Shown piece by piece: positions 1 through 40,885 of a stretch of DNA of 40,885 nucleotides. The first letter of the stretch is position 1. Each line of letters begins with the position of its first letter. Source of the stretch: Bacteroidota bacterium (lineage in GTDB: Bacteria > Bacteroidota > Bacteroidia > Chitinophagales > Chitinophagaceae); assembly GCA_013285595.1 (NCBI GenBank), contig JABDHF010000018.1, positions 1 to 40,885 of the forward strand, in the 5' to 3' direction. Under the pieces are notes generated by a model. It searched no databases and had not been told where the DNA came from. It was given only the letters and a program-made list of their open reading frames with translations. Made by a program: the position numbers and the translations under genes.

Positions 1-756
1 CTGCTGAAAAGGGCTAATGCACTCAATTGCGATTTTATAGCTACCGGGCACTATGTAAAAGTGCGGGAAGAGAATAGCCGCTATGTGCTATCAAAGGCTA
101 AAGACCTTACCAAAGACCAGAGCTACGTGCTTTGGGGGCTGGGGCAGGAATGCCTGTCGCGGAGTATTTACCCGCTTGGAGATTACCTGAAGACTGAAGT
201 GCGCCAGGTAGCTTATGATATGGGCTATGAAGAACTATCTAAAAAGTCTGAGAGCTACGAGATATGCTTTGTGCCGGATAACGACTACCGCGGTTTCCTG
301 AAAAGGAATGTGGCGGGGCTGGAGGAAAGAGTGAGCGGTGGCAATTTTGTATTGGCCGACGGGAAGGTGGTGGGTAAGCATAATGGCTACCCATTTTATA
401 CCATAGGCCAGCGCAAGGGGCTGGAAATAGCGTTTGGTAAGCCAATGTTTGTTACCAACATACTGCCGGAAACCAATACGGTGGTATTGGGCGAAGCCCA
501 CGAACTGCAACATGACGAAATGGTGGTACGAGGCATAAATATGGTGAAATATGCCAGTTTTACTGATAATATGGAGGCCGTAACCAAGATCCGCTACCGC
601 GATGCGGGTATGGAAAGCATTATCAGCCCTATAGCCGGAGGTGTACGTGTGCAATTTCAGCATGCAGTAAACAGCATAGCGCCGGGGCAGTCAGCAGTAT
701 TTTATGATGGCGACGATGTAATAGGTGGCGGCATTATTCAAAAAGACATCAAATAA
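1..756 (+). CDS. mnmA: tRNA-specific 2-thiouridylase MnmA, 3' part
   Basis: MnmA activates U34 of tRNA Lys/Glu/Gln with ATP and inserts sulfur to form 2-thiouridine in the cytoplasm. The reading frame is open from base 1, and about 251 codons of a normally 360-residue protein are present, so the N-terminal PP-loop is outside the window. Visible family motifs are CDFIATGHYVKV at the very start, LTKDQSYVLWGL, and SYEICFVPDNDY, which carries the catalytic cysteine. The stretch YPFYTIGQRKGL and the C-terminal beta-barrel ending in SIAPGQSAVFYDGDDVIGGG complete the fold. The first in-frame codons (LLKRANALN) continue upstream, so an internal GTG at 61 is not the start. The next gene lies 82 bases downstream. 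Identification is secure. Confidence 0.96.
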   Translation: MLKRANALNCDFIATGHYVKVREENSRYVLSKAKDLTKDQSYVLWGLGQECLSRSIYPLGDYLKTEVRQVAYDMGYEELSKKSESYEICFVPDNDYRGFLKRNVAGLEERVSGGNFVLADGKVVGKHNGYPFYTIGQRKGLEIAFGKPMFVTNILPETNTVVLGEAHELQHDEMVVRGINMVKYASFTDNMEAVTKIRYRDAGMESIISPIAGGVRVQFQHAVNSIAPGQSAVFYDGDDVIGGGIIQKDIK

Positions 757-838
757 CATTATTCTATTTTTCAAAGTAATTGTAGCTTTTTTCGTTTCTT
801 TATTTATATTTACGTGAAATATTAGCAGCCGGGGTCTT

Positions 839-1567
839 ATGATTAAAAAGATATTACCTATATTATTGTTGGTAGCTATCCCAATGGTAGCCATGTTTTC
901 CTGTAGAAAGGTGAATAATACCACTGCCGATCTTACCAAAAATTACTTCCCGCTGCAATATGGCAAGTATGTTACCTATGCCGTTGATTCTGTGTACTAT
1001 AATGGATCTTTGGGCGTGAGGCTGGAGGTGAAGTCGCAGATGAAGTATTCGATCACGGATACATTTACAGACTCAAAAAGGCGCCTTTCTTATATAATGG
1101 ATGTATACAGCAGGCCATATGATGGCGCTGACTGGCATGCGCTACGGGTAATACTAGTAACGCCTACCACTACAAGCCTTTTATACAGCCAGGACGGTGT
1201 ACAGTATATAAAAATGATGTTCCCGGTAACTGAAGGGCTAAGCTGGAAAGGCAATGTGAATGCACAGCTAAACGACCCGGCATTTGCCTACCTGAAAGAC
1301 TGGACCTACCTGTATAAAAACGTGCACCTATCGTATTTTAACGGCGTTGTGAACTTTGATAATACGGTGAGTATACTTGAAGATAATGAGCATGTAAACT
1401 ACCAGAATGTTGATTCGGCGGTTGCAGGCTACGATACTTATGCCAAAGAAGTATATGCCAATAATGTAGGTATGGTATATAAAGAGTGGACGCATACCAC
1501 ATGGGTAGACAGTTCTCAAAATAAATCGGGGTATAGCGTTATTATGCAGGCTATAGACCACAACTAG
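839..1567 (+). CDS. Putative secreted lipoprotein of unknown function
   Basis: The 242-residue protein begins with an SPII signal (MIKKILPILLLVAIP followed by lipobox AMFSC near residue 22), so it is probably anchored in the outer or inner membrane facing the periplasm. The remainder is rich in aromatic and polar residues (NYFPLQYGKYVTYAVDSVYY) with alternating beta-strand character and no motif I recognise. It starts at an ATG with a TATATTTA sequence, close to a TAnnTTTG box, 26 bases upstream. Its stop is only 7 bases before the next ATG, so it is probably cotranscribed with the T9SS-sorted subtilase. Function is unknown; similar N-terminal YWPL..G..W/Y patterns are frequent in Bacteroidota lipoproteins. 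Confidence 0.75.
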   Translation: MIKKILPILLLVAIPMVAMFSCRKVNNTTADLTKNYFPLQYGKYVTYAVDSVYYNGSLGVRLEVKSQMKYSITDTFTDSKRRLSYIMDVYSRPYDGADWHALRVILVTPTTTSLLYSQDGVQYIKMMFPVTEGLSWKGNVNAQLNDPAFAYLKDWTYLYKNVHLSYFNGVVNFDNTVSILEDNEHVNYQNVDSAVAGYDTYAKEVYANNVGMVYKEWTHTTWVDSSQNKSGYSVIMQAIDHN

Positions 1568-1574
1568 AGGTGTT

Positions 1575-3266
1575 ATGTGCAGGAGATGGATAGGGATAGT
1601 GCTGGCCATAGCACTTTTGCTTGGCGACTCCGCAATAGCTGCCCAGTTCGCATTTCAGATAACATTTACCGATAAAAATAACACCCCTTACAGCCTTAGC
1701 AGCCCGCTTGTTTATTTATCTGCCCGCTCATTAGCGCGACGCACGACGCAGGGCATTGCAGTAGACAGTACAGACCTTCCCGTTAACCCAGCGTATATAG
1801 ACAGTGTGCTTACACTTACCGGTGGCACCTTTCACGAAACATCGCGCTGGCTGGATATGTGCATAATCCTTTTACATGACGCAGACTCATCGCAGATACT
1901 TCATCTTATCGGCAAATCGTTTATCAGAGACATTAAATTGGTGGGGCATTATACCAGCGACCTTCACCGCAGCTCAAATATAACTGGAACTCACAGCGCT
2001 TCATCAGTAAAGAGGACTACCACCGGAGACTCCGGATATTATAATGACACCTGGCCCGAAACCGAGCTGGTGAATGGCAATTTTCTGCATGATAATGGCT
2101 TTAAAGGCCAGGGAAAGCTGATAGCGGTGATAGATGCAGGCTATATAGGCACAAACACGCATCCCGGCTTTGACAGCCTATGGTCGAATAACAGGGTGGT
2201 GGACAGGTATAACTTTACCTTTCATGAAGATTATGTGTTTACCCAGGACGACCATGGAACGGAGGTACTGTCGACGATGGCGGGGTACCAGCCCGGTACC
2301 TTTGTGGGCAGTGCACCGCTGGCTATGTATGCACTATACGTATCTGAGTGGGATATAGATGCCAGCGACGATGAGCCACTGGAACTGGATAATTTGCTCT
2401 GTGCTGCAGAGCGCGCTGATAGTGTGGGTGCAGACATCATCACCGAATCGCTTGGCTATGATGTCTTTTCATTACCTTTCTCAGGGTTTTCTTTTTCTGA
2501 CCTGGATGGTAAAACTACGATAGGCGCCAGGGCAGCTAATATGGCTACGATGAAGGGGATGCTATTTGTGGCTACTGCAGGCAACGATGGCACCGGTGGA
2601 CCAGGCGGCTGGGGTACCCATATAACCACCCCGGGGGACGCGGATAGCGCTCTTACTATTGGCTCTGTAGACGCATTCGGTACTTCATCTGATTTTAGTG
2701 GATTTGGCCCGAATGCTGCCGGGCAGATAAAGCCTGATGTTTGCGGGATGGGTGAAGGAGCGTATACATTTAATGGCTCTAACGGCTATGCAACGCCCGG
2801 AGGCACATCGATATCCACGCCCCAGATAGCAGGGTGGGCGGCATGCTTATGGCAGGCTAACCCGAATGCCACTCCCTACCAGATAAAGCAGGCGATCATA
2901 AGGTGCGCCAGCCACTATACATCGCCTGGCAACCAGATAGGGTATGGGGTGCCGAACTTCCAGTGTACCGAACAGGCTTTGGGTGTGGATAAGGTTCCGG
3001 CGATGCCAAAATCTGTATGGATCATTCCAGCTCCTAACCCATTCAGCGACGACCTGAAATTGTATGTTTCCCCGGAAGAAAGTGGTAATGTAGACCTGGA
3101 GATATACGACATCACCGGCAAGAAAGCCTTTTCTTCCCAGAGGTTTTTGTATAAAGGGTATAATATACCTGTGACCCTGCCACTGCAAAGCCTTGCTGCC
3201 GGGGTCTATATTCTCAAAGCGGTGTCTGCTACCCAGCAACAGACCTTAAAGCTGGAGAAGCTGTAG
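1575..3266 (+). CDS. Subtilisin-like S8 serine protease with T9SS type A sorting domain
   Basis: A 563-residue secreted endopeptidase. A signal peptide (residues 1-22, ending SAIAA) is followed by an N-terminal domain with a TDKNNTPYSLSSPLVYLSAR segment common in Chitinophagales subtilases. The catalytic triad is visible: Asp187 in IAVIDAGY, His227 in QDDHGTEV, Ser412 in GGTSISTPQIAG; the oxyanion Asn337 lies in ATAGNDG. From about residue 487 a beta-sandwich with PAPNPFSDDLKLYV and ends AAGVYILKAV...LKLEKL is a T9SS type A sorting domain, so the protein should cross the outer membrane by the type IX system and be cleaved or anchored at the surface. It follows a lipoprotein gene by 7 bases. 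Substrate cannot be told from sequence. Confidence 0.94.
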   Translation: MCRRWIGIVLAIALLLGDSAIAAQFAFQITFTDKNNTPYSLSSPLVYLSARSLARRTTQGIAVDSTDLPVNPAYIDSVLTLTGGTFHETSRWLDMCIILLHDADSSQILHLIGKSFIRDIKLVGHYTSDLHRSSNITGTHSASSVKRTTTGDSGYYNDTWPETELVNGNFLHDNGFKGQGKLIAVIDAGYIGTNTHPGFDSLWSNNRVVDRYNFTFHEDYVFTQDDHGTEVLSTMAGYQPGTFVGSAPLAMYALYVSEWDIDASDDEPLELDNLLCAAERADSVGADIITESLGYDVFSLPFSGFSFSDLDGKTTIGARAANMATMKGMLFVATAGNDGTGGPGGWGTHITTPGDADSALTIGSVDAFGTSSDFSGFGPNAAGQIKPDVCGMGEGAYTFNGSNGYATPGGTSISTPQIAGWAACLWQANPNATPYQIKQAIIRCASHYTSPGNQIGYGVPNFQCTEQALGVDKVPAMPKSVWIIPAPNPFSDDLKLYVSPEESGNVDLEIYDITGKKAFSSQRFLYKGYNIPVTLPLQSLAAGVYILKAVSATQQQTLKLEKL

Positions 3267-3335
3267 TTTTTAACATCTTATTTTTTCAATTACATATTTT
3301 ATTTATTTTAGTGGCTTTGCTATTTAATTAATCCG

Positions 3336-3349
3336 TAGCGGAGGCGCTA
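3336..3349. repeat. Short palindrome TAGCG-GAGG-CGCTA
   Basis: Five-base perfect stem with a four-base loop, read directly from the sequence. Too short for a terminator without a T-tract, and 70 bases past the protease stop. It looks like one of several REP-type palindromes in this island. Confidence 0.5.
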
Positions 3350-3393
3350 TGTTTGTACGGAAGTGCTACGAAAATGAAAGCCTTGCCTGGTAA

Positions 3394-3450
3394 GGGTTTC
3401 CCTATGTTTTTCGGGGAGGAGGTGGCCTATTTTTTCTGCCCTGTTTTTTT
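3394..3450. repeat. Direct repeat copy 1 (core TGTTTTTCGGGGAGGAGG)
   Basis: Begins GGGTTT, contains the 18-base core at 3405-3422, then GTGGC and a T-run followed by CTGCCCTG and a second T-run. It matches copy 3 over nearly its whole length and copy 2 over the first half. Confidence 0.75.
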
Positions 3451-3528
3451 GCTGCGGAAATGATCTATCCTTGTTGTAGACGCGATTGAATTTCATTGTT
3501 AATAATGTGAATCCTAAGCACGTACTGG

Positions 3529-3549
3529 GTGCGAACCTACGGCTCGCAT
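3529..3549. repeat. Imperfect inverted repeat GTGCGA...TCGCAT
   Basis: Arms GTGCGA (3529-3534) and TCGCAT (3544-3549) surround ACCTACGGC. The arms pair over five to six bases. The sequence resembles dispersed palindromic intergenic repeats of Bacteroidota; that resemblance is from memory and not tested. Confidence 0.45.
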
Positions 3550-3581
3550 GTGTGAAAGTGCAGGCTTTGGCTACAGAGCGG

Positions 3582-3599
3582 TTACCCCTAGCGGGGTAA
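3582..3599. repeat. Palindrome TTACCCC-TAGC-GGGGTAA
   Basis: A perfect 7-base stem with a four-base loop, sequence TTACCCCTAGCGGGGTAA. It has no following T-tract, so it is more likely a REP-type element than a terminator. It lies between direct repeat copies 1 and 2. Confidence 0.6.
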
Positions 3600-3639
3600 T
3601 GACATGTGGAGGTGTTCATCTTTGATGCAGTACTGGCGT

Positions 3640-3679
3640 GGGTTTCAATATGTTTTTCGGGGAGGAGGAGTGCTTTTTT
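3640..3679. repeat. Direct repeat copy 2 (truncated)
   Basis: Begins GGGTTT, carries the identical 18-base core at 3651-3668, then diverges to AGTGC and a T-run. It lacks the CTGCCCTG segment present in copies 1 and 3. Spacing from core to core is 246 bases to copy 1 and 193 bases to copy 3. Confidence 0.7.
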
Positions 3680-3832
3680 TGAATAACATCTCCCTTGCCC
3701 TCTTCGCCAATGCACAGCCATATGCTCAAGGGGGAATGCGCCATAGCAGTTGTAAGCTGTAATTCCCTGATCGTAGTCTTTTTGATAGCAGCTCATTTTT
3801 ATAATTTGAAAATTAGAAATCGCATCTGTAGC

Positions 3833-3889
3833 GGGTTTTAGTGTGTTTTTCGGGGAGGAGGTGGCATGTTTTTCTGCCCTGTTTTTTTT
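3833..3889. repeat. Direct repeat copy 3 (core TGTTTTTCGGGGAGGAGG)
   Basis: Begins GGGTTT, carries the core at 3844-3861, then GTGGC, T-run, CTGCCCTG and an eight-base T-run, as in copy 1. Small indels between copies on the minus strand change any reading frame, which argues against these being coding. Confidence 0.75.
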
Positions 3890-3923
3890 GTTCTGTTTTT
3901 ATCTCTATCGTCGTCATAATATG

Positions 3924-3937
3924 CGATGCCAGCATCG
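3924..3937. repeat. Palindrome CGATGC-CA-GCATCG
   Basis: Six complementary bases on each side of CA, read directly. A real hairpin would open the inner pair. One of the cluster of palindromes in the island. Confidence 0.45.
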
Positions 3938-3971
3938 GGGTATATTCTATAAGCATTTTGCTATAAATATT

Positions 3972-3988
3972 TGATCCCTTCGGGATCA
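3972..3988. repeat. Palindrome TGATCCC-TTC-GGGATCA
   Basis: A perfect 7-base stem with a three-base TTC loop. Preceded by two neighbouring CTATAA-N2-ATTT units (from 3949 and 3961). The composite resembles a widespread Bacteroidota intergenic repeat that I recall but cannot verify here. Confidence 0.55.
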
Positions 3989-4173
3989 TTAAATGGGTTT
4001 AATGGTATTGTCTGAATTTGTTTCGTTTTGAGCAATAACTTTTTAGCCCTCGTTGTGAGAGGAATTTGCGGTCAAGGTTATTCTCTTAGGAAAGTTAATG
4101 AACGTAAATGTGAGTAGTGCCGGTGAATAACGTGAGCTTTATTAGAAATTTAAGTTTTCAAAAATTATTTCAT

Positions 4174-4197
4174 AAATAAGCGAACATTCACTTATTT
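4174..4197. promoter_or_regulatory. Probable TetR operator (24-base inverted repeat)
   Basis: The sequence AATAAGCGAA-CA-TTCACTTATT, with one more pairing base on each side, is a near-perfect inverted repeat: one mismatched arm position (C4181/A4190) plus a non-pairing centre. It overlaps the TATTTTTG box (4193-4200) and ends 21 bases before the TetR start. This placement fits autorepression, with the TetR protein controlling itself and the downstream operon. The pairing is seen directly; binding is inferred. Confidence 0.7.
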
Positions 4198-4200
4198 TTG
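4193..4200 (+). promoter_or_regulatory. TAnnTTTG -7 promoter element for the TetR operon
   Basis: TATTTTTG matches the Bacteroidota sigma -7 consensus TAnnTTTG. A TTTC at 4168-4171 may be a weak -33 element at 21-base spacing. The start codon follows 18 bases later and no Shine-Dalgarno is present, as expected for this phylum. Confidence 0.65.
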
Positions 4201-4218
4201 CAGAAATTCTTTTTGTAA

Positions 4219-4809
4219 ATGAGGACCCGGAATGTGGATAAGGTGGAACTGGTGAAGCAAAAAGCTATGGAAATGGCTGTGGCTGAGGGCCTGGAACGGT
4301 TTAGTGTAAACAAACTGGCAAAGGCGTGTGGCATATCTGTAGCTACCCTTTATATCTACTATAAGGATAAGGACGACCTGATAACGGAAATAGGAATAGA
4401 AGAAGGCAAGCGGATGAGCAGCGTGGTGCTTAAAGACTTTGACCCGCAATCGTCGCTGGAACAAGGGCTGCGCAAACAATGGGAAAACAGATCGAGGTAT
4501 ATGATGGAAAACCCGACTGCCATGCTATTTTTTGAACAACTGCGCAGCTCGAGCTATCATGATAAAGTTACTGCTACTATTACTGCAGACTTTAAAGACG
4601 CTATGGGGGCTTTTATGAAAAACGCCGTGAAAAGGGACGAAATAAAGGAAATGCCTATAGAGGTGTATTGGTCTGTAGCATACGCGCCGCTATATTCCCT
4701 TTTGCGGTTTCACAGCCAGGGACAAAGTATAGGTGGAAAGACTTTTACAATAAGCGATAAGGTACTGTGGCAAACTTTTGACCTGGTAGTTAAAGCGCTG
4801 AAACCATAA
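4219..4809 (+). CDS. TetR/AcrR family transcriptional regulator
   Basis: A 196-residue DNA-binding repressor. The N-terminal helix-turn-helix is clear: MEMAVAEGLERFSVNKLAKACGISVATLYIYYKDKDDLI (residues about 17-55) has the TetR signature of small residues, G-IS-ATLY-YYK-K--L. The C-terminal two thirds is the variable ligand-binding helical domain (FEQLRSSSYHDKVT; MEVYWSVAYAPLYSLL region) and does not identify the ligand. It heads a run of five same-strand genes (HMA-like, hydrolase, MFS, VOC), and an inverted repeat covers its promoter, so it likely represses the efflux/hydrolase cassette until an inducer binds. The ATG at 4219 is chosen for its position 18 bases after the promoter box. Confidence 0.92.
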   Translation: MRTRNVDKVELVKQKAMEMAVAEGLERFSVNKLAKACGISVATLYIYYKDKDDLITEIGIEEGKRMSSVVLKDFDPQSSLEQGLRKQWENRSRYMMENPTAMLFFEQLRSSSYHDKVTATITADFKDAMGAFMKNAVKRDEIKEMPIEVYWSVAYAPLYSLLRFHSQGQSIGGKTFTISDKVLWQTFDLVVKALKP

Positions 4810-4827
4810 CCTTAAAACAATACTACT

Positions 4828-5058
4828 GTGGAACAGCAATTTGATAACATCCTGATCTTCAGGTCTGATATACAAACGGAAGCAGACACACACCGCATAG
4901 GTATGATGCTGGACAACCACCCGTGGATAGAGCGATGGTGTGTGGACCTTGATGATGATGAGCGGATACTAAGAGTGGTATCTGCAAAGCTGAAGCATAC
5001 TAACATTGTGGACATAGTGGCCGGCTGCGGGTATAGCTGCGAAGAGCTGAAAGATTAA
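4828..5058 (+). CDS. Small HMA-like (ferredoxin-fold) protein lacking CxxC
   Basis: A 76-residue protein starting at GTG 18 bases after the TetR stop. The pattern ILIFRSDIQTEADTHRIGMML...WIERWCVDLDDDERILRVVSA...IVDIVAGCGYSCEEL matches the beta-alpha-beta-beta-alpha-beta arrangement of heavy-metal-associated domains, as in copper chaperones. The metal-binding CxxC after the first strand is absent: this position reads RSDIQTEAD. A metal-independent protein-binding or oligomerisation role is therefore more likely than metal delivery. It lies inside the TetR operon. The fold assignment is by pattern recognition only. Confidence 0.7.
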   Translation: MEQQFDNILIFRSDIQTEADTHRIGMMLDNHPWIERWCVDLDDDERILRVVSAKLKHTNIVDIVAGCGYSCEELKD

Positions 5059-5082
5059 AATGATAAAATAAAAGACAAGTAG

Positions 5083-5910
5083 ATGGATAGCACCGTAAAA
5101 CAAATAACATCGAAAGATGGTACCGCAATAGGTTATAAAAAGACCGGCAGCGGTGAGGGTGTTATATTGATACATGGCGCGGGCCGAATAGCGGCGGACT
5201 ATGAAAAGCTTGCCCAGGCACTTGCTGATCAGTACACTGTATATACATATGACCGAAGAGGCAGAGGCAACAGCGATGCGATAAGTACAGATCATTGTAT
5301 AGACAAAGAATGCGAAGACCTGACTGTGCTACTGGAAGAAACAGGGGCAGAGCATGTGTTTGGCCATAGCATGGGTGGGCTGGTGGCTTTAGAAACTGCC
5401 TGCCGAACCAGCATAGGCAGCATTGCAGTTTACGAACCTCCGGTATCTGTAAATAACTCTATACCTGAGGATTTTATACCGGCATTCAATGCTGCACTGG
5501 AAAGGAAGCAATATGAAAAGGCAATGGTATTGATGATGAAAGGGCTACAAATGCACGAGGCCGCTAAAATGCCGACACCACTATTAATAGCTATTGTGAA
5601 GCTTATGCGCGTGGCCAAAAAGAAAGGAAAAGAATGGGTTAGCGCAATGGCAGAAACAATGCCGACCGTACCTACAGACCTGGCAATAGCAAAGCAATTA
5701 GATAACTCTTACGGAAAATACAAGAGAATAAGAAGCCTTACATTGCTTATGGGTGGCACTAAAAGCCCCGCCTACCTGCTACGGCCACTGGAACTGCTAT
5801 GCGGTATCATACCCTACGCATCAACAAAGGTATTTGAGGGCTTTTACCACGTGGCACCTGAAGAAAATGCTATAGAAATAGCAAGCACATTAAAACAGTT
5901 TTTTAAATAA
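5083..5910 (+). CDS. Alpha/beta hydrolase
   Basis: A 275-residue cytoplasmic hydrolase. Residues GVILIHGAG (oxyanion-loop HG, about 26-34), YDRRGRGNSD (57-66), and nucleophile elbow GHSMGG with Ser96 are diagnostic; the histidine is in EGFYHVAPEE near residue 256. The acid of the triad is not obvious: the usual post-beta6 or beta7 Asp position reads LLMGGTKSPAYL. No lid domain identifies the substrate. It sits 24 bases after the HMA-like gene and 6 bases before an MFS transporter in the TetR operon, which suggests a role in modifying or detoxifying a small molecule that the transporter exports. This functional link is inference. Confidence 0.9.
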   Translation: MDSTVKQITSKDGTAIGYKKTGSGEGVILIHGAGRIAADYEKLAQALADQYTVYTYDRRGRGNSDAISTDHCIDKECEDLTVLLEETGAEHVFGHSMGGLVALETACRTSIGSIAVYEPPVSVNNSIPEDFIPAFNAALERKQYEKAMVLMMKGLQMHEAAKMPTPLLIAIVKLMRVAKKKGKEWVSAMAETMPTVPTDLAIAKQLDNSYGKYKRIRSLTLLMGGTKSPAYLLRPLELLCGIIPYASTKVFEGFYHVAPEENAIEIASTLKQFFK

Positions 5911-5916
5911 CGAGAG

Positions 5917-7161
5917 ATGGCAAAAGACACGACCAAAATACCATTTACAGCTTACCAGAAGTTTGCCATATTCATATTGGCTATTACGCAGTTTTCGGTG
6001 ATACTTGACTTCATGGTGATGTCGCCGCTGGGCGATATGATGATGAAATCGATGGGCCTGCAAACGTCGCAGTTCGGCCTGGCGGTATCTGCGTACGCAT
6101 TTAGTGCCGGGATATCAGGACTGCTTACAGCAGGCTTTGCCGATAAGTTTGACCGCAAAAAATTGCTGTTGTTCTTCTACATAGGCTTTATAGTAGGCAC
6201 CATTATGTGCAGCATTGCGAATACTTATCCACTACTTATTGCAGCACGTATCATTACCGGGTTGTTTGGCGGAGTTATTGGTTCTATTTCCATGGCTATA
6301 ATCGCTGACCTGTTTGATATTCACCACCGCGGACGCGTGATGGGCTTTATCCAAATGGGGTTTGGCGCCAGCCAGGTATTGGGGGTGCCTATAAGCCTAT
6401 TCATAGCCAATGCCTGGGGTTGGCAATCGCCATTTATCATGGTGGCAATACTGGCGTCGGCAGTGGCAGTGCTTATTTTCATGAAGCTGCAACCTGTGAC
6501 GTCGCACCTTGCATTGCAAGGTGACCGCAGCCCAATAAAACACTTGCTGCATACTTTTTCGAAACGTAATTACCGTATAGGCTTTTTGTCCACCTGCCTG
6601 CTATCCATAGGCGGTTTTATGATGATGCCTTTCGGCAGTGCGTTTGCAATCAATAATCTGAAAATTACTCAGCATCAATTGCCAATGCTCTTCATGGTAT
6701 CAGGTGTGGGCTCGCTGGTAATAATGCCTCTGGTAGGAAGATTGGCCGATAGAGTGGATAAGTTCAAGTTATTCGCTATGGCTTGCGTTTGGATGATGGT
6801 TGTTGTGGTTTTATATACTAACCTGGGTGTAACGCCGCTTTGGGAAGTGATGATCTTCAATATAACCATGATGATGGGCATAATGGGCCGCATGGTACCT
6901 TCAAGTGCGCTCACTACTGCTATTCCTGAAATGACCGACCGTGGAGCGTTTATGAGCATCAACTCATCGCTGCAGCAAATAGCGGGAGGTGTTGCCGCCG
7001 CAGTAGCTGGAATGATAGTGGTACAAAAGGATAAGTTCAGCCCGATTGAACACTATAACACGCTGGGCTATGTGATAATAGGGATATCGATGCTGAGCAT
7101 CTTGTTGATGTATAGGGTTAGCATAATGGTGAAGAATAAGCTGGGGCAGCAGAAAGTGTAA
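5917..7161 (+). CDS. MFS transporter, drug/metabolite efflux type
   Basis: A 414-residue polytopic inner-membrane protein with about 12 hydrophobic segments. It starts with a short cytoplasmic tail, then FAIFILAITQFSVILDFMVM (TM1). The MFS motif A appears as GFADKFDRKKLLL between TM2 and TM3, and a second half-motif as GRLADRVDKFKLF. PLIAARIITGLFGGVIGSIS resembles the TM4 arginine-containing motif. The family carries out proton-driven transport of small molecules, often multidrug export. It starts 6 bases after the hydrolase in the TetR operon, which supports efflux of the TetR inducer or a related compound. Confidence 0.92.
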   Translation: MAKDTTKIPFTAYQKFAIFILAITQFSVILDFMVMSPLGDMMMKSMGLQTSQFGLAVSAYAFSAGISGLLTAGFADKFDRKKLLLFFYIGFIVGTIMCSIANTYPLLIAARIITGLFGGVIGSISMAIIADLFDIHHRGRVMGFIQMGFGASQVLGVPISLFIANAWGWQSPFIMVAILASAVAVLIFMKLQPVTSHLALQGDRSPIKHLLHTFSKRNYRIGFLSTCLLSIGGFMMMPFGSAFAINNLKITQHQLPMLFMVSGVGSLVIMPLVGRLADRVDKFKLFAMACVWMMVVVVLYTNLGVTPLWEVMIFNITMMMGIMGRMVPSSALTTAIPEMTDRGAFMSINSSLQQIAGGVAAAVAGMIVVQKDKFSPIEHYNTLGYVIIGISMLSILLMYRVSIMVKNKLGQQKV

Positions 7162-7178
7162 TTATCAATAGACCAATT

Positions 7179-7559
7179 ATGATACTGAATCATATAAACA
7201 TACCCGTAGAAAACGTAGAAGATACCAGGCAATTCTTTGAGCAATACCTTGACTTCAACTGCATTGAAGTAAAAGGAAAAAATGATCTTGCTATAATGAA
7301 AGGGACAGACGGGTTTACCTTAGTGCTTATGTCGCAAGCTTTTAACAAAAATGAGTTAAACAGCTTTCCGTCTGCTTTTCATATAGGATTTCTGCTGGCA
7401 ACAAGGCAGCAAGTAATTGATAAGTATAATAAATTAAAAACAAGCTGTATAGCTATGGAAAATGCACCTGCGAATATGAGAGGTATTTTCGGGTTTTATT
7501 TTATGGCGCCGGGTAATATACTGGTAGAGATAAGCAGTGATGAAGTGCTGTCTAAATAA
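7179..7559 (+). CDS. VOC superfamily (glyoxalase/bleomycin-resistance-like) protein
   Basis: A 126-residue single VOC module made of two beta-alpha-beta-beta-beta units: ILNHINIPVENVEDTRQFFEQYLDF and a second half SAFHIGFLLATRQQVIDKYNKL...FMAPGNILVEIS. Metal ligands are partly visible: His5 (NHINIPV), His68 (FHIGF) and Glu119 (LVEIS). The usual Glu at the end of the first half is replaced by TLVLMS. It may thus bind a small molecule or a metal with altered coordination rather than act as a standard glyoxalase. It is the last gene of the TetR operon (17 bases after MFS), and its end overlaps the convergent ABC gene by 8 bases. Confidence 0.85.
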   Translation: MILNHINIPVENVEDTRQFFEQYLDFNCIEVKGKNDLAIMKGTDGFTLVLMSQAFNKNELNSFPSAFHIGFLLATRQQVIDKYNKLKTSCIAMENAPANMRGIFGFYFMAPGNILVEISSDEVLSK

Positions 7560-9324
7560 TTTCCTTCTCTTTCATTTGCTCTACAGCGGTGTATAGATTA
7601 TGGTATGCTCCACGATCGTTGATAAGAGAATTATGGTTGCCACGCTCTATGATGACGCCGTGATCCATAACGATGATCTCATTGGCTTTGCGGATGGTGG
7701 ATAGACGGTGTGCAATGACTATGGATGTGCGCCCCTTAATGAGCGTATCTATGGCATGCTGTATGAGCTGTTCGCTCTCGCTGTCTACGGACGAGGTGGC
7801 TTCGTCGAGTATAAGTATAGCGGGATTGTAAAGGAGTGCGCGGGCGAAAGACAGCAGCTGGCGCTGTCCTTGTGATAAGGTATTGCCGCGCTCCATGACA
7901 TCGAAATGATATCCGCCGGGCAGCCGCATGATGAAATTGTGAATGCCCAGCATTTTTGCTACTTCTTCTACCTTTTCGAGCGGGATATCGGGATTGCGAA
8001 GGGTAATGTTGTCGTATATAGTACCGGAAAACAGGAATACATCTTGCAAGACAATTCCTATATGGCTGCGGAGGCTGTAGATGTCGTACTCTTTAAGGTC
8101 GCGGCCATCTATGAATATGTTGCCGCCTTCTATTTCGTACAGCCTGTTAAGTATGCTAATGATAGATGTTTTGCCTGCGCCGGTATGGCCTACTACAGCC
8201 AGGGTTTTGCCTGCATGGATATTGAAAGAGATACCTTTAAGTACTGGTACGCCGTGCTTGTAGCTGAAGTGTACGTCGCGGAATTCCACCTCGCCCTTTA
8301 TTTTATCCGCCGTGAGTGACCCGTTATCTGCAAGGAACTGGCGGCTGTCTAATACGGTAAACACACGTTCACCGGCTATGATGCCCATTTGCAGTACATT
8401 AAATTTATCGGCCATCATACGCAACGGGCGAAACAATAAATTGAGGTACATTACAAAAGATATGATGACGCCTGCTGTGGCGCCATAGTGGAGTATACGT
8501 GCTGCGCCATACCAAACCAAAAGCCCTAATGAGCTGGCTAATATAATCTCTACTATAGGAAAGAAAACGGAGTAGGCGAAGATGCCTTTGATATTAGCGT
8601 CGCGGTGCTCTTTGTTTATTTCCGTGAACTTTCCCATTTCGCGCTGCTCGGCGGCAAACGCCTGGACTATGTACATACCTGTAAGGTGCTCCTGCACAAA
8701 AGCATTAAGCGCGGCTACAGCATTGCGCACGCGCTGGAAAGATTTGTTTACCGCTTCTTTAAACCACCACGTAGCTAAAATAAGCAAGGGGAATGTAGAC
8801 AGGCATACAAGCGTGAGCCGCCAGTCGGTAACGAGCATTACGATAATAATTGCAACGATGGTGAGCACGTCTGCCACAATAGAAATAATACCCTCAGAAA
8901 AAACATCGTTGATAGATTCAATATCGTTGATGGTGCGCGTGGTGAGCGTGCCTATTGGGGTGTTGTCATAATAGGCTATATCCTGGTAAAGTATTTTTTT
9001 GAAGATGGTATTTCTTACATCGTTGACAACGGTCTGGCCTAGCCAATTGGTGCGGTAGGTAAACCAAAAGCGCAGAAAGCTTTCTACTATTATGATACCG
9101 AACTGGAATACAGTGATCAATAAGAGACCCTTCCACAACTTATGATCGATGTACTCATCTACGGACACTTTTATGAGATATGGGCGCAGTGGTGATATCA
9201 TGGCAAGTATAACAGCCATGACCACTGCGAAGTACAAGGTTTTCCGGTACGGCATGGTAAAGGAAAATATGCGCCGCAACAGCTTTAAATCGAAAACCTT
9301 CTTTTTACTTGTATCCTGTGTCAA
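7552..9324 (-). CDS. ABC transporter, MsbA-like exporter with fused ATPase
   Basis: A 590-residue half-transporter that should work as a homodimer in the inner membrane. Residues 1-310 form six membrane segments (type IV/ABC exporter fold). The nucleotide-binding domain shows Walker A GHTGAGKTS (379-387), Q-loop Gln427 in VLQDVFLF, signature LSQGQRQ (483-489), Walker B LILDEATSSVD (504-514) and switch His539 in IAHRLS. All catalytic residues are present. Substrate is not evident; this subgroup in Bacteroidota is often annotated as a lipid or multidrug exporter. The start lies 3 bases downstream of the prfB stop, so the two are probably cotranscribed. It converges with the VOC gene, overlapping by 8 bases. 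Confidence 0.93.
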   Translation of the reverse strand: MTQDTSKKKVFDLKLLRRIFSFTMPYRKTLYFAVVMAVILAMISPLRPYLIKVSVDEYIDHKLWKGLLLITVFQFGIIIVESFLRFWFTYRTNWLGQTVVNDVRNTIFKKILYQDIAYYDNTPIGTLTTRTINDIESINDVFSEGIISIVADVLTIVAIIIVMLVTDWRLTLVCLSTFPLLILATWWFKEAVNKSFQRVRNAVAALNAFVQEHLTGMYIVQAFAAEQREMGKFTEINKEHRDANIKGIFAYSVFFPIVEIILASSLGLLVWYGAARILHYGATAGVIISFVMYLNLLFRPLRMMADKFNVLQMGIIAGERVFTVLDSRQFLADNGSLTADKIKGEVEFRDVHFSYKHGVPVLKGISFNIHAGKTLAVVGHTGAGKTSIISILNRLYEIEGGNIFIDGRDLKEYDIYSLRSHIGIVLQDVFLFSGTIYDNITLRNPDIPLEKVEEVAKMLGIHNFIMRLPGGYHFDVMERGNTLSQGQRQLLSFARALLYNPAILILDEATSSVDSESEQLIQHAIDTLIKGRTSIVIAHRLSTIRKANEIIVMDHGVIIERGNHNSLINDRGAYHNLYTAVEQMKEKEII

Positions 9325-9327
9325 ACT

Positions 9328-10416
9328 TTATTGTTCTTCTTTAATTTCCATTAAATAAGCCTTGATGAAATCATCGAGTGCACCATCCATTACGGGTTGC
9401 ACATTGCCTACTTCGTAGTCGGTTCGGTGGTCTTTGATCATTTTGTAGGGGTGGAATACGTAACTACGTATCTGTGAGCCCCATTCTATTTTCTTTTTGT
9501 TGGAGTTGGTAGCGTTGAGAATTTCCTGACGCTTGCGCAATTCCTCTTCATAAAGGCGGCTTTTTAGCATGGTCATTGCTTTTTCCCTATTCTCACCTTG
9601 TGTACGCGCTATCTGGCATTCTACAATAATACCTGATGGAATGTGTTTTAACCTTACGGCTGTTTCCACCTTATTCACGTTTTGCCCTCCGGAGCCGCCC
9701 GAACGGAAGAACGCCCATTCCACATCGGACGGGCTTACCTGTATATCTATGGTATCATCTATAAGCGGGTATACAAATACCGATGCGAAAGATGTGTGCC
9801 TGCGGGCATTAGAATCGAACGGGGATATGCGCACGAGGCGGTGTACGCCGCTTTCGGCCTTAAGGAGGCCATAGGCAAACTCTCCATCGAACTCGAGGGT
9901 GGCTTGCTTGATACCGGCGCCATCGCCGTATTGCACATCTATCTCGCTTACTTTCCAGCCTTGCTTTTCGCCGTACATGCGGTACATGCGCAGCAGCATT
10001 TCGGCCCAGTCCTGGCTTTCGGTGCCACCGGCGCCACTATTGATCACCAGCATGCCCGGCATCTCATCTTCGGGCTGATTGAGGGTGGATTTAAATTCCA
10101 GGTCGTCAATCTCTTTTATGGCATAGTTGTATGCATCCTGTACTTCTTCTTCTTTTGCTTCGCCTTCTTTCCAAAAGTCGAACAGGATAGCAAAATCTTC
10201 TACAGCCGAATTTACCCTGCTATAAAACTCCGTCCAGTATTTATCTATTTTAATTTCCTTTAGTATGCCCGTAGCCCGTGCATTATCGTCCCAGAAGCCG
10301 GGCGACAGGGTGAGCTGGCGGTCGTTTTCCAGCTTTGCCATGCGGTCATCGGTACGGAGAAAGCGATGCAGGTGCTGAACGCGTTCGCGCATCTCTTTCA
10401 GGTTTTCCTGTGTCAT
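9328..10416 (-). CDS. prfB: Peptide chain release factor 2 (RF2)
   Basis: RF2 recognises UGA and UAA stop codons and triggers peptidyl-tRNA hydrolysis. The 362-residue product has the helical domain 1, the central [19 protein letters not shown] region and the catalytic GGQ in [21 protein letters not shown], plus [14 protein letters not shown] and the C-terminal [26 protein letters not shown]. The tripeptide anticodon region reads [14 protein letters not shown] followed by [11 protein letters not shown]. The ATG at 10416 was chosen over an in-frame ATG at 10443 because a TACCTTTG box lies between them, 7 bases before 10416, and the length then fits the family. The programmed frameshift site normally after about codon 25 is absent: [10 protein letters not shown] is read in frame with no UGA. 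Confidence 0.95.
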
Positions 10417-10423
10417 AAGCGCG

Positions 10424-10431
10424 CAAAGGTA
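10424..10431 (-). promoter_or_regulatory. TAnnTTTG -7 element for prfB
   Basis: TACCTTTG on the minus strand, 7 bases before the prfB ATG. The expected transcription start then falls at or just before the start codon, implying a very short or absent leader. Confidence 0.6.
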
Positions 10432-10442
10432 CGGAAATACCA

Positions 10443-10461
10443 CCCCAAACCCCTAAAGGGG
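10443..10461. repeat. 19-base G/C palindromic repeat, copy A
   Basis: On the minus strand this reads CCCCTTTAGGGGTTTGGGG, identical over 19 bases to 15113-15131 on the plus strand. The inner CCCC-TTTA-GGGG forms a hairpin (stem extended by one A-T pair). It sits just upstream of the prfB promoter in the divergent prfB/SpoIIM spacer. Confidence 0.8.
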
Positions 10462-10572
10462 TATCCTCGGCGAGAGAAAAATCGTCTAATTTAAAATAAT
10501 ATTAATCCATTGAATTAATTGGCTTTTTGTGTAGGTGGGAATCAGGGTTAATATGCTAAATTGTACCTTTAA

Positions 10573-10580
10573 TACCTTTG
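10573..10580 (+). promoter_or_regulatory. TAnnTTTG -7 element for the SpoIIM-DUF58 operon
   Basis: TACCTTTG, 8 bases before the ATG at 10589. The identical octamer is found 7 bases before the prfB start, which supports both the promoter call and the chosen start codon. Confidence 0.6.
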
Positions 10581-10588
10581 AGAACTAT

Positions 10589-11560
10589 ATGCGCGAAGGG
10601 CAGTTCATTAAACAAAATCTTGAGCGCTGGGAAAAGTACCAGCACGAAACGGAAGACCCGGATGAGGTGGCGAAACGATTTACCTATCTTGTAGATGACC
10701 TGTCTTATGCCAAAACCTTTTTCCCTTATGGAAATACGATACGCTATATAAATGGTATAGCTGCGAATATTTACCTGTCGATATACAAAAACAAGAAGGA
10801 AAAGAAAACGCGGCTTATTACGTTCTGGACCACGGAGTTGCCGCTGATCCTCAGCAAGCACCACCGCATTTTATTGTTTACCTTTTTGTTCTTCATTTCT
10901 TTTGTGCTGATAGGCGTTTTTTCGGCTTATAACGACCAGACATTTGTACGGTCTGTACTAGGCGATGGATATGTGGACATGACTGAACGGAACATTGCTA
11001 ATGGCGACCCTTTTGGCGTATATAAAGGTGGCAACCCGCTTGCTATGTTTTTGTACATAGCGTTCAATAACATAAGGGTGGCTTTTCTGTGCTATTCCAT
11101 GGGGATATTCGCAGGTATTGGCACTTTATATTTTCTATTTAAAAACGGACTGATGGTTGGTGTATTTGAATACATGTTCTTCCATCACAACATTGGGCTG
11201 CAATCTATCCTTGTGGTTTTTGTACATGGCACGCTGGAGCTGTCGGCTATTGTGATAGCTGGCAGCGCGGGACTTATTATTGGCAACTCATTGCTTTTCC
11301 CAGGCACTTATACACGGCTGCAATCATTGCAGTTTGCCGCAAAAGATAGCGTGAAGATCATTGTGAGCCTGGTTCCCATATTTCTTATCGCTGCTTTCTT
11401 TGAAGGGTTTGTTACGCGACATACAGGAATGCCGCTGTGGCTTAGCATTAGTATTTTATTGTCATCGGCCAGCTTTATTACCTGGTATTTTGTGATCTAC
11501 CCACTGCGGGTTAAAAGATCAGTTGAAAAGGTTAAAGGGTTAAAAGGGTTTAGGGATTAA
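10589..11560 (+). CDS. SpoIIM (DUF95) family membrane protein
   Basis: A 323-residue integral membrane protein. It begins MREGQFIKQNLERWEKYQ, the usual N-terminus of Bacteroidota SpoIIM-like proteins, then an amphipathic helical region and about six to seven hydrophobic segments from ILLFTFLFFISFVLIGVFSAY onward. The region FVHGTLELSAIVIAGSAGL is the characteristic HG-LEL motif of the family. In non-sporulating bacteria these genes sit beside MoxR/DUF58 operons, as here, and their role is not established. An upstream in-frame GTG (10535) and ATG (10553) exist, but the TACCTTTG box between them and 10589 favours 10589. The C-terminus (VEKVKGLKGFRD) is encoded by a GGGTTAAA-type repeat. Confidence 0.85.
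   Translation: MREGQFIKQNLERWEKYQHETEDPDEVAKRFTYLVDDLSYAKTFFPYGNTIRYINGIAANIYLSIYKNKKEKKTRLITFWTTELPLILSKHHRILLFTFLFFISFVLIGVFSAYNDQTFVRSVLGDGYVDMTERNIANGDPFGVYKGGNPLAMFLYIAFNNIRVAFLCYSMGIFAGIGTLYFLFKNGLMVGVFEYMFFHHNIGLQSILVVFVHGTLELSAIVIAGSAGLIIGNSLLFPGTYTRLQSLQFAAKDSVKIIVSLVPIFLIAAFFEGFVTRHTGMPLWLSISILLSSASFITWYFVIYPLRVKRSVEKVKGLKGFRD
11530..11555. repeat. Degenerate GGGTTAAA tandem repeat at a gene end
   Basis: GGTTAAA, GGGTTAAAA and GGGTTTAGGG follow one another. The repeat encodes the last residues of the SpoIIM-like protein and runs up to its stop codon, suggesting that repeat insertion or expansion created this C-terminus. Confidence 0.5.
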
Positions 11561-11566
11561 TTGGCT

Positions 11567-12277
11567 ATGCGTCTGGTAAATAACGAGAAAGGTTTCACGC
11601 AAAGGCGCAAAGGCGTGGAGGTGTTGCTGTGGTGTATGCTGACTGCTATGAGCCCAGCCTATGCTACGCGAAATATAAAGCCTGAACAATGGCAGCAGAT
11701 AGTGCAGGATAAAGCCTTTACCTATAAAAACGATATTGAGGCAGTGCAGCCTGTAAAGCAGTATGAGCCGGGAGCGATGCAGAAAATACTTATGGCGTTG
11801 TTTAAGTTTTTTGGGGAGGGCGCAGGGAATGTGCTGCTGTGGGCCATTGTGATCTGCGTGGTAGTGTATGTGCTGTACCGGTTGTTTTTTAGCGGGGATA
11901 GCTTTTTGTTTGGGAAAAGTAAAAAGACAATGCAGGAGACTGCTACTGTGCAGACAGATGAAGAAGACCTTGCCAATACTAACTGGGAAGCGCTGCTGCA
12001 ACAGGCTATTGCCAACAATGATACACGCCTGGCGGTAAGGTATAGCTATAAATGGCTGCTGCAACTGCTGCAAAAGAAAGAACTGATACAATACAGCAAC
12101 GACAAAACAAACTACGAATATTATACAGAGCTGGCCGAAAGCGATTATAAGCAACCTTTCAAGCAGCTATCCCGCCAATATGAGTATGCGTGGTACGGGC
12201 ATTTTAGTTTATCGCCTGCGGCGTATAATGATTACCTCAGCTTATTTAACAATGTGAAAAAACAGCTGGGGGCATGA
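11567..12277 (+). CDS. DUF4129-domain membrane protein
   Basis: A 236-residue protein. After a repeat-encoded N-terminal segment (NNEKGFTQRRKG) comes a signal-like hydrophobic stretch ending MSPAYA, then a periplasmic segment, one membrane span (VLLWAIVICVVVYVLYRLFF, about residues 88-107) and a cytoplasmic DUF4129 region with AVRYSYKWLLQLLQKKELIQY and NYEYYTEL. Proteins with this domain are found in MoxR-DUF58 operons; the biochemical role is unknown, though some relatives are fused to transglutaminase domains. The ATG at 11567 is preferred over a TTG at 11561 directly after the previous stop. It overlaps the next gene by ATGA, indicating translational coupling. Confidence 0.8.
   Translation: MRLVNNEKGFTQRRKGVEVLLWCMLTAMSPAYATRNIKPEQWQQIVQDKAFTYKNDIEAVQPVKQYEPGAMQKILMALFKFFGEGAGNVLLWAIVICVVVYVLYRLFFSGDSFLFGKSKKTMQETATVQTDEEDLANTNWEALLQQAIANNDTRLAVRYSYKWLLQLLQKKELIQYSNDKTNYEYYTELAESDYKQPFKQLSRQYEYAWYGHFSLSPAAYNDYLSLFNNVKKQLGA
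11591..11615. repeat. CGCAAAGG tandem repeat inside the DUF4129 gene
   Basis: Two exact CGCAAAGG units (11598-11613) preceded by GGTTTCA and followed by CG. This resembles a widespread dispersed repeat (CGCAAAGACGCAAAGG type, from memory). It is translated as GFTQRRKG ahead of the hydrophobic signal region. Confidence 0.6.
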
Positions 12278-13548
12278 GGAAGAGATACACGCACATGTTG
12301 CTCATTGTTTTTGCGACTACCATGCTTACATGTGTAAGCGGGTGCCTGCAGGATAAAACACAACAGGAGGCAATGAAGTGGCGGGTATCGCTGGACAAAG
12401 AAGATAAACGGCCTTATGGTACTTACATTGCATTTCAGTCGCTAAAGGATTATTTTCCTGATGCTGCAATAGCGTCGGTCTCGCGTGGCTTCAGGTATAC
12501 TAATATGGATAGCAGGATGCTGTATAACAACTACGGCCATACCTTGCTGATACTGGAAGGCCTTGACTTTTATGTATCGGATGCAGAATGGACAGACCTG
12601 AAAGATTTTGTGAGGCGTGGCAATGAGCTGGTTATTTTTTGCAGTACGCTCGATGGTAAGATAGAGCAGGAATTATATTGCTACAAAGAGGTTAAGGGAG
12701 GAGAGGATGCCTTGTTCTTTAAGTTTGCCCCACAGCATGAGAATAAAAATCTCTTAAGCTTATATAGTGAGCCGGGAAGAAAATTCGGGTATGAGGGGCA
12801 TTCGCTGAAAGGATTTTTTTCGTTCCCGCATGATAGCTCTGATACCGGAACTATAGTTACCAGCACTTCGATATTCCCGCCGTATCCAGATACCTTCGGA
12901 TGTGTAAACGGCCAACCGGATTTTGTCCGTTACAGGTATGGTGAAGGGCACCTGACGTTGCATGCCGCGCCACTTGTGCTGAGCAACTACTTTTTGCTGC
13001 AGGATGGGAATAGGGATTACCTTACGGCGCTTTGGCAAAGCCTGCCCTCAGATATAAACAGGGTTTACTGGAATGATTACTTTAAAAGAAATGCAGAGGC
13101 ATCTGGCCTTGATGTGCTGATGCGCTACCCGGCTACAAGATGGGCACTGATCATTGGCATTCTTACACTACTGTTGTATATTTTATTTGAGGGCAAACGG
13201 AAGCAGCGGATAATACCTATAGTAGAGCCGCTGAAGAACGATTCTGTATCGTTTGTGGAAACGGTGGGTAGGTTGTATTATAATAAAGGCAACCATACCA
13301 ACCTTGCGGAAAAAATGGTGCTGCAGTTCCTGGACTGGGTGCGTACTTATTACTTTTTGAATACCAACCTTATTAACGAGGCTTTTATCCGGCAGCTGAT
13401 ACTGAAATCGGGGCAGCCGGAGGCGACGGTGCGTGGGCTGATAGACATGATCACCGAAATAAGGTCCGGCAAAGAAAAGCCAGACGACGCTTATCTTTAC
13501 CAGCTATACAATACCATACAGCAATTTTATAAAAAACAGCACAGATGA
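12274..13548 (+). CDS. DUF4350-domain lipoprotein/membrane protein
   Basis: A 424-residue protein with a lipoprotein-type signal (MRKRYTHMLLIVFATTMLTC, lipobox VSGC near residue 24). A periplasmic domain contains YGTYIAFQSLKDYFPDA and YGHTLLILEGLDFYVSDAEW, the DUF4350 pattern related to a glutamine-amidotransferase-like fold. A membrane span (WALIIGILTLLLYILFEGKRKQR, about residues 289-311) precedes a cytoplasmic helical tail. It overlaps DUF4129 (ATGA) and MoxR (ATGA), so the three are translationally coupled. Its role in the MoxR system is unknown; possibly it is a membrane anchor or a client-recognition component (inference). Confidence 0.85.
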   Translation: MRKRYTHMLLIVFATTMLTCVSGCLQDKTQQEAMKWRVSLDKEDKRPYGTYIAFQSLKDYFPDAAIASVSRGFRYTNMDSRMLYNNYGHTLLILEGLDFYVSDAEWTDLKDFVRRGNELVIFCSTLDGKIEQELYCYKEVKGGEDALFFKFAPQHENKNLLSLYSEPGRKFGYEGHSLKGFFSFPHDSSDTGTIVTSTSIFPPYPDTFGCVNGQPDFVRYRYGEGHLTLHAAPLVLSNYFLLQDGNRDYLTALWQSLPSDINRVYWNDYFKRNAEASGLDVLMRYPATRWALIIGILTLLLYILFEGKRKQRIIPIVEPLKNDSVSFVETVGRLYYNKGNHTNLAEKMVLQFLDWVRTYYFLNTNLINEAFIRQLILKSGQPEATVRGLIDMITEIRSGKEKPDDAYLYQLYNTIQQFYKKQHR

Positions 13549-14555
13549 TAGAAGCAGCCGAGCAAGAATATACACCCCAGCAACAACCTGTAAGCAGTGA
13601 ACAGGAACAGCCTCATCCGCTGACGCAGCTTGTGGAGCGGGTGCAGGAAAAGATACAACAGGTTATAGTAGGCCAGCATAGCATGATAGAACAACTGCTT
13701 GCGGGGCTGCTTGCTGATGGGCATATACTTATAGAGGGGGTGCCTGGTGTGGCAAAAACGCTTACCGCAAAGCTGCTATCGAAACTTATAGATACGCGCT
13801 TTTCGCGTATACAGTTTACGCCCGACCTTATGCCAAGCGATGTGCTGGGCACAAGTATTTTTAACCCGCAAACATCGAGCTTTCAATTTAAGGCGGGGCC
13901 GGTGTTTAGCAATATCGTGCTGATAGACGAGATAAACCGTGCGCCGGCAAAAACACAGGCTGCGTTGTTTGAAGTAATGGAAGAGCGCCAGGTGACGGTG
14001 GATGGGCTTACGCACAAAATGCAGTCGCCGTTTATGGTGATAGCTACGCAAAACCCTATAGAGCACGAGGGCACCTATCGCCTGCCGGAAGCACAGCTCG
14101 ACCGCTTCCTTGTAAAAATAACTGTAGGCTATCCATCGCTGGAAGATGAAATAAAAATACTGGAACGGCATAATCAACAGGCTATTACTGAATTGCTGAC
14201 CAGCATGGAACCTGTGATAACGCCAGAGATACTGAATAATGCCCGTATGCAGGTAAGGGCAACGCATATAGAACCTAAGCTGCTGGAATTTGTTGCCAAA
14301 ATAGTTTGGGAAACACGTAATGACCGCTCGCTGTACCTTGGTGCATCTCCTCGTGCATCTATAGCATTGCTGCAGATAGCTAAGGCATTCAGCGTATTGC
14401 GTGGAAGGAACTTTGTGATACCGGAAGATATACTGGAGGCGGCGCCAGCGGTACTCCGCCATCGTATAGGGCTTACCCCTGAGCGGGAAATGGAGGGGTC
14501 TACAACTGATGATGTGATCAGGGAGATAATAGCGAGGATGGAGATACCACGGTAA
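13545..14555 (+). CDS. MoxR-family AAA+ ATPase
   Basis: A 336-residue cytoplasmic AAA+ ATPase thought to act as a chaperone for metal-cofactor insertion or assembly of partner complexes. The Walker A is GVPGVAKT (65-72), Walker B IVLIDEINRAPAKTQ (Asp128, Glu129), sensor 1 in MVIATQNPIEHEGTYRLPEAQLDRF, and sensor 2 in LGASPRASIALL. It starts inside the last codons of DUF4350 (ATGA overlap). Normally the DUF58 gene follows directly; here a 532-base insertion with a DUF559 gene and repeats separates them. All ATPase residues look intact. Confidence 0.94.
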   Translation: MIEAAEQEYTPQQQPVSSEQEQPHPLTQLVERVQEKIQQVIVGQHSMIEQLLAGLLADGHILIEGVPGVAKTLTAKLLSKLIDTRFSRIQFTPDLMPSDVLGTSIFNPQTSSFQFKAGPVFSNIVLIDEINRAPAKTQAALFEVMEERQVTVDGLTHKMQSPFMVIATQNPIEHEGTYRLPEAQLDRFLVKITVGYPSLEDEIKILERHNQQAITELLTSMEPVITPEILNNARMQVRATHIEPKLLEFVAKIVWETRNDRSLYLGASPRASIALLQIAKAFSVLRGRNFVIPEDILEAAPAVLRHRIGLTPEREMEGSTTDDVIREIIARMEIPR

Positions 14556-14579
14556 CCCCTGAACCCCTGAAGGGGAACC
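14556..14579. repeat. G/C palindromic repeat, copy B (5' border of the DUF559 insert)
   Basis: Starts immediately after the MoxR stop: CCCCTGAACCCCTGAAGGGG followed by AACC. On the minus strand this is CCCCTTCAGGGGTTCAGGGG, a variant of the CCCCTTTAGGGGTTTGGGG element found at 15113-15131 and 10443-10461. Its orientation is inverted relative to the copy beyond the DUF559 gene. Confidence 0.7.
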
Positions 14580-14673
14580 TGCTATTGGGCTTTTGTTCGT
14601 TGGGTTCAGCAAATCGTTTCAATTAGGCTAATTATTTTTCTGTCAATTGGAGATGCGAGTAAAAGTTTTGAGT

Positions 14674-15072
14674 ATGAAGAAGAAAATGTTTTTAGCGGCA
14701 GATAACTTGATCTTTGATAATGCCCGGCAATTAAGGGAAAATCCTACTCATGCGGAGTTGATAATGTGGTCTTACTTAAAACAGAAGCCTTTAGGTTACA
14801 AGTTCAGAAGACAACATCCAATTAGTATTTATATCGCAGATTTTTATTGTCATGCTCTAAAGTTGATAATTGAACTAGATGGAGGCATACATTCTGATAC
14901 CGACATACAAAAGCATGATATTGAAAGACAGAAAAATCTCGAAAGCGGAGGAATAACTTTTGTTAGATTTAAGAATGAAGAGGTTGAAAAAGAATTTGAA
15001 GTAGTAATTAATAGAATTGAAACCTACTTAAATAATATGGAGAAGCCCAGGGGATTAGGGGCGATAAATTAA
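14674..15072 (+). CDS. DUF559 endonuclease-domain protein (Vsr-like PD-(D/E)XK fold)
   Basis: A 132-residue small protein with the DUF559 signature: Glu28 in NPTHAELIMWSYL, FRRQHPI (44-50), Asp56 in IADFYC, then IIELDGG with Glu67 and Asp69, and His73. These match the catalytic core of restriction-like endonucleases related to very-short-patch repair nucleases. No activity is established for most members. The ATG at 14674 gives the usual N-terminus MKKKMFLAADNLIFDNARQL; upstream in-frame TTG (14647) and ATG (14653) are possible. It interrupts the MoxR-DUF58 pair, is more AT-rich than its neighbours, and is bordered by palindromic repeats. Its last residues (MEKPRGLGAIN) are encoded by a degraded repeat copy. 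It may be a mobile or repeat-associated gene. Confidence 0.85.
   Translation: MKKKMFLAADNLIFDNARQLRENPTHAELIMWSYLKQKPLGYKFRRQHPISIYIADFYCHALKLIIELDGGIHSDTDIQKHDIERQKNLESGGITFVRFKNEEVEKEFEVVINRIETYLNNMEKPRGLGAIN
15043..15062. repeat. G/C repeat, degraded copy C inside the DUF559 3' end
   Basis: AAGCCCAGGGGATTAGGGGC aligns with the intact copy at 15110-15132 if CTTT is deleted and one base is substituted. The deletion removes the hairpin. The copy is translated as the last residues of the DUF559 protein. Confidence 0.6.
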
Positions 15073-15087
15073 TAAGTTGATAGGTCA

Positions 15088-16461
15088 ATGAGTGCTACAA
15101 AACAAGGGGAAGCCCCTTTAGGGGTTTGGGGCAGGAAATATTTAGGCGATCTGTTCATCAGCAGGAGGTGGTACCTGTTGCTGGGGGGCTGTGTTATTCT
15201 GTTGTTCCTGTCGTTCTTTATTCATGTTTTGTACAGGCCGGTAATGGCGTTTACCATTGGTGTTGTCCTGCTTTCATTGGTTGATTATGGGGTGCTTTTT
15301 TTTGTTGCAGGCGGCATAAGGGCTGCGCGTGTGCTTTCTCCCCGGTTTAGCATCGGCGACGATAATACGGTAACGCTTTCCATCTACAACTCTTACCCGT
15401 TTAAGATAAAAGGTACACTGATAGAGGAGCTGCCCTTCCAGTTCCAAAACCGGAATTTCCATTTGCCGTTTACTATCGGTTACCGGGCACGTGAGACAAG
15501 GTCTTATACCTTGCGGCCACTATCTCGTGGGGAGTATAATTTCGGGCATCTTATCTGTTTTACATCAAGCCCTTTGGGGTTGTTGCAGCGTCGTTTTAAT
15601 GTGGCTGAGCCGGTGACTATTAAAGTTTACCCTTCTTACCAACAGCTGCGCAAATACCAGTTGCTGGCTATAAGTGGCAATACGCTTACCGGCGTAAAGA
15701 AGATACGCAGGCTGGGCCATAGCCTGGAGTTTGAAAAGATAAAAGACTATGTGCAGGGCGATGATGTGCGCACCATAAACTGGAAGGCTACGGCGAGAAG
15801 CAATAATGTGATGGTAAATACGTTTACCGATGCACGCCAGCAGCAGATATACTGCCTGATAGATAAGGGCCGTAATATGAAGATGCCTTTTGAGGGCATG
15901 ACCCTGCTGGACCATTCTATCAATACCAGCCTGGCACTGCTTAATGTTGCTTTGCTGAAACAAGATAAAGCCGGGCTCATTACCTTTTCAAACAAGGTGA
16001 ACGACATAATAGTTGCTGACAGGCGAAACGACCAGCTGCACCGCATACTGGAAACACTTTACAAACAGCAAACAGAATTTAAAGAGAGTGACTATGAAGC
16101 AGTGTGGACCATGATACATAGGAATATTACCCAGCGCAGCCTTATCTTGCTGTTTACCAATTTCGAAACTTATTCTTCGCTGGAGCGGCAATTGCCATTT
16201 CTGAAAAAGATAGCACAGCGGCACCTTGTGGTAGTTGTCTTTTTTCAAAATACGTTGCTCAAAGAGATCCATGAATCTAACCCCGACAACATAGAGGGCA
16301 TTTACATAAAAACGATCGCAGACCAGTTTGACCTGGAAAAACGGCAGATAGTAAAAGAGCTGCGTCGCCACGGTGTACTGTCTATACTTACTACCCCGCA
16401 AACGCTTACTATTGATGTGATCAATAAATACCTGGAACTAAAGGCCCGGCAAATGGTCTAA
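15088..16461 (+). CDS. DUF58 domain protein, MoxR partner
   Basis: A 457-residue membrane-anchored protein. Two membrane spans lie near residues 30-70 (YLLLGGCVILLFLSFFIHVLY; MAFTIGVVLLSLVDYGVLFF). The C-terminal half is a vWA-like DUF58 domain with GHSLEFEKIKDYVQGDDVRT, INWKATARSNNVMVNTF, CLIDKGRNM and AGLITFSN. It is expected to be the client or partner of the MoxR ATPase. The first residues (MSATKQGEAPLGVWGRKYLG) are unusual: they are encoded by the palindromic repeat at 15106-15131. An internal start is not obvious, so the repeat probably extended or replaced the original N-terminus. Confidence 0.9.
   Translation: MSATKQGEAPLGVWGRKYLGDLFISRRWYLLLGGCVILLFLSFFIHVLYRPVMAFTIGVVLLSLVDYGVLFFVAGGIRAARVLSPRFSIGDDNTVTLSIYNSYPFKIKGTLIEELPFQFQNRNFHLPFTIGYRARETRSYTLRPLSRGEYNFGHLICFTSSPLGLLQRRFNVAEPVTIKVYPSYQQLRKYQLLAISGNTLTGVKKIRRLGHSLEFEKIKDYVQGDDVRTINWKATARSNNVMVNTFTDARQQQIYCLIDKGRNMKMPFEGMTLLDHSINTSLALLNVALLKQDKAGLITFSNKVNDIIVADRRNDQLHRILETLYKQQTEFKESDYEAVWTMIHRNITQRSLILLFTNFETYSSLERQLPFLKKIAQRHLVVVVFFQNTLLKEIHESNPDNIEGIYIKTIADQFDLEKRQIVKELRRHGVLSILTTPQTLTIDVINKYLELKARQMV
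15106..15131. repeat. G/C palindromic repeat, copy D (3' border of the DUF559 insert)
   Basis: GGGGAAG followed by CCCCTTTAGGGGTTTGGGG (15113-15131), the latter identical to the copy upstream of prfB. It contains a CCCC-TTTA-GGGG hairpin, and GGGGAAGCCCC can form an alternative one. It is translated as GEAPLGVWG in the DUF58 protein. Confidence 0.8.
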
Positions 16462-16558
16462 AAATAATTTCAGATTTCACCCAAGATATCCCCCTCTTTC
16501 TACGTCTATATTAGCAGGGACAAACTTATTGCCCGGATCACAAACTAACAGAACGGCT

Positions 16559-18241
16559 ATGAAAAAACACTTTTCTACACTAGTGGCATTGCTATGCTTT
16601 GCCTTTATACAATCGAAAGCCCAAACCCCATTTAACACAATGGATTCAGTGGACATCAACAACCTGCATGCAAATGTGCTGATGCATGGGGATATGTGGT
16701 ATAATCCTATAACAGAAAAACGGAGATGCTACTCCACAAATGATTCTGTGAATATGAGTGGAGGTGGAGGGTTTTGGATGAGCGGGTATGATGCTGGCGG
16801 CCAGTTACATGCCGCAGCTGCGACATATCGGACGATCGGTATAGACTTCTGGCCGGGCCCACTGGATGGCAGCGGCCCACTTACCTATGCAGCCTCGCAG
16901 AACTGGTCGAAGATCTGGAAAGTGAACCGTACGGACATACAATATTTCCAGTCGTTATCGTTACACACAATAAGCAATACGCCACAGAGCATATTAACCT
17001 GGCCCGGTAAAGGCAATGCAAATGCGCAGGGCAGTGGGGGAGCGACTTTGACTATCAGTAATAATATGGCGCCATTTGTTGACCTCAATAATAATGGTGT
17101 ATATGAACCTTTACTGGGCGAATACCCTGATATAAAAGGAGACCAGGCATTATGGTGGATATGGAACGACAATGGACCAACTCATACTGCCACACAGGGT
17201 AACCCGCTGGGCTTAGAGGTGCATGTAATGGCATATGGTTATCGCCGGGGTACGCTGATAGATAATGTGATCTACTATGAGTATACGCTTGTAAACAGGT
17301 CGCCAAACACCTACACAAACTTTAGAATAGCGCAGTGGGATGAGGCAGACATAGGCGAGGCTCCCTATTTCGCTGACTTTATAGGCTACGACTCGACATG
17401 GAGAATGGGTATAGGATACCATGGTGTTAATGATGATGGACCCAGCGCCGGGCATCCGTTGGGTTTTTACGGTCCGCACTCGGTAATGTCGGCAATAACA
17501 ATGATAGAACTGCCGGGCGATGCGGGTAGCAGCTATGTGCAACCCGGATGTTTTAACTATTTCAATAATGATGCATCGTATATAGGCAATCCCACCATTG
17601 ATACACAATATAACAACTATATGCGCGCTAAAAACAAAAATGGCATGCATTTGAAAAATGATTTTACAGGCGGTGGCACTCCATCTACCGGCTATGGCAC
17701 GGGGCCAGATTGCAACTATGTTTTCTCCGGGGATGTTGCGAGCACGTCGGCGTGGTCAGAATGCGGTAGTAATAATAATCCGGGTGATCGCAGGTTCGTT
17801 TTTTCAAGCAATGATTTTACATTAAATAGCGGAGCATCGCAAAAATTAGTTTTGGCATTGATCGCTACAAATCGTGGCGTTGAAGGATGCCCGCATACCA
17901 CTTTTGACAGTATAAGAATTGTAGCAGACACAGCGTGGGGTATTTATCACCACCCATTACCTGTACTTTCTGTAGCTAATAATGCACCGATTGCCAGCAG
18001 TGGAATAACTCTTTATCCAAACCCTGCAGGCGATAAGCTATTTATTGAAAATACCGGAAACAGTATTGTTACTGCACACATAGCCATTTATAATGCCATT
18101 GGGCAAGTTACTAACGTACCTATGAGCATGAATGGGAAAAAGGCACAGGCAAATATTAGCAGTCTGCCACAGGGGGTGTATTATGTAATATACCGCGATG
18201 ACGACCATGGGCAGCAGATCAGGAAGTTTGTAAAGCAATAA
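16559..18241 (+). CDS. Secreted protein with T9SS type A sorting domain, function unknown
   Basis: A 560-residue exported protein. Signal peptide MKKHFSTLVALLCFAFIQSK with cleavage after AQ (residue 22). The body is rich in Trp, Tyr, Gly and Asn (SGGGGFWMSGYDAGGQLHAA; DLNNNGVYEPLLGEYPDIKG with a Ca-binding-like DLNNNGVYEP; LIDNVIYYEYTLVNRS) and looks like an all-beta extracellular domain. The C-terminal 75 residues (SSGITLYPNPAGDKLFIENT...SLPQGVYYVIYRDD) form a T9SS type A sorting domain. The ATG at 16559 is chosen because it directly precedes the signal peptide; an in-frame TTG at 16529 would add an unlikely extension. A strong terminator follows 22 bases after the stop. Confidence 0.88.
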   Translation: MKKHFSTLVALLCFAFIQSKAQTPFNTMDSVDINNLHANVLMHGDMWYNPITEKRRCYSTNDSVNMSGGGGFWMSGYDAGGQLHAAAATYRTIGIDFWPGPLDGSGPLTYAASQNWSKIWKVNRTDIQYFQSLSLHTISNTPQSILTWPGKGNANAQGSGGATLTISNNMAPFVDLNNNGVYEPLLGEYPDIKGDQALWWIWNDNGPTHTATQGNPLGLEVHVMAYGYRRGTLIDNVIYYEYTLVNRSPNTYTNFRIAQWDEADIGEAPYFADFIGYDSTWRMGIGYHGVNDDGPSAGHPLGFYGPHSVMSAITMIELPGDAGSSYVQPGCFNYFNNDASYIGNPTIDTQYNNYMRAKNKNGMHLKNDFTGGGTPSTGYGTGPDCNYVFSGDVASTSAWSECGSNNNPGDRRFVFSSNDFTLNSGASQKLVLALIATNRGVEGCPHTTFDSIRIVADTAWGIYHHPLPVLSVANNAPIASSGITLYPNPAGDKLFIENTGNSIVTAHIAIYNAIGQVTNVPMSMNGKKAQANISSLPQGVYYVIYRDDDHGQQIRKFVKQ

Positions 18242-18263
18242 AGATCTGTTCTGTTTAGTTAAG

Positions 18264-18292
18264 AGCCTGTATTTTTGAATACGGGCTTTTTT
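18264..18292 (+). terminator. Intrinsic terminator after the T9SS-sorted protein
   Basis: AGCCTGTATT / AATACGGGCT form a 10-base stem (one G-T wobble) with loop TTTG, followed by a T-run to 18292. It ends transcription from the upstream gene, so the following lipoprotein should have its own promoter. Confidence 0.9.
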
Positions 18293-18337
18293 CGTAGGAG
18301 TTATTTATATTGCGGGTTAATTGTTTCTTTACAAGTT

Positions 18338-19306
18338 ATGCGGTCGCTACAGCTTTTTGTTATTATTTCTATATGTGTTGCACTAGGCTCTTGTAAAAAA
18401 GACCTGCTCCACTGGCAAAAGGTTACGCAGTTAAATAGCAACACACACAGCCAGCTTAATCATGTAAAGTTTCTTAACAACAGAATCTGTATAGCATGCG
18501 GGGGGGTAACATGGTCTCAGTCTAATGTTGTGATCTCTGTAGATGGAGGCTATACGTGGGCCTCCGATACCTTTTCCTCTCCCCAGATAGAGATGTTTGG
18601 TATGGGTATTTCTGCTAATGGCAGTATATGCCTGAGTGGGCATAATGGTGAGATCTTGTATTCAAAAGACTCAGGCAGTACCTGGCAACATAAACAGATA
18701 AGCAACTGGTTAGAGTATGTGGGTGGATCATTCGTTACCCCTGACATAGGTATCTTTGCCAGTACTGTTCTACAGCGGCAATCTGCGATAACAAGGGTCA
18801 ATTCTAATTTTGATATTCTTGATGAGCAAACTTTCCAGTTTGGCCTTAATAATATTTATATGGTTAGCTCATCGGCTGGTTATGTGGTTGGTTATGGCAC
18901 CGTTATGATCACAAAAGATCGTGGTAATACCTGGAATTTTCAAAATGTGCAGGGAGATAATTTTGAAGCCATGTCAATACTTGGCAACGAAATATGGATG
19001 TGCGGTTATATGGGCAGTATATTTCACACTACCGACGGTGGCAGCAACTGGCAAAGGCAGCGCAACGGGAACGATGTAACGTTGGCCCGTTACTACCTTT
19101 TAGATATACTGTTTAAAGACGCGCAGCATGGCTGGGCAGTTTGCGATAATGGTAAAGTGATCTATACCGACGATGGTGGTAACCACTGGGAAGAGTATAC
19201 CCAGTTCACCACAAACTCTTTGCGGAGCATAGCGCTGTGCCCTAATGGCGACTTACTGGTAGTAGGCGATAATGGCAGTATCTTTCGCCTGGCCACGCAA
19301 CAATAA
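18338..19306 (+). CDS. Beta-propeller lipoprotein with Asp-box (YCF48/sialidase-like) repeats
   Basis: A 322-residue lipoprotein: MRSLQLFVIISICVALGSC gives an SPII signal with lipobox LGSC, followed by KKDLL. Five Asp-box motifs are visible: SVDGGYTW, SKDSGSTW, TKDRGNTW, TTDGGSNW and TDDGGNHW, alternating with GxxGxIxxT/S strands such as GYMGSIFHT and GDNGSIFRL. This is the pattern of a YCF48/Hcf136-like or sialidase-like propeller. No enzyme active site is seen, so a structural or binding role is likely. The ATG at 18338 is preferred; an in-frame TTG at 18275 would lie inside the terminator. Confidence 0.85.
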   Translation: MRSLQLFVIISICVALGSCKKDLLHWQKVTQLNSNTHSQLNHVKFLNNRICIACGGVTWSQSNVVISVDGGYTWASDTFSSPQIEMFGMGISANGSICLSGHNGEILYSKDSGSTWQHKQISNWLEYVGGSFVTPDIGIFASTVLQRQSAITRVNSNFDILDEQTFQFGLNNIYMVSSSAGYVVGYGTVMITKDRGNTWNFQNVQGDNFEAMSILGNEIWMCGYMGSIFHTTDGGSNWQRQRNGNDVTLARYYLLDILFKDAQHGWAVCDNGKVIYTDDGGNHWEEYTQFTTNSLRSIALCPNGDLLVVGDNGSIFRLATQQ

Positions 19307-19330
19307 AGCACTGCAAACTTCAACGCCCCT

Positions 19331-21058
19331 ATGAAGAATATTTCTTCCCTTATTGTGTGTATTGTTATCAGCATCACCCTGGTACAGTACCGGGTGTCTT
19401 ATTCTGATATGAAGCCGGGGAACCCACCATTAAAAGTGACTTTTTGGGATGCATGTGGATACTATTTGTACTTGCCCGCTATCTGCAAATACCATGACTA
19501 TAAAGAGCTGAAATGGCTTACTGATGTCGACAAAAAGTACTCGGTAACTGGTGGTAATGGCTGGCAGGCAGAAAAGTTGAAGAACGGCAATTGTGTGTTC
19601 AAATACCTGGGCGGTGTTGCCCTTATGGAGTTGCCGTTCTATTACATTGGTGATCTTGTGGCAAAACATTCCCACTATCCGCCAGATGGTTTTTCTCCTC
19701 CTTATCAATATGCGTTGGGTTTTGGTATTTTGGTCTATTGCATCATCGCTATCTTACTGCTGCGCAAAATTCTGCTGCTCTATTTTAACGATACGGTTGT
19801 CAGCATCACCTTATTAATGCTCTGCCTGGCTACCAACTTTATACAATACGCCTGTATTGATAACGGCCAGAGCCATGCGTATATATTCCTCTTATATGCT
19901 TTGGTATTATACAGTACTTTGAAATGGCATAAGCAGCCAACCGCTACCTGGGCTATACTTACCGGGTATGTAATAGGGCTGGCTACGATATGCAGGCCTA
20001 CCGAAGCCATAATGCTGTTTATACCACTGCTATGGAATACGCATAATAAAATAGCAGCAAAGGAAAAATGGCAGTTAGTGAAGCAACATAAAAGCCACAT
20101 TATGTATGCAGGCATAGCGGGGATCGTAGGCATACTGCCGCAATTGATCTATTGGAAAATGGCTACCGGGGACTTGATGTATGATGTAGGCAGCAAGTGG
20201 GAGTTTTTAAGCCCTCACTTTCGGGTACTATTTGGCTGGGAAAAAGGATGGTTCGTTTATACGCCCATAACCATACTATTTGTGGCCGGGCTGTTTTTTA
20301 TAAAACAATTCCCGTTTCGTAAATCGGCGATCTGGTTTTGCCTGCTCAATGTATATATCATCATTGCCTGGCACGAATGGCGCTATGGTGGCAGCTACTC
20401 TACGCGCGCCCTTGTACAGAGCTACCCAGTGTTTGCCCTGCCTTTTGCGGCAGTGGTAGATAAGATAAATATGAAGAAATGGCGCGTGTTTTTTTATGCG
20501 CTATGTGCCTATTTATTGGCTGTTAACCTTTTTCAGCTATATCAATACAATACTACTATTTTACTTTACGACGGAATGAATAAGGCCTATTATAAGAGGA
20601 TATACTTAAATCCCAACCCTTCGCCTATTGATATGAGTGCGATAGATAGCAATGAAATAATAAGCAATGAAGCAGCCTATCATAAAACAGTACTAATAAA
20701 CCGGGATAGTATATTAACTATTCTAGGCGGCGCTACTTATCCGCTAACTGAAATCAAATTGCAGGACCATAACGGAGCCGGAGCAAATAGCTGGCTGAAG
20801 GTGGAATGCTCTATTAAAGCCCCGGGCTACTTGTGGCAGAGTTATCTAAATGCAACACTACAACAAGGCGACTCTACGAAGCAATCGAGGGTAAGGCTAT
20901 TTAACCCAATCAGCAAAGATGACTCTATCAATGACTATGCATTTTATGTACGTGTTCCACAATACTTTGAGCGTGCCAGTGTAAAAGTGAATGTAAGCTC
21001 AGCAATGGATTTTAAAGGTGTTGTGTATAAGCTGAAAGTAACGGAATTCGAAAAATAG
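19331..21058 (+). CDS. Polytopic membrane protein, probable GT-C (family 39-like) glycosyltransferase
   Basis: A 575-residue protein with an N-terminal membrane anchor, about ten hydrophobic segments to residue 405, and a C-terminal soluble domain of about 160 residues. The first loop contains FWDACGYYLYLPA, where the Asp occupies the position of the catalytic acidic residue in GT-C mannosyltransferase-like enzymes. Other landmarks are CRPTEAIMLFIPLLW, LFGWEKGWFVYTPI and WRYGGSYSTRALVQSYP, a pattern recurrent in Bacteroidota GT39-like proteins. Such enzymes use polyprenyl-phosphate sugars on the periplasmic side. It is 24 bases after the propeller lipoprotein. The assignment is from topology and motif pattern only. 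Confidence 0.6.
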   Translation: MKNISSLIVCIVISITLVQYRVSYSDMKPGNPPLKVTFWDACGYYLYLPAICKYHDYKELKWLTDVDKKYSVTGGNGWQAEKLKNGNCVFKYLGGVALMELPFYYIGDLVAKHSHYPPDGFSPPYQYALGFGILVYCIIAILLLRKILLLYFNDTVVSITLLMLCLATNFIQYACIDNGQSHAYIFLLYALVLYSTLKWHKQPTATWAILTGYVIGLATICRPTEAIMLFIPLLWNTHNKIAAKEKWQLVKQHKSHIMYAGIAGIVGILPQLIYWKMATGDLMYDVGSKWEFLSPHFRVLFGWEKGWFVYTPITILFVAGLFFIKQFPFRKSAIWFCLLNVYIIIAWHEWRYGGSYSTRALVQSYPVFALPFAAVVDKINMKKWRVFFYALCAYLLAVNLFQLYQYNTTILLYDGMNKAYYKRIYLNPNPSPIDMSAIDSNEIISNEAAYHKTVLINRDSILTILGGATYPLTEIKLQDHNGAGANSWLKVECSIKAPGYLWQSYLNATLQQGDSTKQSRVRLFNPISKDDSINDYAFYVRVPQYFERASVKVNVSSAMDFKGVVYKLKVTEFEK

Positions 21059-21076
21059 GTGGTATCGTTTTGAATA

Positions 21077-22216
21077 TTATAACCCAATACCAAAACCGAA
21101 TTCTGCAAATTCTGCAACAGCAAGGTGGGCTTCCAGGAAGCCGCTGAGGAAAAATTCTTTTACCAGGCCGTGTTCCTTTTGTATTATGTAAAAATTGCCG
21201 CCTAGCTTTTCATAGTAAGGTTCTTGTATGTCGAAGGTCTGATGTGTGTAATAACCTACTTGCAGTACCACGCCTATCTTGCCCAGTAAAAATTCATTCC
21301 CGGCGAATACTGCTGTTTTAAAAGAATTCCACTTTTCATCTCCGCGTGCTCCAAAACCATTGTTCCGCAGGTAAGCATATATCTGCTGAGAATAAGAATA
21401 ATCAAACCCGCCAAACAATTTATTCTTGCTTTTCCAGCGCTTGCTTATGTATGCACTGCCAAGATAAACAGGGTATACCGGCCCCAGTGGGGCGTTAGAA
21501 GCATTAAAGCCCATAGTGCCACGTAATTGAAAAAGCCACCGGTTCTTCAGGAGTTTTAAATTCCTCCGGATTATTTTAGGCTCTGATGTCACTGGTGAGT
21601 ACCTGACACCCACATGCGCACCATACAAATTTATGCCGAGGTTGGGTTGATGAAAAGAGCCATCCGAATAATGAGAGAAATTAACGCCCACCTGCACATC
21701 CCAGTGATGATTGATGTGGTACCTTAGGTCTGTCATAAACGAAAAATAGTCGTTTATCCTGCTGCCTATTGCACCGTTAACTGTGTCCATCGGGATGCGG
21801 GAATACGCCTTTGTACTATAGCAGATACCATCGCCTATCCGTAAGGTCCATTCCAGTTTCCTGCCAGTAATAAGCGGGATCAGGATGTTTGGGTACATAC
21901 TGAATAAATGCCCGTAAACTGAGTCGATGCCGTAATTAGTATATGTAAAGCCCAACCCTATAATAGGGTACCGGCGCCGCTGCTGCCATTCTTTTTTGCC
22001 GTAAGTTTTCCATTGGAAATTAATATCGGCCCCGGTTGACATTTCAGGGATCGGCAGCCTGAATTTACTGCTATGCTTCAGCACTTTGCCCTCAAATAGG
22101 TTAGCCTCTATACCGAACCCTTGCCCTTTTTTAATATCCTGATCCTGGGCATAGCAATTGCTACAGGCAAATAAAAGGAAAAATATAAAGAGAGAAAACG
22201 GGCCTAGATATCGCAT
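21077..22216 (-). CDS. Acyloxyacyl hydrolase / PagL-like lipid A deacylase family protein
   Basis: A 379-residue outer-membrane beta-barrel candidate. Signal peptide MRYLGPFSLFIFFLLFACSN ends at CYAQ. The key motif is SHYSDGSFHQPNLGIN, matching the PagL HxS...PNxG signature that holds the catalytic His and Ser; alternating aromatic strands surround it and the C-terminus ends in FGFGIGL. PagL enzymes remove the 3-O acyl chain of lipid A in the outer membrane. The protein is longer than PagL itself, as is usual for Bacteroidota members. The ATG at 22216 is chosen because a TATATTTG box lies 18 bases upstream and overlaps a spurious upstream TTG frame. It converges with the glycosyltransferase gene. 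Confidence 0.75.
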   Translation of the reverse strand: MRYLGPFSLFIFFLLFACSNCYAQDQDIKKGQGFGIEANLFEGKVLKHSSKFRLPIPEMSTGADINFQWKTYGKKEWQQRRRYPIIGLGFTYTNYGIDSVYGHLFSMYPNILIPLITGRKLEWTLRIGDGICYSTKAYSRIPMDTVNGAIGSRINDYFSFMTDLRYHINHHWDVQVGVNFSHYSDGSFHQPNLGINLYGAHVGVRYSPVTSEPKIIRRNLKLLKNRWLFQLRGTMGFNASNAPLGPVYPVYLGSAYISKRWKSKNKLFGGFDYSYSQQIYAYLRNNGFGARGDEKWNSFKTAVFAGNEFLLGKIGVVLQVGYYTHQTFDIQEPYYEKLGGNFYIIQKEHGLVKEFFLSGFLEAHLAVAEFAEFGFGIGL

Positions 22217-22234
22217 TGATCGAGCAGAAAAAAA

Positions 22235-22242
22235 CAAATATA
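22235..22242 (-). promoter_or_regulatory. TAnnTTTG -7 element for the PagL-like gene
   Basis: TATATTTG on the minus strand, 18 bases before the ATG at 22216. Confidence 0.55.
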
Positions 22243-22293
22243 ATCACTTTTTAAAAAATGCCTGAGATTTTGAATGTGCCATTGTCGTGCGGC

Positions 22294-22896
22294 TTAATGC
22301 ATACGGTCTCCCCTTGGTGTAAGTTGCTGCAACACACGCTCCTCAATCGTTAGCCATTGCTGCCACGCCTCTCTTGCTTTTTCCGGCGAATAATAATGCG
22401 CGGCAAGGTCAATAAACAAGCGGTAATGCCCGGCCTCGGACACCATGAATTTGTAGTAGAAATCCCGTAGTGCTTTTTCCGCGAGGTTTTCAGACAATAG
22501 GCGAAAACGCTCACAGCTTCTTGCCTCTATTAAAGCACAAATCATGAGTTTATGTAGCAACTTGTCATCGCCGGGAATGTTCTTTGGTGTGTTTTCCAGC
22601 AACAGATTTACGTAGTCATCTTTGCGTTGTTTACCCAGAGTATAACCACGTTTCTTCATTTCGGCCCACACCATGCGGAAGTGGCCCCACTCTTCTGTAA
22701 CTATTGGTGCAAGTGCGTTTACCAGCTCTTCTTTCTCGGGGTAGCGCTGTATAAGGGAGATGCATTGCGTTGCGGCCTTTTGCTCGCAGAAAGCATGGTC
22801 TGTTAGCACCTCTTCTATAGATATTGCCGCAAGGTCAGCCCAGCGTGGGTCTGTGGGCATCCTCAGGCCAAGTATGGAGTTATCTGCTGTGCTCAT
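22294..22896 (-). CDS. miaE: tRNA-(ms2io6A) hydroxylase MiaE
   Basis: A 200-residue non-heme diiron monooxygenase that hydroxylates the isopentenyl group of ms2i6A37 in tRNA. Ferritin-like ligands are visible: Glu in ISIEEVLTDHAFCEQKAA, EEWGHFRMV, IEARSCERFRLL and SEAGHYRLFIDLA, giving the E...E-x2-H...E...E-x2-H pattern. Length fits the family. It lies 19 bases downstream of the HEPN gene on the same strand and may be cotranscribed with the toxin-antitoxin pair, although a tRNA-modification role for that pair is only speculation. Confidence 0.93.
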   Translation of the reverse strand: MSTADNSILGLRMPTDPRWADLAAISIEEVLTDHAFCEQKAATQCISLIQRYPEKEELVNALAPIVTEEWGHFRMVWAEMKKRGYTLGKQRKDDYVNLLLENTPKNIPGDDKLLHKLMICALIEARSCERFRLLSENLAEKALRDFYYKFMVSEAGHYRLFIDLAAHYYSPEKAREAWQQWLTIEERVLQQLTPRGDRMH

Positions 22897-22915
22897 TTTT
22901 TATTAATGAAAGAAA

Positions 22916-23311
22916 TTACTTTGTAGATAGTATTTCTTCTATCCGGGTGATCAACTTACCTGCAGGGGACAATAAAGCTATTATTTCATCTTCTGTGAAA
23001 TACACGAAATCTTCATAATCACCACGCTGTCTTTTCTCGAAAATATTTGTGTAAAAAGCGCCCAAAGAAGGATCGATCATTCCGGTGGAAATAAAATGCA
23101 GTCCAAACATCTGTTTTACACCTGCGTGTTTCCGGGCTTTTATTTCCTTATCAATAAGAAGGGCGCTAACAGCATAGAAGCAAGCATAATAAAGCCTGTT
23201 AACTGCAGTATGAAGTAACTTATTTTTTATCTGCAACTCTACCTCAATAAGCGTTTCTTTTGCCCTGAGCATTTTATACGCAACCAACTCTGCACGTTCC
23301 GTATTATTCAT
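22916..23311 (-). CDS. HEPN-domain protein (toxin-antitoxin partner 1)
   Basis: A 131-residue all-helical HEPN protein of the UPF0332-like type, recognised by HTAVNRLYYACFYAVSALLI, KARKHAGVKQMFGLHFISTG and RQRGDYEDFVYFTEDE. Many HEPN proteins are RNases paired with MNT nucleotidyltransferases. The classic Rx4-6H nuclease motif is not evident here, so activity cannot be assumed. Its ATG overlaps the MNT stop by 4 bases (ATGA), showing translational coupling and the order MNT then HEPN. Confidence 0.85.
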   Translation of the reverse strand: MNNTERAELVAYKMLRAKETLIEVELQIKNKLLHTAVNRLYYACFYAVSALLIDKEIKARKHAGVKQMFGLHFISTGMIDPSLGAFYTNIFEKRQRGDYEDFVYFTEDEIIALLSPAGKLITRIEEILSTK

Positions 23312-23625
23312 AAAACAATCCCTTCCTGATTTACATTTTCATAAAAAGGGGTCACTTTATGTTTGGTCTCCCAAAAATTCTTTGAATAGACCATTGGGCT
23401 GATAGAAATTCCCGTTTTAATCTCTACCATAAATAATGGATAGGAGATCCTTGTTTCGTCCTCATAAGTGATCTTTTCTTTATCAAGAAGAATTAACAAA
23501 TCAATGTCGGATCCTTCATTATTATCACCACGTGCGTAAGAACCGAATAGGATCACCTTTGCACTCGGGTCGGTTGCATTTACAGTGCCTTTTATTAGCC
23601 CCAATATGTGAGTCTTATCTGTCAC
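23308..23625 (-). CDS. MNT-type minimal nucleotidyltransferase (pair 1)
   Basis: A 105-residue nucleotidyltransferase-fold protein. The catalytic pattern is intact: FGSYARGDNNEGSDIDLLILLD with Gly28-Ser29, Asp40 and Asp42. MNT antitoxins neutralise HEPN toxins, in some systems by adding AMP to a tyrosine of the HEPN partner. It begins with GTG at 23625, 4 bases after a TATTTTTG box, and is followed by HEPN with ATGA overlap. Confidence 0.88.
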   Translation of the reverse strand: MTDKTHILGLIKGTVNATDPSAKVILFGSYARGDNNEGSDIDLLILLDKEKITYEDETRISYPLFMVEIKTGISISPMVYSKNFWETKHKVTPFYENVNQEGIVL

Positions 23626-23629
23626 AATA

Positions 23630-23637
23630 CAAAAATA
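23630..23637 (-). promoter_or_regulatory. TAnnTTTG -7 element for the MNT-HEPN pair
   Basis: TATTTTTG on the minus strand, 4 bases before the GTG start; the mRNA would have almost no leader. Confidence 0.55.
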
Positions 23638-23691
23638 CGAATTTTAAATAGAACACTGCGACGGCAATAATGCACATCGAATTGCCTTTTA

Positions 23692-26600
23692 TCAGATCTT
23701 AAACGATTTCAATCTAGGATTCTCGGTTATATTGCCGGTGCGTTTTAGCACGCCCCAACTTTGCAACTGGCCGCGTATAGCTCGCCTGATGGCTTTGTAC
23801 AATACATACAGCATTAACCAGCGGTATACTATACGCTGCGGTATCAGCCATATTAGCTTCAGTACATTTTCCTTTTCTATTACAAAAGCCAGCACACCTA
23901 CGGCGAGGTCTACCAGCATAAACAATCCGTAATACTGTAGTATCATCCACCCATTGCCGGTGAGGATGCCGATAAGCATGAACAGGTCTGCCATTGGGGC
24001 TATGAGTGGTATCAATATTTGGAACACCAGTATGTTGGGCAGCGCTACCAGGCCCAGTGTGCCATAGGTGCTGTTAAATAATGCATCCCTGTTTTTCCAG
24101 AACGACTGCATTACCCCAAAGCTCCACCTGAACCGCTGCTTCAGGAACTGCCTTAATGTTTCCGGGGCTTCGGTCAGCGCTATTGCGGCATTTTCATTTT
24201 TGATAACATAGCCGGCGCGCAGCATGCGCATGGTAAGGTCACAGTCTTCGGCAAAGGTGTCGCTGGTAAATCCGCGTGCATCTTCTATAGCCTTTTTCCT
24301 GAATACACCTATGGCGCCGGGGACTACAGTTATTGCATTTATACTTGCAAAGGCATTCCTGTCGAAGTTCTGGCTGGTTATATATTCTATGCTTTGCCAG
24401 CGGGTAAGCAGGTTTACTTCATTCCCTATTTTTACATTACCGGCTACTGCGGCTACTTTGCTATCTGCAAAATGCCTCATCAGCAATTCAAGCGCATTGG
24501 GGAGGAGATTGGTATCTGCGTCTATGCACAGTACATACTCCGCACTGGTTTGCGAAATGCCATAGTTAAGTGCGGATGCTTTGCCCCCATTGGGTTTGGC
24601 CAGTACTTTTACATTAGGATTGTCTTTAAAGGCTGACGACACTTTTTCGTAGGTGGCATCTTTACTGCCATCGTCTACGAATATGATATCGTAAGCGGGG
24701 TAAGTGTTCTTCAATAGGTTATTCACTGACCGTACCGCATTTATTTCCTCATTATAGGCTGGTACAATAACGCTTACACGGGGACTGCCCGCAAGCGGTG
24801 GCAACGCCTGCTTTTTCTCTTTCCTGTATTCTTTAACGGCAAAGAAAGCCAGCACCAATATCCTTCCTACAGACAGAATGATACAAACTATAAACAGGTA
24901 AAACAACAGGTGCCCTCCCCAATATCCAAACTCGGCCATGTAATAGCTGAACTGCACAAAGTAATAGCTGTTGTTCTTTGGCACTTCAGGCATCAGCTGG
25001 CCGCGCGTTTCATTTACCAGGTCGGCAACGGTGGTGAAGATGTATCCTTTGCTTTTAAAGTACTGGATAATGCGGGGCAAGGCTTTTATGGTTTCCTCCC
25101 GGTTGCCACCGGCATCGTGCAGCAAAATGATACTACCCAGCTGCTCCTGCTGCACTATACGGTTGAAGATAGTATCGGCAGTAACTCCTTTTTCCCAGTC
25201 GTTAGGGTCTATAGATTCGCCGACTGTGAGGTATTTGTTTTCCTTTGCGAAGGCTACCGGTTCCAGTTCCTGCATAGTCTCGGGTTCTGAGTCTGCATTA
25301 TATGGAGCCCGGAATAACACTGTGGAGTGGCCTGTAATACTCTCCAGTAATAGCCGTGTACTGTTCAGTTCTACTAGTGCGCGCTCCCTGCTGATCTCGG
25401 CTATGTTAGGGTGTGTAAAGGTATGGTTGCCTATTTCAAACCCTTCGCTATACACCCGCTTTACCAATGAGATGTTGTTTGCTGCATTAACGCCTATCAT
25501 AAAAAACACGGCAGGGACATGCTCCTTGCTGAGTATATCCAATATGCGGGGTGTGTAGCGCTCATCGGGGCCGTCGTCAAACGACAGCACAACTTTTTTG
25601 GGTTTCTTGCCATATTTCTTGATAACGAAAATGGAGGGCATACTCTCGTAGCCCTCATTGCTGATGAGGTCCTCGGCGGTATCTACTTTTACATTGATCT
25701 CCCCAGGCTTAGGTGTACTGATCACATCCAGTATTTCTCCCTCGCCTATGTAGTCTACATCGTAGCTTATTTGCACATGGTGCAGGGAGTCGTAGTTAAA
25801 GCTATCTACCGCATTATCGCTGAGGTCTTTATTGTAAAAATCCCACAGGCGCGAATCTGCTGAGCCGAGCCGCCATAGCGCCACGCCACCCACCTCATAC
25901 TCAGCTGCAAAGCGCATGGTGTTATAGTTAGTAGCCGCATCTGTGAACCATACGGTATGCTCTGTATTGTTCTCGTCAGTATAATGGAAGTTGAGATTGT
26001 AGGTAGCGGTGTCAAAAGTTACTTTGGCATCCGACTCCGAGGCTATGCTTAACGCTTCAGCATAGGTAACATCGGTTCCCTTACTACCTTTCGGCCAGTC
26101 GTAGCCATAGCCAGCTATTGCCAGCACCAGCTTGTCCGGGTCTATTTGCTTTACGGCTTCAGCAAGTGCGGCCTCTATCCATTTTTGCGACGATATAGGG
26201 CCGGGCTCACTGGTACTGCTGTATTCGTCGTAAGCCATCAGGAATATATAGTCATTATACTTTGCCAGCTCTTTAATATTGTAGTCGTTGTTAAATGGCG
26301 ATACATCCTGCGTTACCAGCAGGTGCAGCGCGTGCATGCGTTCATACAGTTCCTTCATGAACGATATAAGCGTTTCGTCCGACGTTTCCTGTAGCTCTTC
26401 AAAGTCTATATTCACGCCGGCAAAGTGGTTTTGCTGCAGCACCTTTATGATGTCATTTACCAGCCTTGCTTTTTTATTATTGTCGTTTAATACCCTGTGC
26501 AGTATGGCGCCATTAAAATCATCACCGGCAAAATTAGAGAGCACAGCCACAACGGGCACTCCAGACGCTTTAATGATCTCCTGTCCGCGAATGTCATTAT

Positions 26601-27066
26601 TTACCACCAGCGTATCTGCCGATGAGTCTATGGTCATCCATAGCGGCAGGAGCATGTTGATGTTGCCAATGTTATTCTTCAGGGAGAAGTAGGCCTGCTC
26701 ATCGCTGGCATCGTAAAATGCAGCCCTTACGGGTGCGGCCATAGAATGCAGGCTATCCGCTTTGCTTACGTACCGGATGTGTTTTAGCTGTGCTGCTTTA
26801 CCTGAGATATATTTACCAAAACCAGCATATTTCTTGTCTATGGTGCCTATTGCGACGTTTTTTCCTGTATTGATTATGGCTGTATAGGGCGCATTGTCTG
26901 ATCTTAGTTGCGGTACGGGTGGAATAAACAGGTTCTTCGTTATCGCCATACCTAATATCAACAGCAACAGCAGCATAATGAACACCACTATCCGGAACGT
27001 CCATTTGAACCGTTGCCAGCGCGTAGGTGATTGAGTTAGAAATACTTGCTTTTGATCATCTGCCAT
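23692..27066 (-). CDS. Three-domain GH18 / NodB polysaccharide deacetylase / GT2 synthase fusion
   Basis: A 1124-residue membrane enzyme. After an N-terminal span (about 22-42), residues about 65-415 form a GH18-like domain with AGVNIDFEELQE holding the DxE catalytic pair (near 221-223). Residues 490-690 form a NodB deacetylase: LSFDDGPD (about 495-501), NHTFTHP metal histidines, FRAPYN, and LLHDAGGN. Two spans follow near 720-745. Then a processive GT2: VSVIVPAYNEE (765-775), IDAD near 850, TFAEDCDLTMRM (TED-like), QRFRW near 977-981, and three further spans. The layout suggests synthesis of a beta-linked amino-sugar polymer on the cytoplasmic side with periplasmic deacetylation and trimming, like PgaB plus PgaC in one chain. 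The ATG at 27066 is chosen because TATCTTTG is 6 bases upstream. Confidence 0.9.
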   Translation of the reverse strand: MADDQKQVFLTQSPTRWQRFKWTFRIVVFIMLLLLLILGMAITKNLFIPPVPQLRSDNAPYTAIINTGKNVAIGTIDKKYAGFGKYISGKAAQLKHIRYVSKADSLHSMAAPVRAAFYDASDEQAYFSLKNNIGNINMLLPLWMTIDSSADTLVVNNDIRGQEIIKASGVPVVAVLSNFAGDDFNGAILHRVLNDNNKKARLVNDIIKVLQQNHFAGVNIDFEELQETSDETLISFMKELYERMHALHLLVTQDVSPFNNDYNIKELAKYNDYIFLMAYDEYSSTSEPGPISSQKWIEAALAEAVKQIDPDKLVLAIAGYGYDWPKGSKGTDVTYAEALSIASESDAKVTFDTATYNLNFHYTDENNTEHTVWFTDAATNYNTMRFAAEYEVGGVALWRLGSADSRLWDFYNKDLSDNAVDSFNYDSLHHVQISYDVDYIGEGEILDVISTPKPGEINVKVDTAEDLISNEGYESMPSIFVIKKYGKKPKKVVLSFDDGPDERYTPRILDILSKEHVPAVFFMIGVNAANNISLVKRVYSEGFEIGNHTFTHPNIAEISRERALVELNSTRLLLESITGHSTVLFRAPYNADSEPETMQELEPVAFAKENKYLTVGESIDPNDWEKGVTADTIFNRIVQQEQLGSIILLHDAGGNREETIKALPRIIQYFKSKGYIFTTVADLVNETRGQLMPEVPKNNSYYFVQFSYYMAEFGYWGGHLLFYLFIVCIILSVGRILVLAFFAVKEYRKEKKQALPPLAGSPRVSVIVPAYNEEINAVRSVNNLLKNTYPAYDIIFVDDGSKDATYEKVSSAFKDNPNVKVLAKPNGGKASALNYGISQTSAEYVLCIDADTNLLPNALELLMRHFADSKVAAVAGNVKIGNEVNLLTRWQSIEYITSQNFDRNAFASINAITVVPGAIGVFRKKAIEDARGFTSDTFAEDCDLTMRMLRAGYVIKNENAAIALTEAPETLRQFLKQRFRWSFGVMQSFWKNRDALFNSTYGTLGLVALPNILVFQILIPLIAPMADLFMLIGILTGNGWMILQYYGLFMLVDLAVGVLAFVIEKENVLKLIWLIPQRIVYRWLMLYVLYKAIRRAIRGQLQSWGVLKRTGNITENPRLKSFKI

Positions 27067-27072
27067 GAGGCG

Positions 27073-27080
27073 CAAAGATA
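27073..27080 (-). promoter_or_regulatory. TAnnTTTG -7 element for the GH18-NodB-GT2 gene
   Basis: TATCTTTG on the minus strand, 6 bases before the ATG. It would overlap a candidate upstream TTG start, which is therefore rejected. It is divergent from the clpS box 61 bases away. Confidence 0.6.
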
Positions 27081-27141
27081 GCGGCTGTTTTTAGTTAGCG
27101 ATATGTAAAAACATCATCTATAAAATTCAAAACTTATTTCT

Positions 27142-27149
27142 TAATTTTG
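27142..27149 (+). promoter_or_regulatory. TAnnTTTG -7 element for clpS
   Basis: TAATTTTG, 4 bases before the clpS ATG. Confidence 0.6.
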
Positions 27150-27153
27150 CGCT

Positions 27154-27456
27154 ATGAACAGTGGACATGATTTTTTCTCCGGTACACAATGGAAAACCCA
27201 GGAAACGGAGGAAATAGATATACTAGAGCAGGAACTGCACAACCTTATAGTATGGAACGATGATGTAAATACCTTCGACTGGGTAATAGAGTCGCTGGTA
27301 GATGTATGTGGCCATGAATCTATGCAGGCTGAGCAATGCGCCCTAATAATTCACCATAAAGGAAAATGCGGGGTAAAGAAGGGCAGTTTCGATGATCTGC
27401 GCCCACAAGCCGAGCGGTTAATAGACCGCGGCATACAAGCAACAATAGATTATTGA
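27154..27456 (+). CDS. clpS: ClpS, adaptor of the ClpAP/ClpCP protease
   Basis: A 100-residue cytoplasmic adaptor that delivers N-degron substrates to the Clp protease. The ClpS core is clear: HNLIVWNDDVNTFDWVIESL (NDD and the T/F of the N-degron pocket), then DVCGHESMQAEQCALIIHHKGKCGVKKG, in which the HxKGxx segment contacts the Clp chaperone, and the helical C-terminus. N-terminal extension of about 28 residues is longer than the core but typical. It is transcribed divergently from the large glycosyltransferase fusion, and converges with the small secreted protein at 27478. Confidence 0.95.
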   Translation: MNSGHDFFSGTQWKTQETEEIDILEQELHNLIVWNDDVNTFDWVIESLVDVCGHESMQAEQCALIIHHKGKCGVKKGSFDDLRPQAERLIDRGIQATIDY

Positions 27457-27477
27457 TATTTACATTAACCCAGGGCC

Positions 27478-27969
27478 TTAATACAGGCAGTAATCTACCA
27501 ATATCCGGTCGCGAAAAAACAAGCGCAGCACGTTGTGCTCATAAGCATAGTGCATTTCCTGCGTTGCTTTTTTAATGGTCATGTCTTTGGGAGTACCCAG
27601 CAGTTTCAGCGCCTGCAGCACATCCGTGGCGCCAGACTGTAGTTTGGCTGATAAGCGATTGTCAAATACGGCTTTTTTTATCACCTCAGAATTAAAGGAG
27701 AATTTTTCCAGCAGCTCAGTTTTCAGGTTCCAGCTGATCGCCAGTTTAGTGTTATTGTGGTCGTAATACCAGATGGTTCTTTTCTTTGTGGCCTCTATCT
27801 TTGTTGGCTGGCCTAAAAGGGAGGTGATCCTGGTTTGCGTAGCGGTAGCGGGCGTCAGGTTCATCAACGACAATAGCTCTTCCGAACTGGCATCTATGGC
27901 AAGGCACCGGGTGCTCAATACTAAAACAATACCCACCAGCAAAAAGACATGCTTTTTTACTTTTTTCAT
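27478..27969 (-). CDS. Secreted protein with two BamE/SmpA-like repeats
   Basis: A 163-residue protein with a signal peptide (MKKVKKHVFLLVGIVLVLST, probably cleaved near CLA). Two related segments follow: ITSLLGQPTKIEATKKRTIW ending with YYDHNNTKLAISW, and ALKLLGTPKDMTIKKATQEM ending with HYAYEHNVLRLFFRD. The LLGxP...WYY pattern is like BamE/SmpA or inhibitor-like periplasmic folds, but no lipobox is evident. Function is not recognised. It stands alone, convergent with clpS and divergent from the DPP IV gene. A TAAATTTA sequence is seen about 35 bases upstream, close to the phylum promoter consensus. Confidence 0.6.
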   Translation of the reverse strand: MKKVKKHVFLLVGIVLVLSTRCLAIDASSEELLSLMNLTPATATQTRITSLLGQPTKIEATKKRTIWYYDHNNTKLAISWNLKTELLEKFSFNSEVIKKAVFDNRLSAKLQSGATDVLQALKLLGTPKDMTIKKATQEMHYAYEHNVLRLFFRDRILVDYCLY

Positions 27970-28137
27970 TCTTTAGTTATTTAATTGCGTAGTTATCTAA
28001 ATTTAGTATTATTTTTTCTTATAGCCTAATTATTTTTTCATATGAATTTTAACTAAAATATTGATATTGCTTCTTAAAATAAGATATGAAAAAATCCATG
28101 CCAGATCTTTAAATAACCCTAAATATCCCACGCACTT

Positions 28138-28145
28138 TAAATTTG
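28138..28145 (+). promoter_or_regulatory. Possible TAnnTTTG -7 element for DPP IV
   Basis: TAAATTTG 56 bases before the ATG. The spacing gives a normal leader, and no good -33 element was identified. Confidence 0.4.
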
Positions 28146-28201
28146 CCATAGGGCGCATTCTCCCCTTTACGTATTATTTTTATGCGGTCTAATCATTTAT
28201 T

Positions 28202-30376
28202 ATGCATAAAATGCTATGGCTTTTTATAGCCTTATTTTCTTCGTTCGTATCATCTGCCCAGGGAAGCAAACAGATAACCATGGACGACCTGTGGAAGAAC
28301 AATACGTTCAGGGTTAAAGACGTACCGGGGTTTAATGCCATGAAAGATGGCGCGCACTATACCCAGATAGACCATGATGGAAAACATACATTCATTCGGG
28401 TGTATAACCTTGAAACGGGCAAGCAGGAAAAGACTTTATTTGATAATGAGGCGCAGAAATTTGGAGGTAGCGAATTAAACATCGACGCTTACGTTTTCAG
28501 TAAGGATGAGCAGAAAATGCTGCTGCTTGCCGAAGGCCAGAATATTTACCGCCGGTCCGTGTTGCAAAGGGTATATGTTTATGATATTGCCGCAGGGAGT
28601 ATAAAACTGCTGGACTATGATAAGGTACTGCACGCCACGTTTTCGCCCGATGGGCAAAAGGTAGGTTTTGTAAAGAACAACAACCTTTATTATAAAGACC
28701 TTCAGAAAGATGTGGTAGTACCTGTGACTACTGATGGTGAGAAGAACAAGATAATCAATGGCAATTGCGACTGGGTATATGAAGAAGAGTTCTCGTTTAC
28801 CAGGGCATTTGAATGGTCGAACGAGGGCAGCTACCTTGCTTATTACCGGTTCGACGAAAGCCTGGTGCCGGAATATACCCTTGCCAAATATACAGGGTTA
28901 TACCCAGAGCAATACACGTATAAATACCCTAAGGCCGGAGAGCGCAATTCTATCATACAGATCAAGGTATACGATGTGCAAAAAAAGCTATCGGTAAATG
29001 CTAACATAGGCAAAGAGACAGACCAGTATATACCGCGCATAAAATGGACCGCAGAACCTGGCAAGCTTTGTGTGTACCGGATGAACCGGCTTCAAAATAA
29101 GCTGGAGCTATTGCTGACAAATGCGGCGGATGGTTCGTCGTCGGTAATCTACTCTGAAAAGAACAAGTGCTACATCAGCGTTAATGACGAGATAACGTTT
29201 TTGCCAGACGGGCACTCCCTGATACTTGCCAGTGAGCGCGACGGGTATGCCCACCTGTATAACTGGGACTGGAGCAAACAGAAGCTGACTGACCTTACCG
29301 AAGGTAACTATGATGTGGATGCACTCACAGGTATAGATATACCCCGAAAGCTGGTGTACTATACATCGGCAGAGACATCCCCGCTTGAGCGTAAGTTATA
29401 TGCAGTAAGCTGGAATGGTACCAGCAAAAAATGCCTGACACCTGAAAAGGGCATTCATGTCATCACCCCTTGTGAAGGCTATAATTATTTTCTTGACAAA
29501 TCGTCACAGCTAAACAAAGTGCCGGTCTATTACCTGCGCAATGCTAAGGGCAACGTCATCCGTACGCTTGAGGATAATAGTGAGCTTGAGGCAAAGATGA
29601 AAAAGTATGCAATGGGTGACATCCATTTTATGAAGATAAAAGGTGTGGAAGCCAACCTGAACGCATGGATAATTACACCACCGGGGTTTGACAGCAATAA
29701 AAAGTACCCGGTGCTGATGTTTCAGTACAGCGGGCCGGGATCGCAGGAAGTGGCTGACCGCTTTCCGGTAGGTAACTTCTTCTGGCACCAGATGCTGGCG
29801 CAGAAGGGCTATATAGTAGTTTGTGCCGATGGCACTGGCACTGGCCTGAGAGGCGAGGCATTCAGGAAGAAAACCTACCTGCAGCTGGGCAAGTATGAAA
29901 GCGACGACCAGATAGCTGTGGCTAAGAACCTGGGTAAACTATCGTACGTAGACAAAGACCGTATAGGTATATGGGGCTGGAGCTACGGCGGGTTTATGAG
30001 CAGCACCTGTATCTTTAAAGGGAATGATGTATTTAAAGCAGCGATAGCGGTGGCACCGGTTACCAACTGGCGCTTTTACGACAACATCTATACCGAACGC
30101 TACATGCGTACGCCACAGGAAAACCAGGAAGGCTATGACAATAACGCCCCGGAAAAAATGGCTGCCAGCCTGAAAGGGAAATTCCTGTTCATACATGGCA
30201 CTGGAGATGACAATGTGCATTTCCAGAACTCGGTAATGATGAATACATCACTGATCAATGCTAACAAGCAATATGAGTGTGAGTTTTACCCTGATAAATC
30301 TCACGGCATTTCCGGTGGTAACACGCGCTATCATTTGTATACCCGGATGACTGATTTTATTTTGAAGAATTTGTAG
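28202..30376 (+). CDS. Prolyl dipeptidyl peptidase IV (S9B family)
   Basis: A 724-residue periplasmic exopeptidase that removes X-Pro dipeptides. Signal peptide MHKMLWLFIALFSSFVSSAQ. The N-terminal beta-propeller includes CDWVYEEEFSFTRAFEWSNEGSYLAY-type segment; the DWVYEEE motif holds the two glutamates binding the substrate amino terminus. The catalytic domain has GWSYGGF with Ser594, GTGDDNVHF with Asp669/670, and DKSHGISGG with His701, all in place. Length is standard. It is a single-gene unit. In this phylum DPP IV supports use of peptides released by secreted proteases. A second in-frame ATG at 28211 would also be compatible. Confidence 0.95.
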   Translation: MHKMLWLFIALFSSFVSSAQGSKQITMDDLWKNNTFRVKDVPGFNAMKDGAHYTQIDHDGKHTFIRVYNLETGKQEKTLFDNEAQKFGGSELNIDAYVFSKDEQKMLLLAEGQNIYRRSVLQRVYVYDIAAGSIKLLDYDKVLHATFSPDGQKVGFVKNNNLYYKDLQKDVVVPVTTDGEKNKIINGNCDWVYEEEFSFTRAFEWSNEGSYLAYYRFDESLVPEYTLAKYTGLYPEQYTYKYPKAGERNSIIQIKVYDVQKKLSVNANIGKETDQYIPRIKWTAEPGKLCVYRMNRLQNKLELLLTNAADGSSSVIYSEKNKCYISVNDEITFLPDGHSLILASERDGYAHLYNWDWSKQKLTDLTEGNYDVDALTGIDIPRKLVYYTSAETSPLERKLYAVSWNGTSKKCLTPEKGIHVITPCEGYNYFLDKSSQLNKVPVYYLRNAKGNVIRTLEDNSELEAKMKKYAMGDIHFMKIKGVEANLNAWIITPPGFDSNKKYPVLMFQYSGPGSQEVADRFPVGNFFWHQMLAQKGYIVVCADGTGTGLRGEAFRKKTYLQLGKYESDDQIAVAKNLGKLSYVDKDRIGIWGWSYGGFMSSTCIFKGNDVFKAAIAVAPVTNWRFYDNIYTERYMRTPQENQEGYDNNAPEKMAASLKGKFLFIHGTGDDNVHFQNSVMMNTSLINANKQYECEFYPDKSHGISGGNTRYHLYTRMTDFILKNL

Positions 30377-30443
30377 AATCTGCGATCATTATGCGGGCAA
30401 ATATCGATTGATATATCCATCCGTCTCGTTGCCTGCACATTCT

Positions 30444-30451
30444 TACCTTTG
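30444..30451 (+). promoter_or_regulatory. TAnnTTTG -7 element for the YihY gene
   Basis: TACCTTTG, 19 bases before a TTG codon in the YihY frame, the same octamer as in front of prfB and the SpoIIM gene. Confidence 0.5.
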
Positions 30452-30470
30452 CGGTAACCATTAATAAACA

Positions 30471-31394
30471 TTGAAAATACATATATTGAAATTACAGCCG
30501 GTGCGCTACCTGTTCCGAAAGGCGCACCGTGTTATGCTTCCCGGGCTCAATGGCGCATCGTTGTATGAAGTAGGGAAATTTTTTTTCAGGGAACTGAAAA
30601 CGCTGAAGTTGCAGGAGCGTGCTGCGGCCGTTACTTATAACTTCCTGATGGCTATGCCCCCTACTTTTTTGTTCCTGTTCTCGCTGGTGCCATTTTTGCC
30701 ATTGAAGAATGTGGAGCAGACCATATTAAATACCATAAAGCTTTTGTCGCCCAATCGTAATATCTATGGTAGCGTACGCAATGTTGTTGTTGACTTTATG
30801 GACAACCAGCACCACGATGCACTGGGATATGGCGTCATCCTGGTACTTTTCTTTTCTTCAAACGGTATTATGGGGCTCATGCGCAGCTTCGACAACAGCA
30901 TGTCGCTATATGTAGAGCGTACGGGTGTGCAACGCAGATGGACTGCGGTGAAACTTACCATTGCGGTGATAGTAATTATAATTCTGGGCCTGGCTATTCT
31001 CATAGCCCAAAGCCGCGATCTGAACCCGTTTATCAATAAAATATTCCATAGCGTATTGGCCGTAAAGATGGTTAGCTTTCTTATACTCGGCTTACTGGTT
31101 TTTGTTACCGTATCTATGATTTATACTTATGGGCCGTCGCTGAGGCATAAGTTCACCTTTGTTTCCGCGGGGTCTGTGTTTGCTACCATTACGTCAGTAT
31201 TAGCCACATCCATTTTTTTCTTCCTTGTGAACCACCTTATTAATTACAACAAGATATATGGTTCCATAGGTACGCTCATTGCCTTTATGGTTTGGGTGTG
31301 GTTAAATACCATCATAATTTTATTGGGTTACGAGCTCAATGTAAGTATCTTGCTTGGCAAATTGTCTCACGAAGATGATGATGAGTATCTGTAG
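30471..31394 (+). CDS. YihY/BrkB family inner-membrane protein
   Basis: A 307-residue protein with six hydrophobic segments. The family marker LQERAAAVTYNFLMAMPPTF (residues about 46-65) and the strand FSSNGIMGLMRSFDNSMS are clear, as is the last span FMVWVWLNTIIILLGYELN. YihY/BrkB proteins were once called ribonuclease BN, but they are membrane proteins of uncertain function, possibly transporters. The start is ambiguous: TTG at 30471 gives MKIHILKLQPVRYLF, while ATG at 30534 would remove the first 21 residues. The promoter box at 30444 allows the TTG. Confidence 0.85.
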   Translation: MKIHILKLQPVRYLFRKAHRVMLPGLNGASLYEVGKFFFRELKTLKLQERAAAVTYNFLMAMPPTFLFLFSLVPFLPLKNVEQTILNTIKLLSPNRNIYGSVRNVVVDFMDNQHHDALGYGVILVLFFSSNGIMGLMRSFDNSMSLYVERTGVQRRWTAVKLTIAVIVIIILGLAILIAQSRDLNPFINKIFHSVLAVKMVSFLILGLLVFVTVSMIYTYGPSLRHKFTFVSAGSVFATITSVLATSIFFFLVNHLINYNKIYGSIGTLIAFMVWVWLNTIIILLGYELNVSILLGKLSHEDDDEYL

Positions 31395-32796
31395 AAAAAT
31401 ACAAGATAATGTCTTGCTTTATACACGGCGCAAACTATGTATGAGCATCTTATTCTGTGTGCTTATCGCGCTGCTTCATACTGCCTGCAACAATAAAGAT
31501 GCTATACCCGATACGGTAACCTTTACTGAGCAGGTAGCGCCTATATTATATAACAATTGCAGTATTTGCCACCGGCCCGGTGGCAGTGCACATTTTGCCC
31601 TTGTGACTTATGAAGATGCCCGAAAGAATGCCGGGGCGTGTGCCTATGTTACCAAAGAGCGCATAATGCCCCCGTGGCCTGCGGACCCTCAGTACCGGGA
31701 ATTCGTAGGCCAGCGCATACTCAGCGACCGCGATATAAAGATACTGGATAAATGGGCAAGCGAAGGCGCTCCCGAAGGGCCGAAAGATAAGCTGCCTGCT
31801 CTGCCTAAATATCCCGTCGGTTCTGACATTGGTACACCTGACATGAGGATACCTGTGCAGCCCTACTTCCTGAAGGGTAATGGTTTCGATAAGTTCCTGC
31901 TGATAAAGGTGCCTTTTGAATTAGGCACAGATACTTTTGCCAGCCTTATAGAGTTTATGCCGGGCAACCATAATGTAGTTCATCATGTGAATGGCGATAT
32001 GGTGAAGTATGAGTTTGACAAAAAGAAAGATGTTTTTGCCGGTGAGCGAGTAGTGAACATGGTAGAAGATACATCTTCCTTGCTACAGGCATTTCAAAAA
32101 CTTGGCCTATCGAATGATGATGGTTCTTACCCTGTCCTGCAAAAATCTGTGGTCAATTATTTGCCTGGTGTCATAGGCCAAAAGTATCCTGAAGGCATTG
32201 GTGGGTATATGTTGCCACGCAAAGGCGCATTCCTGCTTAACGATCTGCATTATGGTTTTACCAAAAAAGATGATGTGTGGGATAGTTCGTACATCAACAT
32301 CTTCTTCGCTAAATCCCCGCCTAAAAGGCCTGCACAAGAGTTCCAACTGGGCACACTGGGTGTAGCGCCTGTGGAGCCCGACCTGGTAATACTCCCTAAT
32401 ACCATAAAGCAGGTGTACAGTAAATTCACCGTGCCATTCGATATTTCCATTCTTACCGTTAACCCACACATGCACCTGCTGGGTAAGACTTTCAAAGCTT
32501 ACGCCGTGTCTCCATCCGGCGATACTATTAAGCTCATTTCCATTCCGCGTTGGGATTTTAACTGGCAGTATTTCTATACGTTTAAGAAGATGGTGAAGAT
32601 ACCCAAGGGCAGCACCATCATAGCCGAGGGCGTTTATGATAATACCAAGCAAAACCTGAATAACCCCTTCAGCCCGCCGCAGCTGGTACGCGACCGTAAT
32701 GGCAGCATGAAGGCTACTGACGAAATGTTCCAGTTCATTGTCACCTACCTGCCTTATGAGCTGGGAGATGAAAATATAAGCCTGGAGACTAAGTAG
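31381..32796 (+). CDS. Lipoprotein with cytochrome c and copper-monooxygenase-like motifs
   Basis: About 471 residues. A lipoprotein signal CMSILFCVLIALLHTAC (lipobox HTAC) is preceded by positive residues. The N-terminal half has a heme c motif CSICH in VAPILYNNCSICHRPGG, with MPPWPADP as possible axial ligand region. The rest contains HNVVHHV and NPHMHLLGK, which resemble the two copper sites of ascorbate-dependent type II copper monooxygenases (HHM and HxH motifs). It may be a heme-plus-copper redox enzyme on the cell surface; its substrate is unknown. ATG codons at 31375, 31378, 31381 and 31441 are all possible; those at 31375-31381 overlap the end of YihY. Confidence 0.8.
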   Translation: MSICRKIQDNVLLYTRRKLCMSILFCVLIALLHTACNNKDAIPDTVTFTEQVAPILYNNCSICHRPGGSAHFALVTYEDARKNAGACAYVTKERIMPPWPADPQYREFVGQRILSDRDIKILDKWASEGAPEGPKDKLPALPKYPVGSDIGTPDMRIPVQPYFLKGNGFDKFLLIKVPFELGTDTFASLIEFMPGNHNVVHHVNGDMVKYEFDKKKDVFAGERVVNMVEDTSSLLQAFQKLGLSNDDGSYPVLQKSVVNYLPGVIGQKYPEGIGGYMLPRKGAFLLNDLHYGFTKKDDVWDSSYINIFFAKSPPKRPAQEFQLGTLGVAPVEPDLVILPNTIKQVYSKFTVPFDISILTVNPHMHLLGKTFKAYAVSPSGDTIKLISIPRWDFNWQYFYTFKKMVKIPKGSTIIAEGVYDNTKQNLNNPFSPPQLVRDRNGSMKATDEMFQFIVTYLPYELGDENISLETK

Positions 32797-32829
32797 CCTA
32801 CATTTTGGATAATCCTAACATTTCGGGCA

Positions 32830-32859
32830 TTGCTTGTTTGGCGCAATGCTGTATTTTTA
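32830..32859 (+). promoter_or_regulatory. Bacteroidota-type promoter, TTG-N19-TATTTTTA
   Basis: TTG at 32830-32832, a 19-base spacer, then TATTTTTA at 32852-32859, 16 bases before the ATG. The spacing is that of the phylum's -33/-7 arrangement; the last base of the -7 differs from the consensus. Confidence 0.6.
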
Positions 32860-32875
32860 CACAAAACAATTTAAT

Positions 32876-33496
32876 ATGAAAACAATTGCACTAACGGTAG
32901 CCTCGTTTTTTACGATAATGATAGCCACCCAAATAGCTACCTACGCCCAGGCCGGCGATAAGCTTAACCCTGGAGATATGCTCCCGGCAATGGACGTATC
33001 ACTCCGCAGCGCGAGCGGTTCGGGAACTACACTGAAAGCGGCTTCACAAGAAAACGGATTGCTTGTTATGTTTTCGTGCAATACCTGCCCTTTCGTGATC
33101 AAGAACCAGCCAATCACTCAGAAGGTAATAGACTATGCGGCAGCGCATCATGTTGGTATGGTCATCATCAACTCAAATGAGGCACAGCGTGGCGATCAGG
33201 ACTCTTACCACGCTATGATACAGTATGCAAAGTCTCAAAAGTATTCCGTTCCTTACCTTGTAGATGTTGATGATAATATGGCCGATCTTTTTGGCGCCAG
33301 TCATACCCCGGAAGTATTTTTGTTCAACAAACAAAATAAGCTGGTATACAAAGGTGCAATGAACGACAACCCAGGCGACCCGGGCAGCTATAAGAAAATG
33401 TATGTAGAAGACGCTATCAACGCTATGGTTGCCGGCAAAGAAATAGACCCTAAAGTGACCAAATCTATTGGTTGCGGCATAAAGAGGAAAGCGTAA
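32876..33496 (+). CDS. Thioredoxin-fold (redoxin) secreted protein
   Basis: A 206-residue protein with a signal peptide (MKTIALTVASFFTIMIATQI, cleavage near TYAQA) and a thioredoxin-like domain. The redox motif is CNTCPF within MFSCNTCPFVIKNQP, close to the CxxC of this redoxin subgroup, and GASHTPEVFLFNKQNKLVYKGAMND carries the cis-Pro loop. The end SIGCGIKRKA is also typical of the family. It probably acts in the periplasm or cell envelope in peroxide reduction or thiol exchange. The upstream extension of the same frame is rejected because the promoter lies inside it. Confidence 0.88.
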   Translation: MKTIALTVASFFTIMIATQIATYAQAGDKLNPGDMLPAMDVSLRSASGSGTTLKAASQENGLLVMFSCNTCPFVIKNQPITQKVIDYAAAHHVGMVIINSNEAQRGDQDSYHAMIQYAKSQKYSVPYLVDVDDNMADLFGASHTPEVFLFNKQNKLVYKGAMNDNPGDPGSYKKMYVEDAINAMVAGKEIDPKVTKSIGCGIKRKA

Positions 33497-33548
33497 GTTT
33501 TTCCTGCACGCACCCTTTATTTGAATCATCGATAATTACAACGCTACT

Positions 33549-34313
33549 ATGTCTATCAATAAAGAGTCTGAGCTGGAGGGCATGAAGAGAGCCAGCGAAG
33601 CTGTTGCCCTGACCCTGAAAGAGATGAGCCGGTACGCGGCTCCGGGCATGACTACGAAACACCTGGATGAATATGGCGCACAGATACTGAATGCGATGGG
33701 TGCAAAGTCGGCCCCGTATTTAACCTATGGATTTCCCGGCTACACGTGCATAAGCGTTAACAACGAATTTTGCCACGGTATTCCTTCTCATAAAACCGTC
33801 CTTAAGGAAGGTGATCTTATTAATATAGATGTCTCGGCAGAACTGGATGGGTTTTGGTCGGACAATGGTGGTTCATTTGTGCTAGGTAACGACATTCATC
33901 ACCACCAGCAGCTGATCGACGCCTCTAAGGCTATATTGCAAAAAGCCATCAGCCATATAAAGGGTGGTGTGCGCATTGCAGATATTGGGCACCTGATAGA
34001 AACCGAATCGAAAAAGCGGGGCTATAAGGTGATCAAAAACCTGACAGGCCACGGCATTGGCAGAAGCCTGCATGAAGAGCCGGCGGAGATCGCAAATTAC
34101 CGCGACCGTTTTAATTATACGCGCTTCAGGAAGAACTCAGTAGTGGCCATTGAAACATTTATTTCCACCACCTCTACCATTGCCACCACCCTGCAGGATG
34201 GCTGGACAATGGTGGGGAACAAGGGCGGTTTTATGGCACAGCATGAGCACACGATCATAATAACCGATGGCAAACCGATAGTGCTGACCGAGATGAACGG
34301 GATATGGAATTAG
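33549..34313 (+). CDS. map: Type I methionine aminopeptidase
   Basis: A 254-residue cytoplasmic metalloprotease that removes the initiator methionine. All five metal ligands are visible: Asp94 (INIDVSAEL), Asp105 (WSDNGGS), His168 (TGHGIGRS), Glu202 (AIETFIS) and Glu233 (AQHEHTI), plus His76 in FCHGIP. The usual neighbours secY/infA/rpmJ are absent, so this may be a second map copy or a rearranged locus; the rest of the genome would be needed to tell. A hairpin terminator follows. Confidence 0.95.
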   Translation: MSINKESELEGMKRASEAVALTLKEMSRYAAPGMTTKHLDEYGAQILNAMGAKSAPYLTYGFPGYTCISVNNEFCHGIPSHKTVLKEGDLINIDVSAELDGFWSDNGGSFVLGNDIHHHQQLIDASKAILQKAISHIKGGVRIADIGHLIETESKKRGYKVIKNLTGHGIGRSLHEEPAEIANYRDRFNYTRFRKNSVVAIETFISTTSTIATTLQDGWTMVGNKGGFMAQHEHTIIITDGKPIVLTEMNGIWN

Positions 34314-34339
34314 GTATTGTAACATAAAGACACATCTTT

Positions 34340-34362
34340 AAAGCCCCATAATGGGGCTTTTT
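34340..34362 (+). terminator. Intrinsic terminator after map
   Basis: AAAGCCCC and GGGGCTTT form an 8-base perfect stem with loop ATAAT, followed by a short T-run. Confidence 0.88.
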
Positions 34363-34450
34363 CATTTTCATTACCTTCGTTTATCATTTCTTATATTACC
34401 AGTTCATGTTACTGGCACAAATTTGTAACACTACCCGAAAACTATCTGCT

Positions 34451-34855
34451 ATGAATGAAAAACACAACGACGCCACACACAACCGCCCACAGGGGGCAAG
34501 GACTATAGATGCGCCAGGCGTAAAAATAGACCTGCACGCCTTTACCGAACAGATAAAAAGTGAAGATGCCTGGCAAAAAAGCGACCGCAACAGCATAACC
34601 GTCTTTAAGACAGATGATATGCGCATAGTGCTTGGGGCGTTGCATAAAGGTGCAGAAATGCTACCCCACAAGGCTGAAGGTATCATGAGCATACAGGTAA
34701 TAGATGGCGCTATTGAGGTGAATACCGACGAACTTTCTGAAACAATAAGCGCAGGGCAAATGGTGGCTATTCATAAGGATTGCAACTATAGGGTAGTAGC
34801 TACAGAAGAGACTACTTATCTGCTCACCATGAGCAAAGTACATGCAGCTATTTAA
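34451..34855 (+). CDS. Small cupin-like protein
   Basis: A 134-residue protein with double-stranded beta-helix pattern: MRIVLGALHKGAEMLPHKAEGIMSIQVIDGAIEVNTDE then ETISAGQMVAIHKDCNYRVVATEETTYLLTMS. The metal-binding histidines of active cupins are only partly present (LPHKAEG, IHKD), so a binding or regulatory function is as likely as an enzyme. ATG at 34451 is chosen; an upstream in-frame TTG/ATG region (34406) lacks domain content. It lies 33 bases before cvfB. Confidence 0.75.
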   Translation: MNEKHNDATHNRPQGARTIDAPGVKIDLHAFTEQIKSEDAWQKSDRNSITVFKTDDMRIVLGALHKGAEMLPHKAEGIMSIQVIDGAIEVNTDELSETISAGQMVAIHKDCNYRVVATEETTYLLTMSKVHAAI

Positions 34856-34887
34856 CTTTTCGGGCAATAGCTGTATATTGCTGAGCT

Positions 34888-35724
34888 ATGGTACAGGTAG
34901 GGCAATACAATACACTTAAGGTAGTAAAGGCCGTGGATTTCGGCATGTACCTGGATGGCGGGGCAGATGAGATACTGCTACCAAAGCGCTATGTGCCCGA
35001 TGGGCTGCAGCCCGGCGATGAAATAACCGTATTCGTTTATCATGACAACGATGGCAGGCTGATAGCCACCACGTTGCACCCCTATGCAGCGGTAGGCGAT
35101 ATAGCTATGATGGAAGTAGCAGACGTAAACGCAAGTGGCGCCTTTCTAAAATGGGGACTGATGAAGGATGTGTTTGTACCTATATCTCAGCAGGAGAACA
35201 GGATGAAGCCCGGCGACAAGCGGCTGGTGCGGCTATACATAGACGAAAAGACGGGCAGGGTAACAGCCACCGAAAAGATAGATAAATACCTGAGTAACTA
35301 TGAGCTTACGGTTGCAGAACATGAGCAAGTGAGCGTGCTGGTGTACCAGAAAACCGACATTGGCTATAAGGTGATCGTCAATAGTAAGCACCTGGGTGTG
35401 CTGCATTTTAACGAGGTCTTTAAAGAACTGGAAATAGGCGATAAACTCAGTGGCTTTGTAAAGCACATACGGCCCGATAATAAGATAGATGTATCGCCGG
35501 GAGTGATGGGGTATACCAGGGTGGTAGGGGAGGAGGAGCGTATACTATCGCTGCTGCAGCAAAATAATGGCTACCTGCCCTACAACGATAAGTCCGGCCC
35601 GGATGAAATTCATGCCTTTTTCGGGATGAGCAAGAAGACCTTTAAGATGACGCTAGGGGCTTTGTATAAGAAGCGTAAGATCAGCTTTATACAAACCGGT
35701 ACTAAACTTGAAGAAGGTGACTAG
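34888..35724 (+). CDS. cvfB: S1 RNA-binding protein CvfB family
   Basis: A 278-residue protein with three S1-like domains and a winged-helix C-terminus. Landmarks are GQYNTLKVVKAVDFGMYLD, DEILLPKRYVP, NASGAFLKWGLMKDVFVPIS, SKHLGVLHFNEVFKELEIGD and the end FFGMSKKTFKMTLGALYKKR. CvfB (YitL) proteins bind RNA and affect virulence or stress in Gram-positive species; in Bacteroidota the role is unstudied. Single gene, following the cupin by 32 bases. Confidence 0.9.
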   Translation: MVQVGQYNTLKVVKAVDFGMYLDGGADEILLPKRYVPDGLQPGDEITVFVYHDNDGRLIATTLHPYAAVGDIAMMEVADVNASGAFLKWGLMKDVFVPISQQENRMKPGDKRLVRLYIDEKTGRVTATEKIDKYLSNYELTVAEHEQVSVLVYQKTDIGYKVIVNSKHLGVLHFNEVFKELEIGDKLSGFVKHIRPDNKIDVSPGVMGYTRVVGEEERILSLLQQNNGYLPYNDKSGPDEIHAFFGMSKKTFKMTLGALYKKRKISFIQTGTKLEEGD

Positions 35725-35859
35725 CTTAGGGTTTTCATGTGGTTATATATGTGAAACTGAGGAGGAACTTGTGTTTTCCTGAATTTTGCGCTGTTTAAAA
35801 TGTATATTATATATATTAATTTATCAATTACGGATGTTCTTTTCCTTATAGGACTTTAT

Positions 35860-35867
35860 TACTTTTG
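35860..35867 (+). promoter_or_regulatory. TAnnTTTG -7 element for the second HEPN-MNT pair
   Basis: TACTTTTG, 11 bases before the ATG at 35879 that begins the full-length HEPN frame, supporting that upstream start rather than the ATG at 35939. Confidence 0.5.
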
Positions 35868-35878
35868 CATGGAAGATG

Positions 35879-36271
35879 ATGACGAAAGAAGATCATATTG
35901 CCCACTAGCTTAAAACTTCTGAAGATGATGAGTTAACTATGAGTTTGCTATTTAAAGACGGGCAAAATACTCATAGCTTGTTTTTTGGCCATCTTTATCT
36001 AGAGAAAATCTGTAAGGCTTTATGGATAAAGAATAATAACGGGAATACACCGCCATTTATACATAACCTATTGAAGCTGTTGTCTTCCGCAGACACTGGA
36101 TTATCAGACAATGATTTGTCTTTTCTTGATGATTTAAATGATTATCAACTGTCAGGGAGATACCCAGATTATACGAATCAATTGAAGAAACAGACAACAA
36201 AAGATTATACTGAATATAGTATTAACTATATTAAAAAGATCAGCGAATGTTTACGAAAAAAGATCTCATAA
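35879..36271 (+). pseudogene. HEPN-domain gene interrupted by an in-frame TAG
   Basis: The frame from ATG 35879 reads MTKEDHIAH, then TAG (35906-35908), then LKTSEDDELTMSLLFKDG... without further stops to 36271. From memory the family has Trp at this position (…HW/YW..T…), so TGG has become TAG. Downstream the HEPN core is intact: HSLFFGHLYLEKICKALWI, IHNLLKLL, and DYQLSGRYPDY. A shortened 110-residue protein could start at ATG 35939 but would lack the first helix. It could be a recent nonsense mutation, an amber readthrough, or a functional truncated form. The MNT partner overlaps by 25 bases and looks intact. No Rx4-6H motif is evident. Confidence 0.75.
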
Positions 36272-36573
36272 AATATATAACAGATTACATAGCCGAATGT
36301 AATAAACTAGGTGTGTGCTTTAAAAAAGTAATACTTTTTGGTTCTTATGCGCGCAATACTCCACACGAATGGAGCGATGTTGACTTAGCTCTTGTTTCGG
36401 ACGATTTTTCGGGAATGAGATTAGATGATAGGCATAAAATATCGCTAGCTAACATTAAATTTGTTGACATTGAACCGCATATATTTAACTCTGCTTATTT
36501 TGAAAAAGGAGATCCATTTATTGAGGAGATAGTAAAGACAGGCAGGGAAATAAAATTAAAACAAGGCATCTGA
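36247..36573 (+). CDS. MNT-type minimal nucleotidyltransferase (pair 2)
   Basis: A 108-residue MNT protein with the active-site pattern intact: FGSYARNTPHEWSDVDLALV, Gly32-Ser33, Asp44 and Asp46. It overlaps the end of the HEPN gene by 25 bases, so the order is HEPN then MNT, opposite to the pair at 22916-23625. If the HEPN is non-functional, the antitoxin would be an orphan. It converges with the molybdopterin gene, 31 bases away. Confidence 0.88.
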   Translation: MFTKKDLIKYITDYIAECNKLGVCFKKVILFGSYARNTPHEWSDVDLALVSDDFSGMRLDDRHKISLANIKFVDIEPHIFNSAYFEKGDPFIEEIVKTGREIKLKQGI

Positions 36574-36604
36574 TCTTACAAAGCAGTCCAAGTTAATCGG
36601 ACGT

Positions 36605-37372
36605 TCACAATCCCGAAAAATAATCATATCCCCGCTCTGCCCAATAGTCTGCCGGCTTATCGTTGCTGAAGAACATAACGCCTATACGCTTGAGGTGCTT
36701 GATACCGTATTTTACGGGTATGATGAGGCGGAGGGGATAGCCCTGATTTTGAGGTAGTGGCTTGCCGTTCATTTCGTAGCAAAGCAGGGTTTGTGGTTGC
36801 AGCATACTGGGCATGTCGTTGCCTACATAGTAGCTTTCGTCGGGCGTTACCATGCCTACATAGTGCATAGCGGTCTGCTGCACCAGGTTGTACTTTTTCA
36901 TAAAGTCGCTAAAGCGTACCCCTCCCCACCAGGTCACCTGGCTCCAGCCTTCCACGCACTTAAAGTCAAATACTACCTCTGTTTTGGGTAGCGCTTTTAT
37001 ATCGTCTATGGTTAGTGACAGTGTGTCACCGGGGTTGCGCACTACCCTCAGTCGCCAGCTTGTGTCCAGCTCTCCGTCCATGCCTACATCTCCGTTTACG
37101 CGCACCTTTTTCACGGCATCTGACTTCGGGAATTTTTTCGCCTCTCTTGTTTTACTATAAAAGAGGCTAAACATTTTTTCATTGGCCTTGAGCCCGCCCC
37201 TTAATGTTGGCTGCACATTATTTGCATCCGCAGGCTCATTATATAACCTTGCAAAAAGCAACCCACCGCAGGCAAGGCACACGAAGAAAACAGAGAAGGC
37301 GATGATGGTGCGCCGCCTGATCTCCTGCTCTACGGTTCGTTTTTTGGGTACTTTATTTGCAGGGCTATTCAT
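36605..37372 (-). CDS. Molybdopterin-dependent oxidoreductase, sulfite-oxidase fold
   Basis: A 255-residue protein with an N-terminal membrane anchor (about residues 24-42) and a periplasmic molybdopterin domain. FKCVEGWSQVTWWGGVRFSDF contains the Mo-ligand Cys and the surrounding motif of YedY/sulfite-oxidase-like enzymes; MLQPQTLLCYEMNGKPLPQNQGYPLRLIIPVKYGIKHLKRI is the conserved pterin-binding C-terminal part. It starts 8 bases inside the cytochrome b gene's end, so they form an operon. Unlike MsrP it has no Tat signal, and the anchor replaces it. Substrate is unknown. Confidence 0.88.
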   Translation of the reverse strand: MNSPANKVPKKRTVEQEIRRRTIIAFSVFFVCLACGGLLFARLYNEPADANNVQPTLRGGLKANEKMFSLFYSKTREAKKFPKSDAVKKVRVNGDVGMDGELDTSWRLRVVRNPGDTLSLTIDDIKALPKTEVVFDFKCVEGWSQVTWWGGVRFSDFMKKYNLVQQTAMHYVGMVTPDESYYVGNDMPSMLQPQTLLCYEMNGKPLPQNQGYPLRLIIPVKYGIKHLKRIGVMFFSNDKPADYWAERGYDYFSGL

Positions 37373-38090
37373 TTTTTACTTCATTTATTTTATGCTCATC
37401 GTCAGCAAAAACCGGTGCGGACGTTGCTACTATATCATCTGTCTTTTCTACTTCAAAGCCAGTCACCATTGCCTGGAAGTTGTTCCACCCGGCAAGTATT
37501 ACCTGGCCTACATGAATAAGGAAAAACAACGCGTAACCTATAGTTAGCGCAAAATGAATGATTCGCGCCCATTCATAGCCGCCACATAAAGCACACAACC
37601 AATAAAGCTGTATAGGTTTGTATATAGCCAGCCCGGTAATTATAGACCCGAAGCCCATTACTACAATGGCAGTATAGGCAATACGCTGGGCAGCATTGTA
37701 TTTGTTTTGTGGTGGGGCTGTTTTACGTATGTGAAGGTCGTGCAGTACTACCAGCCATGCTTCTTTGAAGGAGTGTTTGTTTGGCAGAAGGTAACGCCAC
37801 TCGCCAGATATGGCAGTGTAGAGCACATATAAAGTTCCGTTCAGAAAGAAGAACCACATAAAAAAGAAGTGGAACGCCATGCCGGTAGATAGCTTGAAGG
37901 GTACATGCAGCGCATCGTAAAACGACTGTGGAAAAAACTTGAGCAGTGTGGTATCTCCCCAGCCAAGCCTGTAAACATCATTGGCCCAATAGATAAGCAA
38001 CCCGCTCCATATCATAATAGTGAGCACAGGAAAATTGACCCAGTGAAACCAGCGGATAGCCAAGGGGTGTTTGTTTACAATTCGCTTCAT
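37365..38090 (-). CDS. Cytochrome b561-type membrane electron carrier
   Basis: A 241-residue integral membrane protein with about five spans and heme-ligand histidines: NKHPLAIRWFHWVNFPVLTI, FKLSTGMAFHFFFMWFFFL, ARIIHFALTIGYALFFLIHVGQVI. This is the cytochrome b/b6 pattern of formate dehydrogenase gamma and Ni/Fe hydrogenase cytochrome subunits. It passes electrons from the quinone pool to (or from) the molybdopterin enzyme whose gene overlaps its 3' end by 8 bases. Confidence 0.87.
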   Translation of the reverse strand: MKRIVNKHPLAIRWFHWVNFPVLTIMIWSGLLIYWANDVYRLGWGDTTLLKFFPQSFYDALHVPFKLSTGMAFHFFFMWFFFLNGTLYVLYTAISGEWRYLLPNKHSFKEAWLVVLHDLHIRKTAPPQNKYNAAQRIAYTAIVVMGFGSIITGLAIYKPIQLYWLCALCGGYEWARIIHFALTIGYALFFLIHVGQVILAGWNNFQAMVTGFEVEKTDDIVATSAPVFADDEHKINEVKNE

Positions 38091-38197
38091 TTACAGGTAG
38101 TTATTGCTAACTATAATAAATGTACGAACAATAGCAGGAAAAAGTTGGTATCGGGTATCCGCGAGTGCAAAGCTTACAGCACAGTATAAGTATAGGC

Positions 38198-38224
38198 AAA
38201 AAAAATCCTCACAAATGTGAGGAT
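38198..38224 (-). terminator. Intrinsic terminator after the YXWGXW-like gene (minus strand)
   Basis: ATCCTCAC and GTGAGGAT (38205-38212 and 38217-38224) form a perfect 8-base stem with an AAAT loop. The A-run on the plus strand (38198-38205) is a T-run for minus-strand transcripts. Confidence 0.88.
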
Positions 38225-38231
38225 CAGATTT

Positions 38232-38528
38232 TTAACGCCAGTGGCCGGCTTTCCAGTATTCGCCGCGGCCTTTTTTTGACCAGCGGCCGGCTACCCAGGC
38301 TGCACCGGGATGTGGTGGCTCTGCCCAATGCCCGCCGGTAAATACATAGGTATTACCACGTGGCTCCCACTCTTCGTCTATCCACACGTGGCGCGGGCTT
38401 GGGGCTACTGCACGCTCATAGTGCGGGCGTGCCGGCCTTACATTTACTACAATTTGCGCATTGCTGGTAAATGCGCCGCATGTGAGTGCAATAGCCAGCA
38501 TAAACAACATTCTTTTCATACTTTTCAT
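38232..38528 (-). CDS. Small secreted protein with YXWGXW-like repeats
   Basis: A 98-residue protein with signal peptide MKSMKRMLFMLAIALTCGAF cleaved near SNAQ. The mature part is short and rich in Trp, Pro, Gly and His: HVWIDEEWEPRGNTYVF, GGHWAEPPHPGAAWVAGRW, GEYWKAGHWR, repeating the aromatic W-x-x-G-x-W-like pattern of the YXWGXW family. Role unknown; probably a cell-envelope associated protein. It stands alone with a strong terminator just after the stop. Confidence 0.75.
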   Translation of the reverse strand: MKSMKRMLFMLAIALTCGAFTSNAQIVVNVRPARPHYERAVAPSPRHVWIDEEWEPRGNTYVFTGGHWAEPPHPGAAWVAGRWSKKGRGEYWKAGHWR

Positions 38529-38660
38529 GGTTTATTTCATTTTGGTTATAGTAGTTAGAGCAAAAAAATTGTGCCGGGTTTAAACGCTCCGCTATTATTT
38601 AGTGTTTTAACATTTTTAGCTTTTAGCTGTTCTTATTTACTAATCCATTAAATTAGCGGC

Positions 38661-39689
38661 ATGGCGGCTAAAAAGAAAAGAGGCTTAGGCTTTTATATAC
38701 TGCTCATTATCATTGTATTGGGGCTCGTGGCTGCTTTCAAGGCGTTTGGGCCTGCTACCGGCACCTTTACAAAGGGCGAGTACCTGTATATACATACCGG
38801 CTGGAATTATGACCAGGTGAAAACGGAACTGCAGCAAGACGGCTTTGTTACAGATATGTTCAGTTTTGACTTTTTGGCAAAACTGGCGAAGCTGCCTGCC
38901 CATATACACCCCGGTAAGTACAAGATCAATGGCACGATGAGCAACTACAACATGATACGTATGCTGCGATCGGGCAGGCAAACGCCTGTGAAGCTGGTTA
39001 TTAATAAGTTGCGTACCAAACAAGACCTTATTAACCTGCTGTCGTCTAACCTGGAAGCAGACTCGGCCACATTAAAACAAATGCTGGGCGATGCTTCTTA
39101 CCTATCTCAGTTTAATGTGGACACCAATACAGCATTGTGCCTGGTAATGCCCGATACTTATGACTTTTTCTGGAACATAAGTGCCGATAAGGCATTTAGA
39201 AAGATAGAGCGGAACTATACCCATTTTTGGGACGATGCACGAAAACAACAAGCTAAAGCCCAGGGCTTAAAACCGACCCAGGCGATAACACTGGCGTCTA
39301 TAGTAGATGAAGAAACCAATATGAATGATGATAAGCCCAATATAGCCAGCGTATACCTCAACAGGGTACACAAAGGCATGAAACTACAGGCCGACCCAAC
39401 AGTGAAATATGCAGTAGGCGACTTTGCCATACGCAGGGTAACGGGGCCTATGCTGCAAACCGAATCGCCCTATAATACCTATATGTATGAAGGACTACCT
39501 CCGGGGCCTATTTGCACACCATCAGTACACTCGATCGAAGCAGTATTACAAGCTCCCCAGACTAATTATTTGTACTTCTGCGCCAGTGCAGATTTTAGTG
39601 GTCACTCTGTATTTGCAGCTACATTTGACGAGCAGTTGAAAAATGCACACGCCTATCAAAAGGCGCTGGATGCGAGAGGCATACATTAA
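38661..39689 (+). CDS. mltG: Endolytic transglycosylase MltG (YceG family)
   Basis: A 342-residue inner-membrane protein that cleaves nascent glycan strands and limits their length. N-terminal anchor FYILLIIIVLGLVAAFKAF (11-29), a LysM-like region, and the catalytic YceG domain with ITLASIVDEETN (about 209-220, Glu217/Glu218), SVYLNRV, KLQADPTVKYA and SPYNTYMYEGLPPGPICTP. All landmarks are present and the length is standard. A TAAATTAG sequence just before the ATG resembles the phylum -7 element. It is followed 12 bases later by an ankyrin lipoprotein gene. Confidence 0.95.
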   Translation: MAAKKKRGLGFYILLIIIVLGLVAAFKAFGPATGTFTKGEYLYIHTGWNYDQVKTELQQDGFVTDMFSFDFLAKLAKLPAHIHPGKYKINGTMSNYNMIRMLRSGRQTPVKLVINKLRTKQDLINLLSSNLEADSATLKQMLGDASYLSQFNVDTNTALCLVMPDTYDFFWNISADKAFRKIERNYTHFWDDARKQQAKAQGLKPTQAITLASIVDEETNMNDDKPNIASVYLNRVHKGMKLQADPTVKYAVGDFAIRRVTGPMLQTESPYNTYMYEGLPPGPICTPSVHSIEAVLQAPQTNYLYFCASADFSGHSVFAATFDEQLKNAHAYQKALDARGIH

Positions 39690-39701
39690 AGACATTTTAG
39701 T

Positions 39702-40484
39702 ATGGGAAAGCAGGTGCTGTTTCTTTTATGCATACTTACATTAGGCGGTACGGGCTGCGGTCCAGATTACATGCCCGGGTTTGATTTTAAGTTGTTTCGG
39801 CAAACCCCTGTTGCTCGGCTTGCAAGAGCGGTAGAAACAGATGATACTGCAGCGATCGAAAAAATACTGAGAGATAAAAGCATTGACGTAGATTACCAGG
39901 AGCCGAAATTTGGACAAGCATTACTGGCGCTCAGCATAGTAAATAATAAACTGGGTGCAGCAGGCAAATTGCTGCAACATGGAGCAAGCCCAAATAAGCG
40001 AACAAAACATGATACAAATGCATTGTTTGACGCATTAACGTATACTTTTAACTGCGATACTATAGCCCTGAAATTGCTAATAAGGTATGGAGCAGATGTA
40101 AATGCTATACATGCAGACACAGAAGATCATAACGATTTGATAGAAACACCATTGATGGCAGCTATAGGCCCGGAAGATTGTATAGACAGGGTGAAGGTAT
40201 TGGTTGCGGCAGGCGCTGATATCAATAAATGTACCTATTATCCCGGTTATGGAGCACTAACCGATGCATTGATTATGGAAAACATGGATGTCGTAAAATA
40301 TCTCATTGTCGACAAAAATGCAACCATTCCAAAGTACTGCTACAAAAGAGATCTGGATACCAGTAACATACAATATCTGACCGTAACCGATATGCTAAAT
40401 GGAGGCAACTATGGAACTGATTCAAGCAGGTACAGGCTTAGAACGGAAATTCTGGTTTATATGAAAAGCAAAGGCTTAAAATAA
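39702..40484 (+). CDS. Ankyrin-repeat lipoprotein
   Basis: A 260-residue lipoprotein: signal MGKQVLFLLCILTLGGTGCG with lipobox GTGC. The mature part contains degenerate ankyrin repeats: ALLALSIVNNKLGAAGKLLQHGASPN, TIALKLLIRYGADVNAI, DRVKVLVAAGADINKCT, NMDVVKYLIVDKNATI. A role in protein-protein interaction in the envelope is likely; partner unknown. It follows mltG closely and may be in the same transcript. Confidence 0.85.
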   Translation: MGKQVLFLLCILTLGGTGCGPDYMPGFDFKLFRQTPVARLARAVETDDTAAIEKILRDKSIDVDYQEPKFGQALLALSIVNNKLGAAGKLLQHGASPNKRTKHDTNALFDALTYTFNCDTIALKLLIRYGADVNAIHADTEDHNDLIETPLMAAIGPEDCIDRVKVLVAAGADINKCTYYPGYGALTDALIMENMDVVKYLIVDKNATIPKYCYKRDLDTSNIQYLTVTDMLNGGNYGTDSSRYRLRTEILVYMKSKGLK

Positions 40485-40496
40485 AGTAGCTAAATG

Positions 40497-40883
40497 TTAT
40501 ACTGCATTCAGGCTTAGCGCATATTCCTTTTCCTTCTGCCTGTCTTTCCTAAAAAAGAAAATGTAATACACAAGCAGCAGTGTAATGCCTGCCAGGAATA
40601 TAAAGACCGCATACTTTTTGTAATCTTTATCTATGCCCAGGAACTCGGTGAGCATCCAGACAGAGTTAGCTAATATCCAAAGGCAAACTGCAAGATTATG
40701 AAATAGTTCGGGGCGGATATGGCGCGATTTCCACGTAATATAAAAGGCCACGCTTAGCGTCGGGAAAATCATAAATATGCCCCCGGGTTTCCACACCATA
40801 GCCCAGCAGGTATCTTTGAGCAGCCAAAGGAAGATGTGCCCATTCTCTATCCAGCGGAAAGAGGGTTCTACTTTTATAGTGTC
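40497..40883 (-). CDS. Uncharacterised membrane protein, 5' end beyond the window
   Basis: The frame is open from the window edge (DTIKVEPSFRWIENGHIFLW... ) to the stop at 40497; at least 128 residues. Hydrophobic spans include FMIFPTLSVAFYITW, LFHNLAVCLWILANSVWMLTE and YAVFIFLAGITLLLVYYIFFF, ending in a basic tail (RKDRQKEKEYA). I recognise the pattern from uncharacterised Bacteroidota membrane proteins but cannot name a function. An internal ATG at 40799 is not the start because the upstream codons are continuous and similar in character. It converges with the ankyrin gene (12 bases). Confidence 0.7.
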   Translation of the reverse strand, partial: DTIKVEPSFRWIENGHIFLWLLKDTCWAMVWKPGGIFMIFPTLSVAFYITWKSRHIRPELFHNLAVCLWILANSVWMLTEFLGIDKDYKKYAVFIFLAGITLLLVYYIFFFRKDRQKEKEYALSLNAV

Positions 40884-40885
40884 TT

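Follow-up and report, generated by a model that had tools for sequence, protein, structure and literature searches.

The window analysed here is a stretch of 40,885 nucleotides. It corresponds to contig C18 of a 2.93 Mb draft genome, which is 59.6% complete. In this region, a MoxR-type AAA ATPase gene (13545–14555, plus strand) is followed by a DUF559 gene (14674–15072, plus strand) and a DUF58 gene (15088–16461, plus strand). The DUF58 frame is open from the ATG at 15088, and the gap between MoxR and DUF58 measures 532 bases. According to the ORFs of the window and a profile search, DUF559 is the sole gene of this insert. It matches PF04480 at 108.8 bits (cut-off 20.6) and is the only DUF559 match in the draft genome searched. 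Its start is probably the ATG at 14674, as homologues suggest, giving a protein of 132 amino acids. The GC content of the gene is 33.6%, compared with 44.6% for the whole window.

Two ends bound the insert. The left end, of type L (14554–14595, plus strand), adjoins the TAA stop of MoxR, which ends at 14555 and is directly followed by CCCCTGAACCCCTGAAGGGG. Similarly built ends are present at other sites of the genome. It consists of a foot AACCCCTGAA, the palindrome CCCCTGAAGGGG at 14564–14575, a tail AACC and a subterminal TGCTATTGGGCTTTTG. The right end, of type R (15097–15131, minus strand), is inverted relative to the left one. It presents a foot CCCCAAA, the palindrome CCCCTAAAGGGG at 15113–15124 and a tail CTTCCCC. 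The two borders are inverted copies of one palindrome, with 84% complementarity over 19 nt. The DUF58 open frame takes in the right palindrome, and its first 15 codons overlap the right end. Residues 1–15 of DUF58 (MSATKQGEAPLGVWG) are the translated repeat, and the DUF58 of most close relatives aligns only from about residue 16. A further, single palindrome of the same class is present at 10450–10461 (plus strand), with the R-type foot ACCCCAAA. Within the window, three copies of the motif CCCCTNNAGGGG are found, at 10450, 14564, and 15113, against 0.017 per letter shuffle. The stretch of the right end (15030–15134) folds better than 199 of 200 shuffles (z = -3.00). The left end (14556–14640) folds no better than its shuffles (z = -0.31). 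The first-pass annotation had described an insert starting directly after the MoxR stop, a separation of 532 bases, an AT-rich DUF559 gene, mutually inverted borders, and a right repeat running into the DUF58 N-terminus. All these features were recovered, and the separation gave the same figure when re-measured.

The AlphaFold model of the DUF559 protein had a pLDDT of 82.4 and a pTM of 0.76. Its best Foldseek matches in the PDB were 3hrl (1.2e-6) and I-Bth0305I (8.7e-4). Weaker structural matches included AbaSI, mitoribosomal proteins, the R2 retrotransposon protein, and Vsr. Likewise, the profile match with I-Bth0305I was 2.3e-6. Among 68 sequences, E26, D54, E65, and D80 (numbering from 14680) are invariant, and D67 and H71 are conserved in at least 90%. 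From the model and the structural and profile matches, DUF559 is predicted to share the catalytic fold of EDxHD homing endonucleases.

The palindrome of the window is CCCCTRAAGGGG with a C-rich foot. The pattern CCCCTN{0,6}AGGGG has 42 sites on each strand of the 2.9 Mb genome, compared with 1 for the reversed control pattern. We sorted the 36 other class-A sites of the genome by eye into 11 of type L, 15 of type R, and 10 of neither type. Type L has the form AACCCCTGA-CCCCTRAAGGGG-AACC, then ATTTAGCT. Type R consists of CCCCAAA or CCCCAAC followed by CCCCTRAAGGGG, often with CTT next. The DUF559 gene of the window has an L end on its left and an R end on its right. In a count of 36 palindromes of this genome, 16 fall within mechanical open frames, a proportion that is uninformative. 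A CCC run is present in 45 of 52 feet, the foot being defined as the more C-rich side. Of the 52 ends, one (L148) has GTAG on its foot side, and 7 have it on either side.

Doublets were counted over 150 listed class-A sites of four genomes, with G028 covered in part (53 of 65). Neighbours at most 200 bp apart were facing, as at DUF559, in 25 cases, reversed in 1 and tandem in 14. The 25 facing pairs carry no gene and are spaced 54–151 bp. At 200–1000 bp there were three facing pairs, every one enclosing DUF559. Beside one DUF559 element (L042, G015:C11), five class-A left ends stand in tandem at a spacing of about 112 bp. A G-T mismatch between left and right feet, seen by eye, would fit a Vsr-like enzyme. 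It was set aside; left-left pairs also exist.

We searched 60 genomes for PF04480 and found 71 places in 34 of them. Forty-two were analysed as standalone genes, including the window locus and three that sit in longer frames (L023, L024, and L057). Sixteen were long fused frames, 15 of which were analysed, and 13 weak or partial matches were left out. The class table comprises 39 loci, omitting L005, L023 (masked flank), and L030 from the 42. A palindrome of the gene's own clade was found within 330 bp on at least one side in 36 of the 39 genus and order loci, and on both sides in 21, with repeat classes and motifs defined after the loci had been viewed. The motif of another clade was found in none of the 39 (330-bp flanks). 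The three loci lacking the motif are L010 and L055, with strong inverted flanks (scores of 98 and 48), and L037, whose class-A label was assigned by eye. When mapped on the protein tree, which has 41 loci, the eight repeat labels required 8 changes (minimum 7, shuffled mean 21.4). The A-prime label by itself is hardly clustered (26 of 500 shuffles were as low). Five genomes (G016, G020, G027, G015, and G006) have two or three paralogues each, from clades A and B/C, and each paralogue has its own repeat. Because paralogues sharing one genome keep their own repeats, the matching of repeat class does not reflect host history. As far as sequence comparison goes, DUF559 genes are demonstrably paired with class-specific palindromes.

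Inverted flanks were scored flank to flank, with a threshold of 28 and offset windows nearby as the control. For the named loci, the best 80 of 577, of which 79 were scorable, the threshold was reached in 42 of 79, against 2 of 289 offset windows. Nine of them were duplicated genus loci, and without these the count was 36 of 70. Only 24 of 41 genus and order loci passed. The window locus did not; its score of 23 is barely over its best shuffle (22). In a plasmid collection, 19 of 23 DUF559 loci, hand-picked by the analyst, reached at least 28, against 2 of 46 offset windows. These loci include Sphingomonas, Sinorhizobium, Azospirillum, cyanobacteria, and four Deinococcus. The Azospirillum brasilense locus, which is among the 19 with a score of 28, is GC-rich and not clearly palindromic. 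Below 28 were L296, L301, L302, and L316. In L302, from a record labelled E. coli KE47, the DUF559 gene has no inverted flanks, and a 45-base palindrome starts 53 bases upstream of the match.

Inverted flanks are present at DUF559 loci in Alphaproteobacteria, Cyanobacteria, and Deinococcus. Three Deinococcus species carry DUF559 at three different junctions of an hpa gene cluster; in D. proteolyticus, one of these junctions is empty. In Sinorhizobium meliloti Ak57, a 138-bp doublet stands on both sides of DUF559, its two copies inverted. Matches to this doublet, mostly partial, occupy 39 places in its own record. Across 265 plasmid records they occupy 1239 places, and in 19 of these records a single place covers 80% of it. 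We also scored the flanks of 20 Y1 transposase loci, two of which were dropped for short flanks. The threshold was reached in 14 of 18, against 0 of 34 offset windows. DUF559 and RAYT-like genes therefore have inverted flanks in common. It is the class matching, and not inverted flanks as such, that ties the repeats to DUF559.

The number of repeats was compared with the presence of the cognate gene for classes A, B, and D in 35 genus genomes, with counts that ignore relatedness. Class-A repeats had a median of 65 with a clade-A gene (n = 13) and 3 without it (n = 22; p = 1.6e-4). For class B the medians were 9 with the gene (n = 7) and 1 without (n = 28; p = 4.3e-3). For class D they were 8 (n = 3) and 0 (n = 32; p = 3.8e-4). 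Six cross-class comparisons of repeat number with a non-cognate clade in the same genomes gave p values of 0.077–0.61. The class-A effect persisted when G023 and G025 were added (1.2e-4) and in genomes more than 90% complete (1.0e-3). In G033, the only two class-D palindromes both flank its D-type gene. On the other hand, class-A sites are present in 13 of 22 genomes without a clade-A gene (G031, 58; G017, 56; G023, 52; G004, 47; G033, 40). The 52 sites of G023 accompany a fragment of a DUF559 gene. Repeats without the cognate gene also appear in 15 of 28 genomes for class B and 7 of 32 for class D. Such repeats without a gene, in many genomes, count against a reading in which DUF559 drives them. 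Conversely, G022 has a B-type gene and zero sites of the class-B pattern. No PF04480 match was found in G004 (99% complete), G013, or G018. The 47 class-A and 13 class-B palindromes of G004 are orphan repeats.

We compared three conserved junctions. At MoxR-DUF58, none of the 13 relatives seen has a DUF559 gene. G033, G021, and G001 have a gene-less repeat pair, and G016 has a left end alone. No class-A palindrome was found at this junction in G028, G011, G012, G013, G005, or G025. Other inserts are present in G004 (another repeat), G031 (a longer hairpin), and G015 (other genes). The genes of G015 (L119) are two small opposite-strand frames which we take, by eye, to be like DUF4160 and DUF2442. 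The short repeat of G004 (L122) is near GCCCTGAAAGGGCGCAAT and occurs three times, with GAGGGGTGAAGCCCCTC-like palindromes between. The junction seems to be a common landing place.

The second junction lies upstream of a gene that we take to be ispF, and 17 loci were compared. A full element is present in G020 and G029, and G023 has a fragment of DUF559 at the edge of its contig. G016, G021, G004, and G008 have a gene-less pair, which in G008 holds, by eye, a remnant of the DUF559 C-terminus. G027 retains a right end; the element is decayed in G000, G011, and G031. No element was found there in G033, G028, G006, or G025, and the neighbours are others in G015 and G005. The third junction is between genes that are presumably a nucleotidyltransferase and an aminotransferase. 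It is full in G028, G021, and G016, where the gene has a stop codon. G008 and G004 have a pair, G006 a left end, and G033 part of a left end; no element was found at this junction in G001. The remaining loci have other neighbours or are unreadable.

Three of the same-site gene pairs are sisters in the tree, and a fourth same-site copy (L052) is not grouped with its pair. Given the sister genes and the series of states, full elements look largely inherited in place and decaying to repeat pairs, as read from sequence, and the repeats are also at many other sites. Full elements are mostly at shared sites, and a fresh transposition of the gene itself was not seen. At the junctions compared, empty and occupied sites are too diverged to read a target-site duplication. 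The series of presence and absence, like the dispersal of the repeats, is shown at the level of sequence.

The 15 fused frames are insertions of DUF559 in host genes, namely leucyl-tRNA synthetase (LeuRS) in 12, MiaB in 2, and an HsdR-like gene in 1. The host genes were identified from translations, and four of the 15 were scanned with Pfam. Initially taken as a negative control, since they have no CCCCT..AGGGG, these frames were dropped as such; they are further elements with another palindrome class. Inverted flanks of at least 28 are present in 13 of 15, and the two MiaB copies score 23 and 27. No intein family was found in the 13 fused frames scanned. The LeuRS insert falls between positions matching residues 236 and 242 of 2v0c, which we take to be the solved chain of T. 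thermophilus LeuRS. G028 has no insert at this first site, with 39 amino acids between the motifs against 178–253 in 13 other loci. Its insert is instead at a second LeuRS site, where four relatives have short translated repeats only. Outside the genus, DUF559 is in frame in LeuRS, MetH, and HsdR, and also in frames with DNA methylase, HsdM, or GATase_5 domains. The flanks of these frames are weaker, with at least 28 in 4 of 8 (L228, L231, L235, and L237, and not L229, L230, L233, or L238). One HsdR-like frame (L250, G321) has a GIY-YIG domain together with the DUF559 domain.

The class-B repeat has a constant foot AACCACCCC and palindrome, with a hairpin of variable sequence between. In 33 distinct copies, the pairing of the arms at seven outer positions was 0.948, with the arm offset chosen for best pairing, compared with 0.436 for re-dealt arms (maximum 0.571 of 1000). 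Forced pairs comprised 248 Watson-Crick, 1 G-T, and 15 other. Energy folding gave 345 Watson-Crick and 6 G-T pairs. That G-T pairs are so scarce may point to hairpin DNA or copying by fold-back more than to an RNA. Hairpins that vary in a similar way appear in Sphingobium and Sphingomonas, as well as next to the foot in Deinococcus. Among the class-B loci, L045 and L057 lack the variable hairpin.

We consider, with a probability of about 0.72, that the insert is a REPIN-like palindromic mobile element in which a nuclease of the Vsr/EDxHD fold replaces the HUH RAYT as cognate enzyme. The first-pass annotation had proposed a mobile or repeat-propagating unit akin to REP/RAYT and, as checks, a count of repeats beside DUF559 homologues and a look for empty sites in relatives. 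This proposal gains support from the own-clade palindromes (36/39), the inverted flanks (42/79 against 2/289), and the MoxR-DUF58 junction, where relatives lack the gene (0/13) and have pairs, a single end, or no class-A palindrome. The best explanation of these patterns is that DUF559 moves the repeats. A full copy would consist of two inverted ends, each with a C-rich foot and a GC palindrome, and one class-specific DUF559 nuclease gene. The gene-less facing pairs 54–151 bp apart would be its non-autonomous, REPIN-like forms. The ends might extrude as hairpins in single-stranded or cruciform DNA, and DUF559 would cut at the foot. The strand or 3' end so released could then be joined to a new site or copied there; in the cases that were read, this site often falls between a stop codon and a start codon. 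The hairpin arms may be renewed by fold-back copying. A wider proposal is more tentative, and we give it slightly less than even odds. Under it, C-foot palindromic mobile repeats would form a widespread and as yet unassigned superfamily across many bacterial phyla, with DUF559 nucleases as their dedicated enzymes. These repeats would travel as folded single-stranded DNA, enter between the genes of operons and in frame within essential proteins, and restore their hairpin arms through fold-back copying.

Another enzyme, either a Y1/RAYT transposase or host repair, could move the repeats, with DUF559 as cargo or accessory nuclease. Y1 matches in 33 of 35 genus genomes, the inverted flanks of Y1 loci (14/18), and the class-A sites in genomes without a clade-A gene (13/22) agree with this. 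However, a single class-A palindrome was found around 20 Y1 matches (at most 1.5 kb per side), 1.3 kb off in L117. Moreover, no Y1 match was found in G018, which has 8 class-A sites, and it is the DUF559 clade that predicts the repeat class. We regard such a mover as unlikely. Homing is less probable still. DUF559 would cut empty sites and be copied in by repair, the palindromes being its borders. I-Bth0305I is the nearest solved fold besides 3hrl, and insertion occurs at the same site across species, in frame in LeuRS. Against homing are the many gene-less repeats and pairs at other sites, the repeat-specific pairing, and the absence of intein families from the fused frames scanned.

The role of a very-short-patch mismatch repair enzyme, in repeat-rich surroundings by chance, has very little probability. 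Vsr is among the weaker fold matches, and a Caulobacter DUF559 protein, VsrA, was proposed for such a role in the excerpted text of PMC12907096. Nevertheless, the window locus neighbours MoxR and DUF58 and no methyltransferase, and the gene is flanked by repeats across clades. The least probable explanation takes the palindromes as terminators or RNA elements close to DUF559 by coincidence. They are palindromic and, in several cases, stand straight after stop codons. Yet they also lie within operons and open frames, Rfam gave 0 matches in the 12 loci scanned, class matching is strict, and G-T pairs are nearly absent from the variable hairpin.

If DUF559 does move the repeats, a common family of "unknown function" would be given a role, and a candidate enzyme would be at hand for a large group of bacterial palindromes of obscure origin. 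The task that RAYTs supposedly perform for REPs would then have a second, unrelated solution, built on a nuclease fold that homing endonucleases share and that Vsr and the R2 retrotransposon protein resemble more weakly. The LeuRS elements would illustrate a way for mobile DNA to introduce translated segments into an essential protein. A hairpin that is hypervariable and still complementary keeps a record in its sequence from which the copying mechanism might be read. A search of open-access PMC full text, whose scope excludes subscription papers and bioRxiv, returned no report linking DUF559 with palindromic repeats by title or abstract. In PMC9403480, a DUF559 gene is called an EDxHD homing endonuclease, in a section on intein-containing genes, and the terms "repeat" and "palindrom" do not occur in that paper.

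Compared with known systems, the element shares terminal inverted repeats with MITEs and IS that use a DDE transposase, although the full copy has no such transposase. The rhizobial RIME and A/B/C palindromes are likewise dispersed intergenic repeats, a likeness by description only (excerpts of PMC2573895 and PMC2245857). Rickettsia palindromic elements are translated within host proteins, as here (PMC3733652, in part), whereas here the same frame also carries a nuclease domain. CGTC-tagged REPs are palindromic and said to be without a dedicated transposase (PMC3733652, same part). As a candidate identity they were discarded: the CGTC tag with an ATTCCC..GGGAAT-type stem was found at 0 of 9 DUF559 plasmid loci. 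The EDxHD homing endonucleases (I-Bth0305I) and Vsr have the fold predicted for DUF559; however, no intein family was found in the fused frames scanned here, and the gene is bounded by a dispersed repeat family. The nearest parallel is described, in the portions cited, by PMC3733652 and PMC6006769. The REP/REPIN-RAYT systems (TnpA-REP, REPtron) also have multicopy palindromes with an unpaired foot, inverted doublets, and a cognate gene flanked by repeats. They likewise have several repeat classes per genome with matching genes, and orphan repeats in some genomes. By the same excerpts, the enzyme there is an HUH Y1 protein and the foot is GTAG; here we find a DUF559 nuclease fold and a foot of ACCCC/CACCC-like sequence. 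The elements described here further differ from REP/RAYT in their in-frame entry into a host protein and in one class with a hypervariable hairpin.
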